This document shows, one piece after another, positions 1 to 64,000 of a stretch of 64,000 bases of DNA. The DNA comes from Tubulanus polymorphus (taxonomy: Eukaryota > Nemertea > Palaeonemertea > Tubulaniformes > Tubulanidae), in NCBI RefSeq assembly GCF_964204645.1, contig NC_134029.1, positions 21,408,450-21,472,449 on the forward strand, given 5' to 3'. The notes beneath the pieces were generated by a model, which made no database searches, was not told the DNA's origin, and saw nothing but the letters and a program-made list of their open reading frames with translations. How positions within the stretch are numbered: the first letter of the stretch is position 1; the number at the start of each line of letters is the position of its first letter. The position numbers and the translations under genes were made by a program.

Positions 1-994
1 GTTATCAAGATCTTTGATTAGTGACTTGGGGGAAAATGTTCGCGAGCGATCTATGAATTTTCGTATTTCATTCCATGACTTTTACCCCGGAGTTACCGAT
101 TTAAATTTGAATTTAATTTTCAACGACGGGCGCGCTCCTACGGATCATCTCCCGCCGTGTCTTAGTTCTGTCGAGGAAGCTAGATGGCAGCACGTTCTGG
201 AGCCGGGAACCTCCAAGCCTTGGGTTCGAATCCTGAATATAATATCATGCTTAATTCCTTGAAACTTCACGAGAACAAGATCAGTTGTTGGATAAACTGT
301 TAAAACATTTTATTTATTGCTCAAATATTAGCTGTTTGCATTGGCACATGCCTCAAAATATCATCTAAACCCAATTTGGTTAAGCGAAGGTTTTTACATC
401 AAGTCTTGGCCAAAAACCAATAGCGCAAGACATTTCACACAATAACGTCACAATTTCAGCAGCATAATTAGGTAATTAATGCATATCAACGATCACTCGT
501 TAATTTAGACAAGATTCAGAAACATATATAGTAAACATACACAATAACAAGGTCTTAACATTTCATATATAATATAAGCCAGCAACCCCATTCCTAAAAC
601 GTGTATACAAGTGTCAATATAATGCATAAATCACTGCGTTAGTAAAGGCCTTTTTTTCAACTATAAATACCCCGGTATAATAATGATTTATGAAGTTAAA
701 CAATTACCGTTTATACCACCGTGATAAGATATTGATTCTACTACAGGAAACATTATTTAACTCTAACCCACAACAAAACATACATTTGTTTCATCACATA
801 ATATATACTACCTACAAATATAACTCAGAATATGGACAAAATATGTTTTTTCCTTAAATTGAGATGCATGATTTAAGTAAAATACAGCCAGCCCCAAAAC
901 ATTTGACTCACCAATGAGGTATTGTACCGTAAGTGAAAAGAAGCGTATAATGACTCCAGTTTTACGGGAACTCAGATTTGTGGACCCGAGCAGC
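1..994. other. 3' flank of the zinc-finger gene, no gene seen
   Basis: AT-rich sequence downstream of the zinc-finger stop codon. An open frame at 14-262 has no homology that I recognise and no clear splice signals. Around 207-230 there is an isolated GGTTCGAATCC-type B-box, which may be a worn tRNA-derived SINE end. Otherwise I see nothing. Confidence 0.4.
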
Positions 995-995
995 A

Positions 996-1122
996 CTACT
1001 GATGCTGTTGCTGTAAATGATGCGAAGAATGATGCTGTTGCTGCAAATGATGATGATGAGTAAGATGATGAGGGTGATGTTGTAAATATCGAGATTGTTC
1101 CACTAACAGTTGCTCAGGTGTT

Positions 1123-1155
<33 letters not shown>

Positions 1156-4100
1156 TGTTGATGATGCTGTGAAGCGTTCAGAGTTGATGCGTATGAAGTA
1201 ATCGGAGATGTTAACGTGCCCGTATTAGACTGCTGAGTCGTACCCGACTGATGGGGCTGCTGTAACATCCTCTGCTGCTGCTGCTGCTGCTGCTGCGGAT
1301 GAGAGCCAATGAGATGCTGCTGCTGCTGCTGCTGCTGCTGCACGATATTCGTGTTCTGGCGAGCCGGAGCGCTGTATAACGAGGAATTGTGTCCATACAT
1401 AGACGTAGTGAGCGCTAGCATTTCTGTGAGCATCGGTTGCGGAATGTATTTCTGCTGCTGCTGCTGCTGTGTGTCGGATTGCGGAGTCGATTGCGCTCCG
1501 GTGGTTGTCGTGAATTGCGGATGAGTCATACACTGAATCGTTCGTTCGTAATTCGACTGCGGTAGTGGGGTACGCTGGTACACGATATCCGATATGACCT
1601 GCTCCATACCGACGGCCGCCAGATTCGTCAAATGCGACAAATCCGCCTGGTTACCGACGGCGATCTGCGGCGTCGATTCGCGATGCAACGGCGTCTGCGA
1701 CGAAGCGCGCTCCGATTCCGCCGCCGATTCGAGTTGATCCGTGAATCCGCCGCTGAGAGCGATGCTACGCGCGACGATATCCATACACGGCGCCTGCGGC
1801 AGCAATAACTGATTGCTGACCTTCGCGATCTCGCGCGAAATCGCGTCGCTAACGTCGCGTTCCGTTTCCTCCTCCGTTCGCTCGTTCCGCTCCTCATCGA
1901 TGACCTTGACCTTACGCGCGGGCGGCATGTTCTGATCGGTGCCGTGAACGGACTTCATGTGGCGGCGTAGATTGTACTGACGATTGAAGCTGCTGCCGCA
2001 CCAGCACAGGTGCGGTTTCAGCTGGCTGTGACATGTTTGATGGCGGCTGAGCGCGTTGGGTGTTTTGAACGCTTGCGGACATTTCGGACACTGGAAATTT
2101 CTCGTGTTCGTATGACGGTACAGAATGTGAGTCTCGAGCGTTTTCTTCGTGTGGAACGCCGAGCCGCACAACTCGCAGATGAAATTGCGTTCGGAGAAAT
2201 GTCGCAGGATGTGACGTTTCAGATTGGTGTTTTCGCGACATTTATAATCGCAATGTGGACATTGATGAGGTCGCTCGTCCGTATGAGTCTTCATGTGTCT
2301 TTGCAGAGCATATTTTCTATAAAGGAATAAACAAAACGATATAAATCTTAAGTGGTTTACCCTTACATACTCATCTCCCAGATTTGGCCAAACCCTACCT
2401 GATTAGCCCGATGTACATGGGGCAGATTAGATGTGGCACATTTTTAGCTATTTTAATCAGAAACCACAATTTATCATAGCCAAAGTTATTCCTTTTATAG
2501 CCATCCGAGAAATATTTCTCAGCAAAATATTTCTCTGCAATTTCTCAGGCAACCTGATTGGCACTGCACCTAACCTGCACCAATCGATTTGAATCCTTGA
2601 TGAGGAAGAAGGATGATTGATGCATATTTTCTGTACATTGCACTTCTATCAAGGCAAGGGCCTTTACATTTTTTAACTTTCATTGGTCAGAGTCCAGGTC
2701 CAATAAGTTTTACTGTAGCAGTTATTGAATACGAATTACCTGAAATAAGCTTGTCCACACAGAGCACACAAGTGCGTCCGTTCTTTGCCTCGCTGTCCGG
2801 TTTTGACGAGATGTGAATTTGTCATTTCGTGTTTCTTGTACGCTTTTATTGTCCGGAAAAACATATCACATATTTCGCATTTTACCGGTCGTTCACCTGA
2901 AAATAAAAGACATGAGTACCACTAAAATATGTGTCATTCATTGGATCAATAAGTACATAGGGTTCTTACAGCTCAGGGAATCAAAACTTGACTGATATTA
3001 ATTTCAGTATTTCAGAGTTAATGAGCAAAAGCCACAGAAACGTTTCTCTGATGAAGTTTAGTCAACGCTTCCAACACTGTCAGAATTCTTACTTACTGTC
3101 AGAATTGACTGTAATACCACCAACTGTGAGTTTTGCTCATTAACAATGAATCCAAAATTCTATATATATTTCTCTGGCCCTTGTGACCATAAATTCCCTG
3201 ATTAAACTATAGATATCCTCTGTATCGGCTGTTTTTTCTCAAAGGATTCCTTACGTGCAACTTACTCATCACCAACAAGAACGACAAGACACCAAAAATT
3301 GAAATCCCAGACTTATCAAAAAGGTTTTTGAACTCCCTGACTTCCCTGATCTGTAACAGAAACCTGGACCCAGTTGCTGCGAAGTTGGTAAAAGATAACC
3401 AGTGGATAAATACTATAGAAACAATGAACTATTAATTGTCACTTCGTCAACTATCCACTGGTTTAACCAACTTTTGAGTTAACTAGTCCCAGATGATAGA
3501 GGTAAGTGTTCAATATGTACCTGAGTGAATTTTCAAGTGTTTTTCCAGCAGTTTAGGACGGAAGAATTTCTGATCGCATTCCGTGCATCCATATTTCAGC
3601 TCGTCGGGGTGCGCGTCGTGTACGTGATCACGTAACGCCGATTTACTCGCGAACGCCTCGCCGCAGAACGCGCACAAAGGATCGTGCACGCGTTTATGCT
3701 GCACGTACAGCGCTCGCGTGTCGAACGTTTTGTCGCATTGTTTACACGTGTTTCGCGACGAGCCGCGTTTATGCGACGTCACGTGAGCGTAATACTCCTC
3801 TTTATCGGCGATGAACTCGCCGCAGTGTAGACAAACGAACCGACCCTCGGCGTGTATCTTATAATGCTTGTAAAGCGTCAATTTGCGACTGAAGAATTTC
3901 GGCTGCGAGCAATAAACGCAGAAATACTTCGTCGACTGGACCTGATGTTTTAGACGCACGTGGCGACGTAGTTGACTCGTCATCAAGAATTTCGCCGGGC
4001 ACTCGTCGCACGCATGGTTTTTCGAGTTCGTTTTTTTGCATAGTTCCAGGTGAAATTCGTAGAGCGCCGCGTTCGCGAATTCCGACCGACACAATCGACA

Positions 4101-4928
4101 ACAGACGCCGTCTGCGCCGTGCGACGATAGGTGGCGCTTGAACGTGCGCGCGTGATGGAAGACCTCGTCGCACGCTCGACAACGGTGTTCGACGTATTTA
4201 CGTTTCGTCGTTATCGCGGCGACGCGAACTTTTTTCGCGGAAGCGCTTTTCGAATACGAAGCGATATTTTCGTCGGTTTCGGAAACGATTTGAATTCTTC
4301 GCGATTTTCTCTTCAGTTTCAATTTTATCGGTTGAACGATATCCGGCGGTTCGGAATTTTTGACGTCGCAATTTTCGGATCGAGCATCCGTTCCATTACC
4401 GTGTTCAACCTTATCGGAAGGCGCCGAATTTCCGCCGATATATTTTCTATGTATATTTTTATTAGCACCTTTAAGACTTTTTCTCGTTTTCGGCGGTTCA
4501 GCATCGGAACTCGCCTCATCAGGTGAATCGACGTAATTAATGGCTTTTTTCGACCGCGTAGATCGCGTATTCATCGATTCGGGCGACTTTCGCGATTTTC
4601 GTTTATTTCTTTTAGGTTGATTTTTCACATTTTCTGTATCAGCAGTAGAATTAGTATCATCGATATACAACGGACCCAGCAATAACTCATCAGTGGCAGG
4701 TACAGCGGTTGCCCGTGTTGCAGGTACAGCGGTTGCCTCTGTAGCAGGCACAGCAGACGCCTCTATAATGAATGAATCGGTATCACCCTCAGCATCCTCC
4801 AGCTGTTGTTCATACGTTTCCGAACTCATAAAATCTATGAGGTTCTCGATCAAACTTTTCAAAGCTTCAATCGAATGCCTGCGTTCGTCATCATCCATTT
4901 CCTTGAACATAATTTGCAACTCATCAAT
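996..4928 (-). CDS. C2H2 zinc-finger protein with polyglutamine C-terminus (5' end missing)
   Basis: Three exons can be joined: 4928-3521, 2896-2740 and 2316-996, with correct GT/AG ends and matching phases (first junction completes H-S-G-E-R-P, second Y-F-R-K-Y-A). They give 961 residues. The first exon opens with an acceptor (TTCAG) and no start codon at its edge, so at least one upstream exon is missing. The N-terminal part is acidic and Ser/Lys-rich and unlikely to fold. It is followed by about 14 C2H2 fingers: eight in the first exon (from HRCRAC to YGCTEC), two in the second, four in the third. The last finger has an abnormal C-W-C spacing. After the fingers comes a His/Gln-rich tail with several glutamine runs. 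Likely a nuclear DNA-binding regulator; I do not recognise a specific orthologue. TGERP-like linkers are few, so not all fingers need bind DNA. Confidence 0.85.
1008..1475 (-). repeat. CAG/CAA repeats encoding polyglutamine
   Basis: Several CAG runs lie inside the zinc-finger coding exon: about 1120-1160, 1271-1297, 1316-1343 and 1453-1470, each 6-11 units, read as glutamine on the minus strand with CAA interruptions and His codons. The run near 1120 is the longest. Such tracts are usually length-polymorphic. Confidence 0.85.
3017..3144. mobile_element. MITE-like element with 21-bp terminal inverted repeats
   Basis: The left end GTTAATGAGCAAAAGCCACAG matches the reverse complement of the right end with three mismatches. 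The interior is about 85 bp with no coding capacity. It lies in an intron of the zinc-finger gene. Confidence 0.55.
3363..3492. repeat. Hairpin repeat of the CCAGTT family
   Basis: Begins CCTGGACCCAGTT and ends AGTCCCAG. The arms contain complementary blocks (ACCAGTGGATA with TATCCACTGGT, and GAAGTTGGT with ACCAACTTTT). It belongs to the family seen also near 11.85, 23.17, 40.5, 45.2 and 57.8 kb. Confidence 0.5.
4693..4764 (-). repeat. 24-bp coding tandem repeat (about three units)
   Basis: Inside the first visible zinc-finger exon a 24-bp unit is repeated about three times and encodes the periodic peptide A-V-P-A-T-x-A-T. The units are nearly identical at DNA level, so the expansion is recent. 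Confidence 0.6.
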
Positions 4929-5084
4929 CTGAAAAAATAAATGAATCGTGATTACTAATTAGATAATAATTCAATATCTAATAATATTCTATCATTTAAT
5001 TAATTCTTTTTAGAGGGTTAAGGGGTTGTTTTAAAGCTAGGGTTAGTGCTATATGAAGTAGGCCTACATTCAGTAAAATTCAAC

Positions 5085-5155
5085 GAGCCTCGGTGGTCTA
5101 GTGGAATGACGCTACACTAGCAATATACTGGTCCGGGTTCATTATTGCTCTATTT
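5085..5155 (+). mobile_element. tRNA-derived SINE fragment
   Basis: Contains the A-box-like string TGGTCTAGTGG (about 5094-5104) followed at normal spacing by a degenerate B-box (GGTCCGGGTTC). It resembles the tRNA-Asp/Glu type, but the acceptor stem does not pair, so it is a SINE head and not a working tRNA. Confidence 0.4.
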
Positions 5156-5947
5156 GTTCTATTTTCTTTATCGCTGTTTTCAACTATTTTCTTGAATTTT
5201 CTAATAAGTTGCACACCTCAGTGCGCATGAGCAGTGTAAATTGGCCAATCAGAATGAGTTATCAGCAAAAAAGTGTTAACAGAAATAATGCCGCTTCAGC
5301 GAAATATCATCTGCCTTTTATTTCATCAATAATTTATCAATAAATTTTTCGGAATATTTACACTTGAGCCCAGTACCAAATTCCATTTTTCTAAAAAAAA
5401 TATAGGCCCTACAATATGTTTTTTATATAACTAAAGGTCTAAACCATGCTAGCCCTATCTATTTATCACTGACAAATTGGCTCATATTCTTTAATGCAAA
5501 TAATTTGATTTCCTGGAATTTTTCATGCATGGATGAATAAATGAAGTTTCAAAGTTAAGCGGGGTAGGAACGCTGCTGGCGAGAAGAGGATATCGCTGGG
5601 ATTGATAACCAGGATGAACGACGAACCTTCTGGAAAAAAGACTTCAATTTCGGCTTGAATTTTGTGCCCCAAAATTCAGCCATCGTGGTCAAAACAGGTG
5701 TTAAACTGTAGGGAACTTATTGAAGTGTATTCGTAACATATTTCGTACGCATATCACCGGCCGCTTTTACAATTTTTGGACGTAAATTGACACGACTTCA
5801 TCGTGGATTTTTGCACATCGGGAACCGCTAAACGTATGCAACAACCTTGACTTTTTATGAGCATTCCCTAATTCGCGGACACAGCTTTGGACTCGGATTC
5901 GACCCTTACGGAACTAAACCGGGGTGCCTCCGGTGATCACTGCATCG

Positions 5948-6300
5948 TAGACATAAATCGTTGGTGGTTTAAGATTTTACAATCGGATTGGCTCATACCA
6001 ACGTGGTTTGTGAAACTAAACCAGGCGGGGCAGTTTACAGACCAAGTAAACCTAAAATCCTGTTACAGATGTTCTCACACAAAAAAATCTTGACCAGCAT
6101 CGTTAGACGATAACTTATAGGCATTGATTAGCTCCTAACTGAAAATACGATCCATTCTCCATAGTCAGTAACCTGTCTGTGGTTTAGTTTCACGATCGGA
6201 TATTTTCACAAATCACATATACCGTTGGTGGGTATAAGCCCATCCGATTATAAAAAGCTTACCAGCAACAATTAGGTAACTAACTACATTCTCCATTGAT
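5948..6300. mobile_element. Foldback-type repeat
   Basis: The left part (TCGTTGGTGG, then ATCGGATTGGCTCATACC and GTGGTTTGTGAAA) recurs inverted in the right part (TAATCGGATGGGCTTATACC and TTTGTGAAAATATCC on the reverse strand). The right arm, reverse-complemented, matches a second copy at 50.34-50.48 kb over about 120 bp. Confidence 0.55.
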
Positions 6301-7160
6301 GTTGCTCACTGTAGACCATTTGCTTCGAAAGCTACTTTGCTCCCAAAATTAACAAGCAAATCAACTCCAAATTGCAAATAAATAAGTGAATTTTTATTTC
6401 GCAATCTCAAAAAAGATGTACAAAAATATTTACATATAACACAATCTAACTGGGGTAATTATCAATTAATAATAAACAATGACATGCTTCTGATTAATAT
6501 AAGTTAAAGCAGTTAAAATTATTCTTGCAGTGTTGGGATGACATGTTTCTTAAATCTAAGTGAGTGAGAAATTAAGATTAACATAATAGAAAGCAAATGC
6601 AGTCGTAGTTGTGAAAAGAGGAAAAAGAAAAAAAAGAGCCTGAAAAAACTGGAAAAAAGAAAAACACAGAAAAAAAAGTCTTCGATTAACCATTCTTTAC
6701 ACTCAGAATAAGTACTTGTAAGTTCTCGACAGAAGTTTGTTCAATTTCTTTATAACATCGATATTGGATTTACGTCTCGGGTATACCAGCTACATACCCA
6801 CACAATGGAAGCTAAATTCATATTTCTAAGAACCAAAATACGGCGTCATATTTCTAGGGGGGGCTCCTGAATTTTCGGGAAAACTAATTGTGGCACAAAC
6901 ATACAGTTCATAACGACTAACATATAAAATACATTTCTAACCCTAGAAAGAGGACATTTACGTTGATAAATTTTGTAGAGCGTGTAGCCTTTCGGCCAAC
7001 CCCGGGAAAACTGGTAAATTCAAAACATAAATATCATAACCCGAATACCAAGTACCAAATTACATCCGATACCACTTGAATATATTACACATATCTTTGT
7101 TCTGTTGAAATATAATTGAACTACTTGAATACAATATTAGACTGAAACGGATGAAATTTA

Positions 7161-7510
7161 AGCCACGTTCATTTGGCAGAGGAGTCGATTCAAGTCAGCT
7201 TGGTCTGTCATTTGGCAGAGAACAAGTCGACTTGGTCAACTTTGTCTGTCATTTATATGGCAGAGAACAAGTCGACTTTGTCAACTTGGTCTGTCGTTCA
7301 TTTGGCAGAATGAGCAGACTTGGTCAACTTGGTCTGTCGTTCATTTGGCAGAATGAGGGGACTTGAGTTAACTTGGAGTGTCGTTCATTTGGTAAAGAAC
7401 AAGTCGACTTGGTCAACTTGGTCTCTCACTCATTTGGCAGATGAAGTTGACTGACTCAAATGGCTCTAACGGGAGCAGCAGTTGACTCGGTCAGCCAAAC
7501 GAACGTGGCT
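7161..7510. mobile_element. Foldback element carrying a 43-45-bp minisatellite
   Basis: The ends are inverted copies of AGCCACGTTCRTTTGGC. Between them the string CATTTGGCAGA returns about every 39-45 bp (near 7170, 7209, 7251, 7299, 7342, 7386 and 7430), making seven imperfect units that also contain GTCGACTTGGTCAACTTGG. The repeat unit includes part of the terminal sequence itself. An open frame through the units is a by-product. It lies just downstream of the palmitoyltransferase stop and may be inside its 3' UTR. Confidence 0.65.
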
Positions 7511-7663
7511 ATCGCAATAATAATCGCCAGTATGATACGACACAATCTGATAACACCATTCAACAAACCCTGCTTCCTTTTCTCACAACACAACACAAAC
7601 TTTTCAGGAGAGAATTCACGTCAGTCTATTTCACCAGTACTATAAAAGCTGGACAGCAGCGTA

Positions 7664-10600
7664 TCACAAATGATCATCTTGCGTATTTGCACCTTCGTTC
7701 GCAAATGATAACTTGGCAGGAGCTGAAATGAAAAATAACGGTTGTGAATCGATGAAGAACGAGCGCGAGAAACATTCGTTGGTGGAACCTCATTATAGAA
7801 GAGACCTGATGATAATTCATCAATTATTGCAAACCTAGATTTTCATCCGAAATTTAGATAATTTCTTACAGGGTATAACGAACATATTTTCTGGTGTCCT
7901 GGTTCGTCGTTATGAGGTCCCACTATACTGACTAGTCTGCATGGCCAATTCAATGAATATGATTACATACACCAATTATTACTTGGTATTTGGGAATGGT
8001 TACTAACTAATTCCGCCAAATTTCATTTGGTTGAATTACCAACTTGATTGATCGCAAATAGAGATGGGTCTACTCTATTCATAAACCGTAGCTCAGGAAT
8101 TGTTAAACAATGACTGTGAAGCATAAACATCTTTGAAACAGCCACCATAGATTTCCAGCTTGAGCTTAAGACCAGGCAGTTAAACCCTTACCTGCATCAT
8201 CATCAGCCTCCTCAGCCCAACGCTGTCGTTGAGCCAGGAGGTTATCGGTGTCTATATCTTCATTTCTAGTCGGGTACGTGACGCCATCACCGAGACTAAA
8301 ACATAGAATACGAAGACAAAATAGTTTAAAGACAGAGTAAGACACCGGCTCAATTTGTTCCCAGCTTTTTAGCGACATGTAGAATTGACATACATATCTG
8401 AAACGAGCCGCATACTAAGATATACATAAAACTAAGCAGCTACATTAGACTATACAATCATTGTTACTTCCATTGAAAATACATGTATTTTTGTTGCTAT
8501 ATGCAAGTGGTGGTTCCCCAGTCAACCCCGCAATAATGTTGTATCCCTCAACTCAGCTATCAACCTACGGGCTATAAATAAATACCAAAGCATGGGATTT
8601 CTGCAAAGCACGATATGAATCCCATCATTACTTATTGTTTTTATAGACTAAATTACAAATTTCTCGACAGAAAATGGAAGTAACAATAAGTCTTCTTCAA
8701 GCTATATGACACATGATAATAACTCTATTTCAGCAACTCATAATGCGACAAGAAAATCGATTACTGAAGCTGAAAAACACACGGACAAAAAGCCAACTAC
8801 AATCAAAACATAGTACATGATGACTAACTTTAATTTTGACATTTATAATAGTAGATGCTGATCAACGCATGCAGCTCGACCTGTTATCAACTAAATACTT
8901 ATCGCTTTCAATTTATCGAAAAATGTTTCTCGTAGTATGTAAACACGGGTGATTCGAATCAAATCATACGAAACGCAGAAACCAACACCATTTAATAACG
9001 CAAAGTGAAAGGCGGTGCTGGGAGGGATAATACACAAATCAATAGTCTTATTTACCTCTACACCAAAGATGTGAAAGAACTTATTACCAGAAAAGATCAG
9101 AGACAAAATATGCAAGACACACGTTAAATATGCTTTCATAATTCTAACATAAATGTTTAGTTTTAGTAACGTTTCTTATCATTTGTTAGTTTGTGCTTAA
9201 CAGCTAGTTCTTCCTGCCGGATGTCTTATGAGTTACTGGTTATTGCACTTAAAAACCGTCGCAAATATTCCTACAATTTTTTTGTTTACCGATGACAAAC
9301 TTAAAGTTAGATCACATGTACCTGTTTTGAGTCGGTAAAGTCGATTCCATAGAATTGTAGTTACTGTGCACACCGCGAGTGGAGTACGAGACCCCATCAC
9401 CAACACTGTAACCGAAACAAAACATAAAAGCACCGTTCAAAATATAACCGATAATTCGCAATCCACGTGCTTTCCTAGGTGCCTCTTGAATGTATAAGGA
9501 AGGTTCGAGTAGAATAATTTTTGAGGGGATAAAATGTTTTCGTATCTCAATACAAACCTGCTTGATATAAGTCGATTTTATCGATATATGTAACATCAAA
9601 AATCCAAAACCTATCCTCATTATGTATTTTTGGTTGTCTAAATAAGTAAACCTGTGCACGGGGTAAGATGGGGTCCAAATATCCGGGGTAAGTGGTGCGC
9701 AAATATCAAACACAAATGATACAGTAAACCTCACCTTACTCAGGCAAGGCTTAGTCGGACTTTTGACAAACTCGGACAAAAGCGGAATCGTATTTGTGCG
9801 AGTTAGACGAGGTTTACTGTACGATCCTAATCCACTTTTCATGTTGTCTAATAAATAAGTTGTAACAGATATTCTGAGTTGCAAAACTTCCAAACATGCT
9901 TTTTAGGTGCTACCATAAATTAAACAAACTGTATTTTAAGTAGTATGCGCTTTGCTTGTTTATGAAGTCTGCAGGAATAATCTTAAAAATATTTACGATG
10001 ATGATGATGATGATGATGACGATGATAATAGTGATAATGATGATAAATCACAGACAACAATGCCGCAATACTAACAAGGTCTATATGAGAATGACCCTTT
10101 AAAAGTGAAGGATGAGACTACACCATAAAACCTGCGACAGATTAACATTGAAATGGAGTCCTTGAATGATTGTGAAATTATATGGATTTACGTCAGAAAA
10201 CATGGGAGTCTGTTTATCAATGAATACACCATATCTTTCATCAATTAGAGATCTCAGGTTTTATTTAAAGTAAGCAGTCATCATCCTCAGCAGGGCTTCT
10301 TAATCGTCTAAACATTCTAATCGAAACGTGACGAAAACAAAGTGAGATTTCCATTACAGACATATTACACTTACGATGTGGCGATTGGCAGAAACCAAAT
10401 TTTCTTGTTGTCTCCGAATATTTCTTGGAAATTGGCCCCTTTCCCTAAGTTGAAACCATTCTTATCGGGTCCCGTGCGGAACATAGGAGCCCTAAATGAT
10501 TCTGCAATAAACAACAGCAGGAATGTTATACAATGGCAGCCAATTTTCATACCATTCTTAGAAATGTTCTGAAAGAATAAACTTTATATAAAGCCCAACG

Positions 10601-13185
10601 AAAACAATACATGGAAGAAACAAACAATGCAGGGAAACAAGAGAGTAGCCAGAAACATGTTTCAAAACATTTCCTCTCAGTGTCATATGTGCATTTACGA
10701 GAAACATAGTTTTGGGTAAGAAAATTTGCGAGGTCAAATTTTTTTCATTCAGTATTTTTCTGAGTTTCCCTGTGTCAAGCTTGCGTTAAGCTTAAAGTGC
10801 AAGTAAATGAAAATCATGACAAAACTGATTCCCATCCAGTCCGCACTTCTTATAGATTATAGACATTACCTAATGTTGATCGATTGAGTGTAGTGAGATA
10901 ACAGTGGTATCCGAACAATGATATCAAACTAATGGAAAACATCACAGCAGCGAAAAATAAAAACAAAATGTGGAACTTTTCCAGATGATCCTTCAAACCA
11001 AACTGCAATGACAAAGGACCGATAATCTTTATTGGATGACCAGTTCCTATATACCGATATATTTATCAGAATGAATGGGTAAACTCACCTGCCAGAATTC
11101 TATGAAGTATTTTAGTGATGTACAGCTGACAAATAAACAGTAAATGAACGAATAGCCCAAAAACAGCACGAAAAACTTGTAGTTGGTAAAACATACGCAG
11201 TTATTCACCCTGAAATGATAAGTATGTCAAGTGATTTTTAAAGTTTGATTTCAGAATTTCATCATGGCTTGGCACTAGATTTCACATTTCTGAAACTAAT
11301 ACAAATGAAATCTTACCATGGACAGTGGTGATCCATTTTCAACACACATCTTGAGAAATAGACAAGAAAAACACTCAAAATCAAGCAGAAATTGATGGAA
11401 ATACAGCATTTGGTCTGTTATAATGCCACTGTTGGGACCAATGAAAAACACGGCGTTAAAACCAATAAAAAATACATGGTATTTTCATTGAATTTGAGTT
11501 AGATGGAGCAAAGTTGTTTTCCATTAAATGCTGGCATCAAGCGAGTAATTGAAAAGGATGGTATTATAACGGACTTTGACTGTAATTGGAATAAATTCTG
11601 TTTGTAATAAATCTCAGGTTTGGTTGTCGGACTAGTACTTACACTCCACATACAGAGCAATGATGCGCACGATCTGGTTTCAAACATTTACACTTCTCAC
11701 AATATCTATAAGCTGAAAAATGCAAAATCATCATACTAAAAGCAGCTTTCATTTTCCCTGTGAAATGTCAGAAACAAGATCTAAGTATCGAATATAATCA
11801 AGTTACATAAATTGTCATATTATCTGAAGACAATAGATAAGAAGCCTGGGTCCAGTTTCATGAAAAAGTTTAAGTTTGAAATGTTGCAATTTAAGTTAAC
11901 TTTTTCATGAAACTGGGCATTGGTCGGATATCAAAAGCCGATTATCGTTTATCAAAAATATGACTATAAGTTCCATTTGGCTAGACTGAGATTGTCAATG
12001 ATTTACCTCCTGTTATAGTCCGACACTGAATTGGTAAATTTCGACCGTATTTTGCTAGTATACTACGTTGGTTGTCATCGCTTTCCTCATTGTCAAATTT
12101 CTCGGCGTCTTCCGGAGACAAGAAGAACTGAAATATGGAAAAGATACGCATAAATATTTCTACGTAGACGACAGCATTCGTTGATAAACTCTCTTTTAAA
12201 CTGTATTCACCGACCTGCCGAGGTACTGTGCCGATTTTGGTAAATATAGCTTTTCCGTAAGACCAGAAAAACATGAACAACAAAGGATGGTAGACCAGTA
12301 AATATAGCACTGAAAGGTTAGAACATAATAAAATTGAATATCTGAAAAACAAACAAATCATATAAAGCTAACACAATGCCTTGTTCCGTTTATTACAGAT
12401 ATGCCCTTTTTCTAGGCCCTTGAATTTGTAAAAGTTGTTTCGTCTATTTGATTAGAATTTTTTTCCTTTCCAGGGCATCCACCCCCAACTATTGGTACAG
12501 GGTTAAGACTCAGCGATGTGCTATCAATTATGTAGGACAGGTCGGCAAATTGGTAAATCTTATACATACAATCTACAAATATCTTTATAAATATATGATT
12601 ACTATCACTATTAACACAAAAGCAAGTTAGAATTTTTAGTGGACATTACACCATTGTCACCATGGTTACAATGCAATTGTCACTAGCCTAGGGCATTTAT
12701 TTATCCACCGATTTGTACTCCTTAACCTTGAGAAAGTGATCCCAAGTCTTGAGACATACCCACACTATTACAATTACTTACCCTTTTCTACTGTGTTAGG
12801 TACAGTTTCTGAAAAATAAAATAGTTCAAAGTGAAAATACAAAAAACCAACAACACTAACAGCTCAAGTCCAAGATACCACTACTCAATAGTGGTACTCT
12901 ATTCAGAGAAAGTCAAGTGGGAAGCGGAGTGAGTAATCTAGGAGCTAGTTTAACTAAAGTTGGAGCCTGAATAAGCAATAAAAGACTACTCGTCCCGCCC
13001 GCATCATCGGGATCAGCAGGACAGAAAATGAGATTTTTTACGGCAAAAAAGCCGAACCTATAATACTCACTTATACACAGTACTACGACATAAGCATAAT
13101 ACGACCATAGAACAACCGCAGTTATAAATACCACTGGAAACCATTTGATTACACCCAAACATCCCCGGACAATCTGTGGTGCCAT
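7664..13185 (-). CDS. ZDHHC2/15/20: DHHC palmitoyltransferase, ZDHHC2/15/20 type
   Basis: S-acyltransferase that transfers palmitate to cysteines of membrane-associated proteins. Exons: 13185-13071, 12808-12782, 12309-12215, 12127-12007, 11712-11643, 11349-11317, 11209-11089, 11002-10870, 10501-10375, 9405-9322, 8295-8192, 7722-7664. All junction phases agree, giving 362 residues, the normal size for this family. Exon 1 holds TM1 ([20 protein letters not shown]) and exon 3 TM2. Exons 5-7 form the cysteine-rich domain ([18 protein letters not shown], then LKMDHHCPW and [13 protein letters not shown]); the catalytic Cys is in DHHC. Exons 7 and 8 hold TM3 and TM4. Exon 8 ends with the TTxE-like [10 protein letters not shown] motif. 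The start MAPQIVRG fits the family. Exons 10a and 10b are paralogous (see separate entries). Vertebrate ZDHHC2, 15 and 20 appear equally close, so a single pre-duplication gene is likely. Confidence 0.93.
8192..8295 (-). CDS. Palmitoyltransferase exon 10b
   Basis: 104 nt, encodes [18 protein letters not shown] and then a Trp-containing acidic stretch like the C-termini of ZDHHC15. It accepts one nucleotide to complete a Ser codon and donates with one leftover G, which fits the terminal exon at 7722-7664 (APAKLSF..., stop). Confidence 0.85.
9322..9405 (-). CDS. Palmitoyltransferase exon 10a, paralogue of 10b, cassette candidate
   Basis: 84 nt, encodes [18 protein letters not shown]. Its first ten residues match exon 10b (GDGV-x-Y-x-TR). 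It enters and leaves in the same phase (two-base remainder), so it can be included before 10b or skipped without changing frame. If it joined the last exon directly, the last exon would be read in another frame and stop after about 17 residues. Confidence 0.8.
9720..9821. mobile_element. pogo/Tigger-like MITE
   Basis: Ends TACAGTAAACCTCACCTTAC and, inverted, GACGAGGTTTACTGTA. The TACAGT...AACCTC start is typical of pogo/Tigger-derived miniature elements, and TA at the ends fits the usual target site. Related copies occur at 39.94, 61.5 and 62.62 kb. Confidence 0.6.
9996..10044. repeat. GAT trinucleotide microsatellite
   Basis: About 16 units of GAT with a few substitutions, intronic in the palmitoyltransferase gene. 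Confidence 0.85.
11845..11920. repeat. Short hairpin repeat of the CCAGTT family
   Basis: CCCAGTTTCATGAAAAAGTT on one arm is nearly the exact reverse complement of the other arm; the loop is about 30 bp. Intronic. Confidence 0.65.
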
Positions 13186-15727
13186 TTTAATTACGAATTC
13201 TCATTATTACATTTATTTTGACAGCGAAACCATTGTGCGCATACACTGATGACGTGGTACGCAAATTCATGCGGCTCTCTGAATACACAGGCAAGAAGAA
13301 TTTAGTATTAGTAGTAGTGGGGCTGCTCCATTCGGGTCTCTGAATACTCACTCAAGAATTTGTCTGGAGATGGGACTGCTCCAAGCTGGCATGAAATGGA
13401 AACCGCGGTTATAATTATAACCGCCTTCAATTTGCTCACTTTCCTGCTGCTGAAGAATTCTATAAACCCAATTTAAAAAAAGAACTCAAAATATGAATGA
13501 ATGAAGATTTTATTATGAAGAGATACCTTGTGAAGCCAGCATTCAATTAATTGTATAAACAATTCTGTACGAGTACATTTTTTCATCATGATTAAATATA
13601 TTTAACCTATCTCTTCATCGTTTATAACCCTAGACACAATTGTCAAACTCATTTACATTAAGTTTACAAGAATCCATACTAGCAAAAACAGTCTTATTTT
13701 ATATAAATACCAGTATGATATCAAAATGTAATCACTTGCCCTATGCCTGAACAGGGGAATATACCAACTCCCTAAACGTCTACTACGATAAATATATTTA
13801 CTTATTAGAAAATGAGATTTGTACCGTTTTTGCTACTATGGATTTTTAACTATTTGAACGCTCATTCGCAAGATGTCATTAAATTCTTGAGTTTTTTATC
13901 AATTATGTGCTAAGACTTTGCAGTGATTATTTGAATCAAACCCATGAAAACTCGAGAAACAAGATCGACCAGATCTATTATGATTATAACTAGCTAATAT
14001 ACCGTTGTATTTTTGCTAGAAATGAATCAACGAAAAATCTCGAGTTTTGCGAAAGAATTCTTTTTAGGGTTTTCATATTAACGGATAATTAAGTTACGGT
14101 ATTCATTGATGATTACACTTATTCATTATTTCTTAAGAACAACGATATTTACAATCATTACACGTAATATTTGAATCAATCATGACAAATAAATTATAAG
14201 AATCTCCCGTCATATACATCACCATCCTGTACAAATCGCGCGATGCCGATATACCGTGTATGTCATAATTCTCAAAAGTGTTCTATTTCATGAACGAAGC
14301 AGCACATTATTATTGCAGGCATGAAATGCAAAAAATATCATTTTCGCCGAATTTTGACACATCATTCAGTAAATAATCACTCCTTATAAATATCTAATGA
14401 ATCGCCCCATTAACAACTATGTACCTTTCATGGTCTAAAAGTTTCAGTATAAAAGAATGGTGTCTATTTCTAGTTTAAGATTAACCGGAGTAATATCCAT
14501 AACCGCAATAAGATCAGGAAAACTAAGTTTAAAATAGACATTTTCATTAGCATTTTAAACAGCTGAAAAAAAATTAAGACAGACACCTCAGGATATCATT
14601 ACAAGAGGGCAAATACAGAATGATTTTAGGGGCATGACCAGATCACTTCTACAGCTTTACCAGACTTTATCAGACAACTATTGTACATAATGAATATACC
14701 GGTAACAGATCCATCGTCTAACCGGTACATAAACCTAAACATAAATTACTTAATAGGTCAGCGAGTAAAACAAAATTAACTTCTAAAACGTAATTGATTT
14801 GACCTAAATAAAAAAATCGAATTGCTCAGGATCTTCACGGGTTAAAACATTCCTCGATATCAATCTTACATAATATATTTAATAAATAGGTAGATATTAA
14901 ACACGTTAAAACTTTATTACTGACGAGACGTGCCATTAGTTTTTACGTTCCACGAGTTTTCGGAGAGTTGTTACGAACACGATTACAATTACACGTAGTA
15001 CATAGATAGTGAAACGATGTTTATGCCAAAAGCCATGAATCTATTCGTAAAGCTGGTTTGGCACCGATAAATGATGAAGACTCTGGTTTATTCAATATCT
15101 TTCACTTTTAGATAATTAGTAAACTATATTTATCACACTTTGTTATGCTTACTATCATAAATATTGATAACTGTCATATTTCCAATAGAAAACAAATATC
15201 ACATATTATTCTATTTAAAGAGAGTTGAATCTCCACAAATTCGGTCGTTCAAAAAATTGAATTAACATCGTTCCCATTCCACAAAAATCCTTTGTTTCCT
15301 CTTCTGTCCAGATGATAATCATCGACAGCGCAACGAATGAGGAGATCGCACGCAAATAAAATTGTCTAGTTCAGCCCTCATTGGGGGCAATATTAGCATT
15401 AAAAACATCCTTCTTTCCAACTGTCATCATGAAACGACAAGTCCTTTCGGTAAGTCGTCACCGGGAGACTTGACCTGCAAAGTAAATACTTTCAATCAGT
15501 CCCAGTACAGACAATTAACATCATTAATCATTAACAGACAATTTACGTTCATTTATTAAGAAAAAGATTTAATGATTAAGATTTATCAAACCTAAGTCAG
15601 ATGTCAGTAAAAGTCTGCTAGAATCTGACTCGGAAACTGATCCATGGTGCCAAGCTTTCTTGAATAATATACAGTCGAAAATATATAACAACCTGGGAGA
15701 AGGAGCTATGACACATTGATAAAGGCC
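13186..15727. other. Intergenic region, no gene seen
   Basis: AT-rich. It holds the promoter side of the palmitoyltransferase gene and the 3' UTR side of the minus-strand SLAIN gene. Two partly repeated blocks near 13.25-13.40 kb (GGCTGCTCCATTCGGGTCTCTG-like and TCTCTGAATAC) look like degenerate repeats. No open frame here looks coding. Confidence 0.4.
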
Positions 15728-18700
15728 TTACATGCTAGCGGTTGGATTTCCGGAACGTTGATTAGGCGATACACTCCGCGTTCGTGGACTAGACGCACCA
15801 GAAAAACTGCTATTAAGATAGAATATATAGAAAAACATGCTATTTTAGGTGATACTGAAAGCTGAGGTTACGATATAAATGAATCGGCATCTTCACTAGA
15901 ACGAAAAATTAAATTCTCGAGCGTTTATTTAGAATCCCATAATTTATACACGCCGCAGTGTGATATGCCGTTACTAAGCAATTGAAATTCGAACCAAACT
16001 AAAATACTAAGGCTAAACAAAAATGATACCTTGTTTCTCCGCAGCGGCCGGGTCATTATTATAAAATATGATAAAATTTGTAAACAGTTCATTTCTATAG
16101 CGGCCGGGTCTGTTATGGTAAAATTGATCACGATTTTTAAAAAAGTAATGTATAGGGTAGATAGGCGGCCGGCCGGGTCAACATTTAAGCTCAGCAGAGC
16201 GGAGAAACCAGGTATCAATTTTTTTTAGCCTAATTCTAAGTTCTAGTAAAAAGGTCTAAGTTAGTTGCAGTGTCAGGAGCTAAAGAATAAGCTTGATTAC
16301 AAACAACGAATCTTATCAATATCATGCAATCGAAATACAAAAACAGACAACAATAATCGAATATATATTGAATGAAAGTACGATTAAGTTTCAGGATCTA
16401 GAATATTTCTAAATGTCCGGGATAAATATACGTATATTTTCATCGATATTCTATAGAATATTGAACCTTATTATTTTTGCGAGTCGTAAGGTTTTGTTAT
16501 CCTGAAACGGTTAAAGTGAGAATGGTAGAAGAAAGTTGAGAAACGAACATCTTCATAATCCTCGCTTAGATCGGCAGTAGTTCGCTTAATATATTCGCAC
16601 GATATACAACACTCACAAACAACTGTACGATACTTTAGAGAAAAAAATCCACAGAATTAGATCAAAATGCGTCGCGAACTAAAAGGGGTTAACGAATCGT
16701 TACTTTCAAGCCAACATAAGCAACATTTTGATTTAATCAATTCACAATCAATGACGGAGGGGAGGTATTATTGAAATCGTTTAAAGTACCAATCATCTGA
16801 AATGCGTTGTACGAATCCACTGAAAAAATAGTGCAGCAGTAAATAGTAAAGAGTATATCGCATGCGTCAGAATCAATCCGACCGGTCGGTGATTGTGTTA
16901 AACGGTTTGTTACAGTTGGTTAGATCATTGATTTGAACGTTCGATATTAAAAGCGGTGAATTCTACCGGTGTAGCGCTAGAGCAGATGAAAATCGCCCGA
17001 AAAATATGAATATGATATTTAGATGATTTATGATTGAATTATTCACCTTCGAGCGACGGGTATCCCTCGTTTGGTCGGTGTGGTCATTCCAGACGGACGC
17101 GGAATTCCGACTTTCTTTGGACTGGGAATTCCTGGACGTCGTGCTGTAGTCGAGGGTGACGTGCTCGGCTGACGAAGCCCGCGGGCCGGGGTCGTCTGCC
17201 CCGATGGCGACAGGCGTCCGTTGATTGATGAAGCCGGTGACCTGCGACCGGTCTGGCCGAGGGGTCGTGTAAGATTTTGCGCGGGAGACGTGGCTCGACG
17301 CATATGCGATAGTTTAGAGTCACTATAATTTGGTCGCAATCCGCTGGATTTCAAGTTCGGGAGACTCCTACGAGGAGTAACTGTAATGAAAAGTTATACG
17401 TAGGTTTTAACCTTAGTAGCGTTGAGATAAAGGTAATAAGAATCTTGTAAACAAGTCTGTTGGCTGATTTTATAAAAACTGTGTTTTTATAACATCATTA
17501 TTCATCATTTATCTAATGGTTCTAAATCTTCATATGATTGTCAAAACGATTTTGACAAATTAAGGACTTTTGATAAGCGTTAAGTTAGCTGAATTCAAAT
17601 TACAAGTCTACATTTTGGAAATTGGGGATTTAATTAAAATTTTGCCTTCCTTTAGCTTTGTCGCATGTGCAAATGCTTACGCCATGAAAATTATCACTCA
17701 GCCCAACTCATGGAATCCAACATTCATTGAATATGACTAAAATCTATTTGAATAAATCTCAGTATTACAGTATTACACTATTATCTAGTCTTTGATCCTA
17801 CTAGCCCCAGTTGCCTAACTGTTCTTATATTTTCACCAATACATATGTCCTCCATCAGCGAACTTTTTGTTTTTCGATATGAATAATGTTTTGATTACCG
17901 TACCTATAGAAGGCGGTTCCGTTAAATACTGATTACTACTGTACGGACTCTCAGACGGACTACTCTCATTGCTTCCACTGTTCAGCGAATTGTTTGATGA
18001 TGTTCGGCTGTTAATGCTATTCTTCCTGTGTTGAGGCACGTAGTGTACATCGGCTAGAGACGAAAAGCGGAGATAATGAATTTTTCTTAAAAACATTTTT
18101 CCCTTTGGTTCAATTCGACAATTTTAGTCATGAAGTGCAGCGGTGAAAGGTGACAAAATTTTAGAGCATTTAGGCTAAAAAATTGATACCTCATTTCTCA
18201 TTTCTGCTGAGCATAAAAGTTGACGCTGCTGGCAGCCTATCTACCCTGTACATAACTTTTTTCAAATCATAATCAAGCTGAACATAACAGACCCAACAGC
18301 TATAGAAATGATTACAAGTTCTTTGCAACTTTACAAAACGACCTGGCCGATTAGGAGAAACGAGGTATCAGCTTTTTTAGCCTTATAATCGATTGACACA
18401 GCAAGAGATTGGTACTTACAATCAAACCTACATGGACTAGAACGATTAGAGCTATGAGAGGACTGCGCGTCGTCATTCTGACTCGATAAATAGAACCCTC
18501 CACCACCGAGTTTCGATCGCGAAGCTGCAAAAAACACCCGTCGTCGTTTTTTAGATCGTTCAGTCATAAATGAAAACTTAATCTTCGGCCCTCGACGACG
18601 ATTCTTTTCAATTCAAAGCGTACAGGATTCGAGAGAGAATCGTGAAATATAGATTAGAGCGAAGGATCGATTGTGAAATTCGTTGCCCGAGTGACATTAT

Positions 18701-21700
18701 CGATTGCGGGTTAAAGGAAAATCACTGCAAACGCACGCGTAGAAAAAAATTATGGTAAAAACATGTTAGTTTGAACTCACATTTTCTCGATCCGACCATA
18801 GGTGAAAAACTTTGCCGTAAACCTGAAACGAGACGAGATAAATTTATTCTCTCCAAATACAAGTATAATATTGTACAGGGTCCATTCTAAGCACTTGTAC
18901 GATTGCCCGGGACAAGCATATTATCATAAGGGCAAGTAGGTTATCATTATCACTTGTCCTCCGGGCTAGTGAAATTTAATGTCTCAAAAGCTTTTTGCCA
19001 ATCGATACAACAGTTGGTCTGCTTGTGTAGAGCAAGTAGATTTTTGAGGGGGGCGAGTAAAATTTCAGATATGCTTGCCCCCCGGACAAGTGGCTTTCAT
19101 TCCTTAGATTGGACCCTGTACAACAATTAATATAATGATATATGAGACAATTTTCCAATATTCTATTCCAATTTATATCTTTACAAAGATTGGCGAAGAT
19201 TGTATTTCATCATATGGTCTATAATAGGTATATGCTAAACATGACAGGTCTGAAATGAGAAACCTGGAGAAATTGATATCATTAAACCAGAATGAGGAAA
19301 AGGGTATAGAATCAAACCTATACGAAACCATGAAGAGTAGAAAGAGCCGTTACGACTTATGGCAAGGAAGATGTACAATTTCTAATTTCAAGCTAGAAAT
19401 CGAAGCCCAATACGATGGATATGATAGATGAAAAATCCCACAAATAGAAAGGTTTATTACAGCAGGATCCTTACAGATCTGTCATTTGGATACAAGGAGT
19501 AAACCATTAAATTGGTGGTTTTTGTTAACAAATTTCTTAATGCTAACAAAAAATCAGATTCTAATTCAGTAAACGCTTAATTGGGTCAAGAAAAATCCTA
19601 GTCCCAGCTGTATCGATCGAGGGATAGTTTACTGTACAACTACAAACATTTTTAAATTGAACAAGTTTAAAGCAGTTTTGGGCATTCTGCTCGAATTAAA
19701 GGAGTTTCAAGCAACACCTTTATAAAGAAATTTCTGTTTAAAAGGAGTTTTAAAGGAATCAAGGAGTCATAAGAACCCTTTATTAAAAGATTATTGGAAA
19801 TATTTCAGGTGGTTAAACGATAACTTACTTTCTTCTTGCATTTTAGCGAGCGTTTGCACGTCCAGTATTGTCGTCTCCGGTTTTTTGTCGCCGGAATCGC
19901 TTCCGTTATCAGACGGAGAAACCGAGTCGACGTTATTCGCCGGGTAGTTATAGTCCGATATACGCGGCCGGCTTTTCTTCGAACGAGTAAAAGTTCCCGT
20001 ATCTACTCTGGTACCTACGTATGAAAACAGACAAAAATCACAAATATCAGAAAAGTTATATTCGAATACGAATTCGGGTTAGTAAAAAATTTTGAATTGA
20101 GATTTTTAAAAGTTACAACATGGAATAACACAAAGATAGGAGTGAAAAAAGATTTTGAAAAGACATACTCGAAAATCATGACAATTTAAATACATAAATT
20201 CTATTGAATAAACCAGTTTTTTAATTTAAACCCGAGAGGTCACAAAGTTTAAACTGGCCTGCATGTTGATCACCAGAATTTATCGATCATCGCAATTTCT
20301 TACTCATAGTTCGAAAACTAAATTCGGGACTGATAAATTAAAAATACATCATACATTATCAGCGTATGATCATGACTTCAGTGAATCATTAGTCGCGGCA
20401 ATCATTATAACACTTCAGACAGAATGAAAGGCAATTGATCCTGAAGTTCCAAAGCGCGTTATAAAACGAGATCGCTTGAATAGTAGATTTTTACGGACCT
20501 ACGATTAATCATTTTCAGCCACGGAGACAAAAGCTTCGATCGGGCTTCCGGGAAGCATATGTATCGAGGCTTGGCTTCGTATAGACGTGATATAACTTCA
20601 CCACTTTTTCACCGGTAGCGTTCAGTTAAACCACGTCTACGCGACCACGCCGTTGACACAAGCTCTATGAATGATGAAAGCTCAGTGTTACTAAACTGAA
20701 TTAATGTTGTTTCATGCCAGCAGCGTTAGCATTCGAAATCAGGACGAAGATCCTAATTTTTTTTACATTTTTTTTAAATGAACGATCATGCTACATTACA
20801 TAGTCTCCAAAAACAGACATTTAATAATACTGCCAAATACTCCTGTAATTATGCTATATATATAGTGCTTATTCTTTTTTCAGGTGACATTTTCATCGGA
20901 ATTACATTCAAAGAATATGTTCATTCTAGTAACTGAGAAAAGCGAAGGGAATATTGAAAACGTAAAGATCGAAGATATTCTATGGTTATGAAGGTGGATA
21001 CCGGAACGAACCATCACCTGGAGAATCAGAAATATAATCATCTAGATAAACAGCGTGTAATAGGAAGAAATTATCACTGGCTGGCGGCCAAATAAATTAT
21101 ATACACACCAGCCCTTCATAGTTCCGCGAAATTATTCGAATTACTGGTGGTATTCATTTTATTCATTCATTCAAATTGTATCTGGTTCAACAGTATTTTG
21201 CATTCTTTCAACTACTTGGTTTTCAATTTATAGCTAAGTTTTTAATTCAACTTATGCATATAACGCGCTAGATTATTGTAAACCGTTCTAATATAGTTTG
21301 CATATACGCCAAGTTACGGGGGTCGATTGCGTTGCTCTTGTTAGAAATCCAACTTAAAAACTTCTCGACCGAAGTGAAGTCCACGGAAGACGATTTAACC
21401 GACTGTAAAAACAAGTCGTTGAAGATTTAAAAAAACCAAGTAATTGTAGAACTGGCAGGCAGCTGACTCAGGAGTATCTGACTACATGCTAGGTCTAAAC
21501 CAGCGTAATACGGATATAGTCACCTATATCAGACCAGATGCTATCTGGCGATAGGTCGACATCGGTATCACCAGCGCCATCTGCAAACAAAATAGCAACA
21601 AAATTCTCCGTTATGTAACAGCAACCACATCTCATAAACCCATAATTCTTGACGTTCAGTCACACACATCCCAGACGAGAGTCTCTCTAGTGAGAGAACA

Positions 21701-24700
21701 TAAGAATTTCAATGATTGCTTTTACGATTATAGAATTTTCATATACACGTTATATTGGCTTTTTATATATAATAACTTGGTTAAATAGATCACAATGATA
21801 ATCAGCCTCTTCCGCCGAAATCTTTTGCTCATATATAAACTATTGGATGAAAGCAAGAAAAATGTATGTACAGCCGATATATTGCTTAATCACTGAAGCG
21901 AATGATATTCAATTAGATTGTTCTCTGAACCGAGAGGGAAGGGAATCCCTAGACCGACGAAAACGAGCTTACAAATTGTCTCTCCATTTACGCATATCGT
22001 TACATCAGCTGAAGAATAATTATGACTTCATATAAAAATATTCTATATCGAATTTCAAAACTTAAGCCAAAAACCGATAAAACCCAAAACGAAGGTTTAT
22101 GACACTTCAAAGGATGAAAGTCTGGCTTTGCATTGAAGTTCGTGAATCGATATCAACGGTCTATTTTTAAATTCCTCGCTTTGAGGTTGGGAAAGTATTT
22201 CTCATTTCTGGTTTACTCTGGTTTACTCAATATCGACGTCATGTTGCACGCATTAGGAGTGTGAATAGAGTTCACTGTGAACATGTGTGTATGTGTGTGG
22301 AGGGAGCTGTGAATTATGAGTGGGAGCGATCGAGCTTTACTCAACATACACGAGTGAGTTCACCAACGATGGAGAAACTACTACCGATAACGAACTTCCA
22401 GAATGAAGTAGTACAACGTCGTCGCGGAAGGAATGAGTGTTCATTCATTTTTGATTCGTTCATTCCGATCGCGGTCGGAATTCCACGAAAAAAGATTAGG
22501 TATATACGGTATATAGAAATCAGAAATACGTATAAGACGAAAACAAATAGCATCGTAAAAGAGATAGTAAAACAGAATGAAATCTACAACAACAGTGGTA
22601 AAAAGTTACTTTAAAAAAAATTTGAAATTTTGACAGCGCCACCTTAGTATTATTATAGTAATTGGTTATGACATAGAAAAAATACGACAAATTTCTATAT
22701 TACGATAATACATTACCATTTCTTAGGCCTGTTTGGGAAAAAAGAAAAATTAGAGCAATATAGTGTTAGTCAATAAGTATATAATTTGTTGCCGATATTA
22801 GCTGCTTGCTTGATAAATCTATAATACGTAGAAATAAGCTAGATTGTTTCGTGAATATTACATACCTAATCCAGCAACTAATGGTTGCTTAATAATGGGT
22901 ACTCCATTTGTTTTTGGTGTATTGGTACTGTCCCCGAGTGTATTATACGGAGCGCTGACCGGTGAAGACAAACTCGCTAACGTATGACTGCTTGAACTCC
23001 GTGAAACTATAAAACGTGTTTTAGAAAAAAATCATAAATTAGAAGATCTCTACCAACAAACACATGTTCTACCGAATAAACCTTTACAAACACCGTGGAC
23101 TGGTTCTTTGATGTACAAAAATATTGCCTCTTGAAGGCAGACTTAAGAGGAAAATGTTCAGAACTCTGGGGGCCAGTTCCATAGTCATGGCTTAGACTTA
23201 AGCCCGTCTTAGTTCTATAGCCATTCTAACAACTTAAGACCAGTTTTGTGATTTGAGACCACTTTTGAACGTAAGTCTGAACTATGGAACTGGCCCCTGA
23301 TGTAATAAGTTTTGAACAAATACCTGAAACGTTATTTTCTATTCAATTCTATACTAGCGCCCTAAGATCAAATTCGCTTAAAAGTTGTAATAGCTGGGAT
23401 GATCATTTTCTCTATGACTTATCTACATGACTACCTATCGGGATACCAAACTCGAGCGACAAATTCAGTAATATTACCGCTTAAGCGAGTTTGACTTGTA
23501 TTTCTAGACAAAAAAATCTAACTTCATTCTTAATTGTGGCGTAAAAAGAAAAATATGATATCTGCAGGCAAGACGATTACCTCTTCCACGTGTAACCTCT
23601 TCTAGTTTATACACCAGCGACCGGCGACATGTCTCGATCTCCGGACTAGGATGTTCGAATTCTTCCCGCAACCACTTGTACGGAGTCTGCGATTTCTGCG
23701 ATGGACTCAGTCCTTTTGGTGACTTATACAACCTGATAATACAAACACAACTTAACTTGTTGCAAATTGTCCCTTTCGAAATTTATTTTGGAAAGTAGCT
23801 CTGCCTTCCTCAGCAGCCTAAGCAATGGGATTGTAAATATTATCTTTTAGTAAAATTTAGGCCTACCAACTTGACCATTGACCAGTGTCAATAGTACTAG
23901 AATATAAATTTCCATCAGGCTAGAAATGGACTATTCAATGATGTTTAGTTTATGTGTTTGACATGTATTTTCATCAACATTTTCAGGTTCAGGTCATGAA
24001 GTCAAAATTAGCCCATAATTAGTAAGGATAAGGAGGTATTCTTCTTTCAACCGACAGTCCATTATACAGAAAATTAATCCAACAGCACTTTTTCTGATAG
24101 GCCTGATTGGGGTTTTTAGTATTTTGTTTGTAAAAGCGAGTACCTACGAGGAACTGAAACAGGGAAAAGATGACCATAGTTAGGCGGCAGGGCTACAAAA
24201 AGAGTTAAAATGGGATGCAGGTTGACAATAACAAATCCATAATAGAACATCATAGATCTCGAGGTATAATGTAATACAAAACAATACAATAGAACTCTAT
24301 TTGTAAATTTCACAATAAAAACATTCAAAATGATAATCAATGTCCACATACAACATGACAAAGGTATACACGTTCGTATGGGGTTTAAAGCCCCTGTGAG
24401 GGAAGGATTTCTCAATAAAGATGTTAGAGGGACCTATGCCCAGTATCAGAGAACCAGACACACGTTTCTCTGCTTACCAATTTTCCTCATCATCTTCATT
24501 CTGAAAACTGCAATCGACATCGATCAAATCCACCGATTCTAACGACGTCGAGTCGGTCGTCGTATCCTGCTTCACATTTTTACAATCGTTATTTAACGTA
24601 TATTTCGGTTTAATTATCTGTTTGTCGATGATATCCAACGAGGTGTTCTGATTTTCGAAATCTGACAGAATTGACAGATCCTGCTGCTGCTGTCTGGTCG

Positions 24701-24830
24701 TCGTATTGTTGACATTATTATCAGTTTGTTTATTCCGCAGGATTTCGTTCTGGCGTTCTAGTTTTTTCACTAACTCCTGTAGTTTTTTCACCTCAGATTC
24801 TGGATCAAGTGTAGCATCGTATCCATCCAT
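15728..24830 (-). CDS. SLAIN: SLAIN motif-containing microtubule plus-end protein
   Basis: SLAIN proteins bind CLASP, EB proteins and ch-TOG to promote microtubule growth. Ten exons join with agreeing phases: 24830-24478, 23732-23581, 23006-22866, 21580-21524, 20014-19829, 18822-18781, 18524-18420, 18053-17904, 17380-17047, 15809-15728; total 533 residues. The N-terminus has the family coiled coil (KKLQELVKKLERQNEILR). Exons 1-2 join as ENW-LYKSPKGLSP, then the conserved block with PYKWLREEFEHPSPEIE. Exon 5 ends DVQTLAKMQEES and exon 6 begins LRQ, matching the vertebrate pattern. Exon 9 starts with the RRSLPNL motif and is Ser/Pro/Arg-rich, with GIPRPSG and GIPSP repeats that could act as EB-binding S/T-x-I-P-like sites. 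The start at 24830 (MDGYD) is preferred over the upstream codon at 24890 because it matches vertebrate length. One gene appears to represent vertebrate SLAIN1 and SLAIN2. Confidence 0.93.
16011..16230. mobile_element. MITE, GGCTAAA family, copy 1
   Basis: 220 bp. The ends GGCTAAA...TGATACC and GGTATCA...TTTAGCC are inverted, and it is flanked by TAA on both sides (16008-16010 and 16231-16233). TAA/TTA duplications are typical of PIF/Harbinger elements. Contains three GGCCGGGTC-type blocks not seen in the other copies. In SLAIN intron 9. Confidence 0.7.
18173..18382. mobile_element. MITE, GGCTAAA family, copy 2
   Basis: 210 bp, flanked by TTA on both sides (18170-18172 and 18383-18385). Same inverted ends as copy 1 (GGCTAAAAAATTGATACC). 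In SLAIN intron 7. Confidence 0.75.
18871..19126. mobile_element. MITE-like element with TTGTACAGGGTCCA ends
   Basis: About 250 bp with terminal inverted repeats TTGTACAGGGTCCATTCTAA / TTGTACAGGGTCCAATCTAA (one mismatch). The inner part is rich in GGGCAAG/CTTGTCC strings that also pair. In SLAIN intron 5. Confidence 0.65.
23168..23297. repeat. Hairpin repeat of the CCAGTT family
   Basis: GGGGGCCAGTTCCATAGT and ACTATGGAACTGGCCCC form the ends of a near-palindrome built from CTTAAGAC-type blocks. In SLAIN intron 2. Part of the same family is found at 57.9-58.0 kb. Confidence 0.7.
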
Positions 24831-24928
24831 TAGATCGCGTTTACCATTAAAATTCGACGCATAAATCCAAAAATAAATCTCTAAATTCACTCATTTGACA
24901 TCAAGTCGGCCATTTTGTTCTGAAACAA

Positions 24929-24942
24929 TTACGCATGCGTAA
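24929..24942. promoter_or_regulatory. 14-bp palindrome in the SLAIN promoter, NRF1-like
   Basis: TTACGCATGCGTAA is a perfect palindrome 99 bp upstream of the SLAIN start codon. The core GCATGC with flanking CG resembles an NRF1 site (TGCGCATGCGCA) with two changes. A CAAAATGGC (YY1-like) string on the minus strand lies at about 24909-24917. Confidence 0.4.
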
Positions 24943-25736
24943 AAGACGTTCGGTGATTGCTCGCATGCCAGTGTTTGCAATTCTAATTCAATATAGATTA
25001 TTTGTATCAATAAAATTAAATTGAATTCGACAGCTCTTTCTAATCCTAGAAGCAACTAAACCACGGGCTTGTGATGAAACTTTTTTGCACCTGTCAATTC
25101 TGTTCGAACTAGATACTGAAATGATTGCGAGTTTTTTCGGCTGAAGTTAACAAGACACAACGTGTGCCCCGGCCAGTTCCATGAATAAACTCTTAGGCAC
25201 CCGCTTGATGGAGCAAACTCTCAATTTGAAATTGTAACAAAGCCAAATTCTAACATATTAAATAAGCCCTTTCACTCGTCGATATGTTAATAACAATGAC
25301 TTTGATATATTTCTTATAAGCGCTTTACATCACTAAACAATATCAAAGCCGGCCTCTTTACAACAAGATAAAATTGACCAGTGAGTTGAGATAGAATTCT
25401 CTAAATGTTATTCAAATGGAAGACCAAAATCAATCAACAAAAGTGTGAGTTAATTTTTGATAAAGTTTCAAGCAGTTTCACAACCGTCGTCACGTACGCC
25501 ATCACAGTCCTCGTATTGACTTTATGACATCTGGTATTTTCATTAGCGCCTAGCATTTTGTCAGGCAGTTTCAACACCTGCATAGAGTCGCAGATAATAG
25601 GCTTACGTACTGGCCTGACTGGCTCAATCCTCTTTCCCCGATACAAATTACTAGAGAAGGCAGATTTTGTTATTCCCACCAAAACGCGCACCAACTACGA
25701 AACTTAACGTCAGTAAATTAAGATTATTCTCTATAT

Positions 25737-25750
25737 GTATCCATAGCAAC
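25737..25750. promoter_or_regulatory. RFX X-box candidate upstream of PHM
   Basis: GTATCCATAGCAAC matches the X-box pattern GTNNCCATRGNAAC bound by RFX factors. AACGTCA half-CRE strings lie on both sides (about 25706 and 25754). It is 1.1 kb upstream of the PHM start and 0.9 kb upstream of SLAIN. Confidence 0.45.
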
Positions 25751-26883
25751 CTGAACGTCATCAGCGTGCGACGCAGAACGATGAACAGTGCTGCGTTAGA
25801 TCCCGCCAGTTGACAACGATAGATTCAATTGCCAAGTAAAGATAGCCAGAAACGAGGGATTAACTACGATTCAACTAGGATTTATTTCTCATATAACCAC
25901 GCGACTGTTGATCATATCGAACGAGGTAAGTAATTTTTCGACGCGCAGAAATTGTTTTAAATGTTTTCCAGATGTTCCGTTTTGACACACACATATCGTA
26001 GCTGTATTCATTCTATTGAATAAAGGTAGCGTCCATCTTACACAGAAAATTGATTTATCGGTGCTGCGCATCATTATAATATTTACATGATATCATCGGC
26101 ATTGTGGCTTTACAGTCAGATATTTTGTTACGGTATCAATAGTCATTTTTCAATCTGCCCGTTTACAACAATCTTATCCTTCCAAATTACTCACTTCGGA
26201 GACATGGTATATCTACGTTGATCCATACTAAGTTCATTTTGACGAAAAATCCTTTATTGCCATAAAATACGTATTTGTGCATCACTTGTTTAGTTTCGTT
26301 TTGATAAATGGGATATATAAGGGTGGTTATTTTTGGCCGGGGTGTATACCATCACAAAATCCATTTTTAAGTTCGATGGGTCAGTGGCTGTTTGCAGCAA
26401 AATGTGTGAGCAATAATTTGTAATGTCATCTGATATGGGTGTCCATTAAAAAAAGATTCGAGTCGTTGAGGCTCCTCGATCTCAACCATCCATATAAACT
26501 CTGGTCGCTGCTGTAGTTATATACCATTAAAACTGTAGATAATTTTTGCTGTTCGATATATGATGAAATGTGATATGTACAATATCGAAATGGGGGGAGA
26601 CAGACACCCTGCTAAGTGATTATACAGCGGAAAAATACCAGATGTGACGATCCATTGTGGCTATTTAATCAGAGTAAATGGGTACTGACTCGAAAACCTG
26701 TAACGCTTTAACTCAGGCGCATCACGTAACAATCCGTATTCGATTCCCTTCCTGTTTGTCCAGGAAGGAATATGAGACTTAGAATATGAGACTTGATCAT
26801 AAACCTTGATTATATGAAAGATGCGCGGCTATTCGATGATAAAACTATGCTATGACATTTTCATGATGCATTTTCAGAGGACT

Positions 26884-29800
26884 ATGAGCGGGCAAAGCGC
26901 TCTGCGTATTTGGACGTGGATTTTTTGTTTGGTCTCCGCCGTCGGTGCCAAACAGAACAAAATTTTCGTTCAGATGCCAAATGTTCAACCGAAAGTGGTA
27001 AGTTTCAGCAGCTTACAGCCAGTATATTGTCCTCCTGTCGACCCCGCTACGACTTGAATACACTGCACACATGTCACTTGTTTTCATAACAGGTGTCTCA
27101 CTACATTGAATCTCATGTACATTATCTGAACAGGTGTCTGAAAGAAATATGAATTTTAAAAGAAATATACATAACATTATTTTTGCTTTTTTGATGGAGC
27201 TGTTTCCCCTATTCTGACGCCATTATTAAATAGAAATTAGATAGAAATTGTTGGTCTCGATAGAGGCCGTTGTTTAGGAGAGTTTGATGAACAATGACAT
27301 CATAAGTAAACATCTTAATTTCAATTATCAAGTTTGGTTTTGCAGTGAAATAGGTCGCTTCATAATTAGTCAGCAGTGAAAGCCAGCTAGGCGCGATGAC
27401 CAATTACCCTTAATATGTAAAGAAGACATCCTACTGATTACTAATCCATCACAAAAATTCATTTACTCATATAGATTAAGTTACAAATGTTTAATCATTT
27501 CGGAGGAACCATTTTCGGGGACACACTGTATTATAATGTTCACAAATTCGAATTTAAAAAAAAGTATATCTATTAGATTTTCTTGCCACAAAAATCTTAT
27601 CTAGGCAGTAAGCGAAATTCTCTCAGAGATCCTCTCACCCTGAGATCCTATTCACGCAATCTGATAAATTGATCGTGTTTTCCTCGGCCGAAAAGGACGG
27701 GTGCAACCGATGGATCTCACAAATGGATATTTGAGTAATTTTCAAAACGAATTACAAGATCTGTAGAATTTTATACGGAAATATGTATACAATTTCACGT
27801 AGATCAGTGTACAGCTGTGCTCTCCTTGCAGATACAGAAGATTTATGTTCAAAAAGGAACAATAAAAGCGATTTCAGTAGATACTCTACATAATGCGAGA
27901 AGATAAACTGAACTAAAAGAATATTTAGAATACATCATATCGGGATAATGTATATCGATGTATTTTTAGTATATCATTGACAACGTGACAAAAGGCACGG
28001 CAATATCATCGAAGCTGAGTGGGCGAATCGTGCCACGATTCTCTAACGACTGAGCTGACATTTTCTCGTATCACCGAGGAAAAAAACGGTCGCTATTGAA
28101 GAATAAACTAGGCCGAATTATATATTCTACGCGAATAAACCGATTATCATCTATTAAAACCAATCCTCTTAATAATCTTTTGAAATAGAGACTTCAAATT
28201 ACTTATTCATTCACCAGGCGGTTAAGTCATTTATCAATACAACGCCGGAATTATTAAACACTACTTCACGATGAAATTCTTGATGGAACACTCCGCGATG
28301 AAACGATTATACGGTACAATACACGACCAAAAAATAAAAAAGGATTTTTTTCGAGTTAAAGTTTAGAATACGTTGAAAATAAAATATAGCTTAAAGAAAA
28401 CCTTTCGGACTATTTTCATTTTCTGAATCGTGGGATTTTACAGTATTACATGTGATGAAAATGTTCCGCTTCCCCGGATGCACAAGCACTGGCGTGCGTT
28501 AAATTATGAGTTAACAATTGAAAATGAACTGATTCTAACTGAAATCCAACTGCACACTACCTACGAGCAATCATGATGATTGCTCGTAGACCCTGCCAAA
28601 CTGGGCATATTGGATACTTCAACATGCCACAGGTAGCAGGTCCTTGAATTGTTGATAATGGATGAATAGCTTCACACAAATATTGCTATAGATACGTAAT
28701 TAGATATTTATAACGTAATGAATTAATCCACGCTACAATGACGTTTCGACGTCGTTGCCATAGAAACAAGGTGCGCGAAAAGACGATGCTACAGCGTGGA
28801 GCAGACGTGGATACATTCTGTCACCTTATTACCGGGCATCAACGAATTTAATTATCACCGCTTTGAGAGAAATCCAAATTCCAGTAATCGGGATGTATAT
28901 ATGCGTCGCAGCACAAGTATCAATCCATTAAAACCTTGTCAATAAAGTTTCATTAATACATATATAATTCACACTTATCCATCGATCGATTTAACCTTGT
29001 TGACCTTAACCTTCGCCTGAATTGAAATTTCAGTTGAAGTGACAATCGATGAGATATCTTTGTTTTGTTCGTAGATGCCGTTTTCAATCAAATTTAAAAG
29101 TCAGATTTAATTTTGAAAGCATTCGTCTCTAACGCGCATCGAAATGTTGAGAGTCCTAAGCGTTTTTCTCGTATTTCGAGTATGCGGCGTTCCACCAGTC
29201 AGATAAAATTATATTCCTATCATCAATAATTCTGTAATGCGTTTTATGAACGTTGTTTCAGCATGATACATACATGTGTACTGCGATGAAAATGAACTCA
29301 ACTGAATATGTCGGTAGGTTTCAATACATCGATGATAATAACATCGATCCAATATCTTGTCAAATCATTTGTTTATTTTCTCCGATTCTTTTGAAATTTC
29401 GTAAATCAGTACGTTGAAGTATCTCATGATTACTCTATTATCTAGTGTCATTTACTCCGAAACAATCAAAACCACACACGGCGCATCACATGTTGTTATA
29501 TGGTTGCGAATCTCCAGGATTCAAAGATTCCTCATGGTAAGGAAATTACGCCATTTTCCTGTAACTATTTGCAGAAAAATTTTCCGAAGTCCTAAGACAA
29601 GAAATTGAAAGAAAATATGTTGAAAAACACAGAACAATTGTCTTCAAAATAATTTAGATTTAATTCATTGGATTCGATTTTTATTATTCAATCAGTGTAC
29701 CAATATCACGTTTAAATGGAAACAAACATTGAAATTCTGATTGATTTTCTAACCGTTTATACCAAAAAGCAAAGTCTTCGGATTCATAAGAAATTTTTTT

Positions 29801-32800
29801 GTCATTGATGTCATTCAGGGATTGCGGAGAAATGCATTCGGGTGATGGTAAAACCATGAGACAAGGCCCAACTTGTGCATCAGGAGCAAAGATCATTTAT
29901 GCCTGGGCAATGGAGGCGCCCAACCTTCAGCTACCGAAAGGTAATAGACCTCTCAGGAACCTAATCCAACCAGTCAATCTGATGTTTGAAACGCGTATAA
30001 GAATTGTTTTTTTAAATCTATATGTTCTTCTCAATTTCAGATGTCGGTTTTAAGATCGGCGGAGACAGTAAAATCAACTGGCTCGTTTTACAAATTCACT
30101 ACAAAGACGTAGATAGATTTGTCAGTAAGTCTTGAAATACTTCTCTCCTTTAAGACGATCTTTGAGACATGACTAAGTTGGTATTCACGATTTTTCCAAG
30201 TCACGTAGTCGGAAACTTTTAGTTGGATTATACCAAATTTATAGTTGATGCTATGTCTGAAATTGCCGTGCCGATCCTTTCTAATTACAGAGGGTGATAC
30301 GGATAATTCGGGATTAGAACTGCAACTCTCTCCGCAGCCGTAAGTTAAAATCTAATTAAATCGAGAGAAATGCATATTCATTTCTCCTGCGGGCGAAGAA
30401 CACGTTTCCACCACATCACTGCCAGTAATAGACCCGATAGCGCGGCGTATGACGAGTAGAGAATCAAATTAGATTCGATCCACGTCAAAAACTGCAATTC
30501 AAATAATACTTCATATCTCTTCTGCTACTTCATTTCGCAACGTAGGAAATCAATAGACTAGACGTATATGGCGTCCATACCTACATTATATTCATTTACG
30601 AAATCTTTCTAATTTTCTTACATCAAAAATATATATCGCTATGTATCATCTATATCAACTCTCCTGTGTAGAAAGCCTGTTATTAAATCAGTACACGATC
30701 GTTATATTTGCATGATAGAACACCTAAGAGTGCTGGAATTTATCTAATGTCCACAGTGGGGTCAATCGCCCCCAGGAGTACAGGTAAAATAACCACAACA
30801 TAATAACTGCGAACATGTATCTACGTTTATGTCTTTTTTGTGTAATATTAGTGTTTATGCATGAGGTATCTAAGAATACCTTGGTATTACCCGTCCCTCA
30901 GATGTAATCAAACACCTTCTAACTAGCTGTGGTAGTTTTTTGTCTATTTGTAAGAAGTCATTTTCAAATGCATAAAACATAATCCCACTACCAAAATTAC
31001 AACACAAAGCGTACGGTATACAAGAATTCAAATGCATAATTGAAAACCTAAAATGTCGGGCTAAAAAGTCGGGCTATATCTAAAACATGAAACATCGATA
31101 TTAGAACAGACATTAATAAAATAGTCAGCTGCATCTAAATAGGTTCATCATTGATATAGATCAAAATGAAATCAATTAGATATTAAACCAATGCGATATC
31201 CTATAGGAAAACTGACTCCACTGGTTACCGAGCACGTTGTCACAGTAATAGATATGGTCACGTAACTAAGGGTCGAATGAAAGCACCCAAAAATGTACAG
31301 AAATTATATCTTATCACAGATATACTCATGGCGTACATACATTTCATATCCATCATCTTGCGAATCATTTTTCTGTTTTATTCGTAACAGAACTCCGATG
31401 GTTGGTGGAATATACGTGATGTCCACCGGGGGAACGATAGCCCCTGAAAGTACCGGTATGGCCATGTGTTAACTGGGCTTTCAGTATAGATATTGTCAAC
31501 ACTTATATTGCAGCAGCATGAAATTACTTTGCCTGATGTGCAAATTATGGATTAGGGACAAATTTAGACACCATGGACAACTAATGATAAGCCCTCATAA
31601 AGCTAAAGCTAACCTTATTCACAGCGACAGAAAATAGGTACTTTTTATGAACCAACGGGGTATATATACTCATTGATATTTCAGTACTCCTAATGGTGCC
31701 GGTGTCATAGCAATGGGAACAAGCGGGGCGATCTCTGCTACATCAATTGGTATAATTTTAGAAAATCCGTTTCCCCTACAGTTTCTTTAGATATGTGAAC
31801 TGAAATTTGGGTGACGGACGTGAAATTGAATACTTTGGCAATCCGTTTCATGGTAAACGGGCTTCAGAACTCATATCTTGACTAAAATGCCTTTCTTTTC
31901 TAAAAACCTGAAAAATCCATACATGTTTGGATTCGTGGGGACGAATTCGCTTTGCTGTGTTGTGACCTATTCCCTTCAAGATTCCTCTAGGGTGACTGTT
32001 GTTTTGTTTTTCTTAATTGTTTTGTCGATCATACTGGTCCGTAGATATTCGAATGATCGTTATTTCACGTATTTTCATTCCTGGATATTTTTTGTCGTGA
32101 TGATATTCAATGTCTATTAATTTTGACTATTGTCTTGTCGTGTCAGAAATCACGTGTGTCCAGGATGTACACTTTTTCTATTTTTTGTGTTGTAAATCTG
32201 GAAATCTAAAATAAACAACTGCATGATTTCTCAAATATAGATAAACTGATACACGCAGATGTACTCATACGATTACCCCGATAATTATTATCTTTAGTTT
32301 ACATGGAGACGGCATGCAAATACAAAGACAAAATCGACATCTATCCATTTGCGTACAGGACCCATGCGCACAGTCACGGTAAGCGCATTATCCACATTTG
32401 ACGATCAAACATGAAATACACATTCATTGCAACATTTTTGGTAATTTGCTATCGCGTGAGAATCGATAATGAGAGAGAGAGAGTTCTCTATGATTATAGG
32501 CGTGGTCAATTCTGGATATCGAATACGTGATGGAAAATGGACGGAGATAGGTCGGAAATCACCGCAACAACCTCAGGTCGCTATCGTCTATAATCTGCCA
32601 CATCTCACCTCGTGTTTAAGAGTGATTAACGTGTTGATATTAACTCGAATAATTCATATGATTACAGATGTTTTATAAAGTGACCAATCCAGGCATGGAT
32701 GTGAAGAAAGGCGATATCTTAGTAAGTTCATGAATACTTGATAGACCATGGACGTTTAGATACGTCCATGGATGCTGTATTAATAAGACGAATGATTTCA

Positions 32801-33501
32801 TCGAGTAATTTACACTCATTCATTCTCATTTTAGGCGGCGAGATGCACCATGGTAAATAAAGATAACGAGGTTGTACAAATTGGGTAAGGAATAGAAATA
32901 TCGGATGATTCAGAACGGCAATATCGATGATATATCGTGCCAATTAGCAGATTCGTGCGCAATTTACATGAAACGTTTCTTTTTTACTTCCTCATCCTCC
33001 AGAGCACAAATCATTCTAGATTAGATTAGATAACCGTTTCGTATACAGCTTTTATGTATCGGCCTATAATGCTAATTGCATCTGTTCATTTTCAGTTCAA
33101 CGGCTAAAGATGAAATGTGTAACTTCTACATTATGTATTGGACACACGGGGATCATTTGCCTAGCGTGACTAACTGCTGGACGTTCGGACCGCCGCAGTG
33201 GAACTGGGGAAACTTCGAGGACCAGAGAGCCATCAATTTGAAAGCCGAACCGAAGACGGCCAGTACGGATCCGAATAGTCACCAGTCGTACAAACAGACC
33301 TCTCTATTGAAACAGATAATCAAGACGGCCGGTGCCCAGCAGACGACCGGCGATAACTCGGCTTACGAGTACTACAACGAGGTTCGTCCCGAAGATGAGC
33401 AGGAGATGCGCGATAGGATTCTCGCTGAACAATACGACCAACGATTCGAACCGGACGACGAGTATTCATTCCTCGGACAGTCAGATGCTTGGAACTACTA
33501 A
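26884..33501 (+). CDS. PHM: Peptidylglycine alpha-hydroxylating monooxygenase (PHM), no PAL domain
   Basis: Copper, ascorbate and O2-dependent enzyme of the secretory pathway that hydroxylates C-terminal glycine in the first step of neuropeptide amidation. Exons: 26884-26997, 29262-29313, 29446-29536, 29819-29940, 30041-30124, 30291-30339, one of three 65-nt exons (30719-30783, 31391-31455, 31685-31749), 32298-32378, 32500-32576, 32668-32721, 32835-32884, 33096-33501. Phases agree; product 414 residues. Signal peptide: LRIWTWIFCLVSAVGA. CuA ligands: HHM in TAHHMLLYGC and HY in LQIHYKD. CuB ligands: HAH in RTHAHSHG and Met in KDEMCNFYIMY. C-S pattern DCGEM...CASGAKIIYAWA fits the family. The last exon adds about 110 acidic, Gln/Asn-rich residues with no membrane segment, so the enzyme should be soluble. 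No lyase (PAL) domain follows, as in insects where PAL is a separate gene. Confidence 0.95.
28561..28589. repeat. 29-bp perfect hairpin
   Basis: CTACGAGCAATCAT, one G, then the exact reverse complement. In PHM intron 1. Confidence 0.8.
28739..28767. promoter_or_regulatory. CRE plus RFX X-box cluster in PHM intron 1
   Basis: TGACGT at 28739-28744 and CGACGTCG near 28748-28755 overlap or abut GTTGCCATAGAAAC (28754-28767), a near-consensus X-box. CRE next to X-box is a combination used by RFX/CREB-family regulators. Function is inferred from motif only. Confidence 0.45.
30719..30783 (+). CDS. PHM: PHM exon 7a (mutually exclusive)
   Basis: 65 nt, encodes KSAGIYLMSTVGSIAP after P-T-P. Aligns with the vertebrate PHM stretch around AGMYLMMSVDTVIP. 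Acceptor GATAG, donor CAG|GTAAAA. Closest of the three to the vertebrate sequence at the Y-L-M position. Confidence 0.88.
31391..31455 (+). CDS. PHM: PHM exon 7b (mutually exclusive)
   Basis: 65 nt, encodes MVGGIYVMSTGGTIAP after P-T-P; 10 of 16 positions agree with 7a. Acceptor AACAG, donor CCG|GTATGG. Same entry and exit phase as 7a. Confidence 0.88.
31685..31749 (+). CDS. PHM: PHM exon 7c (mutually exclusive, divergent)
   Basis: 65 nt, encodes NGAGVIAMGTSGAISA after P-T-P. The conserved Tyr is replaced by Ile and the Pro near the end is missing. Acceptor TTCAG, donor TTG|GTATAA. Splice sites are intact and no stop is present, so it looks like a live variant, though a decaying copy cannot be excluded. 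Confidence 0.8.
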
Positions 33502-35266
33502 AATCAAAATCACTCAAAATTTAAGTTATGGTTAGAATTAATCAAACACCTTTGACGAGGTTATCAGTCTCATTCGGCGTATTAGCTAGAATCTCTGCAA
33601 TTTGATCAACGATACATTGCTCAATTGAAAAGTCTCAATTAAAACGAAAATTCTAAAACTCCTCAATAGTTAATGATTGTTTACACGCAAACCACTGATA
33701 GATCTTAAAATAAGACGATATTTATCAATAACATCGCTTCAAATCCAGCGAATGTGACATAAATTCTTCTAATTAATGAAACATTCTATCTTCTGCCGTT
33801 GATTAATCTCCCTATAAATAAGTTATATAATATGTATCAGTTTCTTTGAATTCAACAAGTAATCCATGTTTGTTGTTGCTTTTTCGAAATGTGTTGTACC
33901 TAATTATAGTCAAATCACACACACACACAAAAACATATGATACAACTACAGGATCAAGGTCAATTTATCTAGATTTTATGTTCTTCGACCTTCGGTGAAG
34001 GTTGAAACACGTATCTAAGTACTTTGAATTTGTATACCATAGGTTATTTCAAAATCTCAATAAGTAAGGGTACAAAGTGTAAGATGTAAGACTTAAATGG
34101 CTTAGGACCGAATGGGCATTGATTCCAATTTGGACTAGTCCCATGTTTGTAATGCCCTCTGATTTGTACATAGCTGCTAAAGCTGATGTATATACGGTTT
34201 ATGGTAACGTTTTCTACGGAATGAGAACAATGAATACACGACAAAAATCCTAAAACTTTGATGATAATATTTCGGTATATTCCCATTGACCCGAGCAGTG
34301 AGTATTTGTGTTAAAACCTGTATATTGCCGCCCCACATGTATAAACTTGCATTTTAAAAAGCTGTGATCGATGTTCATCAGATACAAACGATGAAGCCCA
34401 TATAACGCAACATATTGTTGGGAAAACGGGGAATGAGTCTTGGGCAAATGAGATCATAACATGTTGTCAAAGATGGTGTTGTCAAACGTAATTAATGATC
34501 GTGAAATAATGTATTAATTATTTGTTAACTAAATTAATGTTATAAATAACACATGTAAATTATTGAATATGTGTGCAAAACCAGTGACTTCCGGTGAGGG
34601 ATAAGATTCGTTTGAGCTGGTAAATATAGGGGGAAATTTATCATTGTTTTGTTCTAATCAGGGAGGTGGTCCTCCCAATTGCTTCACGGGAGGTATCTTT
34701 TTTCTAATGTATGCGACACGCGTCCGCCTTTTGTCCATGGTAGTTCTGAAAATAATGGGGGAAGACAGCGAAAAACTGCGCAGGGGGTGGAAAAAACGGA
34801 TTGCAAACTTGAGGAATAAAAACAAGAATATGAAACATAGTTTCTGCACTGAATTATACCGTTTCGATATTTCATGGTAAGCGCTCTCCTTAAACCTTTG
34901 CGCGAAGAAAATAGAATCATTATCATCGAAATCAAAAACATTTATTGTGAAACGTTAATCCCTTTCTGTCAGGCATACATTTTTTTGATTGATTTATTTG
35001 AATTGTACTCTAAAATGTTCAACAATATTTCTAAACCATTGGATGAATAAGTCGGGTACGCTACGAAGGATAACGGCTGCTATTATGTAAATTACCGTGT
35101 GTATAATATCATTTTATTTTTGTCAAGTGAAAAATATATTTAAAAGATTACGATCACGATTTAGCGTCTCTGTTGATTTTGGATTCGGGTGGTACTGGCA
35201 TTTGCAAGCAAAATGATCGGCCCGAGGATATTTCCCATGGCAGCTGTGACTGACATTCAGTAACAT
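33502..35266. other. PHM 3' region and intergenic DNA
   Basis: AT-rich. An ACACAC run is at about 33919-33930. Open frames at 34044-34447 and 34644-34880 have no recognisable domain and no splice context. Nothing else is supported. Confidence 0.4.
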
Positions 35267-35410
35267 TCAGTAAGGGGTTGGAGGAGCCGGCATCACCATC
35301 ACTTTAGTGACTAATGGCTTATCATAAACCAAACTATAGACCGGTTTACCGCTAGACTTGTTTTCGGCGAAAGCGTCGTTGGACCCATTAATATCGGAGC
35401 CCGCCTTCAT
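35267..35410 (-). CDS. Candidate 47-residue ORF, divergent from STOML2
   Basis: Unrecognised. The minus-strand frame starts at ATG 35410 and ends in TGA at 35267. Its end reads KPLVTKVMVMPAPPTPY, and the CpG-rich codon choice (GCG, TCC, AAC, GTC) resembles real exons here rather than the flanks. The frame stays open upstream to about 35433. It lies 78 bp from the STOML2 start codon on the opposite strand, so it could be a small gene sharing that promoter, a last exon of something else, or a relic. No clear acceptor was found. Confidence 0.35.
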   Translation of the reverse strand: MKAGSDINGSNDAFAENKSSGKPVYSLVYDKPLVTKVMVMPAPPTPY

Positions 35411-35488
35411 TTGATCCACTTCGACGTTGCGCAATACCAGCGTTGTTTAAATCGGGATTCGAACTCACTTCATTCATAAATCGACAAA

Positions 35489-37729
35489 ATGGCCGCATCC
35501 CGATCCGTGTTAAGCCGGGCGTTATTGAGAAATTTCAGAAATTTTCAGGTAAACAGCCATGTTAACAAGACCAAACTTTTTGATGCCATGATAAGCATAT
35601 TCTTAATGCTGCAAATCGTAAATCTTACAAAAATTGTACATCTAAAGCCCCAAGTTGTTGTATCATACTGTCTCCATTCTCAGTATTCTGTATTCTAAAC
35701 TTAAAGCAGGTTGGGTTCGAATCCCAGATATATTCATTATATACATTGCGTAATGAATATTTCGTCTTCTATTTAGGGTACCGCATTAATAAATCAAACG
35801 AGATTTCGTTCGTCGCGCCCGTTGAATACTGTGATATTGTTTGTACCGCAACAGGAAGCTTGGATAATTGAAAGATTCGGTAAATATCATCGTTTATTAG
35901 AACCGGTAGGTAACCCGCTATTTCCGTGTATTTTCCATAATCATTCGTTATAGCATGTTGATGCTGTATTTGATCTTCTTAACTTTAGGGTTTGAATATC
36001 TGTATACCGATCATAGACACTATTAAATACGTGCAAAGCTTGAAAGAAATAGCAATAGATATACCCGAGCAAAGCGCAATTACTACTGGTAAGGGTGAAA
36101 CAATTTTTCAATAGAGTTGACATATTGAAACTAACTGTCTAGAGAATTGGTAACATTTGTTTTTGACTTTCTTACAGATAACGTGACCCTCAATATTGAT
36201 GGAGTTTTGTACCTAAAAGTAAAAGATCCGTATAAGGTAAATAAATGAATCATTCGAACTGGTCCATATTGTGGGTTTTACCATCGAGTGAGTGGTTCGC
36301 TTACTGGTTTTATCACCTATAGAAACATATTGAAGTTTTCAATTCATTTCTGCAGGCGAGTTACGGAGTTGAAGATGCCGAATACGCTATTACACAACTC
36401 GCTCAAACCACGATGCGATCAGAAATCGGTAAAATTAGTCTCGACCACGTATTCAGAGAGAGAGAATCGCTTAACATCGCTATTGTCGGTGAGAATTGTT
36501 CGTTGGACTTAACATCCTTTTTCCTTAACGGCTTAAATCATCATATCGATAATGTTGATGTATATTTCTATTTCAGATGCGATAAACAAAGCTTCTGAAG
36601 CTTGGGGAATCAACTGTATGCGTTATGAAATCCGTAAGCAAATATTCCGCCCCGTTAAAACCGAACAGCAGTCGTCCGTCGGCAGGCCTGTAGCATTTGT
36701 TTCCTATTTTAGGTGATATGTCGCTGCCGGCAAGAATTCAGGAAGCCATGCAGATGCAGGTGGAAGCTGACCGAAAGAAAAGAGCAGCGATTCTCGAATC
36801 GGAAGGTATATTTCGATTGAGAGTACATAGACTTTCGACGAAGTTGATGAAGATTCTCGATGAAATTGTTTTTTCGATTTCAGGTATTCGAACTGCCGAT
36901 ATCAACGTGGCGGAAGGTAAAAAACAAGCGACGATTTTAGCTTCCGAAGCTTTCAAGACGGAGCAAATCAATCAAGCTGAAGGTAGGAAACTAATCTACA
37001 AAATATAAAGTCAATTCTCTGGCAAAAGAACGATGTCTTATGGTAATCATTTTAATTTACAATGGGCTAAATTTTTGTGATCAGAAAAACGAGGGTGGTG
37101 GACAATCAAGGGTGACAGGCTGTAACTGAAACCAGATAGTTTCAGATAGTCTATGTTTTGCTAAAAGCTATAGTCCAATTCAGATTGGATCTTAATAAGT
37201 TGTGGAACAGTGACACGATTAGAACCGTTGGAACCGGTTTAGAACCGTCGCCCTATATTAAATGTACTGTAATTTTCTTTTTAAAGGTGAAGCTGAAGCG
37301 CTTAAGAACATAGCGAACGCACGCGCTGAAGCAATCAAAACTATAGCGAAATCCATCTCTGAACAGGTAATGGTCTGCTTTGAATTATCTTAGTTTTGAC
37401 CATTTACTTGAAAAATTATGTACAGTATTACTGCATACATTGATTGTTACTTGTATCATTTTACAGGATGGGCCGAATGCAGTTTCATTGAACATAGCCG
37501 AGAAGTATATCGAAGCATTTGGCAAATTGGCGAAAGAAGGCAACACTGTATTGCTACCATCAAACACTGGCGATATCAGCTCAATGGTAACACAGGTACA
37601 GTATATTCAGATTCGGTCCTGAAACTATTCTCCGTTAGGGATTTTGTACTCATAAATTTGATAACTTTTCAGGCCCTGTCGATTTACAAAACTGTCGGCG
37701 TAGAAAAATCCAACAAAGATGAATCATGA
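35489..37729 (+). CDS. STOML2: Stomatin-like protein 2, mitochondrial
   Basis: SPFH/prohibitin-fold protein of the mitochondrial inner membrane that binds cardiolipin and prohibitins and organises respiratory-chain and protease complexes. Exons: 35489-35548, 35777-35905, 35989-36088, 36178-36236, 36356-36488, 36577-36633, 36713-36805, 36884-36982, 37287-37366, 37467-37595, 37673-37729; phases agree, 331 residues. A basic, Ser/Arg-rich presequence (MAASRSVLSRALLRNFRNF) is followed by VPQQEAWIIERFGKYHRLL and the SPFH core (AITTDNVTLNIDGVLYLKV, QLAQTTMRSEIGKISLDHVF). Then comes the coiled-coil stretch (QEAMQMQVEADRKKRAAILE and AEGKKQATILASEA). Human STOML2 is slightly longer (356) mainly at the C-terminus. 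Tail to tail with the C1orf43 homologue. Confidence 0.95.
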
Positions 37730-37853
37730 TAACAAGATACATTTACTCTATCTAGAGATTGGTAATAAAGCGAACTGACTCCTGGTACTGTTTGAATTCC
37801 AAATATCAACTTGAAACAAAGCGATAGTTAGTTATAAATATAAATATAAAACA

Positions 37854-37878
37854 TTTATTATTGTACAGTAAAAATAAA
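37854..37878. terminator. Back-to-back poly(A) signals of two convergent genes
   Basis: TTTATT at 37854-37859 (AATAAA on the minus strand, 117 bp past the C1orf43 stop) and AATAAA at 37873-37878 on the plus strand (144 bp past the STOML2 stop). If both are used, the two 3' UTRs overlap by a few tens of bases. Another AATAAA for STOML2 is near 37764. Confidence 0.55.
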
Positions 37879-37975
37879 TTAAATGTGTCGTAAATTTTGG
37901 CATTTGACTTATTTCAAACACATTCAAGAGACCACAGCTTATTAGTTCTTGTTTTGTACTGAATATCGGACAAAC

Positions 37976-40706
37976 TTAGATTTCTTCATCGTCGAGTGTA
38001 AGGCGCTGTTTGCTACCAAAATTCACCTCTGAAATGAAGAAAAGCACAGAATATTTGAAACCTGTTTGAACCAGGCAATCGTGTACACTTATAAGTCTCC
38101 AGTGAAGCACAGAGAAGCTTAGCGATGCAGTGACGGTACTCCGATCAACCACAAGACCCTTTTTCACGTAATTGGTGGAAAAGTTCTCTTTATTCTCGCC
38201 ACCATGATTGACCACTACAAAAAATATTTACAACAAAACACCCAGTGTAGGATTTACATACGGTGCAGCATACAAAGGGCTAACTTAATATCTAAATAAT
38301 AATATACAGTAGACTCCATTCTACTCGATTAGGTTGGGACTTTCAGATAGAGTGAGAAGATTTAGGATCCAAGAAAAAGGTTTTTGCTACTTGTAGGGTT
38401 GAGGAATCAACTGTATATTAGACACGTACTATAGAATCAAACTCACAATGCTAGATAATAGCGCTTCTATCTGAACTGTGTGTATCGTGAACACACAAGT
38501 TTTCACAAATTGCTGAAATTCAATGCCGAAAATTTCATTTTCACGTGAAAATAAATATGTTTGACTAAAAATAAAACGAACCTATATCGCACAGTTCGGC
38601 TAACAAAATCGAAACAAAAAATTGAGTTTAACAATAACAAAAACACAAATTCTTACAAAAATCAACAGATACAATTAATAATTTAAGGTTTGTGGAGATG
38701 AGATTCTACTTCGATTTAGTAGTTTAATATTTGATTCTTACCCTCCGGGTGATTCGATCGGTACTTAACGCTGGATTGATGCGAAAAGTTCCGCGATGCT
38801 ATGAGAGCCGTTTGCGATGTAGCTGATTTACTGCTCGCTAGACTGTTGCGTCTGCTTTGAATATAGGTCGATACGCTGAAAAACATACGTAAGAGTAGTC
38901 AATATATCAGTAGTCCTTTTCATTTCACATTTTCTCACCAACCAGAACACGGCTTAATATGACTATGAAATTATGGGTCATCATTATTTCCAAGATGAGT
39001 TCATGTCAAGCAAAAAACAAAATGGCAACTTATTCAACTGGAGAAAATTAGGATCTAGATAGGTCAAGGATAAGTAGTAATAGTTTAGGATCTGGCATCG
39101 TTGACTCTTGTAGTTAGAACACAACGCTACCACAGCGTACTTGCAAGTTCGCATCCCAATTTTTGTGATTGCTCAGATTTTTTAAAAGAGTCCAGCGGAT
39201 TCTTGCGTACACATCGAGGCAACTCATCTTAGAAGCAATGATGACCAGATTTATGCAGCTACAATGTATGCAAGACATTTAGGAACATATCTTTTCTTGA
39301 TTAATTAGGAACAGAATTTGGTATTAAGGATTCCTTTGTATTCATATGCCTGCAAACTTACTGATTAATCAAATCTTCCAATAATTCCATATAATGTTCG
39401 AACTCTCTTTTTCCAAATTCCTAAAAAAATGAGACAGTAAATTTCAGATACTGCCGTATTTGAGTTAATCAGGTTGAAAAAACAGTCATCTATTTCCAAA
39501 TAGAATTACAGTAGTCGAAACATAGTGAGTGGGTTTTTGATGGACTTACAGCTGGATCATGTCTCGCATGCTCATAAACATCAGCAAAATCGTGAATTAA
39601 ATCCGTCTTGATTCCTTTTAAAGGTCCCGACTGTAGCGTTGTCAAATAATAACGTAAGTTCTGACCAGGTTTTCGGACCAATGTCCGGTCATAATAGCGA
39701 ATTTCCTGATCTAAAATACAGTTCCATAATGAAGATCATTGAAGAATGAAGATCATTGTGTCGTATTGAAATTTCTAAAATCTTGAGCTTCATTTTTTTT
39801 AAGCTTTTACCTAATGAGGTCAACGAATCCATAGCTTTCATTCTGTACAAAAAATGCGTATCTAAAAACGAATCGAAAATTAAGGCCAAGACATTTCAAA
39901 TGTTAAGGTTTTTGTGTCCAAATCGTCCAAGTAATCCAAGTACAGTAAACCTCACATAACTCAGACACGATGGGACTGGCATAATTGGCCCAAAAAATGA
40001 TTTCATTTTTTGTTCAAGTTGGCCATATGCGAGTAAGGTGAGATTTTACTGTGGTTACGGCTCCAATTGTTTCTGCTAACCTTTCTCCCCGGTTTTAAGC
40101 GCCTCGGTATATTTTTGGCAAAGTAATTTAGGCTCCACTTTGATATCGGCCACTCGACGTAATCTTGATTCAATTTCTTGTTTTAATGCCTACAATACAT
40201 AAAATATTACAGTCAATATATCATTATTTAATGAGATTCGTTGAGGGAATGAAATATAAAATCTGTACTCACGAAGGGAGCGTCTGCCCCGATTGCGCTG
40301 TGTGGAATTCGACTAGCACGGATTGTAAACCGGGTTATTTGACGTTTCACGAATAAGAACAAGATCAACGACACCTAGAAATAATAAACCAATCTCTAAA
40401 GCGAAGTGAGCGCAATTTTGGTCGCCTACGAATAATTTATGAAACTCATATCATAATTTATGAAATGTATGTCCAAGGCTCGAATTTAGTCTCAGGGCTC
40501 AGTTTTATAAATACGATTAAAGCCTAAATTGATTCTAAATAAACTGAATTAATGAAGAAATTAAATTGATTAGGGTTAAACCTTTTTGTGAAACTGGGCC
40601 CAGGTTCAAACCTAGATTCTCAATATACATCGTAAGTGTATTGGTAACTTACCAATGCTCCGCATGCTATGAAGAGCACTATACTGACATATGAAATCTC
40701 TCTCAT
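37976..40706 (-). CDS. C1orf43: C1orf43 (NICE-3) homologue
   Basis: Conserved single-pass membrane protein of poorly known function; the human protein is linked to Golgi and phagocytosis. Exons: 40706-40653, 40374-40273, 40189-40081, 39861-39811, 39710-39550, 39420-39362, 38875-38742 and 38214 to stop at 37976; phases agree. The N-terminal TM (YVSIVLFIACGALVSLILFL) is followed by FVKRQITRF, as in vertebrates. Exon 3 reads EIESRLRRVADIKVEPKLL, exon 4 FLYRMKAMDSL, exon 5 LRYYLTTL then GPLKGIKTDLIHDFADVYEHA. The C-terminal part is Ser-rich. The last segment is one open frame of 239 nt (302 residues in total), but it contains a strong acceptor (TTTCAG at about 38030) preceded by a possible donor (A|GTGTAC near 38093), so a short in-frame intron may be removed. 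Confidence 0.9.
39085..39160 (+). mobile_element. Degenerate tRNA-like SINE fragment
   Basis: TAGTTAGAACACAACGCTACC followed after about 20 bp by AGTTCGCATCCC resembles A- and B-boxes. Stems do not pair well. Intron of C1orf43. Confidence 0.3.
39941..40052. mobile_element. pogo/Tigger-like MITE
   Basis: TACAGTAAACCTCACATAAC at one end and, inverted, GTAAGGTGAGATTTTACTGT at the other. Same ends as the element at 9720-9821; the interior differs. Intron 3 of C1orf43. Confidence 0.65.
40491..40606. repeat. Hairpin repeat of the CCAGTT family
   Basis: CTCAGGGCTCAGTTTTATAA at one end and TTGTGAAACTGGGCCCAGG at the other; TAAAGCCTAAATTGATT pairs with AATTGATTAGGGTTAAA. Intron 1 of C1orf43. Confidence 0.55.
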
Positions 40707-40800
40707 GGCTTGTATTCTTCAATTACACTACTACTAAATCAAAACATTAAATTTATCATTAAACAGATATAAAGAAATATATCAAGACTTCAGTTTTGTC

Positions 40801-41090
40801 CTGTCCTGTGGCATGGTGGTTAAGGTGTTTGACTCACAACTGAGAGGTTGAGGGTTCGAATCTTAGTGAAACCATGCATTCAGGCAGGACACATATCAGC
40901 GTTCGTCGACTCACTGATTAAAAAAAAAAAGACGCTGTGGGACAATGCCCAACTACGGCGGGTCCTCCACATTACTCTAAAGAAGAAGAAGAAGGGTGTC
41001 CTGATGATTAAGGATCCTGGTGCTGCTGGTATGATGAGTAATAAATACATAAAAGACCAGGGCAAAAGAAAAGAACCAATATCATGATTT
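40801..41090 (+). mobile_element. tRNA-derived SINE upstream of C1orf43
   Basis: A-box TGGTGGTTAAGG (about 40815-40826) and B-box GGGTTCGAATC (about 40853-40863) at tRNA-like spacing. A non-tRNA body follows with a short A-run, GCTGTGGGACAATGCCCAAC and a GAA-rich tail. The head starts about 95 bp upstream of the C1orf43 start codon on the opposite strand. Confidence 0.75.
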
Positions 41091-41289
41091 GAACATTTCA
41101 TAAAGCTTGTAAGTTGGGTAGAATATAGTCAGAAACCTGTTGTCTGTCAGGTCATCCTTATTACCGAGATGATGTATTTTACCGAGATCAACCGAGAAGA
41201 AATTAAATATAGCATATTTATTTGGTTATTTATTCCTTATCGATTTTAACACTTGAAATCATGTTATATCAGTAATAAATACCTTCTAG

Positions 41290-41454
41290 AGTCATATTTT
41301 ACATATTTTTTTTATTAAAAAAATTTTGACTTCAAATACGTAAACTCGGTTAGGAATAAAATTTCATTGAATTTGATTGATCGACGATCTCATCTCGGTA
41401 TTTTTAAAGTTATTTTTCTACAAAATTATCCGACAAAATATGTAAAATATGACT
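41290..41454. mobile_element. MITE-like element with 20-bp perfect inverted ends
   Basis: AGTCATATTTTACATATTTT and its exact reverse complement 125 bp apart. The interior is AT-rich and non-coding. Confidence 0.65.
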
Positions 41455-41904
41455 CCCGCTGGTAGGAATAATAGGCGACTCCCAGCCATCTGAATAAGTC
41501 AGACCCGTTTTCACAACACAAACAACAAGTTAGTGGTTATAATAAGCGCATCGATCCGAAAAAGCTTACCACCAACGATAGCGTTCTGTAGCGTCAACGT
41601 TTGTCACCATTCATAGAAACAATGTCTAATTAGGTCCTGAAGTTTATCTTTTTCTAGTTACCCTTATAGTTCGTCCTAGAGTAGCCATTCAATCATTCAT
41701 TCATTCATTCGGTCATTCATACACCTTTGTATACAGAGGGCGCTGAGAGCAAATAGTGGGCAACGTCAGTTGGGTTCGAACCCCTAAAGAATAGCAAATG
41801 GCAAAAATTATACAGGGATACTGGGGTTGGTCATTGATACTGGTTACATTTTCATTCACTGTCAATTGTGACAAGTCCCTGTGAGTTTTGCAGCTTTATA
41901 ACTT

Positions 41905-42040
41905 TTCGTCTGAGTAGCTTTCCACATGGAGGATCTTCGACAACCAGAGGAAGGCACCGCTGAAAAAAATCATCTCTCTACAAATGATAACTTTGAAGGC
42001 GGCGTGTAGTTTGAACTGGATTGAACACATAAACGTCTTT
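41905..42040 (-). repeat. Repeat block A beside the GPCR
   Basis: Similar to block B (44098-44285). Shared strings include ATCTTCGACAACCAG, GCACCGCTGAAAAAAA and ACTTTGAAGGC / ACTCTGAAGGC. On the minus strand both read as a pyrimidine tract plus CAG followed by an open frame GA-x-x-WLSK, ending in a stop after 17-20 residues. Confidence 0.55.
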
Positions 42041-42547
42041 GCAGTTCGACGGATATGAGGTGGCAAAAATAACGGATCCGGTTCCACAAATTAGCATTTG
42101 CATTGATCCTAAAGGACAGAATTATTTAAAATTAAAGCTGAAATATTCTGACTCATTAATTATAATGTATACCCTAATTGATCCTTATAGATCATTAATA
42201 TACCGTAATTCATTTCATAAGAATTCACGGATATATTTCACGGATATATTTCTATACACTATGTTTATTCTCACGAAAGATTTATTCGCCAGTAAAACAT
42301 GAAAATAATGGGGGAAAATAAATTTCTTATTTCACACTTTCAACTAGATTAATCTTCGTTTCTCGGCCCTGCCCACAGTTGATTGACCATTGATGCGGAC
42401 ACAAATTGATATTACACTGTATTAATTTGCATCCAGTGAGACGGCAAATGGATTTATCCAGTGAGACGACAAAAACAGAAAATCATCCTTTTAGCATTAG
42501 TGTAAAATTGATGTATACATATTGAGATAGAATAGTGTTATAAACGA

Positions 42548-43516
42548 ATGCAGGTTCCAGCAGAAGATATGAATTTAAGTCGAATTGAGATTGGTACACC
42601 GTATCATAGTAACATCTACATCATGTCTTTGCACAACAAGTCCGCTAGGCCTCGTAGAATTGCTCTGATCACGCTGCCGATTCTTTTCTGCCTTGGCTTT
42701 TTCGGCAATTCGGCTACTATCCTAGTGATGACAAGTAGAAGATTTCGTCGTTTCTCGTATGCCAACTACCTCATCTTTTTGGCGATCAACGATTTTCTAA
42801 TTTGCATTAGTTCGATTTTGATGCCGGTCGTACAGTTTCTACTCATGCGCGTTCATGTATACATATTGAATTCCAAAATTAGTTGTCTGATTTATGAATG
42901 CGTGATGGAGGTTGCCGCTAGTAACAGTTCTTGGTTAATCGTAGCGGTATCTGCAGAACGGACAATAGCCGTGCTCTTGCCATTCACATCTCGTTGGGTG
43001 TGCACCCCCAAATTTGCGCGAGTAGCCACCGCCATACTCTTCGGAGTAAACATAGCGGTCAATTGCGGACCTGTTAGTGCCATTATGATGTATTCCGGAC
43101 GAGTTTGTATCTACGAATTATCGGATCGAACCAAATTCTCTATATTTTTTGCCTCTTATACTTTCGTATTTCCGTTAGTATTAGTAACTATTTGTAACGC
43201 GGCTATTATCATTCGATTACTCAGCGGACCGAATCTAGAGTCGACTGATGATAAATCTGCCAAAACAAAACGGACAACTATCATGCTTGTAACAGTTTCA
43301 CTTGTATTTGCGGTTCTCACATTTCCGTCAACTGTCACAAATTCACCGATTTCAAACGATCCAGTAAAATATTTACTCGTAAACTATTTCTCTCAACTGC
43401 AATGCATGAACTACGTCGTCAATTTTTACATATACCTTCTATCGGGTAGCGAAATACGTAAATATTTCATCCAGAAAATTTACCGCAATCACCGAGACTC
43501 GGTTCTACAGATGTGA
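42548..43516 (+). CDS. Orphan rhodopsin-family GPCR, intronless
   Basis: 322 residues with seven hydrophobic segments: TM1 about 36-60 (with GNSATILV), TM2 75-97 (LAINDFLI), TM3 about 110-140, TM4 159-181, TM5 198-224, TM6 241-262, TM7 275-300. Conserved marks: N in TM1, LxxxD in TM2, a TM3 end reading AERTI in place of DRY, WV in TM4 region, and NFYIYLLSGSEIR in place of NPxxY...F+R. A Cys before TM3 and VCIYE in loop 2 can form the usual disulfide. This pattern (ERT, LSG-x-E-I-R-K) is common in peptide-type orphan receptors expanded in lophotrochozoans. The ligand cannot be told. Start could also be the second Met (MNLSRIE), which places an N-glycosylation site at the N-terminus. TM7 lacks the Pro of NPxxY. 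Confidence 0.88.
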   Translation: MQVPAEDMNLSRIEIGTPYHSNIYIMSLHNKSARPRRIALITLPILFCLGFFGNSATILVMTSRRFRRFSYANYLIFLAINDFLICISSILMPVVQFLLMRVHVYILNSKISCLIYECVMEVAASNSSWLIVAVSAERTIAVLLPFTSRWVCTPKFARVATAILFGVNIAVNCGPVSAIMMYSGRVCIYELSDRTKFSIFFASYTFVFPLVLVTICNAAIIIRLLSGPNLESTDDKSAKTKRTTIMLVTVSLVFAVLTFPSTVTNSPISNDPVKYLLVNYFSQLQCMNYVVNFYIYLLSGSEIRKYFIQKIYRNHRDSVLQM

Positions 43517-43599
43517 GTCAATCATGACATTTACCCTTTGCTAGAGTAATATATCATTGAAATATCGGTCTCAACATTGTTAGGATCATGGACGGATTC

Positions 43600-43870
43600 A
43601 AAGGCCAATTTTGAAGGACTTGTCTCATCCCAATACGGCACTTAGATGCCCAAAAGCATTATTATGTGTACTCCCCTTTGAGCGGCCAGTTTAAAAGACT
43701 TGTCACATCCCAAAAGGGCACTTTGTCCACAAAGGTAATAATAGGGGCACTACTGCATTGAAATATACCGATTAGATTTGTTGACAAAATAGAAAAGGGC
43801 ACTGTCAAAAAAAATTTGATGGACTTGTACAAGCCTCACAAGTCCCCCTGAATCGGTCCCTGGGTCCAAA
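43600..43870. repeat. Dispersed repeat with GGGCAC strings
   Basis: Contains internally repeated GACTTGTC-CATCCCAA and (A)GGGGCACT/AAGGGCACTTTG strings. Related GGGCAC strings recur at 47.66-47.76 and 47.88 kb. No coding potential. Confidence 0.45.
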
Positions 43871-44097
43871 CCTTCATACAGATTCCGAAAAATGTTGTTA
43901 GTTGCAATGTGTAGATATTGGAGATTAAGTCAATTTCAGGAGTTCAATGCCTTTAAATTCCTGAAAGACAACAAAATATTGGAAGAAAAAATAACTAGGC
44001 CTAAAACATATATTCTAATCATCCAATCATTTAATTGGATAATATTTGATCATAATTTATTTTCACATTTTTTCACAAGACAAGTCCATAGTTTCAG

Positions 44098-44285
44098 CTT
44101 TAAATTCAACCTTTTCATCAAGTACCCTTCTTTCCAAATGGATTCATCTTCGACAACCAGGAGGAAGCACCGCTGAAAAAAAAAACCAGAAATAAATCAC
44201 ATTACCTCAAAACATAACTCCTCCCTGCATATATGGCAACTCTGAAGGCCGTGTAGGTTAGTATGAGTTGTGTAAATTGTTCATG
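44098..44285 (-). repeat. Repeat block B beside the GPCR
   Basis: Directly repeated relative to block A, 2.2 kb away on the other side of the GPCR. Reads GASSWLSKMNPFGKKGT then stop on the minus strand after a T-rich CAG acceptor-like site. It lies just past the MRPL28 stop. Confidence 0.55.
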
Positions 44286-44335
44286 TACATTAGGAAAATT
44301 TAAACCGCCAAACCAGGAAGATATTAATATAGAAT

Positions 44336-47300
44336 TTACCTAGTTACAGAGCCACCAGTAGAATATCCTTCTTCGAAATCTAGAATTTAGAACACAACAA
44401 AAAAACATGATGAATCATGACAACATTCCAGCACAAAAACGTTTGATGAAAATAACAATATCATGAACAAACTAACCTGCTATTTCCTTCAATAATTCTG
44501 TCATATAAACGTCTTTCAGTGGCTTCGTTTGCTGTATTCTGTTTTGCTCTTCCAAGTCGCATTGTTTCTTCCACGCTTCATATATCGACAAACCCATCCA
44601 TTCTATTTCCTCTTTCTGAAAATAAAATACAAAATAGCAAAATGATGAGCGCAAATAAATCTTTGATCAAATCTTCGAATTAGATTTCTGTTGAAGTTGA
44701 AATCAGTCATTAAATCATGTGGGAAGGAATTCTAATGAATTTGGGGCTGATATTAAGAACAGTGATAAAACTGAAGCCCAAACGTCTCGACTTAAATCTT
44801 TTTACAAAGATTCGAATGTGATATTATCAATGACATTGGCCTTACGCCAATTAATCTTGCAGAAAATTGAAACTTGACAGGCTCGGTAGAATTTCAGCAC
44901 TGTAAGTGGATTTGTCAATGGAAACGCATTGAGAGAGAACAGTGAGGACATTGTCGCGGGTGCAGTAGAGTGAATGATTACAACAACGAATGACAAATAA
45001 GTATAACTTATGAAACGTGACTTCAATAATGATCATCTGAAGTGAATCGGGTGTTAAAAGTGAATAACACGAGTCCTTCATTCTCTATAATTGCCAATGC
45101 AGATTGAGTATCGATAACCTATCGAAAATTTTACTCGTACATGAATCCAAAAATTAATGTTAAATTTTGGACGCTGGGGCCGGTTTTAAAGACTGGTATT
45201 AACTTTAGCCCGGGAGCTAACCGAATTCATTTTCAATTGATTTAACCACCTGGTTAAAGTTGATACCAGTACCAGAAGATTATCACCAATACTTTGATGT
45301 AATTCAAGAAAACTCTTCAAAATTTAATTCATTGAAGTCCACGAACCTATTAAAAAACTCACAGATTAAAGGTTTAGATAAAGTGATTGTATTTTTGTCA
45401 CCGGCACTTTTTTCCTCCTTAAACCATGCATAACCTCGTATAAATGACTGTTTGATTTTTGTCTCCAGATATTTCACGTGTTTTATTGTGTGCACGGCTC
45501 GATTTCACCGGAATAAAGTCAATTCAAACAGAACGTTGTTTTGATTATAACTGTTCATCTTACCATGTAAAATAACACGCATTCTCACACTGTGGAAATG
45601 TTTAAAAATCGAAACGTGTTATTGAATAATTCATGCGAACTGTCACTTCGTGTGACAAGACTTTCTCAACCGACAAAAGTGTGCATTCATGTTCGATCGT
45701 ACAAATGAAAAGGATGGCAAAAAATTCAAATACTTGCTATCTAATTAGAATACATGTTTAGAAAATGAAATCTCTGTAAGGAAATCAGAACATAAGCACA
45801 CATTGAATCTAGCTATTATCAAAACATTCATCATAAAGGATATACTCTTGATGATTTCAGAGAAATAGTTTCGTGAGCAAATAAAAAAAAAAATTCTGAT
45901 AAAAATCGAATAAGTCTGAGGTAAATTAGCATTCATAATGCTCATTGTAGCTCATAAGCTGCATTCAAACCACATTTTAAATCTAGTCCGTTCCAATTTA
46001 GAACCCAACCAAGCGAAAGGCCAGTTCCATTTTAAAACAACCAACTTAGATTGACTAAAAAGACCGATCCGGCTCCATTTTGAATTTCAGGACTATTTCT
46101 CTGCGTGTGATAACAATTGATTTAAAAACATGTGTGAACGCAAAACATTGATTTGGTCTGAGCCAAATTAGTCCATTTAAAATCGGTTCATCGGTCTGGG
46201 TATATTATAACAGACTAACTAGTGATAGTATTTACGCAACAGAAATAAAACATTTTTACTAAAAAATCAAAACCATCAGTTGTCCATATTCATTCTCTAA
46301 TTGTACATAGTACAAAAAAACCCCCAAATATTCGTAACTAAATCGGTAATGAATCGAGTAGGACAGTGAAAGTGTTGATTTGTATATTTATCGCTACGAT
46401 GTGAAACCAGTTATTCTAGCGAGTATATTGATCAGGTCAGACCACTGAGAAGGCGCCAGACCAATGACACTCGATTAATCTACCTCTAGCTCGTCGAGTC
46501 GTTAAAAAAATATCAGCCATCATCCTCGTCGTCGTCGCGTCACGCGAGCGAGAATATTCCGCAAGAGGAGACGGATATCGGCGACGATGGACGCCGGCGA
46601 CGTCGACAAACTGTTACAAAACTTCCAGCGGAAATTGAGAATATTCGAAGAGAAGACGAACGTCGCGTGTCAACGTCGTCGTCGCAACGATAAGAAAATT
46701 CGCGGCCACAATTCGGAAAACGATTTCGAATATTTCGACTTGGACGAAAGTCTGAAAGACGGATATTTACCGTGCACTAAATTCAAATTAGATTTCAGGT
46801 AAGAGTAGGACGTAGTCACACTGAGTCCGCGTTGAAACGATCGTAAGATAAAATCCCAGAAAAGAAAAGACACGAAAGAAAAAGGAACACCAGCGCTCAG
46901 GTATTCCTTACGATGACTTTTTTTAAATTCAGAACAAGTAGCTATCAATGATTACTCCAAGCATGAATTATACTCAAGCAACCTTTTGGAGTCACTTTTT
47001 TGGACTTTCTTCTATGAAAATTTTCCAATTTTTTTTCCAATTTGACTTTATGTAAGGTAGGAAGGAAGTGTCTCGGTGAAAATTGAATATGATTTCCACT
47101 TCTTCCAAAGAAAAATAAGCTTGCGGGTGTTTTAAAATGGAATGAAAACATGGGACCCAAGCCATCGCGTGCTCGATTATAATGAAATTAACATAAATCA
47201 CATTTATTGCTCCCACTTAACATTAAACCATGCAACAATATAGGTGAAATATTCGTAACAGTCGATCGTTTCAAAAAACGCACAATAAAACTCGAAATAT

Positions 47301-50300
47301 AGAATATAACTTAAATACTTAGACCGTTTAGTTTAAATACTGCGTGAGAAAATATCGAATGTTTCGACTTCGTCAGAGAGAAAATTGATTCTTTTACAAA
47401 TCTAGGCAATTACGCTTTAAGTGTCGGACAAATAATTGTGCCACCATTATATAGCGAGATATGAATACATTCATTTTAATATGATTCGAGATTGATATCA
47501 ATGACATTGAATTATCATGAAAATGTTATGGCTTTATGAAAGCTTCTTATGTCCACAGTTCTAACTGAAGTTATAAGTCAAAATTGTGTTAGCAACAACA
47601 TTAAACCTCAAAGGAAGATTGAATCCCACTGTCTAGAGTCCACGATCGAATAGACATTTATTAAGAAAGGGCACTTTTTCATCGTCAATAGGGGCACTCT
47701 CTTATTGAAGAAGGGCAGATCTTAAATAGGAAGTGCTATTCATGAAGTGATCGGGTACCTGAATAAATCATTTCAAAATTCCCTTTTTTATTTTACAAAA
47801 AAATAAACATGAAAATTCTATCCAAATTTCAATAATCTTAATCTTTCGATAACCTAAATTTTTCTACACTGGTTTTTTGAAGGGCACTTTTTTAGGGGAT
47901 TCGTGCTAACCATTAACATTAACTCGTTTTGGAAGTACAGAGAGCATGCTTATGAATTCAAACTCTAGGTATCTGACTTAGACGGTTAAATCGAAGAAAC
48001 GTAACTGCGAAAAATCGCATCACGCACGTAAGATTTGAGAATCAGAAAACTGAGAGTTGATACTGCAATAATATCGGAGTTAATGTTGTCACGTTTAATA
48101 ACGTTGGTTTCCACTTGTTGGCATCGCGCGAAACTTCACGAAAAACACATATTAAAAAGCGTCGCTATGAAAAAAATGCCGATATAAAATGCAGCGTTAA
48201 TATCCTATGATCTTACAAATACGTACGTACACATGAAAGAACACGAATTTCACATTAATGACATTTATTGATGTATGAATCGTTCGGCCGGCGCCCCCGT
48301 AGCTTATTAATATTCCACCGCGTATAGAGTGAGTGCGTGAAATCGAAATATTTTTCAAACAATTCGTTCTAACGTCGAAATTCTTCTATATAAAAAAATC
48401 AACATAAAAACTACGGTTTTTTTACCGATAGTAAAAAAAAAAACAACAAATTCAGCGTTTAAGAATCTGATTTGACCATTTATGAATTATCGACTATGAA
48501 GTGAAAGGAATGTATTTTCTAATTCTTTCATTTTTCTCTACTTAAATTCTATTTCACAATATTGCAAATCGTGAGAGTAATATAACTATATGTACATAAC
48601 CGAAATTCAGAAAACAATACCGGTATATCAAATAGATATTTAAAGTTGTAATGACAGTGTAAACAGAAATAGATGTAAATATTGAGAAGTAATAACTTTA
48701 GTTTCAGAATTGTCTACATATATTAGCATAATTTTCCTTCTTCCAAAATGCATCAACATATATAAATAGCAAATTAGGTTTTGTCATTGACTCATTGTGT
48801 ATTCATTGTTTATTAGGAAGGACCCCCGCGTTTACACCCATGTCTACACACCACCCATCTCCTCCCATCATCATCCAAAGTATCAACATGACTTTCAACT
48901 CGAGCGCAATTTTGCACTTCAGGCGTATTGTCGAAAGTGAGATCTTGCTGTTCGGACCCTGTGAGATGCTAACACATTCTGTGCCTGTAATTAGTTAATA
49001 AGTTATGATAATTTATCCGTAACCTGCATGAGGCCATCTGTTATGACAGGGAAAAGTTTCTACAATATATCTTGTGTAATTTCTAAACGATCACCTGGTT
49101 ATACCAAAGAATGACCATCTGCTCTCCAAAATATCATCCCAATTTTTATCGAGATATTCAAATATCCACTGCTATTCAATCAAAAACAAGACAAGGCTTT
49201 TTAGTGTCGAGCTTTATGTCGTAGTCCTAAAACAAATGATTTTAAATTAAAAGAGCCCGTTGTGATTAGGAGAAGCACGCCTCAAATAGATTCTTATATC
49301 AACGCAAACTTTCATTTCTGCTCCTCATCAAAGATCAACTCAGTCAATGTATTTACAACATTTTTAAACCGGCTCTTTGAAGTCCGGTGAGGCAGTTACA
49401 AAAATAAACACACTCAAAAGTTTACTCCCGATAAATCTAGATTAATCGAGGATAATTAAGGAACTTTTGAAAATAACAGAAGCCTTTGACAGCATGAATG
49501 ATAACTGTTACTTTGACACCAGGGTATGTTTAAGCAGTGGATGAATCAATTTAAAACTTGTGACACACAAGTTCAATTTCATATTCGCCACCATTTTTAA
49601 GTGACCACATGATCTCATTCATGCCAGGCTGATATGGTAATTAGGCAAACCCCAATGCACACACAGTCCAATCACAGACTTGTTGGTGGCTTGTCTGCTC
49701 AAGCGGATCTGAGCTGGGTTCAATAGCCACGTGTAATTAGGAGGGCATATAATAGACACACTGAGTGGGAAGTTTAAAAGTGACCAGTCTGTTACCAGTC
49801 TCTTAAATGTTCTGATCAGGTCAGACAGACACGCTATCTACGTATCTACATATCTGTCATTGTAATTACGCAATAAGGATTCAGACGTAATTCATAACTG
49901 AGGAATATCTATATATTTACAAGGTAAGTTCATGCAAGAAAATGAAGTTCATATCACTGTACAGTATAATCTACTAAGGGATGATTGATGGTCTATGTAT
50001 AAAACTACAAAGTTTGTGGCACCAAGTTCTAATCGACCTTATTCAACGCTGATGACAGAAATTCTTTACGATGAATTCAAATCTTCTTTGCTTTCTAGTA
50101 CTTCATAATGCGTTATGGCACCTAAATATTCTTAAATCTAATGCCTCCAAATTATGTATAGCTCGTTAAGATATTTTTGCATCGTCTATTTCATTTTCGG
50201 ACTTTTTATTATCATAGTGGGATTCTCTCTACATCGCGTCAACACGGATATCTACCAATCGTGATTTTTACATCATATCGTATACATTCGAGAAAATGAA

Positions 50301-53300
50301 TTTTGTAACTGGGAGCATTTAGGGTCGATAGAGTTTCTGTCACCAAGCTGTAAGGCTAATTAGTTAGTTTCCTAATCGTTGGTGGTAAGCTGTTTATAAT
50401 CAGATGGGCTTATACGAATGTGGTTTGTGAAAATATCCGATCGTGAACCTAAACCACAGACAGGCTACCGACTATATGGCTAATGTACTTGTTTCAAGAC
50501 TGATGACAGAAATTCTTTTCAATTAGTTAAAATCTTCTTTACATTCTAGTACTTCATATGCATTACAGCACCTAAAATATGTTAATAAATTATTCTGTCT
50601 ACACATCATAGATTGATAGATTTTTTTTTTTTACTTTTTCACATCGTATCATATACATGATGTGTGTTAGGCCTATGTGATATTGGAACGTATTGAATAT
50701 AGTAAATTGGATATTTTTGCCGGTTGATTTAACGCGACATAACCTGAGCTGATCGGATAAACCCGCACTGCAAACAAACGATATACAATACAATCGATTA
50801 TTCCTGCTTCGGATCGTAAGGTAGAAAAATCATTCCGGATCTGCCTTCGAACCTGTTGCTGAATAGAATATCCATATTTCAAAAAGGTTACTGTCTTTTG
50901 GCTCGAACCTTGGCCCAATTACTCATTCAGGAATCGTGTCTTTTTTCGAACGATTAACACCAGAAAAGAAATGTGACATATGTATAATTTACAAAGATCT
51001 CAAGAGAATGTCGAAAAGTGAAATTCGTGTAGCTTTGAATATAAGGTAGTTAGTAAATATGTGTGTCATGTATTGTCTATTGAGGAATCAGCCTCAGGCA
51101 TTATTCTGACTCAATCATTGTCATTTCATTGACTAAATAGTTAATTACTGTCAATCAGGATTAATTGTCATAAATATAGGAATTCCAAACTATCTCAAAT
51201 CAATGCGGCTATTGAGTCGTGACATTACAGGCTGTGCCTTTAAGTGATCTGTGTAAGGTGTTTTTACACTTAAACAAGAAACTCAACATATTTCTAATGA
51301 AGGTAATTTCGAATGAATATCTACATTCTATTTTCAATCATGTTTGACATATGGCATCCATCATGAATATAGCGCTTCCATCATATGATGAAGACTCACC
51401 AGTCCAGGTTTCAAACAAAGTCGTAAACATTTAAATACATATATTTGTTCTTCAGAGATTCTTAGATAAACTGTAGAGTTATATTCATAAAAATCTGAAT
51501 AGATTACGTGAGTCTGCTGCGTATGATATAAGTCATATGATTTGATTATTTTTCCTGGTTAGTGGCAGGTTAGACATATTATATAACAAGCGCCAGTCAT
51601 GTTTAATGTTATTACAGGGACCTTAAGAACACGCCTTAAACACATCATCCTAAACACACAATCAAATACATCCCGAAGTAGCTATTTTCGGTAACGAAAT
51701 GTTTGACACTATTTGCAATTCTCGCTGGGAGTCAAATTCAACATCTGATGAACTTGTTCGTTTTTCTATTTTAGGCATGTTAAGAAAAGCGATTTAAAAA
51801 TGGCTGTAGTTAATGGTCAAACTCATAGTTCAGAATCGGAAGATGGAATCTGTATTCAACAAGCTATCCTCAACGCCAAACAGAGAATGGTAAGCCACCT
51901 TACATCTAAAATATTGATTCCTTCATCAAGATCAATCCTGTCTCAATGGAAAGGCCATTTCTAGCAACTTTCGAACGTCAATGAAGTTGGCACAGGTTAA
52001 TAGTACAAACATAGTCCTCCATAAAATGTCGCTTGCGACAATAAGGAAGTTGATATTGAGATTAACGGTCAACATTGAGATAGAAAATGAAATGTTTATA
52101 TAGACTCAGATTTCTGAATACAATGTAGCATTGTCTCAGTATACAACCACCAGTTTACTGACAAATCTAATGTTCTTTAAAACTCTTATATCATAAGCCG
52201 GGCTTCAGGGTAGCTTATATTCATATTGACAACTAACACTGTCTTTTCTCGAAGTCAGCGAGCTATACTAAGATTAGTTGTTTAAAATCTTATGTCGAAT
52301 AGAAATCATTTGCTCATAGAAACCCATGTTTTTATACCGTGATACACGAGAATTCATTGATTCAGTTGATCCCCACACAAATCAAATGATTTTCAAACAA
52401 ATTAATCAAGGCTTATTGTTATTATCAATAACATGATTAACTCAGTACGAACAATTTAAAACCTGTTTTTGCAAGTATCTGGTTTTTAGCCTTTAATCCT
52501 ATTCACGAATTGGATTATTCTTAAACCCAGTTCCAGCCACACATATTAAACCCATCCGCCTATTCTTTAAGACTAGATCCTGTTAATAACGTTGATCTTA
52601 TTCCGGATTAAACATGGTAATACTCAAGCTTTTAATTCATAATTTAATCCAGTAGTGCTCTGAAATTTTCCTAATCCTCATTGATAGTACAGATCCTGTC
52701 ACTACATGCCGCCTACTTTTCATAAATTGGATGATCTTAATAAACCTCTAGTCAATATCCCTTTAACCAGGGAAGTGTAATTACACTTCCCTGCTTTAAC
52801 TTACAATTAATCTCATTCCACTACAACAGACAGCACTGGCCCTGTGGGTAGTGCTTAAGTGTGAAACTGTGAAAGTTTGTCTCTAGCTACCAGAAATATC
52901 TGTTGTCTCCAACACAACTGTATGAAACAACAGTAGTGTTGTATTCATTGACAGTTTTTCATCATCTAATTAATCGCGATGCTTAAAACTATCGTGACTG
53001 AAGAATCAAGATTTTAGTTATCACTGTCCGGTCGCGGATGAAACTTGGTGCACATTATCAAGCAGTCTATTTTGGAATAAGTTTCGCGATGATTCATGTA
53101 ATTATAATTCAACCAGTCTACCGGATATCATAGAAAGGCTGTAAGTTTAAAACCCACTAAAAACAAATTTAAAACGAAATTTATTACTCAAGAATTAACA
53201 ACTAAAGAACTCTGATTGTGGTCACTAGAAAGAGTCTTACACATCATGTCTTTACTTTTAATTCTTGAGTTATAAATTTTGTTCGAAACCTTTTAAATTT

Positions 53301-56300
53301 TGTTAGCGGGTTTTACACTTATGATCTATTATTCTCCTCATCAAGAGTCTCGGCTGTTTAACTATAGAAAGACTGAATCATAATTTAATTTCTATTCTAG
53401 TTGAGTCTTGTGCACGAAGAGAACAATTTCAAGAAAGATATCAAAGAGATACAAGGCATATTCTACAACTTGATCGCCGAGCTGGATCGATTAGACCAAG
53501 GAGGAAAACAACCGCTGGAGGGCGCTGGCGGAGATATACGACGGTCAGCGGATGAAGGCGGCGGAACGTCGAACAGCAGTCGGTGGGGAGATAACTCGTT
53601 TTGCGGAAGCGAAGTCGACGTGGCGGCGCTGAACGACAGTCGAACCAGGACTTCTCATCGACGTCGAAATAGTATGAAAATGGGTCAACGCGTAATTCAA
53701 AGCCCGAAGAACGGCGCGCCGAGTATTTCATCGTCGTCCGGTGGATCGACGACGAGCGACTGCGACTCGTCGGGTAGCGGCGCGATCGCGCGTCAACGTT
53801 CCGGCGTACGACTCGGTATGTCGATCGTGAAACGTCGTAACAGTTTCAACCAGAATTCATCGACGGCGACGACTTCCGAGCGCGAATCGTCGTTACCGCC
53901 GAAACCGTCGTCGTCGACGACGACGAAACCCGATCAGCAGACGCTGCTTAATCATACTTACGTCGTCGCGAACACGAGTCCGAAAAACCTCGCGAAAAAA
54001 CAGGTTTTTGAAACCGATATCGATCAGACGTTTTCGCCGCAGTTGACGAGCACGATGGTTAACAATTCTCCGAATATATCTCTGATGGGATGTTCGGCGC
54101 CGCCGTCTCCGGCTAGTCCGATTCGAACGCCGACGACCGCCGATTCGTCGAGTTACGATTCCGATGCGAACGCGGTACCCGGTCGCCGGGCGACGAAACG
54201 CGGCGACAATCTATACAAACTGCACGTTCAGCGAATGAGACGAACGCCGATCAGATCTCCGAACCGAAATCACGATCCTCACTCGCCGGGAATTCTCAAA
54301 GCGTCACCGGCGGCCGAAAAACTTTACAAGAAGAAAAACGAAACCCAGAATAAACGGAGGAATTTACACACGAGTTACGCGAGTTCCGACCGCTGTAACG
54401 TGAGTTACAATTCGGTGAATCGCGCGAATGAAACGCTGCCGCCGAAAACACCGGTGAAATCGCCGCGAGTGACGTTCGTCGACGAGGTTTACAAACGCGT
54501 AAATAGTCGCGCTTCGACGTCGAGCGAAAGCAGCGATCTGGAATATGACTATACGACGGCTTATAAACCAGTCCCACTGCCGCAACTAAACCCGTTACAG
54601 AAAACCAGCTCGATGCCGTCGATTTCTTTGATCGGCGATAAACGACGCCGAGGAGCGGCGGCGGCAAACTGTTCGAGCGATTCGAGTACGAGCGATTTCA
54701 GCAGCGATAGTTCGTGTTCGAAATGTACGACGATCGACCGTTCGAATCGAGCTCCGCACCCGACGCCGGAGGACACGATCGACGATTCCTCGTTCATGGC
54801 GCCGCCTCGTCGGTGTTTCAACACGCCGAACTCGACGTGCTCGACGGTCTGGGACTCGGAGTGTACGTCCGTTTTAACCGAGGTCGGATTGGCGTTGGAA
54901 GCGTGCGACGAAAGCGACGCCGCGTCGAACCGCAGCGATTACTTCGCCGACCTGGATCACGTCGAAAAGGAATTTCGAAAGTGTCGCGATAACGGAGCCG
55001 ACGAGACGTACGCGAAATACATGAGGCTTATCAACGATTTCGAGAGACAGATGAAACGCAGCGCGACGTACGGGAATCCGTTAGCCGGAAAAACGGGAAA
55101 GAATCAGCACTGTCAGAATCACGACGTCCATATGGCGCTCGGCGAACCGTGTTCGTTATATCTAGAAGAAACTTTGACGCTGCTCGAAAGTTCGAAATTC
55201 AATGTCGTCGTCGACCAGTTATCCGAGAGCGGATTCGAAAGCACGCATAATATCGATAGTAGTTTAGATTCGACCGTCGTTACGGACGCGAGTAGTATCG
55301 AGGGCAGCGCTAAGGGTTCGTTCCGTCGAGCGGCGAACGACGTCGATATGAGACGAATGATCGGTATGATGCAATACGCGAAACAATTAAAACGTCAAGT
55401 GAAACGCGACGACGCGGGCGAAAATACGAAACCGACCGTCACCATTCGTAAAAACGAAAAACCGAACGAACGTTGTCAGAAATTGTCGTTACCTTCGATG
55501 ACGCGACCGAGGGTACCGGCGTCGCTCGAAGTGACGATCAACTCGACGCCCGATATGTCGGCGGTGAAGACGTCGCCCGAAATGGACGCGACCGATTGTT
55601 GCCTGCTCGACGCCGAACACACGATGATGGAGCATAATTTTCAAAGCTGCCACGGACGCGACTACTGCGAATCTCTCTCGAGCGGCAGCAGCGACAGTTT
55701 CTCGACGACGATCACCGAGAAACGCCAGCCGATTCCGACGAATACGCCGGAATCCAGTTACGAACCGTCGCCGGAATTTCCGCCGCGCGATAAAAAGCGT
55801 ATCGAACTCGGCGCGTCGCCGACTTCGACGTCGGTCAGTAGCGATAATAATTCTCGACTTCAAACGCGTCCTCGGAATAACTTACGTCAAAATATACACA
55901 ATCGTAAAAACGTCGTTAGTAATGCGAGTTACCAAAACGCGATATCGCAACACCCGTGCAAAACGCCGGGATTAAGTCCGATCGTGAGTCCGGTTTCGGA
56001 TAATAGTAGTAATCCGGCTCATCGTGCGCCGATGAACACGCCGACGGGCTCGCAAGAAACGACGCCGGCTAAAGCGCAACCGCAAGGTTATAAACCGGGT
56101 AGTATACGGTCTCATAATACACGCGGATTACGCAAACAATTAAAGTTCAATACGCCGAAATTTAAATCGCCGTTAAAACGAAAGAAATATCGCGTCAACG
56201 AAAAAACCGCGACGGAAACCGAGACGGAACGCTTACCTCGGCGAGCTGTCAGCATGAAAGCGAAAAAAGTAAAAGACAGTTTGTATCTCGCGCGTCACAA

Positions 56301-59300
56301 TCGTCGGAAATCGGAGCTGATGCTTCCACCGGCTCATCCACCGGTTCCACCGCCGCCGCCGCAGAGTCAGCCCGTCAACCCGGCTGAACTGACCGCTGAA
56401 GAAAAAGAACTAGCGTACAAAAAGAAAAAGGGACTGAAAAAGAAACTGAAACTGTTCAGTAATTATTTCAATCGAAAAGATCGTGACTCGTACCCGGAAT
56501 TACAAATGTTAGCGCAGTTATAGCACAGCACGGATTTCATCACCGGGACGTAATGTGCTGTTATAATATGGTGCTATGTAACTAAAATTGTTTTTGGTTT
56601 CTGGAATTCTATCGTATTCAAAGATGAGAACTTGCGTGAAATTATTTATCAGCGGGATGCAATAACCCGTGAGCTGTAAATATTTCTAGGTGTTCCGCAT
56701 CGAGTCAAGTGGCCACGATTTGCCAAATATATTTTTGCTGAAAATCATAGCGGAAAAATAATCATTCATTAAAACTTTTCATTTCATTGCCATTTCATCA
56801 TCGCGATAACTGCCAAAAAATTTTCTGAAAAAAAAAACGAAGTATCTTCTAACTTACGTAATTATCATAATTATTGATAATAAAGCTTGAAGTTCAATTA
56901 GAATTTTAAATGAAGTTTGTTTTTTTTTAATACACTGAATAAAAGAACTGTTAGTTTTTATACAAATTCCAATATTCTTTTTCATCATCGACATCGGCTG
57001 GTGTATGCCCAGCTTTGCCCTTAAGAAATATCTCATATATCTCAAGGATAATCAGAAAATCTTAAGGATATCAGAAAAACAAACGAAATATCATCCACTC
57101 TCCACATCCTGAATGTCATGAATCTATGAACCACAAAAATACAGAAAATCCAGCAGCAATCATTCGTAAAATGAAAAAGTGCAAGTTTCACTTGTATTTA
57201 TTACCAGTACTTAAAATATGTACAGTTACACACTCATCAAAAGGATATTCTTACTATCAGATTGAAAACAACCTTAAGTAAGTTGTAAGAGGAAAGGACA
57301 GTTTTCAATAGTATCAAGTTCAGACATTAAGAACACTTTGCAACAATGTCTACCTTTGGGCTACAAAAAATTGATACCTTGTTTCTCATTTTTTGCTAAG
57401 CTTAAAAGTTGAATAGCCGCTTATCTACCCCGTACATTACTTTTTTTCAAAATCATGATCAAGCTAACCATAACGGACTCGGCAGTTAGAGAAATGAACT
57501 GATAACAAATATCATTGCAGTTTACGAGTAACCTGGCCCAAAACGAGGCATCATTTTATTTGAGCCTAATCTATTATTCATATGGAGCTTACCGGAACCA
57601 TGAACTGTTTATATTTGTTGAAGATTTTCTCCCTTTTCGCTTCATCATTTGGCAACAATGATTGATCGACGAGAGCCGTCAGCATTTCACGCTTTAATTT
57701 CATACCAAGATCCGAAACGAGATCTACTTCATGTGTCTACAATAGAGAAATAGTTAAATGGTTTAATCTGTCAAATGATGCGGAAAACACGCTTGTTAAT
57801 CAGGACCCAGTTCCACAGTTGTGAGTTAAGATTTGACTCGGAGTTAACTCATTGAAAATGAACTAATTTTAACTCAGAGTTAACTCTAACTCACAACTGT
57901 CAAGACTTAAGACCAAAAGTGGGCTTAAATCTTAAGACTGATCTTAAGTTGTTAGATTGGCTATAGAACTAAGTTTGTCTTAGACCAGTCTTAAGTCTAA
58001 GCCCAGTCTATGGAACCGGACCCAGATGCGTGGTATTGATAGACAATCTGCCGGTGAAAAACAATGATTCTGCTTGGCTAGATGTATAGCCTGGTGGCTG
58101 CTTAACGGCAACCCGTCCGCCCAAGAAATCTTGAGCGGTGTAATGAACGTCTGCAGCCAGGGTTTGTGTTGGTGGCGCCGCGCATCGGCGTGAGGCAATC
58201 AAACTCTGGCAGGTGAGGATGGAAACACTTATAAACAATCCAATTCAATGAAACTTTCACCCTGTACCTGTAATATGTAGAAGTCAAACCCGTAGGAATC
58301 ATCAATCAGATCTAAAGTGCGAGGGGTCACAACTATTGACATCCAACGATCTAGAATTTCACTATAAAAGTCGCGCATCTCTAATTTGGGTCGCCAGAAT
58401 CGGGGTTGCCTGGAAATATTTGAAATGAAAAAGAATATATCGGCAAGCGAATATTTCGCAAAACAGCGATTAAATCCGTAGTTACAACGCACCTTCTAGC
58501 CATTCCCTTTTTGTAGAAACCAAACACAATGCCTTCACCGCCCCATAGACCTTGTTTCGATTCTTTCGGATGCAAGGCTTTGATGGGAACATTCAGGTTA
58601 TCTTGTCTTCTCCTGAAAATATGGAAATGGAATAAAAGACGGTTAATTAAAGCACTTGATAATATAGGGAGCCAAGTACATGTACAGTATAGACAGAGAG
58701 GGCCATTGATTTCTGTACAGGTAAAGCCTGGTTTGATAAATGGAAGTTGAGTCATTGGAACTGAGACTTTATGGAAGAAATTTGGTTCAAAGTACCAAGT
58801 AGAAATATAGGCCCATTAGGATATAGGCAATGATAATATATCAGTAGTTTACTGTATAGCCTAGTAATAGGCCTAGAATACTCTCTGCCTTGGTCCTTAT
58901 ATACTAACTTTTCTCCAGTTACCGGACAGCGGTAGTAATCCGGAGCTGGTCGCCAGTGAACTGGTTGTTGAGGTTTTGTGTGGCGTTCGATGAAGCTTTG
59001 TTTGAAATGTTCGGGGAGGCGCATCATGATTCCGTCGTTCCACGGCCAGCGTCCATTTTTCAAATGTTCGGTCATGAACGGAGTCACTACGTAGGGTAAG
59101 TCTTTGAACGTTAATCCTTGCTTCCAATAAACTGAAAATAAATCAATAATAATGTAGCCGTCATAAAATGAATAGCCTGGTGGTATTGGTAAAGGGAACA
59201 CCGCAACTGTTTTTTCAGTAATTAGTACAACTTATTTAACCAAAATATGACATTTTAAATATGTATTTCGACTCGTACGACATTTTAATCACATTAATTG

Positions 59301-59347
59301 ATCGACTCACCATTATGGAACTTTTTTAAATGCGCCGCCGCCGTCAT
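44336..59347 (-). CDS. MRPL28: Mitochondrial large-subunit ribosomal protein bL28m
   Basis: Structural protein of the mitoribosome large subunit. Exons: 59347-59311, 59131-58909, 58612-58493, 58409-58268, 57736-57593, 44615-44477, 44379-44336; phases agree, 282 residues (human 256). Start MTAAAHLKKFHN. Exon 2 includes IMMRLPEHFKQSFIERHTKP and VHWRP. Exon 3 carries PKESKQGLWGGEGIVFGF, matching the vertebrate QRGLWGGEG core. Exon 4 has DFYSEILDRWMSIVVTPRTL then DLIDDSYGFDFYIL. Exon 5 has DLGMKLKREML and KIFNKYKQFMVP, and joins in phase 0 to exon 6, KEEIEWMGLSIYEAWKKQ, which corresponds to vertebrate EEEAEWVGLTLEEAIEKQ. Exon 7 ends GYSTGGSVTR. The join across the 12,977-bp fifth intron rests on this continuous homology. 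That intron contains a whole antisense gene. Head to head with MRPL22. Confidence 0.93.
45176..45272. repeat. Hairpin repeat of the CCAGTT family
   Basis: ACTGGTATTAACTTTA-type arm pairs with TGGTTAAAGTTGATACCAGT. In MRPL28 intron 5. Confidence 0.5.
46429..46442. promoter_or_regulatory. 14-mer shared with the alternative promoter
   Basis: TGATCAGGTCAGAC lies 145 bp upstream of the first coding exon of the nested gene and recurs exactly at 49813-49826. It contains AGGTCA, the nuclear-receptor half-site. Confidence 0.4.
46587..56523 (+). CDS. Large Ser-rich protein of unknown function, nested antisense in MRPL28
   Basis: I do not recognise this gene. Exons 46587-46798, 51775-51889 and 53401-56523 join in frame (phase 2, then 0) to give 1149 residues. 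The N-terminus (MDAGDVDKLLQNFQRKLRIF) looks helical and amphipathic. The middle is long, Ser/Thr/Pro-rich and low in hydrophobics, hence probably disordered. A few islands look structured: KKDIKEIQGIFYNLIAELDR (exon 2/3 join), ADETYAKYMRLINDFERQMK and DMRRMIGMMQYAKQLKRQVK, all helical. The C-terminus has a polyproline run (PPVPPPPPQ), then EEKELAYKKKKGLKKKLKLF, a polybasic helix, and ends YPELQMLAQL. Many S/T-P and PxxP sites suggest a scaffold or cytoskeletal adaptor; that is inference. Codon usage in the 3.1-kb exon is strongly CpG-rich. Exon 2 has its own ATG at 51800 in frame, so a shorter form is possible. Confidence 0.85.
49746..49923 (+). promoter_or_regulatory. Possible alternative promoter and non-coding first exon
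   Basis: A TATA-like CATATAATAG (49746-49755) is followed about 170 bp later by a strong donor, CAAG|GTAAGT (after 49923). Between them is the 14-mer TGATCAGGTCAGAC also found upstream of exon 1. A transcript from here would splice to exon 2 (51775) and use ATG 51800. Inferred from signals only. Confidence 0.3.
50340..50478. mobile_element. Second copy of the 6-kb foldback repeat
   Basis: About 120 bp match the reverse complement of 6165-6300: GGTAAGCTGTTTATAATCAG, GATGGGCTTATAC, TTTGTGAAAATATCCGATCG, TAAACCACAGACAGG. Confidence 0.65.
51890..53400 (+). other. Intron 2 of the nested gene
   Basis: AT-rich, no coding exon seen. Contains a 26-bp perfect palindrome at 52768-52793 and a pair of inverted AAGAATTAACAACTAAAG / TTTAATTCTTGAG-type strings near 53.19 and 53.26 kb. 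Confidence 0.5.
52768..52793. repeat. 26-bp perfect palindrome
   Basis: CAGGGAAGTGTAA directly followed by its reverse complement, with no loop. Confidence 0.8.
57359..57566. mobile_element. MITE, GGCTAAA family, copy 3
   Basis: 208 bp, ends GGCTACAAAAAATTGATACC and GGCATCATTTTATTTGAGCC, so more diverged than copies 1 and 2; target duplication no longer clear (TTG versus TAA). Its right end is about 25 bp from the donor of MRPL28 exon 5. Confidence 0.65.
57801..58024. repeat. Composite CCAGTT-family hairpin
   Basis: A GACCCAGTTCCACAGTTGTG hairpin with GAGTTAACTC arms is followed by a CTTAAGAC-rich half related to the repeat at 23168-23297, ending CTATGGAACCGGACCC. It looks like one family member inserted in or recombined with another. 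In MRPL28 intron 4. Confidence 0.6.
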
Positions 59348-59552
59348 TCCGTAATTAGTTCAGCTAAGATTTCATTAAGAAACGGAGAAAATTAGTCTTT
59401 TAATTGCGCCCGACAAGAACCGTAAAGTGCTGCCACCATTAGTTTCAAGGTCAAGTGGAGAAACAGCTATTTTTATTGAATTATGCTTGAATAAACTGAA
59501 ATAATTGCTTTATTACATTAATTCATCGCCAAATTCGATCATAAATACCACT
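59348..59552. promoter_or_regulatory. Bidirectional promoter of MRPL28 and MRPL22
   Basis: Only 205 bp separate the two start codons. TCAAGGTCA at 59445-59453 is a consensus ERR-type nuclear-receptor response element, nearly central. No TATA box at a convincing position; both 5' UTRs must be short. Confidence 0.7.
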
Positions 59553-61219
59553 ATGTCACTTTTAGTGGCTACGAGGAATTTGGTTTCGGGTTTAAGACGG
59601 TGCGTATTGTTTAAATACTGATAAAATATGTTCATAAAGTGACGTCAATCTAATTTTATTTTATTTTATTGAAATAACTATGCCACATTTAATGCTGGTT
59701 TTGTGTTGTTGAAATCATCACCCCAATGCGTATGCACGAATTGCTTCTGACTTGAAATTAGACAAATGACCATGAAAATTGGGATCCGAACATGCATGCA
59801 TTACCTGGACGGAGTTTTAGTACGGAGGCCAACTAACTGCCAGTGCCAGAACCAAAACCCAGGACTCTCTAAACCCTTGCCTAGAACCTCTAGACATGTA
59901 GGGGAACCTGTAACGACGACTGGTATTCAGACTAATCTTAACCCCTTTTGTGGATGATTTCAACTATTGTCCAATTGATGAAGTATTTTTTCTCTTGTTT
60001 ACAGAACGCTGTTACCGGCAACATTTCATTTACAAAATGTCGCCAATCTGCACACAACAAACGTAAACTGTCGTAAAATACCCCGTCCGACCGAGCCGAA
60101 AGTGTGGCCTAAATATAACCAGATAGTATATCCACCGCAGAAAGAAGGAGAACCACGACGACCTGCTGTAAGTTACTAACAATAAATCTCTTATAGAAAC
60201 CCTATCATCTGAAGCGCTATTAATCACTTAATGAGCCTGATACAAATAGGCCTTGGCCAGCCCTCCATGCGTGCGTGTAATTGATGATGAAATAAGGCAT
60301 CACAAATATGAAATTTAAGTTCATTTACCTGTTCAACTTTTTCTAGGAAATCACTCATTATCGTGCAAACATTAAAAGCAGCTACAAGAAGATGTGGTAT
60401 TTAGCTCAAATGGTATGTAGACTGTCCACATTTCCAGAACCGTTATCTGAAAATCCCTTTGCTGCATCGAATGATTCTTTCTAGATAAGAGGAATGTCGG
60501 TAGACGAAGCTATCAAACAACTGAAGTTCCATAAGAGACAGGTCTCTACGCAATTAGTTGAAGTAATTGAAGAAGCTATCGATATGGCCGTGAAGGATCA
60601 TAATGTTGAATTCAGATCTAACTTATGGATTTGTAAGTCGTGTCAACATGAATAATATACAGTAATATTGGGAATAGACTAGTGATGTTTACTGTGACGC
60701 CTTTATGTCATCAGATGTTGTCACGTTACTGAAATTGTCGCCATTTCGGAGTTCCAATTCGTATTTCAATTCAAGTGTTAAGTTAACATTTGAATAAGTC
60801 AACATAATGGGAGTCCCAGCATGATTACTTAACTTAGTTTGACTGTACAAGGACTTTTTATGGGACAAAAAATCTAGGTGGTTTGCCTTAACAGATACAA
60901 AGATTATTTAAGTTAGAAAACAGGAAACTTCTACTGACCCCTTATTTATAGCCTTTACTTAATTTAATTGTCTCAAAATACATTTTTTCAATTTTCAGCG
61001 GAATCTAATGTTGGAAAAGGAATGACGATTAAAGGAATACGTAAACATAGAGGACCTCGTTACGGAATCGTTCACTATTTATATACGCATTATTTCGTGC
61101 GATTAAGAGAGGGTAAACCACCTGAACATTATTACGCACCAAAAGATGAACCCGGGACTAAAAAGATGCAGGATTTCATCACGAATTTGAGAAGTCGTAC
61201 GATCAAGCACGGATTATGA
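59553..61219 (+). CDS. MRPL22: Mitochondrial large-subunit ribosomal protein uL22m
   Basis: uL22 family protein lining the mitoribosome exit tunnel. Exons: 59553-59599, 60005-60167, 60347-60412, 60485-60632, 60999-61219; phases agree, 214 residues (human 206). Presequence MSLLVATRNLVSGLRRTLLP. The core includes SYKKMWYLAQMIRGMSVDEA, IKQLKFHKRQVSTQLVEVIE and the C-terminal KGIRKHRGPRYGIVHYLYTH, the typical uL22m RxxKGRG-like loop and strand. Ends in TGA; AATAAA near 61319 is a likely poly(A) signal. Shares a promoter with MRPL28. Confidence 0.95.
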
Positions 61220-61736
61220 TTCAATCATCAATGGTTATTTATCACTATTGGCAAAATACTATTTGTATATTTGTTAGTGGTTACATTATGAATAGAACTG
61301 AATGCGTTGTAGAATCTTGAATAAATTCCTTTTGGTAAATGTCAGTAGTTTCCTCAATTCTCTTCCATCTCCTTTAATCCTTCTAGCGTATGACTAGCAA
61401 AGATCTCGGATTTATCCAATAAATGCCTCCACATCAAAGAAATGCATCGAATAACTCAACCATAGATAGGCTATGACTTCTAGACAAAATTTACCTTTGT
61501 ACTACAATCGGAATGATCTAGTGGGACCTTGATACAACGAACGTAAGGGGAACTGAAATAAGTTTTTGTCTTGTTTGGCATGAAATTCTAGGTTTGTAAT
61601 AACCGACAAATCGATATAACGAGGTTCCTCTGTACAATGCCACTCAAAGTCGAAATTCTTGCACAATACAAATAACACTAGAAAATAGTTCCTGATGACA
61701 GTATTAATTATTTATTTATTATCATGAAACAACTAT
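61220..61736. other. Convergent 3' regions of MRPL22 and RPL9
   Basis: A pogo-like element probably spans about 61500-61640: its right end, reverse-complemented, reads TACAGAGGAACCTCGTTATA, typical of pogo/Tigger ends. TTTATTTATT at about 61711-61720 gives AATAAA on the minus strand for RPL9. Confidence 0.5.
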
Positions 61737-63613
61737 TTATGCCTCTTGCACAACCGTCGTCTTTTCGCTGACGTAAACACCATCCAAGAATTTACGGATA
61801 TCTTTGTTTTTCACCGTAGTTGACTGTTGGATGAGAGCCGCTGAAAAGAGATCGATACATTTTAATGGCTATCATAAAAGAGAAGAATTTGCCTGCGAAA
61901 TTGATCAATCATTTTTTGAAATATGTTTAGTACCCCCTTTGTTCCCAAGGGAGTTTTAAGGCAACTCGGCGAGTCCCAAAATATTTATAAATGGTAAAAC
62001 TCGAGTGTTTAGACAAGATATTCCATGAGAAAATGCACAAAAATCTGGAGATGTTATCCAAACCATGTCCATGAATAATTAGGATCATGGACGTATAAAC
62101 TAGATGCAAATAAAGTGCGAGCGGCTGTTATCAGCGGGGCCTTTGATCTGATAGCTGGTGCGCTGTCCTTCTAGTTTATACATCCATGTTAGGATATGGC
62201 TAATGCTTGTCACTATGTATTGCCATTGAAAAGTATTAGACAATCACTTCCTTGAATTTTTAGCCCATTACCAATATTTAAGGAGTAAAATGTAATTTCT
62301 TCAATCAAAACGAGTTTTCAACGAGTAATATGAACCCTGAATAGAAGTATAAAATAATATCTATCTCTACCTGAATGGGACACATCCTCGATGTCATTTC
62401 CTTCTAAGATAATTTCATCTTTAACACCCGATAGTCTGCACAGGACACCCTTAGCCATCGACACGCGTCTGTTGAATCGTTCGCCCAAAAAGTTACGGAT
62501 TTCGACCATGCTTCCATTTTCAGAAATGTTTATGTTGATCGGGAAATGAGCGTACACGGATTTCATTTTGTATTGGAATCCCTGAAAATAAACGAGCGAA
62601 TTACGACATGATTACAACGATATACAGTAGACCCTACTCGAGTCAGAACTGATCAAAGATCAACCCGGATATTTGTTGAAATATTTTTTTGCACTGTCTA
62701 TGAAATACGTAATATCCAATTTGGATAATGCTCAAGTCAATTTTACAGCCCCAAAAGATGCGACTTGATCAGAGTCTACTGTCATAGTCAACACTCATCA
62801 AGACTTATGGTTACATTATACAGCCAAGGCATCACATTCATTATTCTATATCTTCGAGTGCAGAAATATATTTGCAACTTAATCAACTAAGTAGAAGTCG
62901 TCATTTGGATAAGTCGTCAACATAGATCGTCTCAAGTACAATGACCAGGTGAGCTTCACTTTTTAAGACTGGCCAGGACCTAAATGAGCTTTTTCTTTAT
63001 CTTTCTGAAGGTCTCCACAGAGGACCAACATCGCTAGACATTTCAACTAAAAGGTAAAGTAAACAGCCAACTCCACGATGAAGGATGACCACCGAACTAA
63101 ATCTACTGCGAGCTAGGTGTTATATCCAGAGATATATGGACCATTAAATTTTGACGTACCTTTGTAACACCCTTGAACATATTCTGGATATGTGAACAGA
63201 CAGTTCGGACAGCAGCCAATTCTTTGCGCGTTCCGAACCATTTCTCAACGAGAATTATGTTTCCCTTCTTGCTCATTTCAATGTAAGCATGTTTGAAGTC
63301 ACGTCTAAGGACGCCACGTGGGCCTTTCACTGTCACCCGTCGGGCTTTGATGGTGACTTCAACTGAAATTCAGAATTGACGCAAATCATCAGAAACGATC
63401 AACATAACTTTTAGTCACGACACATTTCAGGTGTTCTAAATTAAGTGAAACCTCACAGAATGCTCAGCCAAGGGCCAGGACTCCCAAGAATCCAGGGTAC
63501 ACGAAGAATTCCTGGCTTAAAAAGTTTATCAGGTGGGCACTGACAGATGAGTTGATTTAGTACTTACTTCCCTTAGGGATTTTCACGGTCTCATTCAATC
63601 TAATGGTCTTCAT
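61737..63613 (-). CDS. RPL9: Cytosolic ribosomal protein uL6 (RPL9)
   Basis: 60S subunit protein. Exons: 63613-63568, 63362-63160, 62581-62371, 61840-61737; phases agree, 187 residues (human 192). Start [15 protein letters not shown]. Exon 2: [20 protein letters not shown] and [20 protein letters not shown]. Exon 3: [28 protein letters not shown]. Exon 4: [20 protein letters not shown], ending VVQEA. The start codon sits two bases after an acceptor (GTAG|AA ATG), so a non-coding first exon lies upstream, possibly at the window edge. Confidence 0.96.
62623..62783. mobile_element. pogo/Tigger-like MITE in an RPL9 intron
   Basis: TACAGTAGACCCTACTCGAG at one end, CAGAGTCTACTGT inverted at the other. 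Non-coding interior. Confidence 0.6.
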
Positions 63614-63984
63614 TTCTACAAACATAAAAAATATAATTCAAGAAAAAGCAAGGCCAAAACTTTGAGATGATCAAATATCAATTCTTCAGGATTAATTCGT
63701 AAGAACAAATTAAATTCTACAACGACAATGTTCATTCCAACTAGGAATGGCGTTGAATTACGAAAGAAAATGTTCAAATTACTCCGAAATCAAGGATTGA
63801 AGCCCCTTATTGAAACATATATCCAATTTCTAAACGTATCAAATGAATGACACGGTATTTCTCGGGGTAAAGGACCAGTTAGGTGTAGGCCATGTTTTCC
63901 GTACGAATTTTAGAGCCGGATTTTTGACAATGTAGACACAAAATCCATGAAATACGAACGATAACACTCGTGACTTATTCTTAC

Positions 63985-64000
63985 GATTAGAACAATAAAT
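63985..64000 (-). other. Possible 3' edge of the RPL9 non-coding first exon
   Basis: On the minus strand TTCTAATC is followed by the donor GTAAGA. The distance (about 370 bp) to the acceptor before the start codon is ordinary. The rest of the exon and promoter are outside the window. Confidence 0.3.

Follow-up and report, generated by a model that had tools for sequence, protein, structure and literature searches.

Three tandem alternative exons, mutually exclusive by sequence evidence, in a predicted PHM gene of the nemertean Tubulanus polymorphus

The stretch of DNA analysed here, 64,000 nucleotides from the nemertean Tubulanus polymorphus (NC_134029.1, positions 21,408,450 to 21,472,449; henceforth the window), carries a predicted gene for a monofunctional peptidylglycine alpha-hydroxylating monooxygenase (PHM) in which one internal exon is present in three tandem versions, 7a, 7b, and 7c. 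By the evidence of their sequence these form a three-way, mutually exclusive cluster, a conclusion that we consider sound and that is apparently unreported. In the account that we favor on balance, exon 7 of the gene would have been duplicated twice, the copies would be spliced so that only one is used, the choice would tune the pocket of the enzyme, and factors of the RBFOX and CELF types would make it. The exons, in window positions, are these:

26884..26997, plus strand: PHM exon 1, signal peptide region (MSGQSALRIWTWIFCLVSAVGA...), from the uninterrupted 414-residue in-silico splice, with a presumptive start codon
29262..29313, plus strand: PHM exon 2, with HDTYMCTAM matching rat SDTYFCMSM; GT-AG borders
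29446..29536, plus strand: PHM exon 3, CuH ligands HH, from in-silico splicing and rat alignment
29819..29940, plus strand: PHM exon 4, from in-silico splicing
30041..30124, plus strand: PHM exon 5, third CuH ligand (H172 equivalent), from splicing and rat alignment
30291..30339, plus strand: PHM exon 6, ending in the interdomain linker (...LSPQP), from splicing, with the linker placed according to PMC10303134
30719..30783, plus strand: alternative exon 7a, 65 nt between AG and GT, 414-residue open frame when used alone
31391..31455, plus strand: alternative exon 7b, 65 nt between AG and GT, 414-residue open frame when used alone
31685..31749, plus strand: alternative exon 7c, 65 nt between AG and GT, 414-residue open frame when used alone
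32298..32378, plus strand: PHM exon 8, R240/H242/H244 equivalents, from splicing and rat alignment
32500..32576, plus strand: PHM exon 9, location of the stop codon when exon 7 is skipped, from in-silico splicing
32668..32721, plus strand: PHM exon 10, from in-silico splicing
32835..32884, plus strand: PHM exon 11, from in-silico splicing
33096..33501, plus strand: PHM exon 12, CuM ligand Met (M314), N316 and Y318 equivalents, and stop codon, from splicing and rat alignment

The gene is complete, extending from 26884 to 33501 on the plus strand, with twelve exon positions rebuilt, all with GT-AG borders. Its spliced product, 414 residues long, begins with a hydrophobic N-terminus resembling a signal peptide. 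That the gene encodes PHM had been claimed from the letters of the window, and the claim is upheld: the product matches PHM chains from solved structures at E 5e-44 (dopamine beta-hydroxylase, DBH, at 3e-9) and Pfam PF03712 at E 6e-37, and it is identical to rat PHM at 124 of the 272 aligned positions. The same alignment shows all six copper ligands (H107, H108, H172, H242, H244, and M314) to be kept, along with equivalents of R240, N316, Y318, Q170, and Q272, and every one of these residues is encoded by a constitutive exon. R240, N316, and Y318 are the residues of PHM that bind the peptide carboxylate. The gene does not encode a bifunctional PAM, as a stop codon lies at 33499-33501 and no PAL domain follows PHM.

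The genome (268 Mb) does possess a bifunctional PAM (PHM + PAL), 439 kb from the window gene and on the opposite strand (C5:21906800-21916700, here L014). Its PAL exons lie at C5:21.907-21.909M and its PHM exons in L014. There is also a separate PAL-like gene (C5:2013530-2014895). The segment of PAM homologous to exons 6 and 7 together is a single exon (L014:5167-5283, minus strand), and a search of this paralogue for a duplication of the exon 7 type found none. Since that segment sits in one unduplicated exon, the duplication is confined, within this genome, to the monofunctional PHM gene, and either PHM would have gained intron 6/7 or PAM would have lost it. Further copper type II monooxygenase (DBH/MOXD-like) genes stand in tandem clusters, four at C3:23388139-23430656 and about three at C4:1010737-1026990. 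Elsewhere in the window, an exon on the minus strand (positions 996-2402) codes for C2H2 zinc-finger sequence with long runs of glutamine and histidine.

The coordinates of 7a, 7b, and 7c in the sequence-only reading, their common length, their GT/AG sites, and their shared phases proved exact on re-checking. With slashes marking the borders, the exons run ...catgatag/AACACC..GTACAG/gtaaaa (7a), ...cgtaacag/AACTCC..GTACCG/gtatgg (7b), and ...atttcag/TACTCC..CAATTG/gtataa (7c). Each is entered after two bases of a codon (CC/N, proline) and left with one base of a codon (G/TT, valine). They encode the peptides TPKSAGIYLMSTVGSIAPRST (7a), TPMVGGIYVMSTGGTIAPEST (7b), and TPNGAGVIAMGTSGAISATSI (7c), of whose 21 residues 14 are shared by 7a and 7b, 9 by 7a and 7c, and 8 by 7b and 7c. 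The introns from exon 6 through exon 8 measure 379, 607, 229, and 548 nt and are unrelated to one another in sequence, which argues that the exons are old duplicates rather than an echo of assembly. Collapsed haplotypes or a misjoined paralogue would be hardly credible sources of the copies for further reasons as well: the exons differ by 33-52% of their nucleotides, and PAM, the only other PHM gene in the genome, is different in sequence and has no copies to contribute. We found nothing that supports such an artefact.

Are the three exons in fact homologous alternatives, as had been claimed? The introns downstream were dinucleotide-shuffled 2000 times, and the translations of all windows of the form AG-N65-GT in the shuffled sequences were scored against 7a with BLOSUM62. 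The best shuffled window scored 29, far below the scores of 7b (69) and 7c (44), so the claim of homology stands. A fourth copy was sought between exons 6 and 8 and is absent, the next best window scoring -3. The region thus holds a tandem array of homologous internal exons that agree in length and phase and have splice sites of their own.

All eight combinations in which 7a, 7b, and 7c may be included were spliced in silico. The inclusion of any one of them gives 414 residues and the normal stop, and this is the sole productive class. If exon 7 is skipped, a premature stop is read in exon 9; 7a joined to 7b stops within 7b, and either 7a or 7b joined to 7c stops within 7c. Messages with no copy, two copies, or three copies are therefore all non-productive in this analysis. 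It had been argued that exactly one copy must be chosen because 65 is not a multiple of three. The conclusion stands, since all other combinations stop, but the length argument does not suffice: triple inclusion adds 195 nt, a length that preserves the frame, and what rules it out is the stop read within 7b. Non-productive messages would presumably be degraded by nonsense-mediated decay, and perhaps the choice of exon acts mainly as an on/off switch, with skipped or doubled messages lowering the level of PHM. The premature stop does lie well upstream of the last junction in every combination other than single inclusion. For such a switch, however, one cassette exon would do, and three maintained, diverged coding versions would be superfluous, so we judge this explanation very unlikely.

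The copies appear to be maintained under constraint at the level of protein, judging from how they have diverged. Identity is higher at codon positions 1 and 2 than at position 3 in all three comparisons: 33/42 against 9/21 for 7a and 7b, 25/42 against 7/21 for 7a and 7c, and 24/42 against 6/21 for 7b and 7c (one-sided Fisher p of 0.006, 0.045, and 0.030, respectively). Ratios of dN/dS by the NG86 method are 0.09, 0.43, and 0.30 in the same order, to be read with the caution due to 63 nt and a dS near saturation. Together, the excess divergence at third positions and these ratios amount to moderate evidence of constraint, strongest for 7a and 7b. Exon 7c is the most divergent copy, and one might suppose that one of the exons, probably 7c, is a decaying, non-functional duplicate, leaving a two-way or a constitutive choice. 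Consistent with this, 7c has the weakest donor (TTG/gtataa, 4 of 9 consensus positions), and its score against rat is only 4, as against 39 for each of the other two. Yet its frame is open, its AG and GT are intact, its length is exactly 65 nt, and it shows the excess of third-position change relative to both 7a and 7b, even if the constraint behind that excess may sit mostly on those two. Decay of 7c is on these grounds unlikely.

Where in the enzyme does the exchanged segment fall? Exon 7 encodes 21 residues that align with residues 198-218 of rat PHM and begins the C-terminal (CuM) domain, directly behind the interdomain linker. According to PMC10303134, p.Arg190 and p.Pro192 (in human numbering) are variants of that linker; by sequence they are R195 and P197 of rat. 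The linker spans about R195-P199 of rat, and most of it comes from the end of exon 6, which is constitutive. The exons had been described as replacing the region that links the two copper domains. That is right insofar as exon 7 adjoins the linker, but most of the linker belongs to exon 6, and exon 7 starts the CuM domain. For this reason, a peptide-binding wall of the CuM domain is a better-supported guess at what is altered than the motion of the hinge or the handling of ascorbate.

The pattern of variation among the copies has a regularity of its own. Eight rat positions (198, 199, 203, 207, 209, 211, 213, and 217) are constant in all three versions, comprising 7 of 10 odd-numbered positions but only 1 of 11 even-numbered positions (Fisher p = 0.0075); every even position from 200 to 218 varies. 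This pattern would be expected of a beta-strand that has a fixed face and a variable one. On the variable face are position 206, which is Leu, Val, and Ala in 7a, 7b, and 7c, and position 208, which is Ser, Ser, and Gly (Met in rat). We take Leu206 and Met208 of rat PHM to border the pocket for the residue preceding the C-terminal glycine; a search of the open-access literature for a statement that they line this pocket found none. If the segment is a beta-strand placed in this way, with 206 and 208 facing the pocket, then the three isoforms may differ in preferred peptide, in affinity, or in turnover. That the variable face is the one bordering the substrate pocket is conjecture, as a face exposed to solvent would give much the same alternation. 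We therefore put forward only tentatively the more specific proposal of a splice-selected wall of the active site, by which the choice of 7a, 7b, or 7c would set which glycine-extended peptides are amidated and how efficiently. Substrate use by PHM is very broad, extending to amides of all 20 residues (PMC6123673), which leaves limited room for a change in specificity.

Mutually exclusive splicing could also be real and the isoforms differ not in the pocket but in stability, domain motion, secretion, or the binding of partners. The location of exon 7 immediately after the linker (PMC10303134) lends itself to this idea, as does the changed conformation of PHM mutated at a copper site, in which the domains hinge by about 18 degrees (PMC6123673). 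On the other hand, the linker is mostly constitutive, and the variation tracks one face of the presumed strand. We regard this alternative as possible, if somewhat doubtful, and continue to prefer the tuning of the pocket.

How might one exon of the three be chosen? Neither 7a (gtaaaa) nor 7c (gtataa) has a G at position +5 of its donor, and the pyrimidine tract of the 7a acceptor is poor. Exon 7b is the likely default, with 7a and 7c regulated. Motifs that might recruit regulators are found in and around the cluster, their function being presumed (by analogy with PMC3585155 in the case of the last two):

30709..30714, plus strand: UGCAUG (RBFOX-type) motif within the 3' splice site of 7a
30858..30863, plus strand: UGCAUG motif, 75 nt downstream of 7a
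32220..32225, plus strand: UGCAUG motif, 73 nt upstream of exon 8
31956..31963, plus strand: UGUGUUGU (CELF/UNC-75-like) motif in intron 7c-8
32186..32193, plus strand: UGUGUUGU (CELF/UNC-75-like) motif in intron 7c-8

Three of the ten sense-strand copies of UGCAUG in the 64-kb window fall within the 2-kb cluster (p about 0.01 against a shuffle mean of about 15 per strand, for motifs picked after looking), as do two of the four sense-strand copies of UGUGUUGU, likewise picked after looking. Trans-acting splicing factors of the RBFOX and CELF types, acting on weak sites, might then make the choice.

Other means of exclusion were considered. Steric interference between copies was rejected, the introns separating them (607 and 229 nt) being too long, and so was U2/U12 incompatibility, all borders being ordinary GT-AG with no U12 donor consensus. 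Competing RNA pairing between introns, which had been suggested as a check, was looked for without significant result: over six comparisons among the four introns, whole-intron duplex energies were within the range of shuffles, a measure that short elements could escape, and the best pair (introns 7b-7c with 7c-8, z = -2.2) is unconvincing for six comparisons. Short inverted repeats in the cluster look like chance. One, of 18 nt and 89% complementary, joins 30991-31008 (intron 7a-7b) to 32184-32201 (intron 7c-8); it would loop out 7b and 7c and overlaps an UGUGUUGU motif, and it too could be chance. An Rfam scan of 29000-34000 gave no match.

PHM has been regarded as broad and largely invariant, offering a single pocket to glycine-extended peptides of all sorts (PMC6123673). 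If the proposal put forward here is true, three maintained versions of one stretch of the catalytic core, with the rest held constant, would provide a natural experiment on the preferences of amidation. The amidating enzyme itself would join what neurons tune by splicing, and the amidated repertoire would be set partly by the splicing of a processing enzyme rather than of precursors.

Clusters in which one of several tandem duplicated exons is chosen are familiar from the docking-selector systems of Dscam and 14-3-3, from which PHM differs in that no significant pairing between introns was found. A closer parallel in regulation is unc-32 of C. elegans, which encodes a subunit of the V-ATPase, not the active site of an enzyme. 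It has a trio of mutually exclusive exons (4a-4c) and a pair (7a/7b), the latter governed by UGCAUG with ASD-1/FOX-1 and by UUGUUGUGUUGU with UNC-75; motifs of both types occur at PHM, where the likeness is at the level of motifs alone, whereas the regulation of unc-32 has been tested by experiment (PMC3585155).

The diversity of PHM described earlier arises from duplicated domains, paralogues, and splicing of the linker (PMC6669573), and we found no report among open-access papers of mutually exclusive or duplicated exons in its catalytic core. PAM of Lymnaea stagnalis has four PHM domains, produced by whole-domain duplication and released by proteolysis (PMC6669573). As would be the case with 7a-7c, several PHM isoenzymes come from one gene, but in Lymnaea without a choice of exons. 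Splice forms of rat PAM alter linker and topology, and the diversity of PAM, PHMm, and PALm in scorpions is one of paralogues, a dual system resembling the bifunctional PAM, monofunctional PHM, and PAL-like gene of this genome (PMC6669573). Unlike 7a-7c, neither alters the catalytic core through the choice of an exon.

For that, the nearest precedents are other enzymes. The alternative oxidase of Crassostrea virginica is also an oxidoreductase with a tandem duplicated exon (exon 10), one copy being conserved and the other changed around functional sites; there the exons are two, chosen by 3' alternative splicing and proven by mRNA, whereas those of PHM are three, internal, and enforced by frame (PMC5589949). 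In the polyprenyltransferase COQ-2 of helminths, annelids, and molluscs, exons 6a and 6e are mutually exclusive and switch substrate (PMC7434440). COQ-2 again has two exons, tested through transcripts and exon removal, and PHM three, proposed from sequence, but mutually exclusive internal exons remodel the core of the enzyme in COQ-2 and would do so in PHM.
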